Shown here: piece after piece, positions 1-46,226 of the stretch | Position numbering within the stretch: position 1 is the first letter of the stretch | How the letters are laid out: each line of letters opens with the position of its first letter | Origin: a virus | Strand: one strand, 5' to 3' | IMG/VR virus record: IMGVR_UViG_3300027773_000183 | Span: 1 to 46,226 of that record | Length of the DNA: 46,226 nt | Translations under genes and position numbers: made by a program | The notes under the pieces: generated by a model | What the model was told of the DNA's origin: nothing | Database searches by the model: none | The model's input: the letters and a program-made list of their open reading frames with translations, nothing else

Positions 1-738
1 TCACCACTGCACAACATACTCCTGCCCGCTTGCTACATCTCCAATATCCAGCGTCAGTTGATAGGTAAGGCCGGTCGCGTTCGGATCGGTGTTCGGCTGG
101 CCGTTGCTATCGGTAACATCGAGGTTGATGCGCCCGGCGGTGTAGCCATTGCCGGACTCGCTCTGACTGTGATAGGCAAAGACAACAGCGCCACAGGGAT
201 TTTGTAGCCCCTGCGCATAGAAATAAGCTAGCAAGTCCTCTGCCAGCTTTTGGCCGGTGAGATTTGTTGCTACGGTGACTTCGCGCTCCGGCTGCGGACA
301 GACGGCCAGGCCAACGCTCTCGCTGTGAAACTCATGTATTGCACTGGTATCTCCCAGAGCCGCCAGCGCGTGTAGGTCAGCCTCTGTCTTGGGCGGATAG
401 TGGGTCGGCGTTGGTGTTGGCGTCGGTGCCTTTGTTGGTATCGGACTGGGCGTGGGCGAAGGCGTTGCGGTAGGCGTCGGCGTGGGCGAAGGCGTTGGTA
501 TGCGAGTTGGCACGGTAGTCGGCGTGATTGCTTGTGTAACCTGCTGCACTATCGTCGTGGCCGTTGGTGTGCTACCCGCTGCCTGTGGCGGCTTTGGCGC
601 AAACGCGCCGATCAAGCCACATGTCACGCAGGCCAGAACGAGAACTCCGCCACCAATCGTCAGAATGAACCAGAGACGAGAACGGCGACGGGGCTGATTC
701 GGCGGTTGCGGTGCCGGTGGATAAGGCGGTTGTTGCAT
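1..738 (-). CDS. membrane-anchored Pro/Thr-linker surface protein
   Basis: 245 aa. The first 20 residues are Pro/Gln-rich (MQQPPYPPAPQ), then come several Arg, one membrane helix (about residues 22-46), a Thr/Pro repeat linker (about 58-112) and a C-terminal globular domain of about 130 residues. This suggests a single-pass protein with an exposed domain held off the membrane by an extended stalk. The start is well supported by AGGAGG just upstream. The stop codon is the first three bases of the window. I do not recognise the C-terminal domain. It follows 748..1122 and probably shares its promoter. It could be a lysogenic-conversion gene; that is inference. Confidence 0.75.
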   Translation of the reverse strand: MQQPPYPPAPQPPNQPRRRSRLWFILTIGGGVLVLACVTCGLIGAFAPKPPQAAGSTPTATTIVQQVTQAITPTTVPTRIPTPSPTPTPTATPSPTPSPIPTKAPTPTPTPTHYPPKTEADLHALAALGDTSAIHEFHSESVGLAVCPQPEREVTVATNLTGQKLAEDLLAYFYAQGLQNPCGAVVFAYHSQSESGNGYTAGRINLDVTDSNGQPNTDPNATGLTYQLTLDIGDVASGQEYVVQW

Positions 739-747
739 ACTTCCCTC

Positions 748-1122
748 CTATTTCTTCCGCTGATCCTTATGCCACTGCACCTGCTCTTTGAACGAAAGAC
801 CGGCAGGCATACCCTGCTTTGCCGCGTTCTGCTCCTGGTGCCACTCGACTTGCTCTTTGAAAGACAGACCTTTCGGCATTTGCGGTGGCAGAGCTGGGGC
901 TGCGCCTGCTGCACGGCTGTACGTGACGATGATCTCCGGCTTCGGTTTGAAGACAGCGGCCAAAAGTCCAAGCGCCACGATACGTCCGACGCCGGCACGA
1001 GGCTGGCTGCTCGTGGTGTTCGTGACCTGCCAACCCTGCGCAGCCATCTTCGGCTGGTCCTTCTGAAATTCCTTCGCGCTATGATACGTTTTGACCGTCG
1101 TTTCTGCTGGCGGTTGTTGCAT
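748..1122 (-). CDS. small protein with duplicated SFKEQVxWH motif
   Basis: 124 aa, first gene of a two-gene leftward unit. The N-terminal half has a mixed alpha/beta look and contains the weakly hydrophobic stretch IVALGLLAAVF. The C-terminal half carries two near-identical copies of a short motif, GLSFKEQVEWHQEQ and GLSFKEQVQWHKDQ, about 25 residues apart. The start ATG follows AAGGGGAG. Function not recognised; the paired C-terminal motifs recall short SHOCT-like tails seen on other proteins, but this is only a resemblance. It begins with MQQPP like its downstream neighbour. Confidence 0.7.
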   Translation of the reverse strand: MQQPPAETTVKTYHSAKEFQKDQPKMAAQGWQVTNTTSSQPRAGVGRIVALGLLAAVFKPKPEIIVTYSRAAGAAPALPPQMPKGLSFKEQVEWHQEQNAAKQGMPAGLSFKEQVQWHKDQRKK

Positions 1123-1171
1123 GATTTCTCCCCTTCTCCATAAGACAGTATTTCTTGAAAAACCATTGCTC

Positions 1172-1200
1172 AGTATAGCACCTCAGCAGTGAATGGAGAA
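1172..1200 (-). promoter_or_regulatory. extended -10 promoter for the left-end pair
   Basis: Minus-strand TGC-TATACT (TATACT at 1177-1172) lies 50 bases before the start of 748..1122. The -35 position, TTCTCC at 1200-1195, is a poor match, so the extended TG probably matters. The same nine bases, TGCTATACT, occur at three other putative promoters in the window (8318, 14568 and 38116). Confidence 0.55.
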
Positions 1201-1202
1201 GG

Positions 1203-1414
1203 GGAATCCATAGGGGAAATGCCTAAGCAATTGTACTGAAATGCTTGTGTAACCGCTTTTGTCTTATGTAAGACTTCCTGAAATTGTTAAAGTGCAACAT
1301 ATTGCTCACGAACTGAGCAATGGTGTTCATTTCGCGAACAAAATAGCGTATAATGCCAGCGTGGTCACAGGGCGATGGTGTTTCGTTTCTCAGGCGGGTG
1401 CCATCGCCCTGGGG
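1203..1414. other. intergenic region with rightward -10 and inverted repeat
   Basis: No gene seen. A plus-strand TATAAT is at 1349-1354 with only a weak -35 (TTCATT). An 11-bp inverted repeat (CAGGGCGATGG at 1368-1378, CCATCGCCCTG at 1401-1411) ends next to the stop codon of the repressor. It may end the repressor transcript, or be the start of a short rightward RNA antisense to the repressor 3' end. No T-run follows on either strand, so the terminator reading is weak. Confidence 0.35.
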
Positions 1415-1702
1415 CTAAGCAGCTTCAGCGTTCTCCTTCTGCTGTCTTCTCGCTTCTTTCGCCTCTAGCCGCTTGTTCACCTGCACGTTGACTCCAGTTA
1501 CATTTCTCAGTGACAAAGGGCGACGGTAAATATCTGACATAGCGAGCAGGAGCCGATTCACCGTGCTGCGTCTGGTCGGTTTCCCGTCCCTGATACGAGC
1601 AACGGTGACTTCATTCAAGCCTGCCTGTTTTCCCAGATCGACCAACGAGCAGGGCAAGTCTTCGTAAAGCTCCTGTATCGTGTAGGTTGATTTCTCCTGC
1701 AT
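1415..1702 (-). CDS. XRE-family phage repressor-like regulator
   Basis: 95 aa helix-turn-helix protein. The DNA-binding core spans about residues 18-56 (SLVDLGKQAGLNEVTVARIR, then a Thr/Arg-rich third helix). The C-terminal tail is highly charged (KEARRQQKENAEAA) and could help dimerise. There is a perfect AAGGAGGT before the ATG. It is transcribed divergently from the early operon across an intergenic region with two good promoters and repeated TGGCTTA boxes, the usual arrangement for a cI/cro-type switch. It lacks the C-terminal LexA-like peptidase domain of lambda cI, so induction would need another route. The family is clear; the role as lysogeny repressor is inferred from position. Confidence 0.8.
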   Translation of the reverse strand: MQEKSTYTIQELYEDLPCSLVDLGKQAGLNEVTVARIRDGKPTRRSTVNRLLLAMSDIYRRPLSLRNVTGVNVQVNKRLEAKEARRQQKENAEAA

Positions 1703-1736
1703 GATAGTGACCTCCTTGCAAGGAAAGATTTCTTAA

Positions 1737-1816
1737 TAAGCCAAGTGTAAACGAATTTTACCAATTTGTCAATATTTCCGCCAAATTGGTGGCTTAAACC
1801 CTTGACAATTGGCTTA
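1737..1816. promoter_or_regulatory. operator region with three TGGCTTA boxes
   Basis: The heptamer TGGCTTA or its complement occurs at 1737-1743 (as TAAGCCA), 1790-1796 and 1810-1816. The last two are in the same orientation and exactly 20 bp apart, about two helical turns. They flank or overlap the -35/-10 elements of both divergent promoters. These are the natural candidates for binding sites of the neighbouring XRE regulator. Confidence 0.5.
1744..1772 (-). promoter_or_regulatory. leftward promoter of the repressor gene
   Basis: Minus strand: TTGACA (1772-1767), 17-bp spacer, TACACT (1749-1744). The start codon lies 42 bases downstream. It shares the intergenic region with the rightward early promoter. 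Confidence 0.7.
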
Positions 1817-1830
1817 ATATCAGGTATTAT
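1802..1830 (+). promoter_or_regulatory. rightward early promoter
   Basis: TTGACA (1802-1807), 17-bp spacer, TATTAT (1825-1830). It drives the early operon starting at 1885. The predicted transcript starts near 1837, at the base of an inverted repeat (TGTCCC at 1836-1841, GGGACA at 1850-1855) that could be a leader hairpin or an operator. Confidence 0.75.
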
Positions 1831-1867
1831 ATAAGTGTCCCAAGTGACTGGGACAAATAAAGCGCAT

Positions 1868-1878
1868 GAGGGGGTAAC
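1868..1878 (+). promoter_or_regulatory. GAGGGGGTAAC translation leader, copy 1
   Basis: Exact 11-mer placed 6 bases before the ATG at 1885. GGGGGT can pair with the anti-Shine-Dalgarno with one G-U pair, so it is at least a ribosome-binding site. Its exact conservation at other starts suggests something more. Confidence 0.6.
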
Positions 1879-1884
1879 TCGGAA

Positions 1885-2235
1885 ATGGCACTTCATCAGT
1901 CAGTTGCACGACACGGTTTCGTTCGCCAGGCGCAGCAGGCGCGGGCACTCAACAAGCAGCGCACCATCGCGCCGCACGTGCTGGAAAGCACCGTCGAGTA
2001 TGCGGATCTCGACAAAGACATCTCGCTCCGCCGCTGCACAGCACCTCGTCTGGTGGGGCAGGTGGTTCTGGTACCAGGCCAGCAGTTCTTCGCCGTGAAG
2101 AGCAAGTTCGCCGGTCGCTACTATATCGTAGCAAAGCAGAACGGCAAGCTTACCTGCTCCTGCAAAGATGAGCGCACGGCGACGCTGATGATCGCGAAAG
2201 TCAAGGCGTTTATTGCTGAACGTCAAGCGGCGTAG
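1885..2235 (+). CDS. first early-operon protein, hypothetical
   Basis: 116 aa, first gene after the early promoter. The C-terminal part (about residues 64-116) reads as a beta-rich segment ending in KLTCSCKDERTAT and a long helix, a little like a SWIM-type zinc motif, but the second ligand pair (CxH) is missing, so zinc binding is uncertain. The N-terminal half is basic. Start chosen at the ATG after the GAGGGGGTAAC leader. A Cro-like or other early regulatory role would fit the position, but no helix-turn-helix is visible. Confidence 0.7.
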   Translation: MALHQSVARHGFVRQAQQARALNKQRTIAPHVLESTVEYADLDKDISLRRCTAPRLVGQVVLVPGQQFFAVKSKFAGRYYIVAKQNGKLTCSCKDERTATLMIAKVKAFIAERQAA

Positions 2236-2246
2236 GGAGGTGTGAG

Positions 2247-2630
2247 ATGGCAGCAATCCATGACGGATATTACACCGTCTCCATCGGCTATGAGCATCGC
2301 ACCTTCCGCGTGCGCACCCAGGATCGGGACGCGAGCTTTGCCCCTGGGAAGCAGATCATTAGCTATCTCGCTGGGCCATCCAACGAAAGCGACTATATCC
2401 AGTTCGCTTTCATCACCGATGGCCGCGTCATGCCATGGAAGCGATTTCAGAGCGGGTATAGCACCACCATCCAGGCAGCACGGTATCTCGTGGAGAGCAG
2501 AAGTATCCAGGAGGCGGCTGGCCAGGTGTATGCTCAGGCGAGCGGCAACTGTTACGTCTGCAACCGGCTGCTCACCACCCCGGAGTCGATTAAGGCAGGG
2601 ATTGGCCCCACCTGTGCAAGTCGGCTGTAG
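2247..2630 (+). CDS. DUF6011-like zinc-binding protein
   Basis: 127 aa. The C-terminus carries CYVCNRLLTTPESIKAGIGP followed by TC (residues about 102-124). The pattern CxxCxxxL...PeS...GiGPxC is typical of the DUF6011 family, probably a zinc knuckle found in many phage and plasmid proteins. The N-terminal part is a beta-rich domain with repeated aromatics. The ATG follows GGGAGGTG, an excellent ribosome-binding site, 12 bases after the previous stop. The family's function is not established; the early position suggests a DNA-associated role. Confidence 0.8.
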   Translation: MAAIHDGYYTVSIGYEHRTFRVRTQDRDASFAPGKQIISYLAGPSNESDYIQFAFITDGRVMPWKRFQSGYSTTIQAARYLVESRSIQEAAGQVYAQASGNCYVCNRLLTTPESIKAGIGPTCASRL

Positions 2631-2639
2631 GAGAGAGAG

Positions 2640-2894
2640 ATGGCAGGGACCGTTTACCTGATTCATTTCAACACACCGCTCTCCCATGCGCGCCATTATC
2701 TCGGCTGGACCAGCAACCTCAAACGTCGGCTCGCTGAGCATCAAGCCGGCAGCGGCGCACGACTCATGGCCGTTGTTGCGCAGCAGGGCATCACCTGGCG
2801 GCTGGCGCGCACATGGAAAGGCGGGCGCGCCTCTGCCCCATCTGCTATCCCCAAAACAAGCGAGGCATCATTCAGTAAAGGAGGAAGATCGTGA
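2640..2894 (+). CDS. GIY-YIG-like nuclease domain protein, possibly frameshifted
   Basis: 84 aa. The N-terminus VYLIHFNTPLSHARHYLGWT followed by LKRRLAEHQAGSGARL matches a compact GIY-YIG nuclease core, with the GIY and YIG strands written YLI and YLG and the Arg-containing helix after them. Small phage proteins of this family usually end in a CPxC zinc ribbon. Here an equivalent string, RLCPICYP, is encoded at about 2828-2851 but in the -1 frame (stop at 2878), while the annotated frame continues as a Ser/Lys-rich tail. This looks like a small deletion with frameshift, or a sequencing indel. Its start has GGAGAGAGAG upstream. Confidence 0.65.
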   Translation: MAGTVYLIHFNTPLSHARHYLGWTSNLKRRLAEHQAGSGARLMAVVAQQGITWRLARTWKGGRASAPSAIPKTSEASFSKGGRS

Positions 2895-3115
2895 GTATCG
2901 CACAGAAATTGGCCTGGGAAATCCAGGCGCAGAACGATCGCAGCGAGGCAACCGCCCGCCAACGGTTGGCACTCGAAATCTGCTATGGAGTTGCCCTGGC
3001 GCAAGGAGATCCAGGCTCCTTTGCCAGTACCATGCAAAACGTCGCTGAGCAGGTAAGCGATAAGGAGATGCAGCGACTCCTGCGTCTCTACACAGCGCGT
3101 GGATTGAGGCAATAG
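2891..3115 (+). CDS. small helical hypothetical protein
   Basis: 74 aa, GTG start overlapping the previous stop by four bases and preceded by GGAGGAAG. Sequence is almost entirely helical and charged with a regular heptad feel (about residues 4-40, then VAEQVSDKEMQRLLRLY). No known family recognised. It lies directly before the Rad52-like gene, so it may be an accessory recombination factor, but that is a guess from position. Confidence 0.7.
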   Translation: MSIAQKLAWEIQAQNDRSEATARQRLALEICYGVALAQGDPGSFASTMQNVAEQVSDKEMQRLLRLYTARGLRQ

Positions 3116-3144
3116 TTCGTTAGAAAGAAAGAGGGATATAATCT

Positions 3145-3810
3145 ATGCAGCAACCATTTAATCCCAACGAACACCTGATGCAAATAAAATTAGGTCAGAC
3201 CTCGAAAGACTACCTTCCTGTCCAGTGGCGGCTGGTCTGGTTCCGGTCGCTTTGTCCCGAAGGCACCATTGAGACCGAGCTGGTGCATCTGGACCTGGAT
3301 CGCGAAACCGAGGAAGAGGTGTTCGTCTGGAATAATGAAAAGCGCAAAAGCGAAAAGGTGATCAAAAAGGCCAATGGCATCGCCGTCTTCCGTGCGGTCG
3401 TGAAGGACGGCAAGGGCGCGGTTGCTACCGGCACCGGCTCTGAGCGCGCCGCTTCCTTCGGAGATTTTCTGGAAAAGGCTGAGACCAAAGCCATTGGCCG
3501 AGCGCTGGCTGCCCTCGGCTATGGCACCGCCTTCGCGCCAGAACTGAATGAAGAACATCGTATTGTCGATAGCCCGGTTGATCGCCCGGTACACGGCGCA
3601 CGATCTGGCGAGATTCGGGATATGGCGAGCGCGCAGGCGTCATCGGAAGACGATGGCGCGATAACGGCGCAGCAGCTTGAGAGCATTCGCAAGCTGTCCC
3701 AGCGCCTGGGTCAGCCAGAACCAGAAGGACTCGACCGTCTCACGTTCGCCGACGGCAAAACGCTCATCGCCAATTTGTCGCAGGAGTATCGTAAACGCAA
3801 GGCAAGCTAA
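3145..3810 (+). CDS. Rad52/DdrA-like single-strand annealing protein
   Basis: 221 aa. Two features point to the Rad52/22-like recombinase group found in phages: the N-terminal VQWRLVWFRSLCPEGTIETE (residues 26-45) and the helix AETKAIGRALAALGYG (112-127). The middle is a beta sheet region with the basic NNEKRKSEKVIKK. The C-terminal 60 residues are a linker plus a helix-rich tail (AITAQQLESIRKLSQRLG), common in these proteins. Expected role: annealing of single-stranded DNA in phage recombination or replication. Start ATG after AAAGAGGG. It begins MQQP like three other proteins here. Family assignment is by motif reading only. Confidence 0.7.
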   Translation: MQQPFNPNEHLMQIKLGQTSKDYLPVQWRLVWFRSLCPEGTIETELVHLDLDRETEEEVFVWNNEKRKSEKVIKKANGIAVFRAVVKDGKGAVATGTGSERAASFGDFLEKAETKAIGRALAALGYGTAFAPELNEEHRIVDSPVDRPVHGARSGEIRDMASAQASSEDDGAITAQQLESIRKLSQRLGQPEPEGLDRLTFADGKTLIANLSQEYRKRKAS

Positions 3811-3817
3811 CGAAGCA

Positions 3818-3839
3818 GCGAATGGGCGCGCCCATTCGC
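3818..3839 (+). promoter_or_regulatory. perfect 22-bp palindrome before the GAGGGGGTAAC leader
   Basis: Bases 3818-3839 are a perfect palindrome centred on GCGC (half site GCGAATGGGCG). It sits between the annealing-protein stop and the next leader. It could fold in RNA as a hairpin or bind a dimeric protein. No T-run follows, so it is not a classic terminator. Confidence 0.5.
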
Positions 3840-3850
3840 CCGCAATTCAC

Positions 3851-3861
3851 GAGGGGGTAAC
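3851..3861 (+). promoter_or_regulatory. GAGGGGGTAAC translation leader, copy 2
   Basis: Exact 11-mer followed by ACATG. The same 16 bases, GAGGGGGTAACACATG, occur at the minus-strand gene starting at 40834. The in-frame start used here is more likely the second ATG at 3869. Confidence 0.6.
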
Positions 3862-3868
3862 ACATGTC

Positions 3869-4273
3869 ATGTCGTCAGGCCACTACCGCCGCAATAGCGG
3901 CAAGACCACGCTGCACCATGTCTGCGGCCATCAGACTGTCAACTTCACACTCGACTGCTTCACCATAGGCCGTGTCGCGCAGTTGGAGGCCGGGCCGTGC
4001 CTCAATTGCCGGATGCTGCGCCTCAACACAGAGAAGGTGCCGGTTGTGGCGCTGGTTGCGGGTCAACTCATAGACGGACGTTTCGTCGAGGCCAATTTCC
4101 GGCTGATCGACAGCCCCGGTGTGCAGTTCCACCCGTCGCCCAAAGCGGGTGAAGTCTTCATTATCATCCCCAAAGCCTTTCCCTTTGTGCTGGCGAGCAG
4201 GCATGAGATCGAGGGCGTGGCGGTGTATCAAGTGTTGTATCGTCCAAAGAGCCAGCAGAAAGGAAAATCGTGA
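3869..4273 (+). CDS. hypothetical protein with N-terminal Cys/His cluster
   Basis: 134 aa. The N-terminal third contains CGHQTVNFTLDC and CLNC (about residues 20-53), a spacing that could hold one zinc ion; the rest is beta-rich with a hydrophobic core (EVFIIIPKAFPFVLA). The reading frame is open much further upstream, but the start at 3869 is preferred because it follows the GAGGGGGTAAC leader and the 22-bp palindrome. The ATG at 3864 opens a different, short frame. Not recognised. Confidence 0.65.
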   Translation: MSSGHYRRNSGKTTLHHVCGHQTVNFTLDCFTIGRVAQLEAGPCLNCRMLRLNTEKVPVVALVAGQLIDGRFVEANFRLIDSPGVQFHPSPKAGEVFIIIPKAFPFVLASRHEIEGVAVYQVLYRPKSQQKGKS

Positions 4274-4446
4274 GTACCTATTCCATTGTAGCAATTGCCC
4301 CCTGGGCATTTCTCATTATCATCGCGCTGACAGATGGAATAAATTCTGTCGTCAAAGCGCATCTTGACGACAGGCACAAGCTCGAGGTGAAAGAACTCGA
4401 GCTTCGCGAATTGGAAGCGCGGGCGCGCCTCCACGAAAAAGAGTAG
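4270..4446 (+). CDS. small single-pass membrane protein with coiled-coil tail
   Basis: 58 aa, GTG start overlapping the previous stop (GTGA) with AAAGGAAA upstream. Residues 4-22 are a membrane helix (SIVAIAPWAFLIIIALTDG) followed by a charged helix with repeated Glu/Leu (KLEVKELELRELEARARLHE) that should be a coiled coil facing the cytoplasm. It resembles small phage membrane proteins of unknown role. Coupling to the gene upstream supports it as real. Confidence 0.65.
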   Translation: MSTYSIVAIAPWAFLIIIALTDGINSVVKAHLDDRHKLEVKELELRELEARARLHEKE

Positions 4447-4460
4447 TTTCATTTCCAAAC

Positions 4461-4472
4461 GAGAGGGGTAAC
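4461..4472 (+). promoter_or_regulatory. GAGAGGGGTAAC translation leader, variant
   Basis: One-base variant of the GAGGGGGTAAC leader, three bases before a TTG start at 4476. It decides the start of that gene. Confidence 0.5.
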
Positions 4473-4475
4473 ATC

Positions 4476-4748
4476 TTGTCTATTCGTCTTGCCACCGAAG
4501 TGGTGGCTTCCTACTGCATGCGTGATAGCATGCACGCGGTACTGACCATCCAGCACCTGATGGATCGCCGCGAACTCACCATTCTGCATGAGCAGATCAA
4601 CGCTGATATCTCTGCTTATGAGGTGTCCGGCGCTGGCTGCACGGAGAAGATCGAGGTCAGCGAAGGCGAAACGCTGACCTTCATTAGCCGTATGGAAGGC
4701 CGTGTCGTCGGTACCATGATCGTCGAGGCGGAGGTGGGAGCATGCTGA
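4476..4748 (+). CDS. hypothetical small acidic protein
   Basis: 90 aa with a TTG start placed by the upstream leader GAGAGGGGTAAC. The first half is helical (ATEVVASYCMRDSMHAVLTI), the second half beta-rich and acidic (EKIEVSEGETLTF). No family recognised. Its stop overlaps the next start by seven bases, so the two are probably co-translated. Confidence 0.65.
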   Translation: MSIRLATEVVASYCMRDSMHAVLTIQHLMDRRELTILHEQINADISAYEVSGAGCTEKIEVSEGETLTFISRMEGRVVGTMIVEAEVGAC

Positions 4749-5077
4749 GCAGTGCCTCCGTCACCGACAAAATCAGCGCAATGGACGTGGTACGCAGCGC
4801 GCTCGCTGGCCTGCGCCTTGCCACGATTGCGCACTATGCCATCGTGGCTGGCCTGAAAACGGTCAGTCTGGAGTTGCAGAACGTCGTCACTGAAGTAGAG
4901 CTTTCCGGCTTGCGCTTGCCGGACGATGATCTGTGCAAGCTGCTCGCGGCTGGTATCGAGGCGGCGCAAGCTGATAGCCTTGCCGGTAGCGAGCATGGGC
5001 AGGGCATCATCGCGATGTGTCGGGTTGCGCTCTCACGCGCAGAGCAGGCCGGTCTGTACCGGTGGGAGGTGGAATAG
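4742..5077 (+). CDS. hypothetical helical protein
   Basis: 111 aa, mainly alpha-helical with regular Leu/Ala spacing (VRSALAGLRLATIAHYAIVA). The start overlaps the previous gene and its last base is shared with the GTG of the sigma-like gene, so the three genes appear translationally coupled. No known domain recognised. Confidence 0.65.
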   Translation: MLSSASVTDKISAMDVVRSALAGLRLATIAHYAIVAGLKTVSLELQNVVTEVELSGLRLPDDDLCKLLAAGIEAAQADSLAGSEHGQGIIAMCRVALSRAEQAGLYRWEVE

Positions 5078-5610
5078 TGACAGAGAAAATATTGGCATCA
5101 GGCAACTCGTGGGCGCTGGTGGAAGAACTCGTTGATTTTGGTCTTACGCGCACGGTGCTGAAGCTTCGCAGCAAATATGGCACAGTGGAGTTGTCCACAA
5201 AAGGGCAAAGCATCGTGTTCAACATCCTGAATGACATAAAATCTGAGATGGCCAAGGCGTTATCCTATCTCGATGAGCGCGAGCGCCAGGTGCTGGCCCT
5301 GCGCTATGGCATCGGGGAGGAGGTAGACGAACACACGCTCAGCGAAATCGGCGCGCAACTCGGCGTCACCCGCGAGCGTGTGCGCCAGATCGAGGTGCGG
5401 GCACTTGAGAAGCTACGCGAGCGTCTTACACGGAGAAGGAGTTGCCCGCGCCAAAGGTGCGCTACCTGGTGGATGGTCTTCCTATGCGCATCTTCAAGAG
5501 TCGCGGCTACTGGTTGGCCGACGGCTGGCAGAGTGGGAAGTTGGTACGCCGCTATTTCGGCAAGCAGGATCCGCGCGGACGGTATGCGATTGTCGAGGAA
5601 AGCGCGGTAG
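5077..5610 (+). CDS. sigma-70 region 4 protein
   Basis: Up to 177 aa from a GTG that shares one base with the previous stop. Residues about 64-117 are a clear sigma-70 region 4: LDERERQVLALRYGIG, then TLSEIGAQLGVTRERVRQIE and ALEKLRERL, the housekeeping-type helix-turn-helix that contacts -35 elements. No region 2 is present, so it cannot read a -10 alone. Residues 1-60 are not recognised. After residue 118 the translation turns into a Trp/Cys/Arg-rich string, while another frame over the same DNA encodes a more protein-like sequence (see 5457..5615). The functional part may be only about 118 residues, with an overlapping gene or a frameshift behind it. Possible role: altering host RNA polymerase promoter choice. 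Confidence 0.75.
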   Translation: MTEKILASGNSWALVEELVDFGLTRTVLKLRSKYGTVELSTKGQSIVFNILNDIKSEMAKALSYLDERERQVLALRYGIGEEVDEHTLSEIGAQLGVTRERVRQIEVRALEKLRERLTRRRSCPRQRCATWWMVFLCASSRVAATGWPTAGRVGSWYAAISASRIRADGMRLSRKAR

Positions 5611-5615
5611 GATGA
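5457..5615 (+). CDS. small basic protein overlapping the sigma-like gene
   Basis: Frame 3 from about 5409 to 5615 is open and ends with ATGA shared with the next gene. The product VRYLVDGLPMRIFKSRGYWL then ADGWQSGKLVRRYFGKQDP looks like a folded small protein. Start uncertain: GTG 5457 is taken here, with an AGAAGGAG upstream at a rather long distance; ATG 5484 and TTG 5442 are alternatives. It could also be the true C-terminus of the sigma-like gene after a one-base indel. Coupling to 5612..5800 is the main support. Confidence 0.5.
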   Translation: MRYLVDGLPMRIFKSRGYWLADGWQSGKLVRRYFGKQDPRGRYAIVEESAVG

Positions 5616-5800
5616 GAAAGCGGGATCTGAAATATTGCATTGATTGTGGCAAGGCGCTGGTAATCGGCGCGGTTCGTCAGCGTTCGTTCGGCCTGTCGCT
5701 CACCCGCATTCCCGGCCCGCTGCGCAAACGCTGCCCAACGTGCCAGCAACGCTACAGAGCAAAGAGGAGGCGACGTGAGTACACAAGAATCGCCCTATGA
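5612..5800 (+). CDS. small zinc-ribbon-like protein
   Basis: 62 aa, very basic. Two CxxC pairs, CIDC (residues 9-12) and CPTC (41-44), spaced as in zinc ribbons. ATG overlaps the stop of the frame-3 gene before it (ATGA). It probably binds nucleic acid. The reading frame extends far upstream, but without a good start. No specific family assigned. Confidence 0.65.
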   Translation: MRKRDLKYCIDCGKALVIGAVRQRSFGLSLTRIPGPLRKRCPTCQQRYRAKRRRREYTRIAL

Positions 5801-6011
5801 CCCGGCGCGCTGCCTCAAATGTGGCGCGTCGGCGGTACTGTGGTCGCCATCGGGCCATCCCTACTGCCGCCAGCATGGCGTCTGTGTGCGCTGTCGCGAG
5901 TTTCCGCCGCGCTGGGTACAGGACCCTGCTGGTTGCTATCTCTGCCTCTTGCCACCAGGACGGCGCATAGGGGCAAAGCAAGAGGTGTTGATACCCGATA
6001 TCGCCTTATGA
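5775..6011 (+). CDS. small multi-CxxC zinc protein
   Basis: 78 aa, GTG start with GAGGAGGCGAC upstream, overlapping the previous gene by 26 bases. It contains CLKC, CRQHGVCVRC and CYLC, enough ligands for two zinc ions in treble-clef or ribbon form. Such small zinc proteins are common in early regions of phages of G+C-rich hosts. Function unknown. Confidence 0.65.
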   Translation: MSTQESPYDPARCLKCGASAVLWSPSGHPYCRQHGVCVRCREFPPRWVQDPAGCYLCLLPPGRRIGAKQEVLIPDIAL

Positions 6012-6022
6012 GGAGGAAAACA

Positions 6023-6514
6023 TTGGATCTGTCAAAGTATCGCCTCATCATCTTCGACATGAACGGCACGCTCACCAACACCCCGTTCATCGATAAGCAG
6101 CCCCTGCACATGCTGCCAGGCCGCGTCAAGCGATGCATGGAATTGCGCGAGCAGGGTATTGCCTGCGCAATTGCCACCAATCAAGGCGGCGTCGCCTGGG
6201 GCTTTACGACGCCAGAAGCCGCGACCGAGGAAGTGCAGTGCGTCGCTGGTGCCATTGGCGCATCGCTCTTTGAAGTCGCCTTCGGCTATCCGAAACATCC
6301 GAAGGTCGATCCGCAATGGAGTACGCCGGAGCTGCTCTCCATGCGCAAGCCTGCGCCGGGTATGCTCATCTCCATTATGAGCAAACTTGGCGTGACGCAC
6401 GATGCAACGCTCATGGTTGGCGATCTGGAGGAGGATGAGCAGGCAGCGAAAAATGCGGCGGTTGATTTCGTCTGGGCAAAAGATTTCTTTGAAGAAGATG
6501 AACTTCCATTCTGA
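6023..6514 (+). CDS. HAD-superfamily phosphatase, class IIIA-like
   Basis: 163 aa. Motif I is FDMNGTLT (nucleophile D12), motif II ATNQGGV (T52), motif III K109 in RKPAPGM, motif IV VGDLEEDEQAA (D134, D138). The short length without a large cap, the TNQGG string and KPxPGM resemble polynucleotide 3'-phosphatase or HisB-N type enzymes, which remove phosphates from DNA ends or small sugars. Odd: the second Asp of the DxD motif, the usual general acid, is Asn (N14). TTG 6023 is preferred because AGGAGG lies 8 bases upstream; ATG 6008 would put that site inside the gene. Last gene of the early operon. DNA-end repair with the annealing protein is a possible role. Confidence 0.75.
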   Translation: MDLSKYRLIIFDMNGTLTNTPFIDKQPLHMLPGRVKRCMELREQGIACAIATNQGGVAWGFTTPEAATEEVQCVAGAIGASLFEVAFGYPKHPKVDPQWSTPELLSMRKPAPGMLISIMSKLGVTHDATLMVGDLEEDEQAAKNAAVDFVWAKDFFEEDELPF

Positions 6515-6622
6515 TATCTTCGCGGTCTCGCGTGGATATACAATCCGATTATGAAAGGGGGTGAGGCGACCTGCTAAACATTGCTAAGGATACAACTGAA
6601 TAGAGTTCAATCTGGTACGAAA

Positions 6623-6665
6623 CAACGCGCCTGGCAGAAGTGGAATGCTTCTGCCAGGCGCGTTG
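6623..6665. terminator. bidirectional hairpin terminator ending the early operon
   Basis: Perfect 18-bp inverted repeat (arms 6623-6640 and 6648-6665, 7-base loop) between convergent genes. The arm reads CAACGCGCCTGGCAGAAG. T-runs on either side are weak (TTGTGTT and TTGTTTC), but the stem is long and G+C-rich. Confidence 0.75.
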
Positions 6666-6667
6666 TG

Positions 6668-6994
6668 TTACGCTGGTCTGCCGTAGATATCCAGACCGAG
6701 GCGAGTGCGTTTCATCTGCACTGCCAGCCGCCGCGACGATCGGCGACGCGGGCGGCGACGGCGTGCAAGGATCGGTTCGATGCCACGAAAGGCGCGATCC
6801 ACCGTTTGAGCGATGGACTGAAACCACGCCTGTACGGAAGCCATCACCTCGCGCATGGCTTCTCCGAGGACATTGCCGATTTCTCGCAGCGCACGCTTGA
6901 AATCATCGGTTGCATGGAGTGTGAGCGTGATTGCCTCCTGGCGTTGTTCCTGGAGACTCTCTGCATATTGCGGAAGGAAAAGCGGTTCTAGCAT
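6668..6994 (-). CDS. hypothetical helical protein with Arg-rich tail
   Basis: 108 aa. Long amphipathic helices (residues about 8-70, with EQRQEAITLTLHATDDFKRA) followed by a strongly basic stretch (ARRRRPRRRSSRR) and a conserved-looking end LGLDIYGRPA. Start chosen at the ATG after CAGGAG; the frame is open further upstream. The basic tail suggests nucleic acid binding. Not recognised. Upstream DNA holds three repeated CATAAAATGG boxes that may control it. Confidence 0.65.
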   Translation of the reverse strand: MLEPLFLPQYAESLQEQRQEAITLTLHATDDFKRALREIGNVLGEAMREVMASVQAWFQSIAQTVDRAFRGIEPILARRRRPRRRSSRRLAVQMKRTRLGLDIYGRPA

Positions 6995-7113
6995 GAGATA
7001 TGCTCCTGTTTTTCTGTCATTTCTCCGATATCCTGGCGCATTTGTATCATAAATCTTGCCCATGATTAGCTTGAAAAGCGCGTCGAGGTGATTTTTGAGG
7101 GCAGTTCCTCTCA

Positions 7114-7259
7114 CATAAAATGGCATGACATCTTATCTCATCTATTTTGGCGCTGTTCGGAAGTGATGCAATGACCCACTTTATTACCATAAAATGGCGC
7201 GCGTCTATCAGGAACTGCTTCTAGAGCAGTATGATCTTTTTCCACCATAAAATGGCGCG
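7114..7259. repeat. three CATAAAATGG boxes in a 390-bp gene-free region
   Basis: CATAAAATGGC at 7114-7124, CCATAAAATGGCGCG at 7187-7201 and again at 7245-7259. The core CCAT-AAA-ATGG is itself an inverted repeat, so each box could bind a dimer. Spacing is 74 and 58 bp. No gene is seen between 6995 and 7387; these boxes are its main content and may be operators for 6668..6994. Confidence 0.5.
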
Positions 7260-7387
7260 TATGTGTTTTTGACTGCTGAAAACTGGCTCTTCCTCAAAAA
7301 AAGTGAGCTTGCTTTCTTCGATACCCAGCAAGGACGCGAGTACAAGCGAGCAGACATGGGCTGCGTCCTGGACGGTTGGCGACTGAT

Positions 7388-7819
7388 CTACTTCTGGATG
7401 ATCGATTCGACTGGCTGAGCCGTGGTGATCGCGTCGGCGTGTCGATGCACCACCTTCCAGGTGCCGTCTTCAGGCCGAAAGATCGTCGTCACCCGCAGAT
7501 CGAATGGGACGATCTCCTGCCTTCCGCCAAGCTTGGCCTTGATCCGCTCTACCCACACCATGTAGGCCAGTTCAGGAGTGACGTACTTCGCGACGATATC
7601 GAAGCCAACGTGCTCGCCCTCTCTGACCTGCGATGCGGCACGATCCCCAGCCGCCGCCACCTGCTCCCACCCACGCACGACCGGGCCAAGGGGGTTCGCG
7701 AGGGTGACGTCTTCGCGATGGGAGAGCAGCTTCTTCACCGGTTCAGGGTTGCCTTTCACGTACTCCCCGAGCGCTCGCTGATAGTGTTCAATTACTTCGT
7801 CAAAATTGAACGTACTCAT
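7388..7819 (-). CDS. NTF2-like (SnoaL/DUF4440-type) protein
   Basis: 143 aa, the usual size for the family. An N-terminal helix (FDEVIEHYQRALGEYVKGN) is followed by helix-strand elements and a C-terminal sheet ending FDLRVTTIFRPEDGTWKVVH, the typical last strands of an NTF2-like cone fold with the W-K-V-V-H motif. Such proteins bind small ligands or act as isomerases or hydrolases; the substrate cannot be read from sequence. It is not a standard phage gene, so it is probably a passenger (moron) carried in the accessory region with its own promoter. Start ATG follows GGAGAGGA. Confidence 0.8.
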   Translation of the reverse strand: MSTFNFDEVIEHYQRALGEYVKGNPEPVKKLLSHREDVTLANPLGPVVRGWEQVAAAGDRAASQVREGEHVGFDIVAKYVTPELAYMVWVERIKAKLGGRQEIVPFDLRVTTIFRPEDGTWKVVHRHADAITTAQPVESIIQK

Positions 7820-7928
7820 GAGATATCCTCTCCTTCATGCTCTGAACTGTGGTGAGAAAGCTTGCGGCTCGCGGGAGCCTTTGTCAATTCCGTTGTGCTG
7901 GAATCGCGTGTCTCTTTCTCTCAGAGGA

Positions 7929-7990
7929 AGTATACCTGAGATTCGCCAGAAATGCGACCATTAGTAACCATTTGTTGGCGCATTTCTCAG
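7929..7990 (-). promoter_or_regulatory. promoter of the NTF2-like gene with overlapping inverted repeats
   Basis: Minus-strand TATACT (7934-7929) and TCGCAT (7957-7952) with a 17-bp spacer. Overlapping this are nested inverted repeats: AGAAATGCG (7948-7956) with CGCATTTCT (7979-7987), CGCCA (7944-7948) with TGGCG (7976-7980), and CTGAGA (7936-7941) with TCTCAG (7985-7990). This could be an operator or part of a recombination site. Confidence 0.45.
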
Positions 7991-8094
7991 ATATTGTGGC
8001 AAGGATGTTGCAGAATCTCGCGAGAAAAAAAGCGGAGAGCGGAAAAAGAACGAGAGACGAAGCTACGCCAGATTATAAGAACCATTTTACCTGA

Positions 8095-8297
8095 TAAATG
8101 ACATTTTCGCCAGTATAGCCGAATGGCGTGATCAAACAAGGAGTGTGTTGAAGGGCGGTCTATTCCCTCTCTTACTCCCTATAGAGTACACCCCAATTTT
8201 CCAGACGGGAGGCCGGTTCATCGCCAATCTGGTCCGACGCACAACATGCGTCCGAAATCAGGGTGGTTTCCGGCAAAAACGCCGGGAAAAAGGATGC
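8095..8297. other. gene-free region upstream of the integrase cassette
   Basis: No gene seen. It contains two short hairpins, GACGCA/TGCGTC (around 8234-8253) and CCGGC/GCCGG (8270-8274 and 8281-8285). Phage attachment sites often lie next to the integrase, so attP could be here, but no core can be identified without the host junctions. Confidence 0.3.
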
Positions 8298-8367
8298 TAG
8301 ACGCCTGTTCTAAACTATGCTATACTGACGGGGTCAATGTCTGCTAACAGACATTAAGTGACATTGA
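8298..8367 (+). promoter_or_regulatory. promoter with downstream palindromic operator
   Basis: TAGACG (8298-8303), 17-bp spacer, extended -10 TGC-TATACT (8318-8326). Just downstream is AATGTCTG-ctaa-CAGACATT (8336-8355), a perfect inverted repeat, plus a further half site so that TCAATGTC (8334-8341) pairs with GACATTGA (8360-8367). This fits a tightly repressed promoter for the 8433-11620 cassette. Confidence 0.55.
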
Positions 8368-8432
8368 AATCGGCCTGATATTCTCTGCTCTACGAAGATA
8401 CAGGATACTTGAGATATGAGGTTCAATAGCTT

Positions 8433-8858
8433 ATGGACAAAGAGCCACAGAATCCGCTCAATCGTTTCTTTGACTCGATTTACAAAAACATCCTTGCGCC
8501 GCTCATTGTCATCTTGCTGGCCGCGTTTATCACCGGGAAAATCGTCATCCAGATTACCGGTTTTCAATTCAGCGTTGGCATAACTCTGTTGATTATGCTC
8601 TGCATTTACATCGTAATGGTTCTTTCGTTCTACCTGGGGATGATTTTTCTTGTGTCTCTGTTCTTCAGCCTCTTCATGAAAAACAACATGCCACGTTCGT
8701 TTCACGTTCTTTCTAAATTTGCCTTGATTGTCCTGTTTCCGTTCCTTCTCTATGAAAAGATACGCGCAAAGCGATATCCTGTTCAGCAAAGCGAATGGAC
8801 CCAGCAAATATTACAAAAGTCCCAGGAGCAAACGATGAAAAAACCAGAAAGCAGGTGA
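8433..8858 (+). CDS. small membrane protein coupled to the integrase
   Basis: 141 aa with about three membrane helices (residues about 19-44, 48-68, 70-82 with a further hydrophobic stretch 89-107) and a charged C-terminus. Three bases separate it from the recombinase start, so they are co-transcribed. Base composition is visibly more A+T-rich than the late genes. No family recognised. A membrane protein coupled to a tyrosine recombinase is unusual; it may belong to a mobile accessory cassette. Confidence 0.7.
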   Translation: MDKEPQNPLNRFFDSIYKNILAPLIVILLAAFITGKIVIQITGFQFSVGITLLIMLCIYIVMVLSFYLGMIFLVSLFFSLFMKNNMPRSFHVLSKFALIVLFPFLLYEKIRAKRYPVQQSEWTQQILQKSQEQTMKKPESR

Positions 8859-8861
8859 AGA

Positions 8862-9821
8862 ATGAGCGAATCCGCACCTATGCTCTTCTCTGCCAACACA
8901 CCAAAAATGACACTCGATCAATGCATCACGGCCTGGCTTGATGAGAAGGCCGGGCTTTCCGACAGCATCAAGACAAAATATGCCTATCAGGACATCCTCA
9001 CGGATTTTCGGGCCTATCTGCGGTCCGCCAATCACGATCTGGATAGCCCAGCCTCCATCGTCGCACCGCTGGCTCAGGGCTGGGCCGGTTTCCCCCGCCG
9101 CGGCGACAGGGTCTCGCCGGCGACATTCAACCAGCGCCGCTCTATTCTCTCCTCTTTCTATGAGTACGCTATCGCCAATGAGGTGCTAACGGTCAACCCG
9201 ATCCGGCGTTTCAAGCCGCGCAAGCTGAGCCACCCTCATAAAGCCCATTCCCTGACACCGGCCTCCATCAAGCGCGGCCTCTCCTTGATTGATCGCAGCA
9301 CGCTTTCTGGTAAGCGCGACTACGCCCTGCTTTCGCTGGCGCTCTCGACCGGCCGACGTGTTTCGGAGCTGGCCGGGTTGCGCTATGGCCATATCCAGCG
9401 ACAGGGAAATCGTTCGGTGATCCAGTGGGTGCGCTGCAAGGGCAATAAGCAGATGATTGATGTTATCGAGGAGAAAACAACAAAGGCCCTCTATGATTAT
9501 CTCTACGCTGCTTACGGTGCGCAGCTCGGCACACTGGCAAATGATGCACCGATCTGGCTCTCGGAAAGCAACCATAATGCTGGAGAGCCGATCAGCGCCC
9601 GAACGCTGCAGCGCATCTGCGAGCAGTATCTGGGTACGTCGAAGTTTCACACCACGCGCCATACCTTTGCGGTGGCGCTCAATCACAAACATGCCACCCT
9701 GACCCAGATCGGCAAGCTCCTGGGTCATAGCAACCTGAAAACAACATCAGAGTATATGGAAGAGTTGTTAGGTAATGAGAATCCCTATGCGCACGACCTG
9801 GAAGATGAATTTGGGATATAA
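8862..9821 (+). CDS. tyrosine recombinase / phage integrase
   Basis: 319 aa. An N-terminal SAM-like core-binding domain (about 15-125) is followed by the catalytic domain with all expected residues: R166 in STGRRVSEL, K193 in RCKGNK, H263 and R266 in FHTTRHTFA, H289 in LGHSN, and Tyr298 in TTSEYM. It lacks the extra arm-type N-terminal domain of lambda-type integrases, so it is closer to XerC/D-like enzymes. Expected role: site-specific integration and excision of the phage, or mobility of the local cassette. No excisionase is adjacent, although an HTH protein at 42672 could serve. Start ATG follows AGGTGAAGA. Confidence 0.9.
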   Translation: MSESAPMLFSANTPKMTLDQCITAWLDEKAGLSDSIKTKYAYQDILTDFRAYLRSANHDLDSPASIVAPLAQGWAGFPRRGDRVSPATFNQRRSILSSFYEYAIANEVLTVNPIRRFKPRKLSHPHKAHSLTPASIKRGLSLIDRSTLSGKRDYALLSLALSTGRRVSELAGLRYGHIQRQGNRSVIQWVRCKGNKQMIDVIEEKTTKALYDYLYAAYGAQLGTLANDAPIWLSESNHNAGEPISARTLQRICEQYLGTSKFHTTRHTFAVALNHKHATLTQIGKLLGHSNLKTTSEYMEELLGNENPYAHDLEDEFGI

Positions 9822-9857
9822 AACTGAGTTTGACCAGGTAAAGAAAGAGGAAAATTG

Positions 9858-10835
9858 ATGGACATACTTTTTGATGCCCGTTACAACGACTTATATGGAT
9901 CAGTGTCTCAAACGCCACTATTCAGTATTTCGTTCGACCCGGAGGCGATGGCGCTGCAATGTATTGGTGATATGGCAGTGTTCACGGTACAGGCATTTCT
10001 AAAACGTGATGAGACAACCTGGAGCCGTCCACCATTTAAAGACAGCTATCCAATAATCCTTGCGCTGCATGGCCTACTCTATGGTCAGGCGTTCTATCGT
10101 GGAAACCAGGGTATAGGAGCGCACCTGGTACTTGCTGAAAATTTTCCGCTCTCGTTACGCAATGGGCAATCCCAACTGCTGAATCTGGCATTTCATTGCT
10201 CGCGCTCTTATCTCCAGTGTATTGAAGAGCAGCGGGCTGAGAATCAATCCGCCAACCCCCAATCTCCCTTTACCCTCGGCATCTCTTTCCGGGGAACAAT
10301 CAGCCCTTTACCAGGAAGCTTAGTCGCTACACAGAGTAAAGCGCCGAACTCACAGCCGGTGTCAATTCCTGTCCAGAGCCGTAATGATGGGGAAACCGTT
10401 CGTATTTCTCGCTCACACTGGGCCGACATGCTCAGCTCGATTGGCTACCCGCAGCGGCGCTCAATCGAATTGCCTGTACTCAAGCCTCAAGAGGGCGCAG
10501 AAGAACTCTTTGCGGCGATAGAACAGGTGAATACAGCGAATACCCTCTTTGCGCAGGACCGCTATAGGGAAGCCGTACAACGCTGTCGTCAGGCCAGGGA
10601 TGCGCTGCTTGGCGTGAATAAGAAAACCTGGTGGCAAACCTATCTTGCTCCCCGAATCGGATCTGAGAAAGCCTTGATGATCGATGAGGGGATCAAAGCA
10701 CTCAATCACATGGGACATGAGTCGTCTCATGTGGACCCCAATGCACCGCCTGTTGAGATTGATCGCGAAACGGCCAGCTACATCATTGGAACGCTGACGC
10801 TGATCCTTGATTATATTGGACGGAAGATAAGATAG
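9858..10835 (+). CDS. putative HEPN/DUF4145-like protein
   Basis: 325 aa from the ATG after AGAGGAAA (a TTG precedes it by one codon). The N-terminal 210 residues are a mixed domain of unknown type. The C-terminal part (about 230-325) is a helical bundle with ALNHMGHESSHVDPNAPPVE followed by a long hydrophobic helix (YIIGTLTLILDYIGRKI). This pattern of a His-rich turn, then a last helix, resembles DUF4145/HEPN-like C-termini found in abortive-infection and RNase toxins. A strict R-x4-6-H motif is not obvious, so nuclease activity is uncertain. Location next to an integrase and a membrane protein favours a defence or accessory function. Confidence 0.55.
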   Translation: MDILFDARYNDLYGSVSQTPLFSISFDPEAMALQCIGDMAVFTVQAFLKRDETTWSRPPFKDSYPIILALHGLLYGQAFYRGNQGIGAHLVLAENFPLSLRNGQSQLLNLAFHCSRSYLQCIEEQRAENQSANPQSPFTLGISFRGTISPLPGSLVATQSKAPNSQPVSIPVQSRNDGETVRISRSHWADMLSSIGYPQRRSIELPVLKPQEGAEELFAAIEQVNTANTLFAQDRYREAVQRCRQARDALLGVNKKTWWQTYLAPRIGSEKALMIDEGIKALNHMGHESSHVDPNAPPVEIDRETASYIIGTLTLILDYIGRKIR

Positions 10836-10946
10836 AGCAAGGGGATTCACAACATTAAGGATAAGATTTGAAAAATGCCTGCGCCAATCGTTCTATAAAA
10901 ATAGAGCGGTGTATGTGGCAAGTGCTGGAAGGGAATGTGAAGATTC

Positions 10947-11468
10947 GTGCAACAACCCAACCCACCTCTCCCTGCCGAAAATTCTCTCGATTTTACGTAT
11001 GATCTTTTCAAAGATCTTGTCGATGGTCAGTACACGCAAGCAGACGCACTGGACAGTAAGGCAAACAATATTGTCGTTGCTGCCTCGGCACTTCTGGTGG
11101 CTGGGCTTGTTTTGCAAGGCGCTATCTTGTCGCTCCAGACCCATGCGATCACGCTGAACTTCACGTATACCCGGCTTGGGCTTACCGTGCTACTAGCAGT
11201 CTACCTTATCACTATGCTTGCAGCCATCTTCGGTGGTTACTTCATTCGTAAACTGAAGCGGATTCCAGAACCGCGACCTTTCATCGAGCAATATCTTCGA
11301 GAGCCTGAAGTAGTTACAAAGGGTGACGTGGTTTGCACCCTGGTCGATGTCTACAAACTGAACAAATCCCCTCTTCACTTTAAAGCCTGGGGAATTCGCA
11401 TTGCAGGTATCGGTCTTTGCCTGGAAGTCATTAGTCTGGTTGTACTTCTTCTACTTCAAATTTACTAA
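10947..11468 (+). CDS. three-helix membrane protein, SLATT/PycTM-like
   Basis: 173 aa, GTG start. An N-terminal cytoplasmic helix (LYD-like: FTYDLFKDLVDGQYTQADAL) leads into DSKANNIVVAASALLVAGLV, a membrane helix, then a second (LGLTVLLAVYLITMLAAIF) and a third at the C-terminus (GLCLEVISLVVLLLLQIY) after a soluble loop. The K-A-(N/S) motif at the start of the first helix and the overall layout resemble SLATT and Pycsar effector (PycTM) membrane proteins that act in anti-phage signalling. No cyclase partner is visible nearby. The assignment is by layout only. Confidence 0.6.
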   Translation: MQQPNPPLPAENSLDFTYDLFKDLVDGQYTQADALDSKANNIVVAASALLVAGLVLQGAILSLQTHAITLNFTYTRLGLTVLLAVYLITMLAAIFGGYFIRKLKRIPEPRPFIEQYLREPEVVTKGDVVCTLVDVYKLNKSPLHFKAWGIRIAGIGLCLEVISLVVLLLLQIY

Positions 11469-11485
11469 GGAAAGGAGGTATCTTT

Positions 11486-11620
11486 ATGGCAAAAAAGCCT
11501 GGACGCAAGCCCAAACCGGACAGAGGGCCAAGGAGCAATTCTACCATTATTACAACAACTGACAAGGGCGGCAAGCCAACCCCTGCTCGACCTGCCAAAC
11601 CAAAGACTGAGCAAAAGTAA
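11486..11620 (+). CDS. 44-residue basic Lys/Pro-rich protein
   Basis: MAKKPGRKPKPDRGPRSNS... ends in repeated Pro-Ala-Lys. An ideal AAAGGAGGT lies 6 bases before the ATG, and a strong terminator follows 12 bases after the stop. The AT-hook-like GRKPKP suggests DNA binding. Its small size and basic character recall histone-tail-like or antitoxin-like proteins; function unknown. Confidence 0.6.
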   Translation: MAKKPGRKPKPDRGPRSNSTIITTTDKGGKPTPARPAKPKTEQK

Positions 11621-11632
11621 GAGTTCTAAACA

Positions 11633-11670
11633 AGAGAGTTGGCAGGTGTTCTGCCAACTCTCTTTCTTTA
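11633..11670. terminator. bidirectional intrinsic terminator
   Basis: 13-bp perfect stem AGAGAGTTGGCAG (11633-11645), 5-base loop, CTGCCAACTCTCT (11651-11663), followed by TTCTTTA. It separates the rightward accessory cassette from the convergent lysis operon. Confidence 0.85.
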
Positions 11671-12129
11671 CCCACCGCTATCCTGATTCGGTGGCGGCTT
11701 CATCAGTGACGCTCGCTGCGGGATCGGCGTCGCCCCCGGCGCATACGCGCTACTTGCGCGTCCGCCCGTTGCCAGTCGTGGCCCCGAAAGCGCAGCGGCT
11801 GGTGCTTTCACGATATTAAAGAGATGCGACTGTACCCAGGCTAGCCATCCGTCGGTCCACGGCTTCAGGCTATGCAAACCGCCAGAAAGCAGGAGCGAGA
11901 CGGCGGCAATCACCGCATCGATGAAGCCGGAGAACGAATCGAAGTGGTTGGCGACAATCACGCTGGCGACCGCTGCAGCCAGCAGGACAATCCAGGCGAT
12001 CAAGCCGTTCAGCCATTTAGGAAAGCCGTCCTGGGCCAAAATGCCGGAGAGCGTTGAGCCAACGACCGAGAGTGCCGCCGGCGAGAGCAGGCTCGTCAGC
12101 AGGAGACTGAGATTGAGTGTTGGTGTCAA
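11668..12129 (-). CDS. holin-like membrane protein
   Basis: 153 aa, TTG start after GGAGGAACAA. Three hydrophobic segments are visible (about residues 5-35, 41-60, 68-87), then a Pro/Ala-rich cytoplasmic tail. It is the last gene of the lysis operon, downstream of the amidase, as expected for a holin, which would make holes in the inner membrane to release or activate the endolysin. Sequence family not identified; a second candidate (14573..14833) is XhlA-like. Confidence 0.65.
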   Translation of the reverse strand: MTPTLNLSLLLTSLLSPAALSVVGSTLSGILAQDGFPKWLNGLIAWIVLLAAAVASVIVANHFDSFSGFIDAVIAAVSLLLSGGLHSLKPWTDGWLAWVQSHLFNIVKAPAAALSGPRLATGGRASSAYAPGATPIPQRASLMKPPPNQDSGG

Positions 12130-12277
12130 AGTGTTGTTCCTCCTTTCGTAGAGGTGGTGTGCTGGTACGCACGATTTCCGTTTCCGGTATGCCGTCGGTC
12201 AGTCGATAGAATCCGACCAGGCGCAAATCACGCCTGACGGCGCAGATCGGCGTCGGTGGTCGCGCTGGATGTGACAT
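12017..12277 (-). CDS. small lysis-region protein overlapping the holin-like gene
   Basis: 86 aa whose ATG is one base after an exact GAGGGGGTAAC leader, which is the main support. Its last 37 codons overlap the holin-like gene in another frame. The first 45 residues (ICAVRRDLRLVGFYRLTDGI) look like a small folded domain; the tail is low-complexity. Overlapping small genes are common in lysis cassettes. It could also be a leader peptide controlling the holin. Confidence 0.45.
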   Translation of the reverse strand: MSHPARPPTPICAVRRDLRLVGFYRLTDGIPETEIVRTSTPPLRKEEQHFDTNTQSQSPADEPALAGGTLGRWLNALRHFGPGRLS

Positions 12278-12278
12278 T

Positions 12279-12289
12279 GTTACCCCCTC
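12279..12289 (-). promoter_or_regulatory. GAGGGGGTAAC translation leader, copy 3
   Basis: Exact 11-mer on the minus strand, followed by AATG (ATG at 12277). A TATAAC that could serve as -10 lies about 10 bases upstream (around 12299-12304). The gene-free stretch 12290-12448 otherwise holds a small hairpin, TTGAGG/CCTCAA (12386-12401). Confidence 0.55.
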
Positions 12290-12448
12290 GTGCTATTTGT
12301 TATATTTTTTGCGAGAAAAACAGCCGAAACTACAAAAGTGGGATTGATGCTGAGATTTCGCCCCCTGTATAACTCAGCGAGATGCTTGAGGTACGCCTCA
12401 ACGACGGCAAAATGCCTTGAGGGAGCCACCTGCAATCAAGCCCGTCTG

Positions 12449-12725
12449 CTAGTTGGGCTTCTCCGTCTCAACCGGCGAGATCAGGACATCGAACTCTTGC
12501 CCGATTTTCGCGTCGAAGAAGACTTGCGCTGCCGGTGGATTGACAATCAGCCTCATGCCAGCAGCCATTCGGAGAGGCGGCGCCGAACGGTTCACCTTTC
12601 ACCGCTCCTAAGATGACGTAGGCAGCCTCGACGATCTGTGTCTCTGCCCCAGGTTCAGGGCAATAATAGCCACGAGAACGATTCACCTGATCGAGTCGAA
12701 AGTGTGCATGGACTTGTTTTGGCAT
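12449..12725 (-). pseudogene. small structural/lysis-region gene broken by a frameshift
   Basis: From ATG 12725 the product MPKQVHAHFRLDQVNRSRGY continues to FGAASPNG near 12566, then runs out of frame to a stop at 12468. One frame over, MRLIVNPPAAQVFFDAKIGQ then EFDVLISPVETEKPN continues to a stop at 12449. Joined together (about 90 residues) the two parts read like one small phage protein of the type MxKVRAxFRLDxxxRS...PSGxxxLxxxNPxAAxxFxxGxEYYVxF. The break falls inside a 23-bp repeat shared with the neighbouring gene. It is either a real frameshift, a programmed one, or a sequencing indel; a separate 35-residue gene starting at 12556 is also possible. Confidence 0.55.
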
Positions 12726-12803
12726 TCCTTTGTTTCCTTTCTCCTTATAAAATTTCAATGAACTTACACAAGGCTATCTGATCAGCCTCATGCCAGCAGC
12801 CAT
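12546..12803. repeat. 23-bp direct repeat pair in adjacent genes
   Basis: Bases 12546-12568 and 12781-12803 are identical over 23 bp (core GCCTCATGCCAGCAGC), 235 bp apart. In the upstream gene (12745..12993) the repeat encodes GCWHEAD near the C-terminus; in the other gene it coincides with the point where the frame is lost. Confidence 0.8.
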
Positions 12804-12993
12804 ACTGCTTTGCATTGCTATATGGCACATTCTCTAGCAGTTTCCCGTGCGGATACTCCCGTGTCGGGATGAGCCAGAGATCAACCACGCCCCGATGATA
12901 GCGCGTCGAGACGATGGCCGCGTAGCAACGCTCTACGCCTTGATAATGGACAGTGCTGCCAATCGGGTTATCCACAGGTTTTCCACAATTCAC
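12745..12993 (-). CDS. small beta-rich protein after the endolysin
   Basis: 82 aa. GTG start overlapping the amidase stop (GTGA). VERCYAAIVSTRYHRGVVDL and GCWHEAD fit a small phage family, CxAAIVTxV...VDLxVxxP...GTWHWPE, usually encoded near lysis or capsid genes and without known function. No clear Shine-Dalgarno, so translation probably depends on reinitiation after the amidase. Confidence 0.6.
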   Translation of the reverse strand: MNCGKPVDNPIGSTVHYQGVERCYAAIVSTRYHRGVVDLWLIPTREYPHGKLLENVPYSNAKQYGCWHEADQIALCKFIEIL

Positions 12994-13823
12994 GGTATCG
13001 TGACACTGCCAGTCGCGGTGATGAACACGCCGATGTGGGTATTGTGATCCCATTTTGCGGTTGCACTCGCACATGGCATGAAGCTGAGATGCGGCGCGAT
13101 CTTGCTTCTCCACTCCGGCCCCAGCGGTGGCCCTGGCTCATAGCCTTTGTGCCGCGCTCGCAGCCACATTTGCGCGATGCCGGTGTCCGTCGGCAGCGCC
13201 TCCGTGTAGAGTTTACCTTGCAGCAGGTTCCAGAGTATCAGATCGTCGGCATTCCATACTGACGCGGCAACTGCTGGCGAGTCCGCGCTTGCCAGATAGA
13301 CCCAAAGTTCATCCCAGGGATAGTTGCCAGGGCAGCGAGCGCGGCTGATGGGCGCAATATTGCAGTGTCCGATGATGCCGCCTTTGCCGTCGTTTTGCGC
13401 CCGCCTCATGGGGATGTTGTGGCGCTCGCAGATATGCTGGATGAGCCGGAACGAAGCCGCTTTTTGTGCAGCAGTGAGCGGCGTCAAGTTATCGGCTGCC
13501 GGATCGCAGTGTTCAATCGAGATAGTGCGCAGGTTCAGGTTTTCGTTGCCCGGCAGAAAGCTGGCATAGCCTTTCTCGACACAGCAGTTGCCGCCCGCGC
13601 CGTCCTTTTCCAGCACACACTGCACTATCGCGCCGTCCTGGCCAACGATATAGTGCGTCGAGGCCATCGCGGGATCGGTGGCAAAGAAGTGAGCGATATC
13701 CTGCGCACGGCTGCCGCCCGCCGTTTTGTGAATGACTAGCCACATATGGTCATTCTGATTGATGAACACGCGACTCTCCGCCACAAACATCGCGATCGCG
13801 CCCGGCTCATCCGTTGCGCTCAT
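12990..13823 (-). CDS. endolysin, N-acetylmuramoyl-L-alanine amidase (Amidase_2)
   Basis: 277 aa. The catalytic domain spans about residues 24-170: H32 in VIHKTAGG, THYIVGQDGAIVQCV, SIEHCD, then H153 in IGHCNIAP and C164 in RARCPG. His-His-Cys is the zinc ligand set of T7-type lysozymes. It would cleave the amide bond between muramic acid and the stem peptide at lysis. There is no signal peptide, so it needs a holin. The C-terminal 100 residues (YLASADSPAVAASVWNADDL onward) may bind the cell wall and are not recognised. Start overlaps the previous stop (ATGA). Confidence 0.9.
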   Translation of the reverse strand: MSATDEPGAIAMFVAESRVFINQNDHMWLVIHKTAGGSRAQDIAHFFATDPAMASTHYIVGQDGAIVQCVLEKDGAGGNCCVEKGYASFLPGNENLNLRTISIEHCDPAADNLTPLTAAQKAASFRLIQHICERHNIPMRRAQNDGKGGIIGHCNIAPISRARCPGNYPWDELWVYLASADSPAVAASVWNADDLILWNLLQGKLYTEALPTDTGIAQMWLRARHKGYEPGPPLGPEWRSKIAPHLSFMPCASATAKWDHNTHIGVFITATGSVTIP

Positions 13824-14476
13824 ACGCTTTGCGCTCCAATGCCGTGCGCAGCTCGCACCGATGAAACGGCCTGCTGCAGGGTAGCAATGGCTTGATCAGC
13901 GATATGCAGCGCGTCGGTAACGGCTGCGATATCTACCGGTGGCTTCGGCGCATCGAGGGCAATGGCAGCCTGGATACCGGCCCCAGCAACCGTCTGCCAC
14001 AGGATTTTCACTGGTTGCACGGTGTTCGTTGCACCGAGATCGAAGTAATATCCGTATGGGGGATCGTCGGAATATCCTGATCTCAACAACCAGACTGGCC
14101 CGCCTGTGCCACGATGCAAGAGTTCGCCAGTGGTCGCCTCGCTGAGTAGCGTGGCATGCTCAACAAGCAAGAGTACCAGCCCGCCCGCGTCATTCTGCTG
14201 CTGTAGCGCGGTATGGAGCGCGACGGCGTTCTGAGCGAATTGCGCGACGAGTCCCGCCAGGTCGCTGGTCTCCGCCTTATTTTCAGCGAGCCAGGCCAGC
14301 ACATCATCATGGCTAATCTGGACATGGGAAGCGAAACGGTGCAGCAGGTCGGATTCGAGCGTGGTTGGTGAAGAATTGCCGGAAAACGCGAAAGAGCCAG
14401 CCAGGGCCAATGTTGCGCACGTGGCACGCACGTCGGCAGGCAGGCCAGTCGAGAGTGATACGAGATGGTCAGGCAT
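13820..14476 (-). CDS. first gene of the lysis operon, hypothetical
   Basis: 218 aa. Mostly helical at both ends, with a beta-rich middle (GGPVWLLRSGYSDDPPYGYY) and a long C-terminal helix (IADQAIATLQQAVSSV). Start ATG follows AAGGAG; an open frame continues 15 codons upstream but crosses the leader terminator. It is preceded by its own promoter and terminator, and coupled to the amidase by ATGA. It could be a virion-associated or lysis-control protein; no family recognised. Confidence 0.7.
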   Translation of the reverse strand: MPDHLVSLSTGLPADVRATCATLALAGSFAFSGNSSPTTLESDLLHRFASHVQISHDDVLAWLAENKAETSDLAGLVAQFAQNAVALHTALQQQNDAGGLVLLLVEHATLLSEATTGELLHRGTGGPVWLLRSGYSDDPPYGYYFDLGATNTVQPVKILWQTVAGAGIQAAIALDAPKPPVDIAAVTDALHIADQAIATLQQAVSSVRAAHGIGAQSV

Positions 14477-14501
14477 TGAAAATACTCCTTTTGCGCCAAA
14501 C

Positions 14502-14535
14502 AAAAAAAACGCCACGTCCATTGCGGAACGTGGCG
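14502..14535 (-). terminator. leader terminator ahead of the lysis operon
   Basis: Minus RNA: CGCCACG...CGTGGCG hairpin (14535-14510) followed by eight U (14509-14502). It lies only about 20-50 bases downstream of the TGCTATACT promoter and 26 bases upstream of the start codon of 13820..14476, so most transcripts should stop here unless anti-terminated. Confidence 0.75.
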
Positions 14536-14559
14536 AAAGGCGCAGCGTTGTTTGCTGAT

Positions 14560-14568
14560 AGTATAGCA
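14560..14568 (-). promoter_or_regulatory. extended -10 promoter of the lysis operon
   Basis: Minus TGC-TATACT (14568-14560); no good -35. The predicted start near 14553 would give a leader RNA of about 50 bases ending at the 14502 terminator. Confidence 0.6.
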
Positions 14569-14572
14569 GATT

Positions 14573-14833
14573 TTAGTGCGGATGTGTGAGCCAGTACACA
14601 ATCAGCCCCGCCAGTATAGCCACAAGCAGGCCAGCCACAACTCCCGCAAGCCATGCCAGAATCTTCAGAGCGTCATCTAGCCGCGTCTTCGTGGCGACCT
14701 GATCGTTGCTGAGTTTCTGATTGATCTCATTTTGCTTGTCGAGAATCTCATCTACCCGCTCTAAATGCTTCACCGCCATCTCGATCATCAGATCATAGCC
14801 GCCGAAATTTGGCTGTCGCTGTGGACCTGGCAT
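14573..14833 (-). CDS. XhlA-like haemolysin/lysis protein
   Basis: 86 aa. N-terminal coiled coil (MIEMAVKHLERVDEILDKQN, about 15-58) and one C-terminal membrane helix (ILAWLAGVVAGLLVAILAGLIV, 58-82), the layout of XhlA proteins that assist holins. The ATG follows GAGGAG. It is the last gene of the structural operon, just before the lysis promoter. Function by layout and position. Confidence 0.7.
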   Translation of the reverse strand: MPGPQRQPNFGGYDLMIEMAVKHLERVDEILDKQNEINQKLSNDQVATKTRLDDALKILAWLAGVVAGLLVAILAGLIVYWLTHPH

Positions 14834-14851
14834 GGTTGCATATTCTCCTCC

Positions 14852-15370
14852 CTAATTGCAGTCAAATACCCAATCATTAAAGAGCGAATTGGCGCTGGTT
14901 TTGGTCAGCACATACGGCGCTTCGCATTCCAGAGTACCGCTATTGGCCGTTCCGCTCGCACTTCCACCAAACAATCCAGCGCACGTATAGGTATAATTGC
15001 CATGAGTGCCATCGAACACCGTTTCGACAGTGACCTGGTTGCCCAGGTACGTAAATGTCCCGGTTGCCTGCCGATATTGCTCAGTTGGCAGCGCCGTATC
15101 GGTCGAAACCGCGCCAGAGAACGTGCCAGTGCCAATAGCAAAATATTTGAGTGTTGTTGAATTGATACCGCTCTGGATAAAGGCTGATTTCCCGGCGGCA
15201 AGAATCATATTCTCATGCCGGTACACAAGATAGCGTTCGCGCTCGCGCTTTGTGAGCGAACGCCACCACTTCAGTAGTTCATCCATCGGCATATCTGGCG
15301 TCAGATATGCGCTCAGTACGCCTCTATGCGGCGTCTCTGGTCCAGGAAAATACGGAAATTTCTCTATCAT
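14852..15370 (-). CDS. tail fibre-associated or tail-tip protein
   Basis: 172 aa from the ATG that overlaps the previous stop (ATGA). N-terminal helical part (MPMDELLKWWRSLTKRERER) and a C-terminal beta-rich region with Gly/Thr strings (YFAIGTGTFSGAVSTDTALP, TGTFTYLGNQVTVETVFDGT). The AIGTGT-type start of the beta domain is often seen in tail collar or fibre proteins. Position after the large tail protein supports this. Exact family not identified. Confidence 0.65.
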   Translation of the reverse strand: MIEKFPYFPGPETPHRGVLSAYLTPDMPMDELLKWWRSLTKRERERYLVYRHENMILAAGKSAFIQSGINSTTLKYFAIGTGTFSGAVSTDTALPTEQYRQATGTFTYLGNQVTVETVFDGTHGNYTYTCAGLFGGSASGTANSGTLECEAPYVLTKTSANSLFNDWVFDCN

Positions 15371-17304
15371 ACCAGTGTCCCCGTGAGTCCATCGTCTCGA
15401 TAGGTTAGTTGTTCGATCACTACCGCATGCTCCTCTAAAATCGGCGCAATGGGCTGGCTGCTGTTTTGCTGAAAGCCGCGCTGAATGTGATTCATGATGT
15501 TGCTCAGATAGCGGTAGTAGGCTCCCAGCGTGAGGTTGTATTCCCACACATCGCTTTTCGTCTCATCCACGCCTTTGTACACGACATCGCTTTTTTGCAC
15601 AAGAAATGGCTGCCGGTCATAGCCGCTATCAGACTTGGTGAGATTGACCATCGCCGTCGGGTTGAACTTCCATTGCGTCGAGAGCGTGACGATTTTGAGG
15701 CCATAGCTGTACTGGATCAGCTCAATTACCGCACGCTGTGCCGCAGCTTGCAAAGTGACCAGCGTATTGTCGGTGATGTAGCGCGTGAAGACGCCGGCAA
15801 AGTTGGCCGTCTTGTAGTGCGCAACTGACTGTAAATCGGTCGCGCGCACTTTGGCCGTCGCGGCGATATCGTAGGTGACGACAATGGCCGCAGCGGCGGC
15901 GGGCGCGGTGACAAAATTGATGTCCATGCTGGAATTTGACCAACTCACATCGTAGCTTCCGCTCGCTGAAACACCAGAGATACCCAGGCGCTGGGCAACC
16001 CCGTTCACGGTGATGCTCTTGATCGAAAATGGTTGCTGCGAAAGTGTAAATTTCGTCGTTGTGCCATTGCCAGTGAAGTTTTCCGGCGGTGTTCCCTGCC
16101 CGAAATTGCCGCCGGTGACGACGATCTGGTTGGCGATCTGCGTTCCGTCTGTCTCATTGAGATAGTTGTAAAACGGCACGGTGCTGGAGAAATCAGGATT
16201 ATCTGAAAGATTGGGCCAGCTTGTCCGGTAGCCGAGCCACTTATAATGCAGTTCGTAATAAGGATCCACATACCACACATAGCCGGAATTGGCGCAGCAG
16301 TCATCCATCACGTCGCGGCCCGATCCTTCGCGCGCGTATTGCGGCGGCATCATCACGCCTGCGACGGCGTTGTTGTAGCGTTTGATGTAGCCGTTGAAAG
16401 AGGCGCTGAGCATGTTGTCGATGATCGTCAAATCCTGCGTACTGCTCTGATAGCTAACGCTCACCCCCTGCACCTCTAACATGTGCGAGAGGCTGGCTAC
16501 TTCCACGTCCACATGCCGCTCTCCTGCCAGGTACTCATCGGCTTTGAGGCCGGTGATAAACCCGGCAAAAATGCGAGATTGCTTCACGACTGTACCATTC
16601 GGCAGGGTGTAGGCCGCTGGATCGGATGTAATTACCGGTGACGGATAGCTAAGCTGCGCAAAGAACGCTGGCTCTAACTGCTGATTGGAGAAAACGACGG
16701 TCCCGCTATTGGTATTGCTCGTCGCCTTGATACCGAAACTGGCCTGCACATAGACCGCTCCGGCAGGCGCAACTGCGTTGATCGACCGGCGCGCATTGCC
16801 GCTGGTATAGGTTGCCGTCGTCGGGCTGCCGAGATTGTTTCCGCCAGCATCGAGAAATTGCAACGAGAGGAAGGCATTGCCGCCAGAGAGCGGCGAGGTG
16901 ACGTTGACCTGCATGCTGTAGTAGTAGGTTTGACCAACGACGACCAGACCGGTCTGCGTGTTCTGTGAGAGGCTGCCCGTGTTGCCATTCGCCGTATTCG
17001 AGAAGGACATGGTGACGCCAGCAGCAATCACAATCGAGAGGCCAGAATTCGTGATCTGCGCATAGTGCGCGCCGCCACTGCTGAAATCCGGGTCATTAAG
17101 CAAATTGTGCGCTGGTTGGTCGGAAAGCGGGTCATCGAGGATAATCACCTCTTGCATCTCGGCCAGTTTGCTCGGATTATCCTTGTCGTAAATCGTCATG
17201 GTCGTCTTGGCAATGGGGTCGCTGGCCTGGCGACTGATCTTACACAAGCCGCCTTCGATCAGCACATCAGAACTCCTATCTCGACCATCAATGAGGATAA
17301 TCAC
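15367..17304 (-). CDS. large tail-tip protein (distal tail/baseplate type)
   Basis: 645 aa. The N-terminus MIILIDGRDRSSDVLIEGGL matches the opening beta strands of distal tail or tail-tip proteins (IDGxD..sdvl). Residues about 90-215 form a carbohydrate-binding-like beta domain (YYYSMQVNVTSPLSGGNAFL; VYVQASFGIKAT). A later part (about 330-540) contains GRDVMDDCCANSGYVWYVDP, typical of receptor-binding tail hub proteins. Follows the tape measure by an ATGA overlap. Expected role: baseplate or host recognition. Confidence 0.7.
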   Translation of the reverse strand: MIILIDGRDRSSDVLIEGGLCKISRQASDPIAKTTMTIYDKDNPSKLAEMQEVIILDDPLSDQPAHNLLNDPDFSSGGAHYAQITNSGLSIVIAAGVTMSFSNTANGNTGSLSQNTQTGLVVVGQTYYYSMQVNVTSPLSGGNAFLSLQFLDAGGNNLGSPTTATYTSGNARRSINAVAPAGAVYVQASFGIKATSNTNSGTVVFSNQQLEPAFFAQLSYPSPVITSDPAAYTLPNGTVVKQSRIFAGFITGLKADEYLAGERHVDVEVASLSHMLEVQGVSVSYQSSTQDLTIIDNMLSASFNGYIKRYNNAVAGVMMPPQYAREGSGRDVMDDCCANSGYVWYVDPYYELHYKWLGYRTSWPNLSDNPDFSSTVPFYNYLNETDGTQIANQIVVTGGNFGQGTPPENFTGNGTTTKFTLSQQPFSIKSITVNGVAQRLGISGVSASGSYDVSWSNSSMDINFVTAPAAAAAIVVTYDIAATAKVRATDLQSVAHYKTANFAGVFTRYITDNTLVTLQAAAQRAVIELIQYSYGLKIVTLSTQWKFNPTAMVNLTKSDSGYDRQPFLVQKSDVVYKGVDETKSDVWEYNLTLGAYYRYLSNIMNHIQRGFQQNSSQPIAPILEEHAVVIEQLTYRDDGLTGTLV

Positions 17305-20261
17305 ACCGCACCTCCCCAGTGCGGTCCGCCGGTATTCTGCGACCCGTAGCGGCCTGCCATCTGCCGATCTATCTCATCGATCATGCTCCCGACGATCTGC
17401 CGCGCCCCGCGCTGATCCAACATTGGCCCGTTGAAGTTGACCGGCGCGTTGATGACGTGGTAATGAACGACTCCCCCGCCGCCGCCAACCATTGACACCC
17501 GGTTGGCAGGCACAACCGATGAGCCTTTTGGCATGTACGTCAGTACCTCGCCAGCATGGACGTAGGCGAGGCCCCCACCGAAGTACTCGATGCCGCGCGC
17601 CAGATACGGAATCGTCGGAATCGGCGGCAGACCAACCACACCGGTAATCGCATTCACGCCGCCGATCATGTTGTCGATCAGGCCGATAAAGGCATTGATA
17701 GCATTTCTGATGACGCCTACGATGCCGTTCCAGATGGAGGAAGCAATGCCAGAGAGACCATTGAACGCATTGGAAAAAGCGTTCACAATGGCGTTCCAGG
17801 CGTTTTGCAGCCAGCCAGAGAGCGTCGTCACGACGGCCATAATATTGGTGGAAATCGTATTCCAGATACTGCTCGCTGTACTGGAAATGCTGTTCCACAC
17901 CGTCGAAAGGAAGCCAGAAATCGCATTCCAGACTGTCGTGATGATGACCTGCATGCCGTTCAGTTCCATCTGGAAAAAGGCGGAGATCGCGTTCCAGACG
18001 GAGGTCGCCACGCCAGAGATCGCGTTCCAGACGCTGGAAAGGAAGCTAGCTATCGCGTTCCAGACGCTGGTTGCTGTGCTGGAGATCGCGTTCCAGACAG
18101 CAGTAAAGAACGCGCCTATCGCGTTCCAGGCACTCTGAGCCGCACTAGAAATCGCCGTCCACAGCGCCGTGAAGAAGGCAGCGATGGCATTCCAAACAGT
18201 GGCTGCAACACTCTGAATGGTATTCCATACTGCTGTGAGGAACGCCAGAATAGCCGTCCAGTTGGCCTTGAACCAGAGGATGAGCGGCACGAACGGGCCA
18301 ATGATGATGGCGACAATGACAGCGAAGATGATATAAGCCGCCATTTTGATCACATTCCAGACGGTGGTCAGCGTCTGGACAATGGCATTCCAGATGGCCT
18401 TAAAAGCATTGGAGACAGCATTCCAGATGGTCGTGAAGAAGGCGGCGATGGGCGTCCAGATCGACTTCGCAAAGCTGGCAATATTGTTCCAGACAGATTG
18501 CACAAAGCTCACAATGCCACTCCAGACGCTGACGAAGAAGCTGGCAACGTGCGTCCAGACCGAGACAAAAAACGAGGCTATCGCATTCCAGACGCCATGC
18601 ACAAATGTTCCAACGGCGCTCATCACGTTGCCAAACCACGCCATGATCTGGCCCCAGTGGGTGATCGCCAGCACGACAACGGTCACAACAGCGATGATCG
18701 CCAGCACAATCAGAATGATCGGCGCAAACGCGATGACGTTGGCGATGCCGACGGCGATAGCGCCTGCGACCCAGGCCACAAAGGCCGGGATGACCACCGA
18801 GAGAATGATGATCCCGATAAGGCCAATTGCTACCCCCAGCACAATGAGAATGGCCTTGAACATGGCCGCGCCCAGCGCCGTCTGAGAGAAAAAGGCGATG
18901 ATGGCCGAGAGAACATTAATCAGGAACGAGACAACGTTGACCACCACTGCGATCGCGACGGCCAGCACGACGATAATAGCGTGCAGCACGCCAGAGGAGA
19001 CGAGCCACTGGGCAAATTGCACAACGACACGGCCTACCGTTATCGCCAGATTGGAGATCGCGCCCCACAGCGTCTGCACGAGTGGCCCCAGGAAGGCCAG
19101 GATAGGCGAGAGTGCCGCCATAACCGTCTTTGTGGCGTTGCCGGAGGTGATCCACTGCGTAAAGCCGGTGATGAGCGGCGTAATGGCACCGACCAGCGGC
19201 GTCAGCCAGTGCAAAAGATTCATGCCAACTTCAATAGCTAGCGCACTGACCGCCGCCTTTGCCTGGTCCATCTTGAGATTGAACGTTCCCTGCACCGCGC
19301 TCCAGCCCACAACGCTATTTCCGCCCTGTTTCATCACGCCAGCAACGTTGAGGACATTTTGCTTAAATGTCGCCAGATGTTGCCCGGTCAAATCAAGGAA
19401 GCCTTGCATTTGCTTGCTGCCGCCCGCAATCGCCGTCACTGCCGCCATCCACTGAGGCGAGCCTTGTGTGTACGTGGCGTTGATATGCTGCATGATAAGC
19501 TGCAACGCGCCTGGCAGGCTCTGCTTCATAGCCGTTGAGACTTGCTGTGTCGTGAGGCCAATGTCCTTAAGCGCAGTCACCGACTTGGACGCTGGAGACG
19601 AGAGCGAAATGAGCATCTGGCGCAAATACGTGGCGGCATTGGCAGCAGGGACGCCTTCCCCGGTCATCGTCGCCATGGCCGCACCGACATCGACCAGATG
19701 AACGCCGACCGCGCTGGCAGTTGGCAGCACACTGGACATGGAAGCAGAGAGCGCCTGCATCGTGGTTTTGCCATTCTGGACGATGCCGGTCAAAAAATTC
19801 ATGGCCTGCGCGGCATTCTGCGCTTTGATACCGTAATCGGTCATGACGGTTGTGACCGCGTTGGCGACGGTGCTAAGGTCCGCGTTACCGACTTTTGCGC
19901 CCTGAGCAGCGACCTGGAGCACCTGCAAACCTGCCGCGCCATGATAGCTCGCTGACTCGATTTGGAACATGCCCTGGATGAGTTGCTGCGTCGTGGTGCC
20001 AGTCGAGACAGAGATTTGGAACATGCCCTGACTGACCATGCCGAGCGCCGAGGCCGATTCACCCGCGCCGGTAACGAGCGTGGTCATACCGGTCTGAAAG
20101 TCAGAGGCCATTTTGACCGCAGCAATCCCTGCCACGCCAGCCGCAACCGCCGTTGCCGCCAGCGCAGTGCCAACAATGCCAAAATTGCCGCCCAGGCTTT
20201 TCAGGATAGAAGACGCCTGGTCCTGAGCTTGAATGAGAATGCGCAGCGCGAGATCCGTCAG
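17301..20261 (-). CDS. tape measure protein, probable CTG start
   Basis: 986 aa from CTG 20261. The family's typical N-terminus, TDLALRILIQAQDQASSILK, is encoded upstream of the first conventional start (GTG 20135) and only a CTG is available; AGGCGGGG lies just before it and it overlaps the chaperone stop (CTGA). Residues about 50-330 form the conserved TP901-type domain (MASDFQTGMTTLVTGAGESA). The middle has long hydrophobic helices; residues about 530-830 carry more than 20 Trp-rich repeats of the WNAI type. At about 1.5 angstrom per residue the tail would be near 150 nm. It sets tail length and helps DNA entry. Confidence 0.85.
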   Translation of the reverse strand: MTDLALRILIQAQDQASSILKSLGGNFGIVGTALAATAVAAGVAGIAAVKMASDFQTGMTTLVTGAGESASALGMVSQGMFQISVSTGTTTQQLIQGMFQIESASYHGAAGLQVLQVAAQGAKVGNADLSTVANAVTTVMTDYGIKAQNAAQAMNFLTGIVQNGKTTMQALSASMSSVLPTASAVGVHLVDVGAAMATMTGEGVPAANAATYLRQMLISLSSPASKSVTALKDIGLTTQQVSTAMKQSLPGALQLIMQHINATYTQGSPQWMAAVTAIAGGSKQMQGFLDLTGQHLATFKQNVLNVAGVMKQGGNSVVGWSAVQGTFNLKMDQAKAAVSALAIEVGMNLLHWLTPLVGAITPLITGFTQWITSGNATKTVMAALSPILAFLGPLVQTLWGAISNLAITVGRVVVQFAQWLVSSGVLHAIIVVLAVAIAVVVNVVSFLINVLSAIIAFFSQTALGAAMFKAILIVLGVAIGLIGIIILSVVIPAFVAWVAGAIAVGIANVIAFAPIILIVLAIIAVVTVVVLAITHWGQIMAWFGNVMSAVGTFVHGVWNAIASFFVSVWTHVASFFVSVWSGIVSFVQSVWNNIASFAKSIWTPIAAFFTTIWNAVSNAFKAIWNAIVQTLTTVWNVIKMAAYIIFAVIVAIIIGPFVPLILWFKANWTAILAFLTAVWNTIQSVAATVWNAIAAFFTALWTAISSAAQSAWNAIGAFFTAVWNAISSTATSVWNAIASFLSSVWNAISGVATSVWNAISAFFQMELNGMQVIITTVWNAISGFLSTVWNSISSTASSIWNTISTNIMAVVTTLSGWLQNAWNAIVNAFSNAFNGLSGIASSIWNGIVGVIRNAINAFIGLIDNMIGGVNAITGVVGLPPIPTIPYLARGIEYFGGGLAYVHAGEVLTYMPKGSSVVPANRVSMVGGGGGVVHYHVINAPVNFNGPMLDQRGARQIVGSMIDEIDRQMAGRYGSQNTGGPHWGGAV

Positions 20262-20536
20262 CGATTCCCCGCCTGCATACGCGCTAGCTCAGCCTGCCGC
20301 TTCGCCTCTTCTTTTGCCTTTTCCTGCTCTGCTTTCATCTTGTCCGCCTGCTCTTTGTCATAGGTGTAGACCGCTTCCAGACGCAGCCGCTGCCGTATCG
20401 CCTCACGTCGCGGCGCGCGGAGATACTCAGAGCGGCTCCCGAAGAGTGCGTACAGATCAGCTTTGATGAACTCTTCAGGAACGCTCTCGTCTTCTTTTAG
20501 CTCGCCTCTGAGCGCCCGGAGGCAGAGGTCAAAAAA
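20258..20536 (-). CDS. -1 frameshift extension of the tail assembly chaperone
   Basis: After the slippery site at 20536-20530 the -1 frame is open for 90 codons to TGA at 20258. The product LCLRALRGELKEDESVPEEF then IKADLYALFGSRSEYLRA and a Lys/Glu-rich helix is the classic C-terminus of the long chaperone form (G-T in lambda), which binds the tape measure protein during tail assembly. It has no start codon of its own and would be made only as a fusion with 20497..21129. Confidence 0.85.
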   Translation of the reverse strand, partial: FFDLCLRALRGELKEDESVPEEFIKADLYALFGSRSEYLRAPRREAIRQRLRLEAVYTYDKEQADKMKAEQEKAKEEAKRQAELARMQAGNR

Positions 20537-21129
20537 TCCTGCTGTTCCTCCTCATCCATATCGGGATTGAATTCGTTGATCTTGGCAATGACGTAATCCC
20601 AGACCTTCTTGGGAAGCTTGCGGGCGTTTTGTGGCGAGAACGGCAGGTCGACCAACTCCAATGTGCTGTTCACGACATTGAAGCGATTGACTTTCACGTG
20701 CCAGCCAGTCACCATGCGCTGCACCAGCATGAGGTTCGTATCGCCAACGGTGAGCAGGATGTCAGCCTGCTTCTGCTTTTTCGCTTTTGCATCGGCAGTG
20801 ATCTTCGCCGACTTATTTTTGATGAGAATGTCGTCCTCTGCCGTCATCTCCAGACGGATTTCGACCCACTCGCCTGGCCGGAAGATTTTCGGAGCCATGT
20901 TGTGATCGAGACGCACGGTCTCGCTATATTGCTCAAGTTCGTCTACGGTGTCAGTCATACGATGTCCTTTCAAGCTATTGTTGAGCCATCGAAGAGCTTC
21001 CTTGAAGGCGGCAATGACAGCCTCTCGTGTGGCTGCTTCGTCCATTGCCGCCTCTTCGCTTGCAAGGTATACGCAGAAGCTTTCGATGGTTCGGATTTGA
21101 TGCTCAAGAATGAGCCGTTTTGCGTCCAT
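20497..21129 (-). CDS. tail assembly chaperone, short form
   Basis: Up to 210 aa. The segment from MTDTVDELEQYSETVRLDHN (ATG 20958, good AAAGGAC upstream) to the stop at 20497 is a beta-rich domain typical of G-type tail chaperones (GEWVEIRLEMTAEDD) ending EEEQQDFLTSASGRSEAS. The 57 residues before it (MDAKRLILEHQIRTIESFCV) are also open from ATG 21129 but lack a Shine-Dalgarno, so the start is uncertain. It lies between tail tube and tape measure, as expected. Confidence 0.8.
   Translation of the reverse strand: MDAKRLILEHQIRTIESFCVYLASEEAAMDEAATREAVIAAFKEALRWLNNSLKGHRMTDTVDELEQYSETVRLDHNMAPKIFRPGEWVEIRLEMTAEDDILIKNKSAKITADAKAKKQKQADILLTVGDTNLMLVQRMVTGWHVKVNRFNVVNSTLELVDLPFSPQNARKLPKKVWDYVIAKINEFNPDMDEEEQQDFLTSASGRSEAS
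20530..20536 (-). promoter_or_regulatory. slippery heptamer for -1 ribosomal frameshifting
   Basis: Minus strand T-TTT-TTG in the zero frame (GAT TTT TTG), a canonical X-XXY-YYZ site. It joins the two chaperone frames. No stimulatory structure was assessed. Confidence 0.8.
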
Positions 21130-21133
21130 GCGC

Positions 21134-22798
21134 TTACAGCAAGTAGTTCGGGTTGTTCTGATTCTGGAAGTCGAGCCGGAACGAGAGACCCTGGCTCATC
21201 GTGTACTCGCAGGTACCCGAAATCTTGCCGATCACCTTCTCGTCTGAGCCTTCGCGCGCGAACTTGACCTGGCGGGCATACATCGTCACCTGCACGAATT
21301 TGTAAAGCAGGGTACCATTCGATTTGGTGCCAATGTAGCCGCCGGGGGATGCCTGGCCGGCCTGGAATTTCGCCACATAACTGCGCTTCTGGAAGGCGCG
21401 GAAGGCTTCGTAGTTGGTGAGTGTCACAAAGTCTACCGTTGCCTCAAACGTCGTCTTGCGCCGTTTCCTGCCAACCTGGTTCCATTCCTGCGTACCGTTG
21501 CTGGTCATATAGCTTTGCATGCCCGTCGTGCCACTAATTTTGAAGGTCAGGATGTTGAACGCCTGTGTCGTACCCGCGCTGTTGCTCAGCGGATCGACAT
21601 AGAAGAAACCCGGCCAGCCAACGATGGGATAGTCCTGTGGCTGGGTGTAGCTGAAGGGGTTAGCGTTCACGGTCTGGTCAACGACCCCGCGATCGCCGAG
21701 CGGTACGTAGTCCTGCGCCTCGCCTTTGAGGCTGAATTTCAGTTCCTTCGTCACGTCGTAGTCGAGGCTCCAGTCCGTGGCGTACATGAACGGCAGGACG
21801 TTTCCGACTACGCCGTCGTAATGCTCGCCGGCGAAGGTCAGGAGTTGCAACTGGTCAGGCACAAAGGCAGGCTGGTAGCAGAAAACGCCAGTAATGGTAC
21901 AGGTGGCCGCGGCGGTCATGCCGGTTTTGGTGACGCCAGAAGCGTTCACACTGGCAAACACATTCTCACTGTACTGCGGGCTATCCCCCGCCGGAAACGA
22001 GATGGTTTCAGAGATCGCCTCACCGGCGAGGTTCGTACCAGAGACTGTCAAAGTGCCTTTGACCAGGTTGCCGCTCGTAACAAAGTTGAGGATTTGTCCT
22101 GGCGGCTTAGGCTGTGTGGTGAGTGAGAATGGCGTGGATGAGAACGCCGTTGCCGCCAGTAGCGAGGTCGGTGTGCCTGGCTGACTGACGGGCGTACCAG
22201 GGTTCGTCGTGGCAGCTATCGCCATGTTGCCAAAGAACTGATCCTCCTCTGGATAGAGCGTGCTGTCCAGCGTCCAGGTGACTTTCTTGTTGAGTTGCGC
22301 CATGCGCACATCCTCATCCAGCAGCCCCCGGTTGTCCTGCGGAGAAAACTCTGGCAAGTCTTCCACCACCACGAACTTGCCAGCGACCAGTCGCTTGGCT
22401 GAGAGAATGCCGTAGGCGATCATGGAGGCGTTACCCAGCGTCGTGCCGGTGTAGGTGATGCCATTGGCATTCACACTTCCAAACACCGCCTTTGTGCAGT
22501 ATTCATAGACGCCCGCCGCATTGGCCGAAGCAATGCCGAAGGACGGCGTATTTTCAGTGACGACGGTGACACCGTCTGGGGCCAGGCCCGTAATCGTGAT
22601 GACGCTGTTGGATCCGTTCGAGAGGCCGAAGACTTGCAAGTGCAGGCGCGCCCCTTGTGTCGCGGCATACATGGCTGGTTGGCTGGTCAGCGACATGGGA
22701 TTGGTCATGACGGTCAGTGGCAGCAGCGTCTGTCGGCCACGATTGTTCGTCGGCTCCGCACCGACGGCGAAGGTTGATAAGACTGAACTTCCAGACAT
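21134..22798 (-). CDS. major tail tube protein with duplicated beta domain
   Basis: 554 aa, larger than usual for a tail tube subunit. The C-terminal half (about 315-554: DWSLDYDVTKELKFSLKGEA, RKTTFEATVDFVTLTNYEAF) fits a tube protein. Two related beta domains lie in the N-terminal half, residues about 22-128 and 213-310, each ending in a VF(G/A)SVNA(N/S)G(I/V)T-TG motif, so one has been duplicated. Such extra domains often decorate the tail. The ATG follows AGGAGGATAAAATC. Confidence 0.75.
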   Translation of the reverse strand: MSGSSVLSTFAVGAEPTNNRGRQTLLPLTVMTNPMSLTSQPAMYAATQGARLHLQVFGLSNGSNSVITITGLAPDGVTVVTENTPSFGIASANAAGVYEYCTKAVFGSVNANGITYTGTTLGNASMIAYGILSAKRLVAGKFVVVEDLPEFSPQDNRGLLDEDVRMAQLNKKVTWTLDSTLYPEEDQFFGNMAIAATTNPGTPVSQPGTPTSLLAATAFSSTPFSLTTQPKPPGQILNFVTSGNLVKGTLTVSGTNLAGEAISETISFPAGDSPQYSENVFASVNASGVTKTGMTAAATCTITGVFCYQPAFVPDQLQLLTFAGEHYDGVVGNVLPFMYATDWSLDYDVTKELKFSLKGEAQDYVPLGDRGVVDQTVNANPFSYTQPQDYPIVGWPGFFYVDPLSNSAGTTQAFNILTFKISGTTGMQSYMTSNGTQEWNQVGRKRRKTTFEATVDFVTLTNYEAFRAFQKRSYVAKFQAGQASPGGYIGTKSNGTLLYKFVQVTMYARQVKFAREGSDEKVIGKISGTCEYTMSQGLSFRLDFQNQNNPNYLL

Positions 22799-22802
22799 GA
22801 TT

Positions 22803-23003
22803 TTATCCTCCTATCGGTGCAGGTGGCGCGGGCGGCTTCGTTTCGGGTTGCGCCGATGGATCGCCGCCGTCTGCTACCGGAATGGGCAAAATCTCGACAA
22901 TTTGATTGGTCTCGCTGTCCAACACGAGAACTTCTCTAGCGTCGTGATAGCCCCATCCGGGGATGACGCCGCTGGTTGGCAGCACGTGGGGGTAGGTTGA
23001 CAT
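22803..23003 (-). CDS. small Pro-rich structural-region protein
   Basis: 66 aa. N-terminal beta-like half (VLVLDSETNQIVEILPIPV) and a Pro/Ala-rich C-terminus. The ATG follows GGAGAGA. Located between tail terminator and tail tube genes. No family recognised; probably a minor virion protein. Confidence 0.6.
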   Translation of the reverse strand: MSTYPHVLPTSGVIPGWGYHDAREVLVLDSETNQIVEILPIPVADGGDPSAQPETKPPAPPAPIGG

Positions 23004-23019
23004 AGGCTTGTCTCTCCTT

Positions 23020-23688
23020 TTATGGCGCTAATTGCACCTGGTACTGTTGCACGCACTCGAAATAGCAGAGAACGATACGGTAGATGCGCCCGGTGTTGAT
23101 GTACTCCTTGTAGCCTGCCGAATCGTCCATATCTGTCAGCGTGATATACACCCCCGGCGCGGCATTGAGTTGATAGCGATGCACGAGCAGGAAGCTGAGC
23201 AGATCAGACGCTTTCATGATGATCTGTTCAGAGCTGGTCGAATCGCTCTGCATGTTGGCGCCGGTTTCCACCTGGAAAATCGGCTTGCTATGCACCTGCC
23301 AGCCACTGTCGTAGCGTTCCGTTTTGCGCTTTAAGAGCGTCACAGCGGCATAGGTCGTAATGTCAGTTGGATCCTGCACTGCGCCCAGCTTCACGAAACT
23401 GTAGAAGAGCGGACCCTGTCCGATCGTCCAGATGCCACTATGGTTTTTGCCGAATACCGCCGTAAAGCTGCCGCCGCTGACTGAGGCCACGGTGATCGTC
23501 TCTGGATTCGCCAGGTCAACCAGGAGCTGCACACCTTGCGTGATGCCAGTCATCACCGTCGGCGTCACCGTTTGCGGGCTGGCCGAGGCCGTGATCTGCG
23601 TTGCGCACATGGTCAGCAGTGTCGACGGCAAATTCGTACACAAGCTCACAATGCTGTTGGCGATAGCGGGCGTATTGGCCTGATTCAT
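23020..23688 (-). CDS. tail terminator-like protein
   Basis: 222 aa. Mixed alpha/beta with an N-terminal helix (NTPAIANSIVSLCTNL), and a beta-rich end YQLNAAPGVYITLTDMDD and RIYRIVLCYFECVQQYQVQL that fits the tail-completion/terminator fold. Position between the neck gene and the tail tube supports it. Coupled to the previous gene by an ATGA overlap. Confidence 0.55.
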   Translation of the reverse strand: MNQANTPAIANSIVSLCTNLPSTLLTMCATQITASASPQTVTPTVMTGITQGVQLLVDLANPETITVASVSGGSFTAVFGKNHSGIWTIGQGPLFYSFVKLGAVQDPTDITTYAAVTLLKRKTERYDSGWQVHSKPIFQVETGANMQSDSTSSEQIIMKASDLLSFLLVHRYQLNAAPGVYITLTDMDDSAGYKEYINTGRIYRIVLCYFECVQQYQVQLAP

Positions 23689-24101
23689 CCACTCACCAAC
23701 CTTCCCAGCGCACGCTCAGCCGCCGTCTCGACATCGATGAGTACCGCCTGCTGATTGTCATTCATGGCATGCGTAAGATAGTAGGCCGCTGGATCGTTCG
23801 GAAAATAGCGACCGAGCGAGTCCGGGCCTTTGAAGCTGTACTCTCTGCGATGGCCGTAGAGACTACCAACGGCTGCCTGTACCTCAAACGGCGAATCCAC
23901 CAGCAGTCCGATGGTGCCAGCGAGCTTCCCTGACGGATTTTTGAACGTTGACCACGTATTGGCGACCGCTGCATCAACCAGTGTGCCGCCGCCCTGTTTG
24001 AGCGCGGTCTGTACTTCGGCGGAAAGATACACGCCGAAGCCATAGAAGCGTGCGATTTCGCTGAGCGCCTGTGGCTCAAAACTCATGCTCCACTGTGTCA
24101 T
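23685..24101 (-). CDS. neck protein, HK97 gp10-like
   Basis: 138 aa. An N-terminal helix (QALSEIARFYGFGVYLSAEV) leads to a core with helices and the phrase PYEFKGPD-like (HRREYSFKGPDSLGRYFPND) and a long C-terminal helix (AVLIDVETAAERALGRL). This organisation and its place in the head-tail joining module match the HK97 gp10/tail-component group. ATGA overlaps on both sides. Confidence 0.6.
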   Translation of the reverse strand: MTQWSMSFEPQALSEIARFYGFGVYLSAEVQTALKQGGGTLVDAAVANTWSTFKNPSGKLAGTIGLLVDSPFEVQAAVGSLYGHRREYSFKGPDSLGRYFPNDPAAYYLTHAMNDNQQAVLIDVETAAERALGRLVSG

Positions 24102-24406
24102 GGCGTCACCTGCACATTCTTCGTCACCATGACTTCTGAGTGATCGTCGAATTGTTCTGTATTACCGGACACGCGGTACTGAACAGGGTTGCCTTTCGCG
24201 TCCACATTCACCTCGTCTAGCAAGAGATCACCATTTGCGATGTCTATTGGCCCGGATAGACTGATAAGCATGTAAGAGTTGTATGGCACCGCGCCGCCTG
24301 ACCCCGGTGCTACCATGACCGTGATATTGTCCAGTTGGCAGTCCACGCCAGTGGCGATTGGAGTACCCGCCGGGCGCTCTATGGTAAAGCTGCTGATCGT
24401 ACTCAT
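24098..24406 (-). CDS. head closure/head-tail adaptor-like protein
   Basis: 102 aa, beta-rich, with YMLISLSGPIDIANGDLLLD and VQYRVSGNTEQFDDHSE, as in small SH3-like head-completion proteins that give way to the tail. ATGA overlaps with both neighbours. Assignment by position and fold impression only. Confidence 0.5.
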   Translation of the reverse strand: MSTISSFTIERPAGTPIATGVDCQLDNITVMVAPGSGGAVPYNSYMLISLSGPIDIANGDLLLDEVNVDAKGNPVQYRVSGNTEQFDDHSEVMVTKNVQVTP

Positions 24407-24753
24407 GGCTGCACCACCCAGGAAATGTAGTCCGTTGACCGCTGCGCACTGCCATTTTTGTAGCGGAAGCGCACGGCATAGGTGCCAGCGCTGGCCGGGA
24501 TATCAGCGGCTGCCAGCGCATACTGGATAATGGCCGGACTCACCTGCAAAATGGTAAAGATGCCCGCGCCAGTGCCGATTTGCGTGTACGTTGGCGCGCT
24601 GCCGCCAACTGTCGTCACCGAATAGATAATGAGTTGGAGCTGGCTGGCATTTGCTCCAGTGAGATCCCACGCACCATCCACACCAGAGGCAAGATTAACC
24701 GTCCAGTTCGGCAGGGTGTCGCCAGTGGCCCATGGGCTAATACCGCTACTCAT
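24403..24753 (-). CDS. beta-sandwich structural protein, BppU N-terminus-like
   Basis: 116 aa. GDTLPNWTVNLASGVDGAWD, LIIYSVTTVGGSAPTYTQIG and AGTYAVRFRYKNGSAQRS have the layout of the N-terminal domain of baseplate upper proteins (phage Bppu/DUF2479-type), which attach fibres to the virion. It is directly coupled to the glycosidase gene by ATGA, so it may anchor that enzyme. Confidence 0.55.
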   Translation of the reverse strand: MSSGISPWATGDTLPNWTVNLASGVDGAWDLTGANASQLQLIIYSVTTVGGSAPTYTQIGTGAGIFTILQVSPAIIQYALAAADIPASAGTYAVRFRYKNGSAQRSTDYISWVVQP

Positions 24754-26741
24754 CCGTGTCCACCTCCTTGCACATTGCCGTCGCGGCCACTCGCTTGTAT
24801 TTGCCCGCTGCGTCCACTGACCTGAAGGCTCCCACTGCGAGCAGATGCTTGCAGGTTTCCATTGCGTCCACTGACTTGCAGCACACCGTCGCGGCTTGTC
24901 GGGGCAAGTACCTCTGAATCTGGCGGATTTTGCCAGTCGAGATAGCCGTTGGCATAGGTCGCGAGCATCGTGTCGCCTGCGAATGCCGTATAGACGCCTC
25001 CGATGAATTGTTTCACGCTCTTCTGCTCGGTCGAGGTCTGCACGACCGTTGGCGTCGGATCAGTCGGCGAAGCGGGTAGCGTCTTCGTCGCCACTTTCGC
25101 CGACGGAAAGATCGTGTAGAAGAGCGCGTGAGAACCACCGTTCAGGCGGAATACATCCAGCACTTTCTGGCGATAGAGTGCGTCCTGGGCTGGTGTAAAT
25201 ACCTGGCTGTCACTGGCATGCGTATCCGTGCTGGCGTTGTAGAGATTCCAGCCAAATTCCGTACACCAGACCTTGCTCTGGCTTCCTGCCGAGACGATAA
25301 TCGATTGCAGTGTCGAAAGCTCGCGCTGCACCGAAGGCGCATTGACCGAGCCATCGGCATTGAACGTGTCGAGTGTGGGGTCTGGCACGAGCGTCCCGTC
25401 GTAATTGGCCGTGCCATCGCGATAGAAGTGGAAATCGTGAAACACCCGCTTATCAGCGAGCCAGGCCGCTGACAGCCCGCCTGTATAGCTGTAGAGGTTG
25501 CCCGTCCAGTTTTCGATGTGCAGCAGGCCGTTATTCGGCGTCTTGCGCACGGCGTTCGTGCCAATCCAGGCGTTGGGCAGGGCGGTGCGCACAATCGGAT
25601 AGCAGGCGTTGACCACCGAGACAAGCCACTGGCTCAGGATATCGCGCGCAGGCTGATTGTTGGCAATGCCCGTCATCGAGAGGTCATAATCCTCGTTGCC
25701 GAACTGGACGCCGTCCAGGATCATCGGATAGCCGGAGTAGGGGCTGGCGACCATGCCATTGTAGCGCGCGCAGACTGCCGCAACGAAGGTGGCCCAGGCA
25801 GAGGCGCTGGCAAATTGCCCTGTGCCCGCTGCAACCGTCGCGCCATCTTTGGCCCGGATCGTCAAATAGCCCGTTGGCGGTGCCTGAATCGGCCAGAGCA
25901 GATTGATACCGTAGCTGTTGCAGAGCGTGACGGCCCAATCAAGATAGGCCCAGTTGTAATTGCTGTCGGCATTCGGCTCGATCTGCTTCCATTGGAGTTG
26001 GTAGCGCAGCCAGACGCCGAGCAGGATCGCCAGCAGATCGTTGATGGCCTGCAGCGGCAAAAACGTGATCGTACTCGTCTTGACAAAATACGTGTTGCCG
26101 TAGGACCGATCAGGGACGTTCGTTGGGGGTACTGGTGGATTGGGAAATGGACTGGGGTCCTCGGCCACGAAACTATCATAGGAAAGTACGTCGCCGCTCG
26201 CGCCTGCTTTGCCATAGACACCAACCATGCCCGCCGTTTTGAAGCTGAGATCAGTGGCAAAGAGCGCCCAACCGCTATCCTGCCCGTTATCGTCCCACCA
26301 TGAGAGCTTCAGGTTGTTGGTGGAGGCGCCCTGTGCATCGAAATGCAGATTCCAGCCCGGCGTCGTGGGCGTACCTACGTTCGTCGTCGCCAGCACCGTT
26401 TCCGTGCCTGACTGGCGCTTGACGATGTTGAGCGTGCCAGTCACCGGGTTGTAGTCGCCGCGATAGTAGTTTTGCGCACTGCTGGCGCGAGCAATGACGC
26501 CCAGCGTATCGCTTCCGCTCGCGCTGAAATGGCAGAGCGGGTCGATGTCCGTATAGGTATCGCTTCCCAGCGTCAGCACGTTCGCGCCGGTCGCGCCAGA
26601 AAGCGTTCCCGCGCTGGAGGTCCAGGCCAGTGTGGAACTGCCGCTCTGTTGCGTCCAGGTTTTGCCATTCGAGGCAGGACTCCATTGATTCGGAGTCCCG
26701 CGCCCGCCGGTTGCAAACGTGTCCTGGGTTTCGATAGCCAT
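24750..26741 (-). CDS. virion-associated glycosidase (GH-A clan-like)
   Basis: 663 aa. Residues 1-195 form a concanavalin-like beta sandwich (TYTDIDPLCHFSASGSDTLG; AGMVGVYGKAGASGDVLSYD). After a Pro linker a (beta/alpha)8 enzyme spans about 215-590. E350 in QFGNEDYD is the probable acid/base after strand 4, and E495 in WCTEFGWN the probable nucleophile after strand 7, as in clan GH-A families such as GH5 or GH39. The last 45 residues are five 9-residue repeats (for example LQVSGRNGN). It would degrade a surface polysaccharide at adsorption. Its place among connector genes, not tail-fibre genes, is unusual. No signal peptide. Confidence 0.75.
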   Translation of the reverse strand: MAIETQDTFATGGRGTPNQWSPASNGKTWTQQSGSSTLAWTSSAGTLSGATGANVLTLGSDTYTDIDPLCHFSASGSDTLGVIARASSAQNYYRGDYNPVTGTLNIVKRQSGTETVLATTNVGTPTTPGWNLHFDAQGASTNNLKLSWWDDNGQDSGWALFATDLSFKTAGMVGVYGKAGASGDVLSYDSFVAEDPSPFPNPPVPPTNVPDRSYGNTYFVKTSTITFLPLQAINDLLAILLGVWLRYQLQWKQIEPNADSNYNWAYLDWAVTLCNSYGINLLWPIQAPPTGYLTIRAKDGATVAAGTGQFASASAWATFVAAVCARYNGMVASPYSGYPMILDGVQFGNEDYDLSMTGIANNQPARDILSQWLVSVVNACYPIVRTALPNAWIGTNAVRKTPNNGLLHIENWTGNLYSYTGGLSAAWLADKRVFHDFHFYRDGTANYDGTLVPDPTLDTFNADGSVNAPSVQRELSTLQSIIVSAGSQSKVWCTEFGWNLYNASTDTHASDSQVFTPAQDALYRQKVLDVFRLNGGSHALFYTIFPSAKVATKTLPASPTDPTPTVVQTSTEQKSVKQFIGGVYTAFAGDTMLATYANGYLDWQNPPDSEVLAPTSRDGVLQVSGRNGNLQASARSGSLQVSGRSGQIQASGRDGNVQGGGHG
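24753..24896 (-). repeat. 27-bp tandem repeats encoding a LQVSGR tail
   Basis: About five degenerate 27-bp units at the 3' end of the glycosidase gene encode G-x-LQ(V/A)SGR-x-G motifs. They probably form a repetitive beta strand or flexible tether to the virion. Confidence 0.7.
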
Positions 26742-27722
26742 TTAAAACTCCGTCCAACGAACCGTAAACGCCCATTTACCTGCCGCTGTTGTGCCGGTGT
26801 AAATCGCTATGCCGCCCGCCGTTGCAGGTGGGATATAGAGAAACATGCCCGGCGAGAGTAGCTCAGCATTGGAGTTGACCGGGTTAAGTACTTCGTCTAG
26901 CGGCAGGGTAGCGGCACCAGCAGCAGGCGCGGCCAAACCAGAAACGTGATGCATGGCAAAGCTTGAGCTTGAGGCCCCGCCGCCACCTCTGAGGTTGATG
27001 GCATTGCCCGCGTCACTTGTACCCGCCGCGATCGTCGCGTCATCTGCCGTGAGAGAGCGGAAATCAGATATCTGGCTGGCATTGGAATACATGACACGAA
27101 CAGACCAGATAATGACGTTTTTGCTATTGGTATTTGGGATAAAGAAGCTAGCCGCCTGGTTGACAGCCGCTGTGACCAGGCCGGTAGAGCAGCTATAGCT
27201 CTTGCCATTCAGGATCATTTGTTGAATGTTGCTGATGTTTGGCTCTGGATTCGTATCAGAGAGTCCTGATGAGCCAAGAATCTGCACGACTTGCGGACGG
27301 CCCGAACTGTCGAGCAGTAGCGACGTATCGCCCGCTGTGCCACTGCCTTTCCCGTAGATCGACGTTTTCTGTCGATCAGTGCTGTCGAGGCCGAAGGATG
27401 CGAGCAAGTCTCTGACTTTCGTCAAACGACCCATCAGCGAATTGACGGTGTTTGCGTCGCCGGAAGCGCCTGCTAGCGTCAGCAGCGTCGCCAGGTCGGC
27501 GACGCTTCCTGCGACGAAATCACCAGCATGGGCATTCACACGCTGATTCGCGCTCGTCTCAACCGACACCGACACATCGACATCGAGCGTCGCGTAAGAC
27601 TTGCCGTCAGCGCCAGTCACAATAGAGCCGACGTGAAGCGGAATCACCTGCCCGGTTGTGTCATTGTAGAGCGCAAGTACGGGCTTGCCATTATCGTCAA
27701 GTGGTGCTGAACCTACTCCCAT
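26742..27722 (-). CDS. virion structural (fibre-like) protein
   Basis: 326 aa. Beta-rich with repeated Gly/Ser/Ala; a central helical part (VADLATLLTLAGASGDANTV) and a C-terminal beta domain with LYIPPATAGGIAIYTGTTAA. The start ATG overlaps nothing but follows AGGAGAGACGAC. Neighbouring the glycosidase and connector genes, it may be a head fibre or neck appendage. Not recognised as a known family. Confidence 0.55.
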   Translation of the reverse strand: MGVGSAPLDDNGKPVLALYNDTTGQVIPLHVGSIVTGADGKSYATLDVDVSVSVETSANQRVNAHAGDFVAGSVADLATLLTLAGASGDANTVNSLMGRLTKVRDLLASFGLDSTDRQKTSIYGKGSGTAGDTSLLLDSSGRPQVVQILGSSGLSDTNPEPNISNIQQMILNGKSYSCSTGLVTAAVNQAASFFIPNTNSKNVIIWSVRVMYSNASQISDFRSLTADDATIAAGTSDAGNAINLRGGGGASSSSFAMHHVSGLAAPAAGAATLPLDEVLNPVNSNAELLSPGMFLYIPPATAGGIAIYTGTTAAGKWAFTVRWTEF

Positions 27723-27733
27723 AGTCGTCTCTC

Positions 27734-28678
27734 CTATACCGTGCGCTTGAGTCCACTGCTGAGCAGCAGTGCCTCAGCTTTGAGTTCATAGCGCGATTTT
27801 GCCTCTTGCGGTTGAGCGTAGCGCGCCTTGACTTTGCCGCGCTGCATGTCATATGCGCCCTCGCTCTTGATCGTTTGCAACTCGTCTGCTGCGTACCATG
27901 CCGTCGCATCCATTGCCTCTTCCGGGACACTCGCGAAACCGGCGGTGTACGTCGTCCTGAACAATCCTTCCGGCAGCACAAATGAGCCAATAGGAAGCCG
28001 GATATAGCCTGCCGCTGGTTGAATGCCAACATTGCTGGCGTCCAACTCGCTGTAGGTCGTCTCGATAGGCAGCATGTGTTCGAGGAGCAGAAGTGCCTTG
28101 ATCGGATACTGCTTCAGAAAAATCACTCTCGTCAGCTCGCTCGTATCCATATGCGGCGCGTGGGCCTGCGCAATCTGCGCGGCCTGGTTCATCTGGAGTA
28201 GCGACTCGCTGTAGACATCGCTACTCGATGAGTTTCCCACTGTCGAGACTTCCTGATAGCAGCCCTGCACTGTCTCGCCTGCTGAATGGCTGTACACCGC
28301 GCCTTGTGCGAGTGTGAGCGTTCCCGCATATGGCGCTGTCCAGTTCGCTACCTGCACGCCGCCTGGCGCAAGCGGAATAATCTCCTGTGTTCCCCCGCCT
28401 GGATTAATCAGCACCGCCTGCTCTTGCCCGTTGTCGAAACCGAGCGTACTGGCAACTGGCAAGGATGTTGCTCCCTGCGCAATGCCGCCGGTACCAACGG
28501 TGGTTGTTGGCGGCGCACCAATGCGCTTAGAGCAAAAGGCATCCACGCGACGACTGGCGTTGGCGAGCAGGCGATCCAGCGCGCCTGGCATGTTGCCCAG
28601 CTTCGTGATGTAGTAGGCAAACGTCAGCGCGACCGTGTAATTGCTCAAATCAGTTGGCGAGAGATATAGGCGCGGCAT
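27734..28678 (-). CDS. head-tail connector-like protein with inserted beta domain
   Basis: 314 aa, longer than typical connector subunits. The N-terminus (DRLLANASRRVDAFCSKRIG) and C-terminus (EEAMDATAWYAADELQTIKS) are helical as in gp6-type adaptors, where the phrase 'ASRRVDxFC.R' is common. Residues about 65-140 are an inserted beta region (GGIAQGATSLPVASTLGFDN). Position directly after the capsid-module small genes supports a connector role. Confidence 0.65.
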   Translation of the reverse strand: MPRLYLSPTDLSNYTVALTFAYYITKLGNMPGALDRLLANASRRVDAFCSKRIGAPPTTTVGTGGIAQGATSLPVASTLGFDNGQEQAVLINPGGGTQEIIPLAPGGVQVANWTAPYAGTLTLAQGAVYSHSAGETVQGCYQEVSTVGNSSSSDVYSESLLQMNQAAQIAQAHAPHMDTSELTRVIFLKQYPIKALLLLEHMLPIETTYSELDASNVGIQPAAGYIRLPIGSFVLPEGLFRTTYTAGFASVPEEAMDATAWYAADELQTIKSEGAYDMQRGKVKARYAQPQEAKSRYELKAEALLLSSGLKRTV

Positions 28679-29035
28679 CTAGCCTCCAGAAGACTTCGAT
28701 TTCTTTGCAGGTGCAGAGTCAGTACTCTGGCCCTGCCCGGCGTCGTTTTCCTGCTCGCTTTCCTGCTCTGGAGCTGGCGCGTTTTCCTGCACTGAACTAG
28801 CCGCCCGCTCAGCTTCTGCCAGTGCGTCCTGCTCGGCAGACGTCAACATGCGAAAAATCGGTATCTCCAGCAGCTTCTCCGCGTCGTGATGCAAAATCAC
28901 ATCGGCATGGCCGGAAAGCGTCACCTGGTGATCGACAATCTCATAGCGACGCTCAGGCGCGGGCAAGCCTTCAATCTGCTCTACACTGAAGGCGACCGAG
29001 CCGTGTTCGTCGCGACATTTTAAGATGATCTGCAT
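28679..29035 (-). CDS. hypothetical capsid-module protein with acidic tail
   Basis: 118 aa. N-terminal 75 residues form a beta-rich domain (VTLSGHADVILHHDAEKLLE). The C-terminal 45 are a Glu/Gln/Ala-rich disordered tail ending KKSKSSGG. Adjacent genes are virion proteins. No family recognised. Confidence 0.6.
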   Translation of the reverse strand: MQIILKCRDEHGSVAFSVEQIEGLPAPERRYEIVDHQVTLSGHADVILHHDAEKLLEIPIFRMLTSAEQDALAEAERAASSVQENAPAPEQESEQENDAGQGQSTDSAPAKKSKSSGG

Positions 29036-29038
29036 GAT

Positions 29039-29293
29039 TTATGCTCCAGACAGTTCGTAGATCTGCTCGAAAACCGCCTCTTTGACCGGATACTTTTCGC
29101 CTTCCGTGCCGGTGACGATATAGTCGTGTAGCCAGACGTGTTCGCGGCCCTCACGTGTGTCGATGTAGCCCACGCTGCCATCTTGCGGTTGCGCATCAGT
29201 CGGCCAACGTTTGACGCCTTCGGGCAACTGGTGCGCAAACAACACCTGCTCTGCCGTCACGGTAAGAGGCTTTTTCCGATACTTCACTTGCAT
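29039..29293 (-). CDS. PGDYG-like small phage protein
   Basis: 84 aa. DYIVTGTEGEKYPVKEAVFE followed by QIYE fits the common phage domain around a PGDYIVTG-x-(K/E)GEKYP-x-F-x-xxY core, present in many phages and plasmids. N-terminal KYRKKPLTVTAEQV is also typical. Function of the family is not established. ATG follows TGGAGTAGATC. Confidence 0.7.
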   Translation of the reverse strand: MQVKYRKKPLTVTAEQVLFAHQLPEGVKRWPTDAQPQDGSVGYIDTREGREHVWLHDYIVTGTEGEKYPVKEAVFEQIYELSGA

Positions 29294-29345
29294 GATCTAC
29301 TCCAACGGAAGAGACAGATTTATGCCTGTCTCTTCCGATACTTTC

Positions 29346-29783
29346 CTAATTGAAGCTACAGGTGACAGCCGCGCTGCCGTTGGCCTGCTCAGCCACAATG
29401 CCATTCACAGCAGGCATGTTAAACGTCACCGTTGTGCCTTTGGTCGCACCCGACGGAATGACGCCCAGGATGTCGCCAGAGCCTGCCGAGGCGTTGTCGT
29501 AGAAAATCAGGTCAGCAGTCGAGGTTGCGCCGGTGACTGTCACCGTCACCAACTCACCGGCGCTGGCCTTCACCACAACAGCGGCTGCGCCCGCGCCTGC
29601 TGCAATGGCCTTGTGCGAGGCGGCGCGCTGCATGATCTGTGGCGCATAGTCGTAGCCACCAGTCGTGTCCGTCGTTTTCTGCGCTACTTGCGGAATGACC
29701 AGGCCGTGATTGGTCGCGTCCCAGCCCACGTTGCGAATCGGCTGCCCGTTGGCGTCCAGTGGCTGTGCAAGGTTGCCAGACAT
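29346..29783 (-). CDS. head decoration or head-fibre-like protein
   Basis: 145 aa. A short N-terminal arm (PLDANGQPIRNVGWDATNHG) is followed by a compact beta domain (AAVVVKASAGELVTVTVTGA, GVIPSGATKGTTVTFNMPAV). Placed right after the major capsid gene in transcription order, where decoration proteins are usually found. RBS GAAAGGGAAACGAG precedes the ATG. Confidence 0.6.
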   Translation of the reverse strand: MSGNLAQPLDANGQPIRNVGWDATNHGLVIPQVAQKTTDTTGGYDYAPQIMQRAASHKAIAAGAGAAAVVVKASAGELVTVTVTGATSTADLIFYDNASAGSGDILGVIPSGATKGTTVTFNMPAVNGIVAEQANGSAAVTCSFN

Positions 29784-29804
29784 GCTCGTTTCCCTTTCTT
29801 TGTG

Positions 29805-31256
29805 CTAGTTGACGTAGACGCCTTGCGCTTTCGCCATGAAGCCGGGGCCGCGCACGGCCAGCACCTGGTCGCCGATCAGCGCAAGTTGCTGTGTGCGCGC
29901 ATTGACGAGCGCGAGCGGCACCGTACTCATCTCGTTGACGACGGGGACGCACAGAATGTCCGGGTCGCGAGGCAAGAGCCAGATGTCCTGTCCGGTATGG
30001 CCGCTCGGATTGGTGCGCGGAATGCTGTAGCCGTCGGGCGCGGCATTGCTGCCGCTCGTTGCCACCGTCGCGCTGTAGAGCGCCTGGCCGCTCGGATTCG
30101 TCGCAAACGGGTTGACTGGCAGACCGGTGTCGTTCCAGCTCGTCACTGCCGCGTCGTTGTTGTCGAGCGCGGAGATCACTGCGTAAAGCGTTTCCGAGCC
30201 GCTTGCCCCGCCCGCCGCCGTGCGATAGAGGCGATATTCGAGGATATCGCGCGTATTGCCGTCGGCATCAGTGATCGTCGGCGTTGTCCAGGAAACGGTC
30301 ACATTGTGGCCTGCTGTCGGCGTCACCGTACCCTCAGCGCTGGCAACGGTCACGCCCATGTCGCTGATTGCTTCCATGATGTAGCCGTACTGGCTGTTGG
30401 CGAGCGAAGAGCCGGTTGTTCCAGCGTCAGTCACGGTCAAATTGCCCATTGTCCCCAGCGAGGTGATGAACGAGCTTTCAATGAACGGCACGCCGCGATA
30501 GGTGTCGACTTCCAGGCCGCCATCGATGTAGTTTTTGTTGTCGGTGACCGGCGCACCAAGCTGGCCACGGTCATCACGGGGATAGATCGTCGCCTTGCCC
30601 ATCCAACGTTCGTACTGCACAAAAAGGCGGTTGACGGCGCTGTGCAGCTCAGGCGAGAGGACGAAGGCGAAATTGGTTCCGCCCAGGCTTTGACCATAGA
30701 CCTTTTTCACGCTGTCATACATCGAATCGAGCATGGCAATCGTTGGCGCGCCGTTGACGGTGATTTTGTTGGCGGCGGACATGAGCAGATCAACGCCGTC
30801 CCACTGCGGACGCCACGTGTTGGCCGTGGCGCCAGCACTGCCATAGTAGTTGATCGCCTCTTCCCACCAGCAGTAGGACTTGCTGGCGGCATCGAGCTCC
30901 AACTGCAATAGGTCGCCGTTGACGCGAGCAACCTGGATCGAGAATTTCGCTAGATCAAGCTGGTTTTGCCAGTGCTTGATCGCGTAGCCAATCTGGCTGT
31001 AGCTGGAGCTGCTGGCTGCGACCGAGCCGGTGCCGCTGGTTGGCGGCGCTTCCACGACGGCGCGCGTCTTCGGGAAATTCGTGCGCTTGTTGAAGAGGTA
31101 TTGCGGCGTATTCCAGGTGCGCCGCCCGAAGAGCATGCGCGTAGCGGTGAAGCGACGGCGGCTCTCAAAGAGCGAGCGGTCGATCACCGGCTGATAGAGG
31201 TTTTGCGCGCCCGTCGTCTGCGAGAGCGTCTCCTGCAACTGTCTCAAAGTTGCCAT
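29805..31256 (-). CDS. major capsid protein with inserted Ig/FN3-like domain
   Basis: 483 aa. Residues 1-300 and 390-483 look like an HK97-type capsid subunit: N-terminal arm, long helix (LDLAKFSIQVARVNGDLLQL), an A-domain-like region (FVLSPELHSAVNRLFVQYER) and the C-terminal part (DIWLLPRDPDILCVPVVNEM). Residues about 303-385 (GHNVTVSWTTPTITDADGNT; LEYRLYRTAAGGASGSETLY) read as a fibronectin-III or Ig-like domain inserted within the fold. The ATG follows AAAGGAACACCGCACC. It is the shell protein; the insertion probably projects from the capsid. Confidence 0.8.
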   Translation of the reverse strand: MATLRQLQETLSQTTGAQNLYQPVIDRSLFESRRRFTATRMLFGRRTWNTPQYLFNKRTNFPKTRAVVEAPPTSGTGSVAASSSSYSQIGYAIKHWQNQLDLAKFSIQVARVNGDLLQLELDAASKSYCWWEEAINYYGSAGATANTWRPQWDGVDLLMSAANKITVNGAPTIAMLDSMYDSVKKVYGQSLGGTNFAFVLSPELHSAVNRLFVQYERWMGKATIYPRDDRGQLGAPVTDNKNYIDGGLEVDTYRGVPFIESSFITSLGTMGNLTVTDAGTTGSSLANSQYGYIMEAISDMGVTVASAEGTVTPTAGHNVTVSWTTPTITDADGNTRDILEYRLYRTAAGGASGSETLYAVISALDNNDAAVTSWNDTGLPVNPFATNPSGQALYSATVATSGSNAAPDGYSIPRTNPSGHTGQDIWLLPRDPDILCVPVVNEMSTVPLALVNARTQQLALIGDQVLAVRGPGFMAKAQGVYVN

Positions 31257-31312
31257 AGGTGCGGTGTTCCTTTCTGCGAAACTGCTGAGCCGGGAAACTC
31301 AGGTGTCCGCGC

Positions 31313-31741
31313 TTAAATTTGCTCGTGCGGGCCGACGAGCTGGTCGACAGAGCGGCCCATTGCGTTTGCCTCGCGCTCAATCAGCGACATCGCCATAAAT
31401 GGCGCGAGTTCGTGCAGGGCCAGTTCCGGGTCAACGTCCTGGGGCCAGGGAACGCGGCGATTTGCCAGCGCGGCCCAGTTCTTTGGCGAGAGCGTGCCTT
31501 GCAAGTAGTCGCCTTCCATGTACAGTTGCTCTGGCAAAAGCTGACTTTCCTGCGCGCCACTGCCCAGCACCTGCGTCTGGCGCTGCGACTCGCCGCTCTG
31601 GCCTTCAGTGAGCGCGGCAATCTTGCGGTTTTGCTCTTCAATGAGTGCCTGCATTTCAGCAAGCCGCTCTTCAGCGGTTTTCGGCGGAGTGATGTTGAAG
31701 CCTTTCGCTTTCAAGGCTTCCATCATTTCCTTCTCGGTCAT
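31313..31741 (-). CDS. nested scaffold protein, internal in-frame start
   Basis: An ATG at 31741 preceded by GGAAAGGACAG inside the protease gene would give a 142-residue protein starting MTEKEMMEALKAKGFNITPP with a helical, Glu/Gln-rich middle. A nested scaffold made from the protease gene is known from lambda (C/Nu3). This is an inference from the ribosome-binding site and sequence character. Confidence 0.5.
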   Translation of the reverse strand: MTEKEMMEALKAKGFNITPPKTAEERLAEMQALIEEQNRKIAALTEGQSGESQRQTQVLGSGAQESQLLPEQLYMEGDYLQGTLSPKNWAALANRRVPWPQDVDPELALHELAPFMAMSLIEREANAMGRSVDQLVGPHEQI

Positions 31742-33079
31742 GATTTTCTGTCCTTTCCGGCGAGCTGCTTCCTCGCCATCGTCTGATTGATCTGCCGGAT
31801 CTTCGTCGTCGGCAATGCCGTCGCCGTCCTGATCACTATCGAGCGGCAGGCCGAGGGCCTCGTTGTATGCGCCTTCACAGTCCATGCCGAGCTGCTTAGC
31901 ACTCTCATCGTGCGCAGCGGCAAGCTTGGTAGCATGCTTTTTCGCGATAGCGCGGCCTTCTTCTGAGAGGCCAGCGTCCCGGATGAGCGATTCGGATTTG
32001 TCGCCATGCACAGCTTTGATCGTCTCATCGAGGACGCCGGCGAGATGGTCATGTACACGCTGGTGCGCTGCACGATCAGCAGTCATCGCCTCAGTCATGC
32101 TTCCGGCAATGACATGCAAATAGAGCGGAATAGCCATAGGGGGGTCTTGCTCCTTTTGTGGGGGTAGACTTTCAAACAAAAAGGCGTCGTGGTAGTTGAG
32201 CCGACCGTCAGATTCGTATAGCACCTGGGGAATACGGGCGATATCGGCCAGGCCGGGGCGAGTCGTGAGATCAATGCCCAGCCAGTCGATTTCAACGCCT
32301 TCCTGTGGCACGACCAGCGGCAAATCGTACCCCTTGTCATAGCGCAACTCGACGCCCAGCACGCGCATAGAGCCGGATTTGAGGTAGCCGCCTTCCGCCA
32401 GGCCCAGCATGTCCCACGATACCCGTGTATCCGCCAGGTCGATGTAGGCCCAGAACTTGCTCCCTTCCTGCCAGACCTTCACTGGCGCGCCAACCAACTC
32501 CGTGTTGATGTTGCCATTCGCTGCCTCGTGACTCACAAATGTGGTTGGCGGTAGTGCCTGGCGGTCTGCGAGCTTGCGCTGAGCAGCAGCAAAAATGGCG
32601 TCACATGTGGCTTTCGGATAGATGCGCCCGTTCAGTGAGCGCGCATTGTATTCCAGCCAGCAGATCGGCAACGTCGCAATCTTTTTGCGCGGCTTCGTCA
32701 CACTGCTGACAACAGTGGCAGCGGACTCCTCTTTTTTGCCGTCCGACTTCTCGCCAAAATGCGCCTGTCGTCTGGCGATACGCTCGCCAATGATCTTCTG
32801 CTCAGCATCGTTGTACTGTGAGCGATTGGAATCATCTCCCCAGCGAGAAGCAGCATTATCGGCATGCGATTTGTCCGGCATGGGATAGCGATAGTTCACC
32901 GGGTCGCCCCACTCGCTATCAGGCACCGTTGACCACTCCCCTGGCTTCGTGATACTGCCGCCGTCTTTGATGCCAATGTGGTATTTCTTTGAGCGGGCCT
33001 GCTGCGCAGCTTTCGCATCTGGGCTAGCGGCTTCCATTTGTAGGCGCAAGTTGCGTGCCTCTTCAGCAGTTAGAGTCAT
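31313..33079 (-). CDS. prohead protease fused to scaffold
   Basis: 588 aa from the ATG overlapping the portal stop (ATGA). Residues 30-100 resemble the DUF6582-type domain (EWGDPVNYRYPMPDKSHADN). Residues about 140-300 are a phage prohead protease: SLNGRIYPKATCDAIF, H184 in FVSHEAANG, and S235/S237 in YLKSGSMRVLG are the candidate catalytic residues. Residues 414-431 (DSDQDGDGIADDEDPADQ) look like a calcium-binding DxDxDG repeat. The end (447-588) is a coiled-coil, scaffold-like region with an internal start. It would assemble and mature the capsid. Confidence 0.8.
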   Translation of the reverse strand: MTLTAEEARNLRLQMEAASPDAKAAQQARSKKYHIGIKDGGSITKPGEWSTVPDSEWGDPVNYRYPMPDKSHADNAASRWGDDSNRSQYNDAEQKIIGERIARRQAHFGEKSDGKKEESAATVVSSVTKPRKKIATLPICWLEYNARSLNGRIYPKATCDAIFAAAQRKLADRQALPPTTFVSHEAANGNINTELVGAPVKVWQEGSKFWAYIDLADTRVSWDMLGLAEGGYLKSGSMRVLGVELRYDKGYDLPLVVPQEGVEIDWLGIDLTTRPGLADIARIPQVLYESDGRLNYHDAFLFESLPPQKEQDPPMAIPLYLHVIAGSMTEAMTADRAAHQRVHDHLAGVLDETIKAVHGDKSESLIRDAGLSEEGRAIAKKHATKLAAAHDESAKQLGMDCEGAYNEALGLPLDSDQDGDGIADDEDPADQSDDGEEAARRKGQKIMTEKEMMEALKAKGFNITPPKTAEERLAEMQALIEEQNRKIAALTEGQSGESQRQTQVLGSGAQESQLLPEQLYMEGDYLQGTLSPKNWAALANRRVPWPQDVDPELALHELAPFMAMSLIEREANAMGRSVDQLVGPHEQI

Positions 33080-36036
33080 ACGACGTACACCTCCTTGCCA
33101 TGGATGCACCCCGGATGTGCGGGGAAATCAGGCAAATCGACGGCCTCTTCTAAGCTGTAGTCGTTGCCAGCATAGTCTGCACAGAAATCGCTACTCGAGG
33201 AATCAGGCACGACGCGCACACGCACGCCGTTGAGGTCGCTTGCGCTGTCTGGATCAGTCGCCTTGTCCAAGAGTTCGACGATCGCCTCGTCCGTGCCGTC
33301 GTTATCCCCGCTGCCAGCGGTGTCGCCCGCGATCTGTGGCGCTTTCCATTCGACAAATGTTTTGACGCCGCCAGCAACACCTGCCGCCAGCGCCGCCACA
33401 TTGATGAGTCCGCCGACCAGGCCTTCATCCAGCGGCACGGCCTCGCCTGATTCGGTGCGCAATTGCTCTACCAGCCGCGCAATCGTATCGCGGTAGGTTG
33501 CGCTGATGCTCTCTACCTGTGGAGTTGCCCAGTGCAGCGCCTGGTGATAGACCGCCTGATAGTCGAGTGCCTTATCGCGCTTAGCGGTCGTCATCGCGCG
33601 CCGGTACGCCTGTACTTTTGCGTTGGCGTAGGCGGTGGCCAGCAACTCGGTCAACTGCTCTTGCTCGGCAGGCGTGAAGCTGTAGGCAACAAGCGGCTCA
33701 GCACCTTCATCAACTTGTGTGGCGGCGCGGCTGGCGGAAGCTTGCCAGAAAGATTGCAGCGTAGCGGCTACGCTTGCTTTTGTTGTTGGCTGTTGGACGC
33801 TCTCCTGACTTTCTCCAGACTCTGGTGGGGTATCGCTGCCAAGTCTAAACGGCATGCGCGTCTCGCCAACACACAGCCAGACGGTATCGAGATCAAGCGG
33901 AAGCTGAGGCACGGCTTTGACCGGCATGGGCGCGCCACTATCGACGTAAGCCAGCGTGATATGTGGCGTATAGCCGTGATTTTGTGCCACGAAATAGCCG
34001 CAGGCGAGGATGCGCGAAATCAGCTTCGTGCGGAACTCGGTCAGCCCTGGAACATCCACCAACGCAATGATTGGATCTTTGTCGTCTGAGTCAGCAGAGG
34101 CCGCGAAACGTCCAATGCCACCAACCTGTCCATGTAGTGGCTTTGCTTCATGCGCGGTAAAGCCAGCAATGACGGCTTTGATCTTCTCCGGAGACGTGTG
34201 CGGTCTAAGCAGATCGTCCTCTGGCTCCTCTTCCATGTCGCCGAGGTATGCCAGCGTGATATGGAGATCGCTAGCAGGTTCACCGCCGGGAATAGCGAGT
34301 TGTGCAGCAGTTTCCACGTCCAGCAGAAACGCCAGCATCATGCCGGTATGAGCGTCTTTCGGTACACTGGCCTCTTGAGTGTTGCCAACTTGTTTACCGC
34401 TCGCTTTCGCTGTCTTCCGGTTGCCCAGAACCGGTGCAGCGCCTTTTCGGCTTTTCGTAGTCGCCTTCGGTTGAGGTGGCTCGGCATCTGTATTCTCATC
34501 GTCGTTTGCTCCGTCGTCTGTTGAATTTGGGGCCTTGCCCTGTTGCGCGTTTTGCAACGCTGCCGGGACTGGCGCAGGTGGCTCTTTGGCCTGCTTCGCT
34601 TTCGTAGCGGCCAGATCGGCGTTGGCCTGCGCGGTCGCAATCGCCGCCTGAGCTGTCTGGCGCTGCTCGTCCTCGAGGTCCTTGAAGCGCGCAATCGGCG
34701 TCACATCCTTTGTCGTGACAATGACCGCGATAGCGCCTGAACCGTCTGGATAGGCTTCTCTGCCCATCTCCTGCCTGACCTCATCGATGAGCAACGAACC
34801 GTTCCTGATGCGCGTATCCGCCACGTCTGCCAGCGCCTTATCATCCCGGAAGTCCGCGTACCGGGTGGATACGTAATAATCCTCTCCGAAAAACGGATAA
34901 ATCAATCTCCAGTTGAATTTCTCAAAAAAGCGATGTCGGCGCGGGTCGCAGGCGATGTACTGGAGGATTTTACGCTGGCCGTCGCTCATGTCGGTGAGTC
35001 GGTTGCCGCTCTCTGCGATACAGGCGATAGACGGCGGGACGTGAAAGGCAGAAAGCACGATCGTCAACATACGATCCAGGCCCTTGTCAAAATCGATGTC
35101 TACTGGTCCACCGCTGCCAAGTGTGCCGATATCGGCATTGCCCCACAGCGTTGGTGGCACGTGCGCATTCTTCTCGCCCAGGAAGTTTTGTTTGGCCCAG
35201 GTCGTGAAGCGATCGGCCTCATCCTTATCGCTCAGACCTTTGAAATAGTAGTCGAATTTCGCGCCTTTTTGAAAGAACCTCGTCATCCAGTTCACCATCT
35301 TCTTATCCAGCAAAATCGCGTCCTGGATGCGTTCGAGCGGTGAAAACGGATCGACTTTGGCGCGTTTGTGCGGATTCCACCAGCGAACAATGGTTTTCGG
35401 GTCCAAATAATTGATCTCGCTGGTAATGGAAAGCTGCTGTGTGTAACGCAACACACGACCATAGCGGTCATGCTCGCTATCCATTGTCAGGCAGTCAATC
35501 GGATAGAGGCGGTAGGGTGCTTTATCGCGCAAGGTAAATTCGGTAAATGCCTCGCCAAAGATCATGTCGTCGGTGATCTGATCGTAGGTGTACTGGTTGA
35601 AATCCCAGTCGTCATTCACGCGCAGGATGAAGTTTTCAATCTTCTTGCGCTGCGATTTGTCTGGCTTCGGTACGCGCGGCTCAATGGTAAAGCCGCCTGA
35701 GATGATGTAGAGTGCGATGGTATCGATACAGTTGGACGCCCAGGGGTTGGCAAGGAAAACTTGCAAGAGCGTCTCTTTGCGTTCACGGGCCGTCATGCCG
35801 AACCAACTTGGCTGGCCATTGATACCGTAGCGGTCCTCGTCCCAGGCGAGGCTAACAGCTTGCGGATTTTTGCCGCTTCCACGCGGGCTGCCTGCTGCTT
35901 CGGTCACGATATGCGAGTCGAACACCCAACTCGTGCGATGCTCAGGTTCAGGCGTTGGAAAGGGGATGATCTGAGAAGAGGACACGGCGACAGAAGGCCC
36001 ATAGAGCAGCCATTTTGCCCATTGCCTCAGTCCCAT
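33076..36036 (-). CDS. portal protein fused to a 2H phosphoesterase and minor-head domain
   Basis: 986 aa, about twice a normal portal. Residues about 60-480 are the portal (GMTARERKETLLQVFLANPW, stem and crown, FHVPPSIACIAES). After an acidic linker (500-560), residues about 562-735 have HITLAYLG (592-599) and HITLAYVD (692-699), the paired HxTxxY motifs of 2H phosphoesterases (LigT/2'-5' RNA ligase type), which cut 2'-5' or cyclic phosphodiester bonds. Residues 760-986 are helical, ending PAHPGCIHGK as in SPP1 gp7/Mu F-type head proteins. Portal role is secure; phosphoesterase by motif. Start follows GGAGAACACA. Confidence 0.85.
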   Translation of the reverse strand: MGLRQWAKWLLYGPSVAVSSSQIIPFPTPEPEHRTSWVFDSHIVTEAAGSPRGSGKNPQAVSLAWDEDRYGINGQPSWFGMTARERKETLLQVFLANPWASNCIDTIALYIISGGFTIEPRVPKPDKSQRKKIENFILRVNDDWDFNQYTYDQITDDMIFGEAFTEFTLRDKAPYRLYPIDCLTMDSEHDRYGRVLRYTQQLSITSEINYLDPKTIVRWWNPHKRAKVDPFSPLERIQDAILLDKKMVNWMTRFFQKGAKFDYYFKGLSDKDEADRFTTWAKQNFLGEKNAHVPPTLWGNADIGTLGSGGPVDIDFDKGLDRMLTIVLSAFHVPPSIACIAESGNRLTDMSDGQRKILQYIACDPRRHRFFEKFNWRLIYPFFGEDYYVSTRYADFRDDKALADVADTRIRNGSLLIDEVRQEMGREAYPDGSGAIAVIVTTKDVTPIARFKDLEDEQRQTAQAAIATAQANADLAATKAKQAKEPPAPVPAALQNAQQGKAPNSTDDGANDDENTDAEPPQPKATTKSRKGAAPVLGNRKTAKASGKQVGNTQEASVPKDAHTGMMLAFLLDVETAAQLAIPGGEPASDLHITLAYLGDMEEEPEDDLLRPHTSPEKIKAVIAGFTAHEAKPLHGQVGGIGRFAASADSDDKDPIIALVDVPGLTEFRTKLISRILACGYFVAQNHGYTPHITLAYVDSGAPMPVKAVPQLPLDLDTVWLCVGETRMPFRLGSDTPPESGESQESVQQPTTKASVAATLQSFWQASASRAATQVDEGAEPLVAYSFTPAEQEQLTELLATAYANAKVQAYRRAMTTAKRDKALDYQAVYHQALHWATPQVESISATYRDTIARLVEQLRTESGEAVPLDEGLVGGLINVAALAAGVAGGVKTFVEWKAPQIAGDTAGSGDNDGTDEAIVELLDKATDPDSASDLNGVRVRVVPDSSSSDFCADYAGNDYSLEEAVDLPDFPAHPGCIHGKEVYVV

Positions 36037-36045
36037 TGTGTTCTC

Positions 36046-37422
36046 CTAGTTGTACCAGTCCAGAATCTGTGTCGCCTCTTCCCAGGTGGAAGAATTGACG
36101 ATTTCGGTCTCTTCCGGCGTCGCAATCAGCACGCCGCCGCCCTTTTCCTCTTCCAGCATCAGTTCAGTGAGCGCCCATACCAGCGCGTCTAGCCGGTCTG
36201 GCGATCTCTCGCCGGGTATCCAGTTACATTGCTGATCCTCCATATCTGGGAATGTTCCCAGATGATGCACCAACGAGCGTTCGTACAGGCTTGATATCGG
36301 CTCGGCACGCAATTGCTTACCGCGCGTCGCACGAACCGATTCGTAGGAGATATGTCGATCGATGTTGCGAATAATCGCCTCGATCATGTCTCCGCCGTTG
36401 TTGACCTCGCCAACAATGCGGTCAGCCGAAAACAGGTAGTACGCGGTGATCGCCGCGCTGGCCCACTCATTCGGCGAGCCGTGTCTACTGTGGTCGGCCA
36501 GTACATAGCCGTGTCCATCGATGCCCAGGCCCACGACCACGATACCGGCCTCTGCTGAGTCTTCCGTATCGGTTGCTGGCGGGTCGAGCGCCACCACGAT
36601 ACGCTTCAAATCGGGATGCTTGCGTACTCGCGTCGCTTCAATCCAGGCCCGTTTCCACAGCGCACCTTCCACATCATCGATGACCTGGCCGAGCAACTCC
36701 TGGCGGCCCAGGCGTGTGCCTTCGTACTTCTTGATGATCTGGCGAAAGAACGCCGCCGCCAGGTTCGCTTTGTTCTCGTAGCTCGTGCCGCGAGTGACCA
36801 GCGTGTCCGGGTCGGCAATGATCTCCTTGATGGCCTTCGTCGGCCTGGGCGTCGTTGTGGCCACGCACTGTGGCTTTGCCCCCAGGCGCAGCCCAAACAT
36901 CAACTGATCCCAGGTGCCGTCGTACCGCCAGCTTGCCCGCTCGTCGGCCCAGGCTTTCGTGTGCTGTGGACCCCTGAGTTGGTCAGGCTCGTCGCCACTG
37001 TACGTCGTCGCCTGCGCCCCGTTGGGCCAGATAAGCCTGCGTTTTGATGGCTGATACTTCGGCATGAACCAGGGCGCGCTACACGCCAGTATCCCGGATT
37101 CGCCTTCCACCATCACATCGCGCACATCAGCGGCAGTGCGACCGACGAGAGCAAAGCGCCCTTTCGGGTCTTCCTCTGCCCACTGATTGATGGATTCCGC
37201 GCCCGTGCGCGTCTTGCCGAAACCGCGTCCGGCCAGTATGAGCCAGGTCGTCCAGGAGCCTGTCGGCATGAGCTGATTGTCACGCGCCCAGGCTGCCCAT
37301 CTGTATTGGAGGCGAAGCGCCTCATCATCCGTTAAGGTGCTAATGCACTCAAGCTTCTCTCGTTTGGAGAGCCGCGAGAATGCCCGATACTTGCGAAACT
37401 CAGCGTGCGTCAGCGTCGTCAT
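36046..37422 (-). CDS. terL: terminase large subunit
   Basis: 458 aa. ATPase domain with Walker A AGRGFGKT (64-71) and a Walker B-like AWADERASW (about 156-164). The nuclease domain shows VVALDPPATDTEDSAEAGIV, VGEVNNGGDMIEAI and DRLDALVWAL with the expected acidic residues. It packages DNA into the prohead using ATP and cuts it. Starts 23 bases before the terS stop (overlap), and is followed by the portal after 9 bases. The subgroup looks like the gene-transfer-agent/headful-type large subunits. Confidence 0.92.
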   Translation of the reverse strand: MTTLTHAEFRKYRAFSRLSKREKLECISTLTDDEALRLQYRWAAWARDNQLMPTGSWTTWLILAGRGFGKTRTGAESINQWAEEDPKGRFALVGRTAADVRDVMVEGESGILACSAPWFMPKYQPSKRRLIWPNGAQATTYSGDEPDQLRGPQHTKAWADERASWRYDGTWDQLMFGLRLGAKPQCVATTTPRPTKAIKEIIADPDTLVTRGTSYENKANLAAAFFRQIIKKYEGTRLGRQELLGQVIDDVEGALWKRAWIEATRVRKHPDLKRIVVALDPPATDTEDSAEAGIVVVGLGIDGHGYVLADHSRHGSPNEWASAAITAYYLFSADRIVGEVNNGGDMIEAIIRNIDRHISYESVRATRGKQLRAEPISSLYERSLVHHLGTFPDMEDQQCNWIPGERSPDRLDALVWALTELMLEEEKGGGVLIATPEETEIVNSSTWEEATQILDWYN

Positions 37423-37984
37423 CGTCTGGCAAAGCCCCCAGCTTCTGGAGCAGGCGCTCTTTTGCGCCTTCGATATCGATACTGCCGCTGTGATCGATAT
37501 GCTTTTGCTCTTTGTACTTCTCTGGCATGCGCGCCTTGAGCAAGGTAATCAAGACGGATGGGCTGTACTTTTTCACCTTCACCATCTTGCCGCGCACCAT
37601 GATCGGCTTGCCCTGCTTATCCAGCTTCGGTTTGCCGTCCTCATCGAAGAGCGGTTCGTACTCATAGACAATCTGGCCCATCGAGAGCGCAGGCTCCTCA
37701 ACGCCTGCTGCCTGCTCATAGGCCATCATCTCCACTGCCTCGTTCGCTTCCTCTTCCGTGTCTGGCAGTTGCGCGGCAAACGCCTCGTCATGGTCGCGCC
37801 AGTATTTGAAAGTGGAGCGATTGATTTTCGCGACTTCGCACGCCGCTTTGATAATGCCGATTTCCCGATACGCCTTCAAAAACAGCTTTTGTTTTTTTGC
37901 TCGCTGCGCAGGCGAGAGCGGAATCGGCGGATTATGCGCGTAATAGATGGTGGAGTCGATGGAGTCTTTCTTCTCGTCGCTCAT
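37400..37984 (-). CDS. terS: terminase small subunit
   Basis: 194 aa from the ATG after GGGAGGTGGG; the frame is open farther upstream but crosses two terminator hairpins. The helix-turn-helix GIIKAACEVAKINRSTFKYW (about 42-61) recognises packaging sites. The middle (DEDGKPKLDKQGKPIMVRGK) and the oligomerisation end ARMPEKYKEQKHIDHSG are typical of this family (terS with KYKEQKxID). First gene of the late structural operon. Confidence 0.85.
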   Translation of the reverse strand: MSDEKKDSIDSTIYYAHNPPIPLSPAQRAKKQKLFLKAYREIGIIKAACEVAKINRSTFKYWRDHDEAFAAQLPDTEEEANEAVEMMAYEQAAGVEEPALSMGQIVYEYEPLFDEDGKPKLDKQGKPIMVRGKMVKVKKYSPSVLITLLKARMPEKYKEQKHIDHSGSIDIEGAKERLLQKLGALPDDDDADAR

Positions 37985-38009
37985 CCCACCTCCCTTGGGC
38001 CAAAACCAC

Positions 38010-38038
38010 AAAAAGCCGGATGCCCGAAGACACCCGGC
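38010..38038 (-). terminator. second leader terminator before terS
   Basis: Minus RNA hairpin of 10 bp with a UUCG loop (38038-38015) followed by UUUUU (38014-38010). It shares sequence with the hairpin at 39121-39152. Confidence 0.7.
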
Positions 38039-38056
38039 GATGGCGCGCAGTGTAAT

Positions 38057-38087
38057 AAAAAAAATCGCTGGATTTTCGTCCAGCGAT
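38057..38087 (-). terminator. first leader terminator before terS
   Basis: Minus RNA ATCGCTGGA-cgaaaa-TCCAGCGAT (38087-38064) followed by eight U (38064-38057). About 15 bases downstream of the predicted start of transcription. Confidence 0.85.
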
Positions 38088-38107
38088 GGCGTGCAACTTC
38101 TGTGATG

Positions 38108-38136
38108 AGTATAGCACAAAATGAACTTTTGTGCTA
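38108..38136 (-). promoter_or_regulatory. late promoter of the structural operon with overlapping palindrome
   Basis: Extended -10 TGC-TATACT (38116-38108). A 10-bp inverted repeat, TAGCACAAAA/TTTTGTGCTA (38112-38121 and 38127-38136, 5-base spacer), covers the spacer and -35 region (TAGCAC). It suggests a repressor or activator site at the late promoter. Confidence 0.6.
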
Positions 38137-38153
38137 GTGGAGCGAAAATATGC

Positions 38154-38435
38154 TTATTTCAATTCACTCTGCTCATCCACCACCAAGCATAGCGCCTCTT
38201 CACGGCTTGCCAGAATATAGGCCATAAAACGATGCTTGCCATTTTTGATGGCATACATACCCGGGTGTGTTGAAGATGGCATCACCATGATCGGATCCAT
38301 GTTCTCCCCTGGATGCTCCTGCAAAAGCCTGGTGTACTGCACAACTTTCTCAGGAAAGCAGGAGACAAACTCAGTCACTTGCAAGCATTCCAGCGGAATA
38401 GAGCGAACATAGAGCTTTGCATCAGCTTTGAGCAT
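38154..38435 (-). CDS. ParB/Srx-like domain protein
   Basis: 93 aa. YVRSIPLECLQVTEFVSCFP then IMVMPSSTHPGMYAIKNGKH and RFMAYI fit the ParB N-terminal fold, where G(K/H)HR is the nucleotide-binding motif, but no HTH follows. Stand-alone ParB-like proteins in phages can be nucleotide-binding or nicking enzymes, sometimes linked to DNA modification or replication. Overlaps the preceding gene's stop by 14 bases. Confidence 0.7.
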   Translation of the reverse strand: MLKADAKLYVRSIPLECLQVTEFVSCFPEKVVQYTRLLQEHPGENMDPIMVMPSSTHPGMYAIKNGKHRFMAYILASREEALCLVVDEQSELK

Positions 38436-38718
38436 CGATCTCCTCTTCTATCTCATCGAGATACTTCATCTCGTATTGGCCTTTGAGATCCAAGAGATGA
38501 TGTAGTTCGCTCATCGTCTCCGCATGGTACCCGTTATCGAGTGTGACCAGGCCGTTGGGAAACACGACGCCCCACGCCTCATGCTTCTCGTTCTTGCGCG
38601 TGTCGCGTGTGCGTGTTTTGCTGTTATCCCAGCTCACCAGAAAGACGCGGGGCTGCGCTCGGCGCTGGAGGAGCGTGTTGAGCGTATCGGCGGGCGGTGT
38701 GCTTGCTTGTGTAATCAT
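38422..38718 (-). CDS. hypothetical protein
   Basis: 98 aa from the ATG after AGAGGAAATC (frame open 12 codons further). Beta-rich middle (RVFLVSWDNSKTRTRDTRKN, GVVFPNGLVTLDNGYHAETM) and a helical acidic end (LDEIEEEIDAQS). Overlaps the upstream stop (ATGA). No family recognised. Confidence 0.65.
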   Translation of the reverse strand: MITQASTPPADTLNTLLQRRAQPRVFLVSWDNSKTRTRDTRKNEKHEAWGVVFPNGLVTLDNGYHAETMSELHHLLDLKGQYEMKYLDEIEEEIDAQS

Positions 38719-38999
38719 GATTTCCTCTCTTGCTGTTCTAGCCACTGCTTCCATGCCGCGACCTCTTTGTCGAACTGCTGATCCGTTGATGCGCTCACAT
38801 GTCCCAGTCGCGCATAGAGATGATAGAGGACATCGCTATTGGAGAAAAGAATCAGCAGCACCTGGCGCATGGGTTCGGAAAGCGGCGGCATGGTGCGCTC
38901 CACTAGCGCGGCTCCCGTAAACCAGGTTGGACTGGCATCAGGCTTGCGCGGGAACCGGTTGCGCAGGGGCGTCTTCACCTCATTGTTCTCAGCACTCAT
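38715..38999 (-). CDS. hypothetical protein
   Basis: 94 aa, helical in the second half (EPMRQVLLILFSNSDVLYHL and FDKEVAAWKQWLEQQERKS). Start ATG 38999 (a GTG codon precedes it) lies inside the preceding small gene, with no clear Shine-Dalgarno, so translation is probably coupled. No family recognised. Confidence 0.6.
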   Translation of the reverse strand: MSAENNEVKTPLRNRFPRKPDASPTWFTGAALVERTMPPLSEPMRQVLLILFSNSDVLYHLYARLGHVSASTDQQFDKEVAAWKQWLEQQERKS

Positions 39000-39102
39000 C
39001 ACGGTAATCGCTTGTCACATAGAGCGGCCCGTAGCGGGCCTCGATGCGTGACCAGATGGCAGCGAAAGCGCGTTCCACGAGACGCAGCAGGATTCGTTTC
39101 AT
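38989..39102 (-). CDS. 37-residue protein, first gene after a leader terminator
   Basis: MKRILLRLVERAFAAIWSRI then EARYGPLYVTSDYRDEC. An ideal GGAGG lies 5 bases before the ATG. The N-terminal half is an amphipathic basic helix. It overlaps the next start. Too short to classify, but the ribosome-binding site and the leader hairpin just upstream support it. Confidence 0.6.
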   Translation of the reverse strand: MKRILLRLVERAFAAIWSRIEARYGPLYVTSDYRDEC

Positions 39103-39120
39103 AATGGCCTCCAGAATGAC

Positions 39121-39152
39121 AAAAGCCGGATGCTCTCGGAAGAACACCCAGC
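39121..39152 (-). terminator. leader terminator upstream of the 39102 gene
   Basis: 12-bp RNA hairpin with three G-U pairs and a UCCG loop (39152-39125) followed by UUUU (39124-39121). Similar in sequence to the second terS leader terminator. A possible -10 (AATACT, 39178-39173) would start transcription just before it. Confidence 0.6.
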
Positions 39153-39189
39153 GATGGCGTGCGGTGCTAGACAGTATTGGCTATAAGAA

Positions 39190-39414
39190 TCAGGCAATAT
39201 CAGGCAAACGGCTGACTAAATAATCATCGGCGCACTTGAATCGTTTAACCTTGCCAGCCTCCAGGAGAATAAAGATTTCTCCATATCCTCCGGTCTCATT
39301 CTCCAGCGATTTATCTTTGAAATCCTGGACTTTCAGTGCCATTTTTGCCACATCTTCATCAACGACGATGGTGACACGGCGCAATGGCGGCGCATTTGAT
39401 GTGTTTTGTGCCAT
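39190..39414 (-). CDS. hypothetical small protein
   Basis: 74 aa. RRVTIVVDEDVAKMALKVQD and GGYGEIFILLEAGKVKRFKC suggest a small alpha/beta domain. It has its own promoter and a hairpin leader, so it is probably a monocistronic unit. No family recognised. Confidence 0.6.
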   Translation of the reverse strand: MAQNTSNAPPLRRVTIVVDEDVAKMALKVQDFKDKSLENETGGYGEIFILLEAGKVKRFKCADDYLVSRLPDIA

Positions 39415-39417
39415 TGT

Positions 39418-39429
39418 GTTTTACCCCTC
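39418..39429 (-). promoter_or_regulatory. GAGGGGTAAAAC translation leader, variant
   Basis: Minus GAGGGGTAAAACACAATG, a variant of the GAGGGGGTAAC leader. It is preceded by a 9-bp hairpin (TGGCAGTCC/GGGCTGCCA, 39464-39456 and 39450-39442). Confidence 0.45.
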
Positions 39430-39490
39430 ATATAAGCAGAATGGCAGCCCGCGAAGGACTGCCAGTGAAGACGTGTTCAGTTCTGAGAGT

Positions 39491-39519
39491 AGTATAGCCT
39501 GAAGAGCGGGCGTATGCAA
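39491..39519 (-). promoter_or_regulatory. promoter of the 39414 gene
   Basis: Minus TTGCAT (39519-39514), 17-bp spacer, TATACT (39496-39491). Confidence 0.7.
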
Positions 39520-39525
39520 GAGCAT

Positions 39526-39558
39526 AAAAAGACGCCGTAGGATTCGTCCTACGGCGTC
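39526..39558 (-). terminator. strong intrinsic terminator
   Basis: Minus RNA 12-bp perfect stem GACGCCGTAGGA/TCCTACGGCGTC (39558-39547 and 39542-39531) with a CGAA loop, followed by UUUUU (39530-39526). Confidence 0.85.
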
Positions 39559-39587
39559 TCAGCCCCCGGATGCTCCCCCTCTCTCCT
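39526..39587 (-). ncRNA. possible short RNA of about 60 bases
   Basis: Promoter TTGTTG (39621-39616), 17-bp spacer, extended -10 TGG-TATACT (39601-39593); transcript predicted to start near 39586 and end at the strong terminator at 39526. It contains GAGCATCCGG, also present in the leader hairpin at 39121. No open frame. Promoter and terminator are clear; existence of the RNA is inferred. Confidence 0.4.
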
Positions 39588-39613
39588 TTTCCAGTATACC
39601 AACCCACCAAAAC

Positions 39614-39897
39614 AACAACAAGCCTGGTTGAGAGATCAACCAGGCTTGTTGTTTGAAGCTGCTACTCGGCTCGTTTACCACTCCCCAGCTCGTCTGCGGA
39701 AGAAAAGCAGCTTCTCCCACGTCGCAGCAGACGAACACACCAACCGACGCCTGTTGGCCGGGTCCAGGCAGCATTTTTGCTTTTCCCTGCTCAGTCCACC
39801 GCTTACTTTCCGTACCCCACTGGGATACAAAAGCCAGTGCAACCAAGTCATGGCTGGCCGCTCTCTTTGCCAGCAAACTGTTTAATGGGGATACCAG
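39614..39897 (-). ncRNA. candidate structured RNA downstream of the tRNA
   Basis: About 280 bases between the tRNA and a strong hairpin, with no credible gene. Successive helices on either strand: GCTGGC/GCCAGC (39853-58, 39869-74); CACTGG/CCAGTG (39818-23, 39834-39); CCAAC/GTTGG (39740-44, 39753-57), overlapping GCCTG/CAGGC (39749-53, 39765-69) as a possible pseudoknot; TCGTCTGC/GCAGACGA (39690-97, 39727-34) with inner GAAG/CTTC (39699-702, 39711-14); and an 18-bp stem AACAACAAGCCTGGTTGA (39614-31, 39636-53) with a 4-base loop. It would be transcribed from the tRNA promoter. Large structured RNAs near tRNAs are known in phages; the family here is not recognised. Confidence 0.45.
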
Positions 39898-39970
39898 TAG
39901 CGGGAGTGCGACTCGAACGCACGACCTCGGGATTATAAGACCCGCGAGCTGCCAACTGCTCCATCCCGCG
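39898..39970 (-). tRNA. tRNA with anticodon UAU, initiator-like body
   Basis: 73-base cloverleaf, 5' end at 39970. Acceptor CGCGGGA/TCCCGC, with position 1-72 a C-U mismatch; D stem GAGC/GCTC with AGTTGGCA loop; anticodon stem CGGGT/TCCCG with loop CTTATAA (anticodon UAU, reads AUA, Ile); 5-base variable loop; T stem GTGCG/CGCAC with TTCGAGT. A73; the 3' CCA is not encoded. The unpaired 1-72, A11-U24 pair and G-rich anticodon stem, and the 5' half CGCGGG..TGGAGCAG, are initiator (fMet) features. There is a U31-U39 mismatch. Likely Ile by anticodon, with an initiator-type body. Confidence 0.85.
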
Positions 39971-40032
39971 TTACGTTTCCGGCCCCACCTACTGTGTCAG
40001 AGCAGATAAGGCCGTGCTTTTCCGATGAGCCT

Positions 40033-40061
40033 ATTATAGCGCAATCTCAGCAGAATTTCAA
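40033..40061 (-). promoter_or_regulatory. tRNA promoter
   Basis: Minus TTGAAA (40061-40056), 17-bp spacer, TATAAT (40038-40033), about 55 bases before the tRNA 5' end. Confidence 0.75.
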
Positions 40062-40062
40062 C

Positions 40063-40085
40063 TGAGCAATGAGCAATGAGCAATT
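40063..40085. repeat. tandem GAGCAAT repeat
   Basis: Three direct copies of GAGCAAT, 7 bases each, just upstream of the tRNA promoter -35. The gene-free region 39971-40193 contains these repeats, the tRNA promoter and a rightward promoter. Possibly a small operator. Confidence 0.6.
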
Positions 40086-40139
40086 TAGGCAATTCTGCTG
40101 AGCAACTTTACATTAACTATAAATTGCCGCTCTCACGTC

Positions 40140-40168
40140 TGGACAAAACCACAGCCGTATGCTATCAT
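40140..40168 (+). promoter_or_regulatory. rightward promoter
   Basis: TGGACA (40140-40145), 17-bp spacer, TATCAT (40163-40168); predicted start near 40175, only a few bases before a GAGGGGGTAAC leader at 40179. Confidence 0.55.
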
Positions 40169-40178
40169 GCACGGGCGC

Positions 40179-40189
40179 GAGGGGGTAAC
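40179..40189 (+). promoter_or_regulatory. GAGGGGGTAAC translation leader, copy 4
   Basis: Exact 11-mer, 4 bases before ATG 40194, on the plus strand within a leftward region. Confidence 0.55.
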
Positions 40190-40193
40190 GCTG

Positions 40194-40349
40194 ATGCGCA
40201 AAAATACTGATGAGGTGATATGTGGCGATGCAAATCTACTCCGGGTAATTGGCCTTTATCTCCTCATATTCTGGCTCTGCCAGTGGCGTGTAGCCGTAGA
40301 ATGCTCGCAGGCCATTGACAACTTCCAACGTAGTAAATCCCCATCGTAG
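40194..40349 (+). CDS. small protein antisense to a leftward gene
   Basis: 51 aa, with a hydrophobic helix LLRVIGLYLLIFWLCQWRVA (residues about 15-34), suggesting a small membrane peptide. Own promoter and leader support translation. Its 3' part overlaps the end of the leftward gene 40236..40586 in antisense. It is the only rightward gene right of 11.6 kb that I can support. Confidence 0.45.
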   Translation: MRKNTDEVICGDANLLRVIGLYLLIFWLCQWRVAVECSQAIDNFQRSKSPS

Positions 40350-40586
40350 CGGCGAATCCCCCATTGCTTCCATTTCTTCTTCATACGTAAAGACGCCGCT
40401 TACTGATTGTGGCGGCGCAATCACACTGCCGCCTTGGGGTGGTAATAGTGTACCTGATTCTCCTATCAGCCACATGGTCTGAATCTGCCTCTCTTTGTCG
40501 CTCTTTACTGGAGAGATTGCATAGATAAAAAGAGCGACAATTATAAACACTGGAAGAGCGATAATACATATCTCAGCAAGTATCAT
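40236..40586 (-). CDS. small membrane-anchored protein
   Basis: 116 aa. Membrane helix at residues 3-25 (LAEICIIALPVFIIVALFIY), then a soluble domain (GVFTYEEEMEAMGDSPLRWG; LRAFYGYTPLAEPEYEEI). The start ATG overlaps the upstream stop (ATGA); the frame is open beyond it. Paired with another membrane protein, so the two may form a complex. No family recognised. Confidence 0.65.
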   Translation of the reverse strand: MILAEICIIALPVFIIVALFIYAISPVKSDKERQIQTMWLIGESGTLLPPQGGSVIAPPQSVSGVFTYEEEMEAMGDSPLRWGFTTLEVVNGLRAFYGYTPLAEPEYEEIKANYPE

Positions 40587-40834
40587 GCCTCGTCCTCTAC
40601 CCACATTCCGTAGGCCATGCCGTAGCAAAACAATATCACCGCGCCGACGACCAGCAGCACGAACGCCCAGCCGCCGTAGGGCAAGAAATCCAGGCTATGT
40701 GAAATCACCAGTACCAGCAGCGTAATCGGAATCATGAGGACGCCCGCCATCGCCAGCACACAAGCTGCAATCACGCAACGGCCAAAGACGGAAAGATACT
40801 GCCAGCGAATCTGTGGTTCAGATATCGGCTCCAT
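40583..40834 (-). CDS. two-helix membrane protein
   Basis: 83 aa with two membrane helices (about 17-43, FGRCVIAACVLAMAGVLMIP, and 56-78, FVLLVVGAVILFCYGMAYGM). It starts directly after the GAGGGGGTAAC leader and is coupled to 40236..40586. No family recognised. Confidence 0.65.
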   Translation of the reverse strand: MEPISEPQIRWQYLSVFGRCVIAACVLAMAGVLMIPITLLVLVISHSLDFLPYGGWAFVLLVVGAVILFCYGMAYGMWVEDEA

Positions 40835-40836
40835 GT

Positions 40837-40847
40837 GTTACCCCCTC
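40837..40847 (-). promoter_or_regulatory. GAGGGGGTAAC translation leader, copy 5
   Basis: Exact 11-mer on the minus strand, followed by ACATG. A 7-bp hairpin AGCTGCC/GGCAGCT (40854-40873) precedes it, and a promoter-like TGCGCA-17-TATAGT (40910-40882) lies just upstream. Confidence 0.6.
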
Positions 40848-40928
40848 GTTTCAAGCTGCCTGAAATGGCAGCTATTACCCTACTATACACCCTATCATAT
40901 GCCCTGCGCAGCAAGCAAGGCTACGTGA

Positions 40929-41570
40929 TCAATCCAGGTTGATCAGCTCTATCTCTACCAGCTCGGCCCGCTGTCGATTATGCTCTCTCAGCTTCTCTCG
41001 CGCTGCCTCCAGCCCCTTTTGTACATGCGGATCAGGAGTAAAGTATCGGATGCGGCTATAGAAATAGCGCAGCGTTTTGGCGTCGTAGGCATGGATCAGC
41101 GAGTACATCTTCTTGTAAATGTCATCTGGCTTTTTCTGCGTCAGCTCCACTTCGATAGCATGGTTGCCATCGTCCGTGTGAAGAATACCGTCGGGAATAT
41201 GCCGGTGTTCTTCACTGGTATCCGGCAGGATGTAGAGCCCGGCCCGGATCGCCCGCTCGGCTATCCACTCATCGCCTTCTTCCTCGATGTCAATGCGCAC
41301 GGCATTGATGGCGTAGAGATGATGCAGCCGACTAATCGCCGGAGGCGCAGCCCTGTAGTGCGTGAAGCCAAAAGCGGCAAGGCCCTTGTGTGTCATCCAG
41401 AGCCACGGCGGGTACCCCGCCAGGAGTGCCTGGTACTCCACCCATCCAGCACGCCGCCAGCGACTGACCACCTGGCGAACGGCGCTCTCGCTGACGCCCT
41501 CAGCACCTGCCCCGGGCCCTGGGCGCGCGTTCACTAAATCCTGAATGAAATTGAAGGGGGTGGCATACAT
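40929..41570 (-). CDS. Replic_Relax/MobC-like protein, start uncertain
   Basis: 213 aa from ATG 41570. An N-terminal winged HTH (SESAVRQVVSRWRRAGWVEY) is followed by HHLYAINAVRIDIEEEGDEW, ERAIRAGLYILPDTSEEHRH, and PDGILHTDDGNHAIEVELTQ then KK, which resembles a PD-(D/E)xK nuclease-like core of the replication-relaxation family found in conjugative and plasmid elements. The family's N-terminal helix (TDRDIYLLSWVADMY) continues upstream of the ATG but has no ATG, GTG or TTG; an ACG at 41666 with GGGAGG 6-8 bases before it is the best-placed alternative. It may act in DNA relaxation or replication. Confidence 0.65.
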   Translation of the reverse strand: MYATPFNFIQDLVNARPGPGAGAEGVSESAVRQVVSRWRRAGWVEYQALLAGYPPWLWMTHKGLAAFGFTHYRAAPPAISRLHHLYAINAVRIDIEEEGDEWIAERAIRAGLYILPDTSEEHRHIPDGILHTDDGNHAIEVELTQKKPDDIYKKMYSLIHAYDAKTLRYFYSRIRYFTPDPHVQKGLEAAREKLREHNRQRAELVEIELINLD

Positions 41571-41676
41571 GTCGGCAACCCACGACAGCAGGTAGATGTC
41601 GCGGTCGGTGGCCTTCGTGCTGCCTTTGTCGTGGCGCGTTTTGCGTGGCTTACGTGGCTGATCCGTGTCCTTCCTC

Positions 41677-41721
41677 CCTGATTATCGCCCTGATATATGC
41701 CCTGTTATCGCCCTTGTCGCA
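41677..41721 (-). repeat. degenerate 11-12-bp tandem repeats in a leader
   Basis: Minus strand: GGGCGATAACA, GGGCATATATCA, GGGCGATAATCA, then GGGAGG. The last unit merges with the putative ribosome-binding site of the Replic_Relax-like gene. Iteron-like, so they might be binding sites for its product. Confidence 0.5.
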
Positions 41722-41735
41722 AAGAGAAGACTGAT

Positions 41736-41755
41736 CATCGATACCATTATCGATG
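41736..41755. promoter_or_regulatory. palindrome CATCGATA-ccat-TATCGATG
   Basis: Perfect 8-bp inverted repeat (41736-41743, 41748-41755). An overlapping inverted repeat, TACCAT/ATGGTA, uses the same bases. Likely a protein-binding site for the 40929 gene. The rest of 41571-41829 shows no gene. Confidence 0.45.
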
Positions 41756-41829
41756 GTAGCGCCTGCCGCGCCGATGGACAGTAGAGTAGCAGCGCCTTTC
41801 ACCCCGTCGATTATCCTCTCTTTCCCTCT

Positions 41830-42165
41830 TCAGAGAGGATCAATCCCAATTTCCAGACAATCCTGAATCCAGGCGTCAATCTCTTCCTCTGTCGAGAGCG
41901 TTTCGACGCGGCTACGAAGCTCCGCCAGTTCCTCTGGTGGATCATACATCCAGCACGGTGCATGGATGTAGTATCGCAGATAGTCTAGCACGAGCTTGAT
42001 CTGCAGACGCAACATCGGCTGCTCTTTGTGATGAAAGTAGGCCATGATCGCCGCCGGTAATTCGCCGCTCTGTTCATCTTGCCAGCGCAGCGGCAGGCCG
42101 AGTGGTGGTCGGTACCAGTTCGGCATGCAAGAAACAGGATTTGCGATAATCAGATGGTCACCCAT
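41830..42165 (-). CDS. hypothetical protein
   Basis: 111 aa, helical, aromatic-rich (IKLVLDYLRYYIHAPCWMYD) with an acidic end (LSTEEEIDAWIQDCLEIGID). The start overlaps the previous gene by 8 bases. No family recognised. Confidence 0.65.
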   Translation of the reverse strand: MGDHLIIANPVSCMPNWYRPPLGLPLRWQDEQSGELPAAIMAYFHHKEQPMLRLQIKLVLDYLRYYIHAPCWMYDPPEELAELRSRVETLSTEEEIDAWIQDCLEIGIDPL

Positions 42166-42706
42166 TGGACACCTCGCCCTCGATGTAGTCAGACGGGCCG
42201 CTAATCATCTTGAGATTGCTAACCGTTGCACCTGGCAGAAGCGGCGGCATCTTACCGGTACGGTAGACCTCTGCGATCTGCGGCTCTAGCCATTCCCCTA
42301 CCATCTGATTATTCGGCAGAATGGTATAGGGCTGCATTTCAATCTCTAAGGTACTCACGCCGTCGGCAATAGCAGTGAGCTTCGCCTTAACCAGGAGTGC
42401 CAACCCGCGCCAGAGTCGCTGTTTCTCCTGCTCATAAGCTGCCTTTGCTTGCGCTGGCGTGCGTTGCCGTTCGCTGTAGCGATTCACCTTCGTCCACTGG
42501 AAATCTGAGAGCGGGCGGTAATGTAACTCCATCTTATACCGCCGCCCCCCTAACTCAAACGCAATAACGGCCCGATTCCCCTGCTCACCATAGAGGAAAC
42601 CGGTCGCATCGTGCTGCATAAGTAGCTTCTCGATCTCCGCACGGCTACCTGCTATTGAGACATTTGTTCCTTCAGCGTATCTCGGGACTTTCTTCTGCGT
42701 TCCCAT
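42158..42706 (-). CDS. widespread phage/plasmid hypothetical protein
   Basis: 182 aa. VPRYAEGTNVSIAGSRAEIE then LLMQHDATGFLYGEQGNRAV and IAFELGGRRYKMEL is a signature seen in many phage and plasmid proteins (pattern tNVsvxxSRAEIExxLxryGAxxFxYG...a.I.FexxgRrxrf.lplp), of unknown function. Middle part is helical (AQAKAAYEQEKQRLWRGLAL). Overlaps the HTH gene by 35 bases. Confidence 0.75.
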   Translation of the reverse strand: MGTQKKVPRYAEGTNVSIAGSRAEIEKLLMQHDATGFLYGEQGNRAVIAFELGGRRYKMELHYRPLSDFQWTKVNRYSERQRTPAQAKAAYEQEKQRLWRGLALLVKAKLTAIADGVSTLEIEMQPYTILPNNQMVGEWLEPQIAEVYRTGKMPPLLPGATVSNLKMISGPSDYIEGEVSNG

Positions 42707-42908
42707 TCTCCCGTCCTTTCATCTTTTCCAGATATGTCGTCACGCTACTTTCGACCACCCACCAGGTGCTGCCTATACGCCATGCCTGAATCTCTCCATC
42801 GTCGCGCAGCGCGTGAACCTGCGCCACGCCTGCGAGGCCGAGCCGTCGTTTGGCCTCATTAAGCGGGATCGCGCCTTCTGGTACATACTGTTTTGTGGTG
42901 GTAGTCAT
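42672..42908 (-). CDS. HTH_17-type DNA-binding protein (excisionase-like)
   Basis: 78 aa. IPLNEAKRRLGLAGVAQVHA then LRDDGEIQAWRIGSTWWVVE is a MerR-like winged helix of the HTH_17/excisionase group. It could be the excisionase for the integrase at 8862, or a regulator of this small-gene region. Good GGA-rich leader (AAAGGATAG) before the ATG. Confidence 0.75.
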   Translation of the reverse strand: MTTTTKQYVPEGAIPLNEAKRRLGLAGVAQVHALRDDGEIQAWRIGSTWWVVESSVTTYLEKMKGRENGNAEESPEIR

Positions 42909-42921
42909 CTGTTCTATCCTT

Positions 42922-43131
42922 TCAGGATCTCGCTATCCAGTCTGGCAGGCCGTCATTCTCAAACGTTCGCTCCTGCAACGTATACCGCCCGCGTTGGTAC
43001 CGCAATTCCTGCCCGCTTTGTTCAGCTTCTCTACACAGCGGCGCGTACAGGCGGTCAAATCGCTTTATCCAGCCGCGCTGATCGTAGCGGTTCAGGCGCT
43101 GGACTTTGCTTTCTAGTGATTCTGGCATCAC
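42922..43131 (-). CDS. hypothetical protein
   Basis: 69 aa, basic and aromatic (LNRYDQRGWIKRFDRLYAPL). Its start overlaps the previous stop (ATGA). No family recognised; probably an early accessory protein. Confidence 0.6.
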   Translation of the reverse strand: MMPESLESKVQRLNRYDQRGWIKRFDRLYAPLCREAEQSGQELRYQRGRYTLQERTFENDGLPDWIARS

Positions 43132-43328
43132 TCCCCTACTCCAACCGGCTCGACCTCCCGCGCCGGTGGCCTTTCCTTGATAAGAACGCCTGTACTACCA
43201 TACTTTCGTTTGATTTCGGCGATCAATGCCCGCTGCGCTGCCGTATCCAGCAGCGCCGGGCAATTGACGATGCCGGTCACGCAAAGCCCAACGCTCGTGG
43301 TGATAACGAGCCGTTTTGCTGATTTCAT
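43128..43328 (-). CDS. hypothetical protein
   Basis: 66 aa. N-terminal beta-like segment (RLVITTSVGLCVTGIVNCPA), then a helix (TAAQRALIAEIKRKY). ATG follows AGAGGTAAG. No family recognised. Confidence 0.55.
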   Translation of the reverse strand: MKSAKRLVITTSVGLCVTGIVNCPALLDTAAQRALIAEIKRKYGSTGVLIKERPPAREVEPVGVGE

Positions 43329-43353
43329 GAAAATCTTACCTCTACAAGACTGA

Positions 43354-43438
43354 TAAAAATGTTGATGGTTTCTCAGGAAAAATGTTGATGGTTTACGCTC
43401 AAATCGTTAAGAATTTTCCGCCTTCGGCATCAACATTT
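43354..43438. repeat. repeated AAAAATGTTGATG
   Basis: AAAAATGTTGATGG is present twice in tandem (43353-43366 and 43378-43391), and CATCAACATTTTT at 43426-43438 makes a 13-bp inverted repeat with the second copy. A fourth copy (minus) lies at about 44018-44030. Two copies fall in coding ends (MLMP), so some may be duplications of a gene end. Confidence 0.6.
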
Positions 43439-43817
43439 TTCCCTCTTCAAACGGGAACGGCTCTCCATGTGCCTGGCACCATTCCCACAGTTTGTTGATG
43501 AAGTACAGTCGCTCCCCCAGCGGCCATATCTCGGTATTCACGTTCTGAACGTCAGCAAATTGCTGAATATATGTTTGGAACACCTGTGCTGATGCATGCC
43601 AACAATCAACCACTTGCTCGCTTCCGATAGGCTGAAAGGTCAACTGGCGCAGGTCGTACAACTGGAATGCGCCCGTGAGTTTGTCGGTCGCGCCGGATTC
43701 GCTCTGCTTCCGTGTGCTGCTCTTGCCGCTTTTGCGCGGCTTGTCGGTCGCGGCGGGGAGCGAAGAACGCTGGGTATTCTCGCTTGAAGTATCGTCGCAT
43801 CTGGGCATCTCGCTCAT
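43407..43817 (-). CDS. hypothetical protein
   Basis: 136 aa from the ATG after AAAGGATTATGG. Ser/Thr/Lys-rich disordered N-terminus (residues 1-50) and a folded C-terminus (CWHASAQVFQTYIQQFADVQ, LYFINKLWEWCQAHGEPFPF). It overlaps the next gene by about 210 bases in another frame. Either both are real, or one was shifted by an indel. Confidence 0.55.
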   Translation of the reverse strand: MSEMPRCDDTSSENTQRSSLPAATDKPRKSGKSSTRKQSESGATDKLTGAFQLYDLRQLTFQPIGSEQVVDCWHASAQVFQTYIQQFADVQNVNTEIWPLGERLYFINKLWEWCQAHGEPFPFEEGKMLMPKAENS

Positions 43818-43947
43818 AAATCCATAATCCTTTCTGTGGATAGGGGATATCCGCGTCCCTCGTCTCCTCATAGCGCACTTGCAGCATCGTGATGACCTCT
43901 ACCGTGCCAAGCTCTTTTTTCCCTGGCCCGATTCCGATATGAGCCAT
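43606..43947 (-). CDS. hypothetical protein
   Basis: 113 aa from ATG 43947; a second ATG at 43887 has a better ribosome-binding site (AGAGGT). MLQVRYEETRDADIPYPQKG then LWIYERDAQMRRYF is protein-like; the end is Arg/Gln-rich and basic. Overlaps 43407..43817 in another frame. No family recognised. Confidence 0.5.
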   Translation of the reverse strand: MAHIGIGPGKKELGTVEVITMLQVRYEETRDADIPYPQKGLWIYERDAQMRRYFKREYPAFFAPRRDRQAAQKRQEQHTEAERIRRDRQTHGRIPVVRPAPVDLSAYRKRASG

Positions 43948-43968
43948 CTTTGGCTTGCCTTGCCAGGC

Positions 43969-43999
43969 CGGTGGAGCGTCAGAAAGCGACGCTCCACCG
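43969..43999. terminator. hairpin with T-rich flank
   Basis: 12-bp perfect stem CGGTGGAGCGTC/GACGCTCCACCG (43969-43980, 43988-43999, 7-base loop). On the plus strand it is followed by TTAATATTTTT; on the minus strand (gene direction) there is no T-run, so for leftward transcripts it may only slow or attenuate. Confidence 0.5.
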
Positions 44000-44042
44000 T
44001 TAATATTTTTCGGACCAGCATCAACATTTTTCGGCGGTTCAG

Positions 44043-44897
44043 CTAATTCTGGTGGCCGTTGCTGGCCCCCGTCTGGCCGGCCGTGTTCAGTGGGGGCTGA
44101 GCGAAAGGGTCAGTTTGCGGCGGGGATTGCATCCCTTGCGTAGCAGATTTCATGCGCTCCAACCACGCATGAAATGACATTGTACCCGTTTCACCAGATT
44201 GCTTGTACAGATTGAACCACTGTTCCATACCAGAAGGAAAATCTGCGGATTGCCCACGCGCAAAACCTTTTTCATGTGCCTGAGTGAGCAATTCCTGCAT
44301 TTGTTCATACGTGAACGTTTGTTCTGATAGCTTTTGCTGCGTTGCTGGCGCTGGCTGTGCAGGTGGCAATGCCGGTTGTGACGCGGGCGCCTGTGCTGGA
44401 GCATGTTCCTCCTGTTCGTCTTGCTCGTACTGCTCAAACTCGTCGCGACGCGGGTGCCGCTTTTGATGCTCCAAAATCAACCACGACATGAGCGCGAGAA
44501 TGTTGAAAACGAGGGCGACAATGCTGACAGCATAGCCGATGTCAACCATTGCCGGGCTGACGGAGATGCTGAAACGGAAGTAGAACTGGATGACCAGGTA
44601 CAGGATACTCGCCAGCAGCGACAGGATGAACGTCAGCCCCCACGCGATGATGACCCAGGTTTTCGCGCCCCGTGACGCGAAGCGGTAGAACGTGTGTACC
44701 ACCGCCCAGAACGCTGCCAGGATGTCGAACGAGAGCATGGTCAGGATTTTTGCAAGCAACTGGTCATCGGGAAACAACCAGTTGACGAATTGCCAGGTTT
44801 GCCAGCCAAAGAGGCTGAGCAGCGCAGCGTACATGGCAAGCCCGACGTACATCAGCGGGCTATTCCATGCATTGTGCTGCTTTTGTGTGGTTGCCAT
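44043..44897 (-). CDS. four-helix membrane protein
   Basis: 284 aa. Four membrane helices at about residues 14-38, 47-71, 80-105, 117-143, then a long cytoplasmic region: an acidic segment, a Pro/Ala/Gln linker and a helical end (TYEQMQELLTQAHEKGFARG). Such proteins occur in conjugative and mobile elements of G+C-rich bacteria, but no specific family is recognised. ATG follows AAGAAGGAAATC. A structured leader precedes it. Confidence 0.65.
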   Translation of the reverse strand: MATTQKQHNAWNSPLMYVGLAMYAALLSLFGWQTWQFVNWLFPDDQLLAKILTMLSFDILAAFWAVVHTFYRFASRGAKTWVIIAWGLTFILSLLASILYLVIQFYFRFSISVSPAMVDIGYAVSIVALVFNILALMSWLILEHQKRHPRRDEFEQYEQDEQEEHAPAQAPASQPALPPAQPAPATQQKLSEQTFTYEQMQELLTQAHEKGFARGQSADFPSGMEQWFNLYKQSGETGTMSFHAWLERMKSATQGMQSPPQTDPFAQPPLNTAGQTGASNGHQN

Positions 44898-44914
44898 GAT
44901 TTCCTTCTTTCTCA

Positions 44915-44986
44915 GCTCCCTATCTCCATCCGTTTGAACTGGTAGGGAGCAATCTTGCTTGTGTCAGACGGGAGCAAGATGCTCCC
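44915..44986 (-). promoter_or_regulatory. leader with mutually exclusive hairpins
   Basis: Between 45006 and 44898. In minus RNA, GGGAGCATCTTGCT (44986-44973) pairs with AGCAAGATTGCTCCC (44959-44945), a 14-bp stem with one bulge. TTGCTCCCTA can instead pair with TAGGGAGC (44922-44915), right next to the ribosome-binding site. The shared middle arm makes the two alternatives compete. Confidence 0.55.
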
Positions 44987-45006
44987 ATATGTTGCCCCGC
45001 GCTACA

Positions 45007-45303
45007 TCAATGCTCATGCGGCAGATAGAATCCACCACATTCGACGCACCAGGCGCGCGTATCCGGCGCGCCCGTGTAGGTGTAGTAAAATGCCGCCGAA
45101 GCCTCTTCTGCCTCTTCATCGCTATGGCTTGCGGCATACTGATCGGCCACATGTGATTGCACGTGCGCAGTGGCAACACCGGACATGTTTGGGTCAGATG
45201 CCCGAAATCGCTGCCCGGCCTTTTGCCCATAGGCACGCGCGCGGGCCATGTCATCCTCATCTGGCCGATCATTGCCACCAAAAAGCCAATTGAGTAAGCC
45301 CAT
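45007..45303 (-). CDS. small protein with C-terminal zinc motif
   Basis: 98 aa. Starts after a perfect AGGAGGTGAG. Helical middle (ARARAYGQKAGQRFRASDPN) and a C-terminal CVECGGFYLPHEH, which could bind zinc with the CxxC and the last His residues. Membrane-seeking N-terminus (GLLNWLFGG). No family recognised. Confidence 0.65.
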   Translation of the reverse strand: MGLLNWLFGGNDRPDEDDMARARAYGQKAGQRFRASDPNMSGVATAHVQSHVADQYAASHSDEEAEEASAAFYYTYTGAPDTRAWCVECGGFYLPHEH

Positions 45304-45317
45304 CGCTCACCTCCTGA

Positions 45318-45360
45318 TGAGCGCGAACAAGGTATGTGTCAGCTACCCCGTTCACGCTCA
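45318..45360 (-). promoter_or_regulatory. leader hairpin of the 45303 gene
   Basis: Long imperfect hairpin: TGAGCG/CGCTCA, GAAC/GTTC and GGTA/TACC (45318-45334 with 45344-45360) with symmetric mismatches and a 9-base loop. It ends two bases before the ribosome-binding site, so it may control translation or end upstream transcripts. Confidence 0.5.
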
Positions 45361-45422
45361 TTTGACTATTCAACGCACTCCACGCCAACTTGTCTATTTC
45401 AAGCGGTCGCCCGCTGAAACAG

Positions 45423-45650
45423 CTACGAAATGCCCTCTTGCTCACTCCATACCGGGTCCTGGCTCACATTGACGAAACCAACTTCGCGGTACCCGCACGA
45501 TATACAAAATCGCGTGAGTCGCACGGTCCAGATGCGGCCTGTGCGCGTATCGAATGCCACTTCTGGCGGACTTGCCTGCGACCAGTGCAGCAGCTCACCA
45601 CAGCGCGGACAGGGCTTTTCACAGACGAAGGACGGCAGCGCCTCATCCAT
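45423..45650 (-). CDS. small zinc-ribbon protein
   Basis: 75 aa. CPRCGELLHW (residues 14-23) and CISCGY (47-52) are two zinc knuckles separated by about 35 residues, a classic zinc ribbon. Starts on the last base of the previous stop. Probably nucleic-acid binding. No closer family. Confidence 0.65.
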   Translation of the reverse strand: MDEALPSFVCEKPCPRCGELLHWSQASPPEVAFDTRTGRIWTVRLTRFCISCGYREVGFVNVSQDPVWSEQEGIS

Positions 45651-45946
45651 TATCGCGCCTCCTGACTCAGCCTCAATAGCGCATGCACGGTACAGAGCAG
45701 GTGCCAGACCTCGACGTTGGCCTGCTGCACGTCCGAGTCACGCGAAAACAGCGATTTTTGCGCCTTCTCCATCATGGCTTGCAGGCTTTCCAGCATCTCC
45801 CCAATCGGCATACTCTTGCCCTGCACGGCCATGAAGAGTGCCACGATCTCCAGCACCGCCTCATAGAGCGCGCTCTTTTCGGGCAATAGCGCGGCGATGC
45901 CGGAGAAAATGAAGATGAGACGCTCAAGAGAGGCTCGCGGTATCAC
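45650..45946 (-). CDS. hypothetical helical protein
   Basis: 98 aa, helical, with a hydrophobic N-terminus (LERLIFIFSGIAALLPEKSA) and amphipathic helices after (MLESLQAMMEKAQKSLFSRD). It overlaps the genes on both sides. No family recognised. Confidence 0.6.
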   Translation of the reverse strand: MIPRASLERLIFIFSGIAALLPEKSALYEAVLEIVALFMAVQGKSMPIGEMLESLQAMMEKAQKSLFSRDSDVQQANVEVWHLLCTVHALLRLSQEAR

Positions 45947-46226
45947 GCCTCACCTCGCTTTCCCGCCAGCCAATCGGATCGAGTTTGCCTGCCACAAAGA
46001 GGCCAATTGCCTCAATCTGCTCTGTCTCCGGCGTGCCGTCTTGCCAGAGAACTGGTACCTCACCCGCCCGAAAGCGTTGCCAGTTCGCCGCCTCTTTACT
46101 GGTCTGCCGCACTATCCGGCGGCGATAGACATGTGCCTGCCAGCAACACCAGGTGGTGAAGACGATGGTGCCGACAATACAGAGCGCACCGATGGCGGCA
46201 AGGATGAAGACGACAATGATCATCAT
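45924..46226 (-). CDS. single-pass membrane protein at the window edge
   Basis: 100 aa. N-terminal membrane helix (IIVVFILAAIGALCIVGTIV, residues 3-22) then a basic, soluble part (VYRRRIVRQTSKEAANWQRF). The ATG is the last three bases of the window; its ribosome-binding site would be outside it, or at the other end if the molecule is circular. No family recognised. Confidence 0.65.
   Translation of the reverse strand: MMIIVVFILAAIGALCIVGTIVFTTWCCWQAHVYRRRIVRQTSKEAANWQRFRAGEVPVLWQDGTPETEQIEAIGLFVAGKLDPIGWRESEVRRDTASLS

Follow-up and report, generated by a model that had tools for sequence, protein, structure and literature searches.

The window, by which we mean the whole stretch of 46,226 nucleotides of viral DNA analyzed here, an IMG/VR contig, carries on its minus strand the genes for a small terminase subunit (37400..38119; phrog_4044, E 4.5e-21) and a large terminase subunit (36046..37422; PF03237 and PF17289), followed by an open frame of 986 residues (33076..36036) in which a portal, a linker, a 2H phosphoesterase and a C-terminal tail are joined. 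Downstream of this fusion gene lies an ORF of 598 aa (31313..33109, minus strand), probably a prohead protease with scaffold. The protease part was recognized by eye, a Pfam search gave no protease match, and the location of the ORF between the portal and the next large ORF is conserved in two relatives, L102 and L106. An ORF of 483 aa (29805..31256, minus strand) is probably the major capsid protein by synteny with the same two phages, and it had no family match in Pfam or PHROGs. A tape measure protein and an amidase/endolysin are also encoded. An integrase gene (8862-9821, plus strand; phrog_1, E 1e-29) points to a probably temperate phage. A tRNA-Ile gene with the anticodon TAT is located upstream of the terminase genes (39897-39970, minus strand). 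Far from the head genes, a HAD hydrolase is encoded at 5819-6514 on the plus strand, with a weak resemblance to the polynucleotide 3' phosphatase family PNK3P (21.0 bits against a cut-off of 22).

Architecture of the 986-residue protein

The reading frame runs from ATG to stop with no interruption by a stop codon or a frameshift. The portal domain occupies residues 128-425 (34762..35655, minus strand) and matches PF04860 with 70.7 bits against a cut-off of 39.1 (E 1.6e-19); portal families in PHROGs match the protein at 1e-26 to 3e-27, with phrog_12 at E 3e-27. A low-complexity linker apparent in the sequence (residues ~500-562; 34351..34539, minus strand) leads to the 2H phosphoesterase domain (residues ~563-735; 33832..34350, minus strand), which contains two HITLAY motifs. 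Motif 1 covers residues 592-597 (34246..34263, minus strand) with H592 and T594, and motif 2 covers residues 692-697 (33946..33963, minus strand) with H692 and T694. The two motifs, about 100 residues apart, are thus where a preliminary description of this DNA had reported them, and its reading of a portal and a 2H domain in one protein of 986 residues is borne out. The same co-linear portal-2H-tail protein is found in the independent phage L102, with 54% identity in the portal, 64% in the 2H domain and 40% in the tail, which excludes faulty assembly as the origin of the fusion. Taking the open frame, the Pfam and PHROGs matches and this relative together, we regard it as practically certain that both the domain and the fusion are real.

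The C-terminal part (residues 749-986; 33079..33792, minus strand) had been described as a minor-head domain. It aligns in register with the MuF profile at a low level (hhalign E 0.017, probability 2.7%), and a Cys/His motif can be recognized by eye in its tail. The Pfam search of this part gave no match, including to PF04233 (MuF), the predicted model is of low confidence (pLDDT 57), and L102 holds its one detectable relative. In another phage, L104, a portal-2H-MuF protein is found in which each of the three domains scores above its Pfam cut-off. The in-register alignment and the Cys/His tail speak for the earlier assignment, whereas Pfam and a confident model do not back it; the part is possibly a degenerate MuF/minor-head domain, and a MuF origin is weakly suggested.

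Family, fold and active site of the 2H domain

The 2'-5' RNA ligase-type 2H family PF13563 matches the whole protein at residues 587-706 with 34.2 bits against a cut-off of 27 (E 3e-8), and the score rises to 38.0 bits when the domain is searched in isolation. The LigT/ThpR family PF02834 matches the isolated domain with 25.0 bits (cut-off 23.3) and the whole protein with 19.4 bits, mainly through motif 1. In PHROGs, phrog_14859, annotated as RNA ligase, matches the 986-aa protein at 3e-23. Two H-h-T/S-h motifs at a spacing of 80-120 residues arose in 10 of 20,000 shuffles of the fusion protein. An AlphaFold model of residues 559-740 (182 residues; window 33817-34362), built from an alignment of 53 sequences, reached a pLDDT of 90.3 and a pTM of 0.86. 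The 2H identity claimed in the preliminary description, and the HMM search and structure prediction proposed there, thus gave a consistent result: a family match above cut-off, a confident 2H fold and two motifs paired within it.

Structural comparison with Foldseek places the domain closest to the LigT/CPDase enzymes. The best match in the PDB is drCPDase (5h7e), with an E-value of 2.6e-8 and a TM-score of 0.68 over nearly the whole length, followed by E. coli LigT, the LigT-like proteins of Thermus and Pyrococcus, and then rotavirus VP3, human Usb1 and AKAP18. Acb1 structures appear far below LigT/CPDase, near E 1e-3. A profile search of the PDB gave the same picture, with LigT-like proteins on top and Acb1 lower, and the two motifs of the window protein aligned to their two counterparts in the solved enzymes; a single-sequence search of the PDB found nothing real. 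Among viral predicted structures, the best matches are actinophage genes, several of them labelled RNA ligase. Membership in the Acb1 family was considered and rejected, as its profile PF23474 reached 13.5 bits where 27 are required, and LigT/CPDase is nearer by both profile and fold. The comparison with Acb1 drawn earlier therefore holds at the level of the superfamily and not at that of the closest relative.

Among 80 distinct domains with a mean pairwise identity of 33%, H592, T594 and H692 show no variation, and T694 occurs in 75 of them. Beyond the first three, no position is fully conserved in this divergent set. One of the IMG/VR search patterns contained the H-x-T of motif 1, which may have biased the set at that motif; the second histidine was not part of the pattern. 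In 15 phage sequences gathered by tblastn with no motif in the query, H592, T594 and H692 (H34, T36 and H134 in domain numbering) are again invariant, together with G82 of the same numbering. Since this constancy covers the catalytic histidine of each motif and the threonine of motif 1, the active site looks functional, and the pattern of conservation is that expected of a working enzyme as opposed to a structural relic.

Relatives and exchange of the domain between head proteins

With tblastn and a limit of E ≤ 1e-3, 237 phage records were retrieved; most belong to phages of Mycobacterium, Gordonia, Arthrobacter and Streptomyces, and in the records opened the 2H domain usually adjoins the portal. 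In most of the annotated actinophages examined it is a free-standing gene between the portal and capsid genes, and a free-standing gene behind the portal is found in DalanDe, Shrooms, Ottawa, GMA6, Cantare and Cane17. The domain is part of a gene annotated as head maturation protease in Stultus and Lilbeanie, and part of a protease-MuF gene in BabyGotBac and TurkishDelight. The 2H protein of Shrooms, gene 18 (L003:4836-5954, MF140427.1), was deposited as aldolase class I, and its relatives as RNA ligase; both names look misleading for 2H proteins. Relatives also occur in genomes of Streptomyces, Chloroflexi, Herpetosiphon and Calidithermus, and the relatives of the terminase are mixed.

When IMG/VR was scanned with one sequence as query, either the domain or the complete protein, no relatives were found; a four-sequence profile found 73 contigs. 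Among 53 full-length frames carrying the 2H domain, with partner Pfam matches counted at E ≤ 1e-3, Phage_portal is present in nine (window included), Phage_portal_3 in two, Peptidase_S78 in nine, the XkdF-type S78_2 in eight and MuF in three, in addition to capsid families. Same-frame fusions with portal, S78, S78_2 and MuF were confirmed record by record, and ART-PolyVal, GNAT and histidine phosphatase domains occur as additional parts of 2H chains. At L147:5881-9288, a single open frame joins the 2H domain to a domain of the major capsid family PF05065 (E 1.2e-27), and at L133:2548-6513 a frame of 1322 residues combines an ADP-ribosyltransferase (ART-PolyVal), a GNAT-like domain and 2H. Long head-region proteins with a histidine phosphatase and 2H are encoded at L126:3405-6005 and L146:3352-6954, and the L146 frame also includes an XkdF-type protease. 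At L168:4618-8346, 2H shares one frame with weak HAD and MuF matches and a RelA/SpoT-like stretch seen by eye, and in L008 a VIP2-like ART adjoins the 2H gene.

The relationship among 2H domains does not follow that among the portals. The 2H domain nearest to that of the window (L100, 69% identical) is joined to a portal in which no resemblance to that of the window is detectable, and another (L103, 54%) to a portal with no significant similarity. Conversely, phages whose portals are related carry different contents behind them: L102 (portal 54%, 2H 64%) carries an additional DUF305 domain (E 7.5e-37) in the stretch that separates its portal from its 2H (L102:2781-5996), L106 (portal 46%) has a 2H domain of 43% identity, and L020 (portal 37%) has no 2H. 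In L020 (2379-4816) the portal stops at a similar linker, and the next gene encodes a MuF-like tail, recognized by eye, and a HAD domain that resembles the Swiss-Army-Knife RNA-repair HADs (HAD_SAK_2, PF18143, E 1.6e-4, below cut-off). The same place in sister phages is thus occupied by DUF305 and 2H, by 2H alone, or by a separate HAD in the absence of 2H. A quick tree of 67 domains, with many weak forks and with partner labels from Pfam that leave about half of the rows unlabelled, requires at least seven partner changes for the labelled rows and four for the portal alone, and at least two changes are forced by well-supported branches. The 2H domain is a mobile passenger of phage heads that has been transferred repeatedly between unrelated head proteins, and one of its lineages has changed portals. 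The exchange of this lineage between unrelated portals provides a natural comparison set.

Possible function and relation to known systems

In known portals the C-terminal end faces the interior of the capsid, and the portal stays behind in the particle. Because this end points into the capsid, a 2H domain placed after it would be enclosed with the DNA in about 12 copies per head. Since the portal remains in the particle, a portal-fused 2H domain would leave it only if cut; it may be cut free at the flexible linker, with the prohead protease as the probable agent, and the putative protease of the 598-aa ORF could release passenger domains. The domain would then reach the cell together with the DNA, or else would act in the infected cell during head making. 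Members of the 2H superfamily attack bonds of several kinds. Possible targets of the domain described here are 2',3'-cyclic phosphate ends and the 2'-5'/3'-5' linkages in RNA or in nucleotide signals, and their cleavage would blunt an RNA-cleaving or nucleotide-signalling defense. Fold similarity tentatively favors RNA ends or 2'-5' oligonucleotides over cyclic dinucleotides as the predicted substrates. We read the domain as an apparently intact LigT/CPDase-like phosphoesterase that rides as a passenger on the portal; to the whole functional account, a head-borne 2H enzyme acting on RNA or nucleotide signals, we give a probability of about one half. Effector-type domains that share a chain or slot with 2H are ART and GNAT (L133), histidine phosphatase (L126, L146), a VIP2-like ART (L008) and HAD (L020). 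Virion proteomics for any member of the group was not found in the open literature.

A broader reading, which we offer tentatively and with clearly more doubt than belief, is that the C-terminal end of the portal may serve as a general cargo slot whose modules are exchanged between phages, cut free in the finished head and delivered in about 12 copies as a first anti-defense dose. The exchangeable modules would be 2H, DUF305 with 2H, or none with a HAD in the next gene.

The alternative that fares best, unlikely as we judge it, is that the domain would act as an RNA enzyme with no signal as target, either trimming or healing 2',3'-cyclic phosphate ends or working as a Usb1-type RNase on host or phage RNA. 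The presence of LigT, drCPDase and Usb1 among the structural neighbors agrees with it, as does the relationship of the L020 HAD behind the portal to RNA-repair HADs, but that HAD evidence is weak and comes from few records. No RtcB or ATP-grasp RNA ligase is encoded in the window, and RNA ligases are rare in the records of relatives, with RtcB in one and an ATP-grasp ligase over cut-off in one of 51 records, many of which are fragments; this argues against a phage-encoded ligation pathway and, within the account that we prefer, favors hydrolysis of RNA ends or 2'-5' oligonucleotides by a head-borne enzyme, with cyclic defense signals as a less close possibility by fold. The rarity also agrees with the remark of Iyer et al. 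(2017; PMC5512222, section 20) that 2H domains of this sort are not accompanied by RNA ligases.

Two further alternatives appear improbable to a similar extent. In one, the domain would be a delivered enzyme of the Acb1 type that destroys the cyclic oligonucleotides of CBASS or CRISPR systems, or 2'-5' oligoadenylates, as infection begins. The superfamily is shared with Acb1, rotavirus VP3 and coronavirus ns2, all of which appeared in the fold or profile searches, and a role of this kind has been proposed in PMC5512222 and PMC9503650. Its weak points are the low scores of Acb1 by both profile (13.5 against 27 bits) and structure, and the setting, as no defense context was found in the window. 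A PADLOC search gave no match for the fusion protein. In the other, the domain would serve head assembly, for example by clearing RNA from the prohead or, at a late stage of infection, signals from the cytoplasm, and then stay in the particle. This needs no delivery step and fits with the fusion of 2H to prohead proteases and a capsid protein, all late products; yet the sister portal of L020 lacks 2H, and the domain moves like an accessory, unlike a core part of assembly. That the domain decorates the portal as a structural or nucleic-acid-binding part devoid of catalysis, which the location in the head alone would permit, is very improbable given that the catalytic residues are the only invariant ones in 80 divergent domains. 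That the domain is a true 2'-5' RNA ligase, as the historical LigT name and the GenBank annotations have it, is hardly credible, since the closest solved structures include enzymes that their depositors named cyclic phosphodiesterases.

Head-carried enzymes can act before phage gene expression, when nucleotide-signalling and RNA-cleaving defenses must be stopped. An action on RNA or defense signals early in infection, as suggested in the preliminary description, is reasonable as a hypothesis and had been published before for this class (PMC5512222, PMC9503650); of the enzymes named in that description, Acb1 is not the closest comparison. No functional test of the class of 2H-head proteins, predicted in 2017, was found in the literature searched. 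Hundreds of cultured actinophages, with hosts including Mycobacterium smegmatis, Gordonia and Arthrobacter, carry a relative annotated as RNA ligase, so virion content, activity and defense targets are open to testing there.

With an enzyme domain and a head protein in one chain, the window protein fits the polyvalent type of head effector in its architecture. Iyer et al. described 2H domains fused to MuF or portal in phage polyvalent proteins and proposed RNase activity or degradation of defense nucleotides; PMC9503650 took 2H-head fusions as a hint that the enzymes are packaged and injected to counter SMODS and CRISPR signalling; and portal-MuF and VIP2-MuF fusions are known from Microbacterium phages (PMC7302621). 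The portal-2H kind is therefore already described, with the same joining in one chain and the same predicted carriage in the head and action on RNA or defense nucleotides. As far as the literature was searched, what is new is the set of further partners, namely the S78 and XkdF proteases and the major capsid protein, and the change of portals by one 2H lineage. The actinophage head genes annotated as RNA ligase (phrog_14859, phrog_2659; Shrooms gp18, DalanDe gp19, GMA6 gp12) belong to the same 2H family at ~30-40% identity and likewise lie near portal and capsid genes, whereas they are free-standing or on the protease and not in the portal. E. coli LigT/ThpR and Deinococcus drCPDase (5ldm, 5h7e) are the closest solved folds, with both catalytic motifs aligned, but they are cellular single-domain enzymes with 16-21% identity in the structural alignment. 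Acb1 (7t27, 9q2y) is also phage-encoded and has the 2H fold, but is a free protein and more distant by profile and fold. The 2',5'-phosphodiesterase of rotavirus VP3 likewise places 2H at the end of a virion protein, in this case a capping enzyme of an RNA virus with a distant sequence. MuF polymorphic toxins and VIP2-MuF fusions (PMC5576092, PMC7302621) resemble the window protein in carrying enzymes on minor head proteins; their enzymes are different, and the MuF part of the 986-aa protein is weakly supported.
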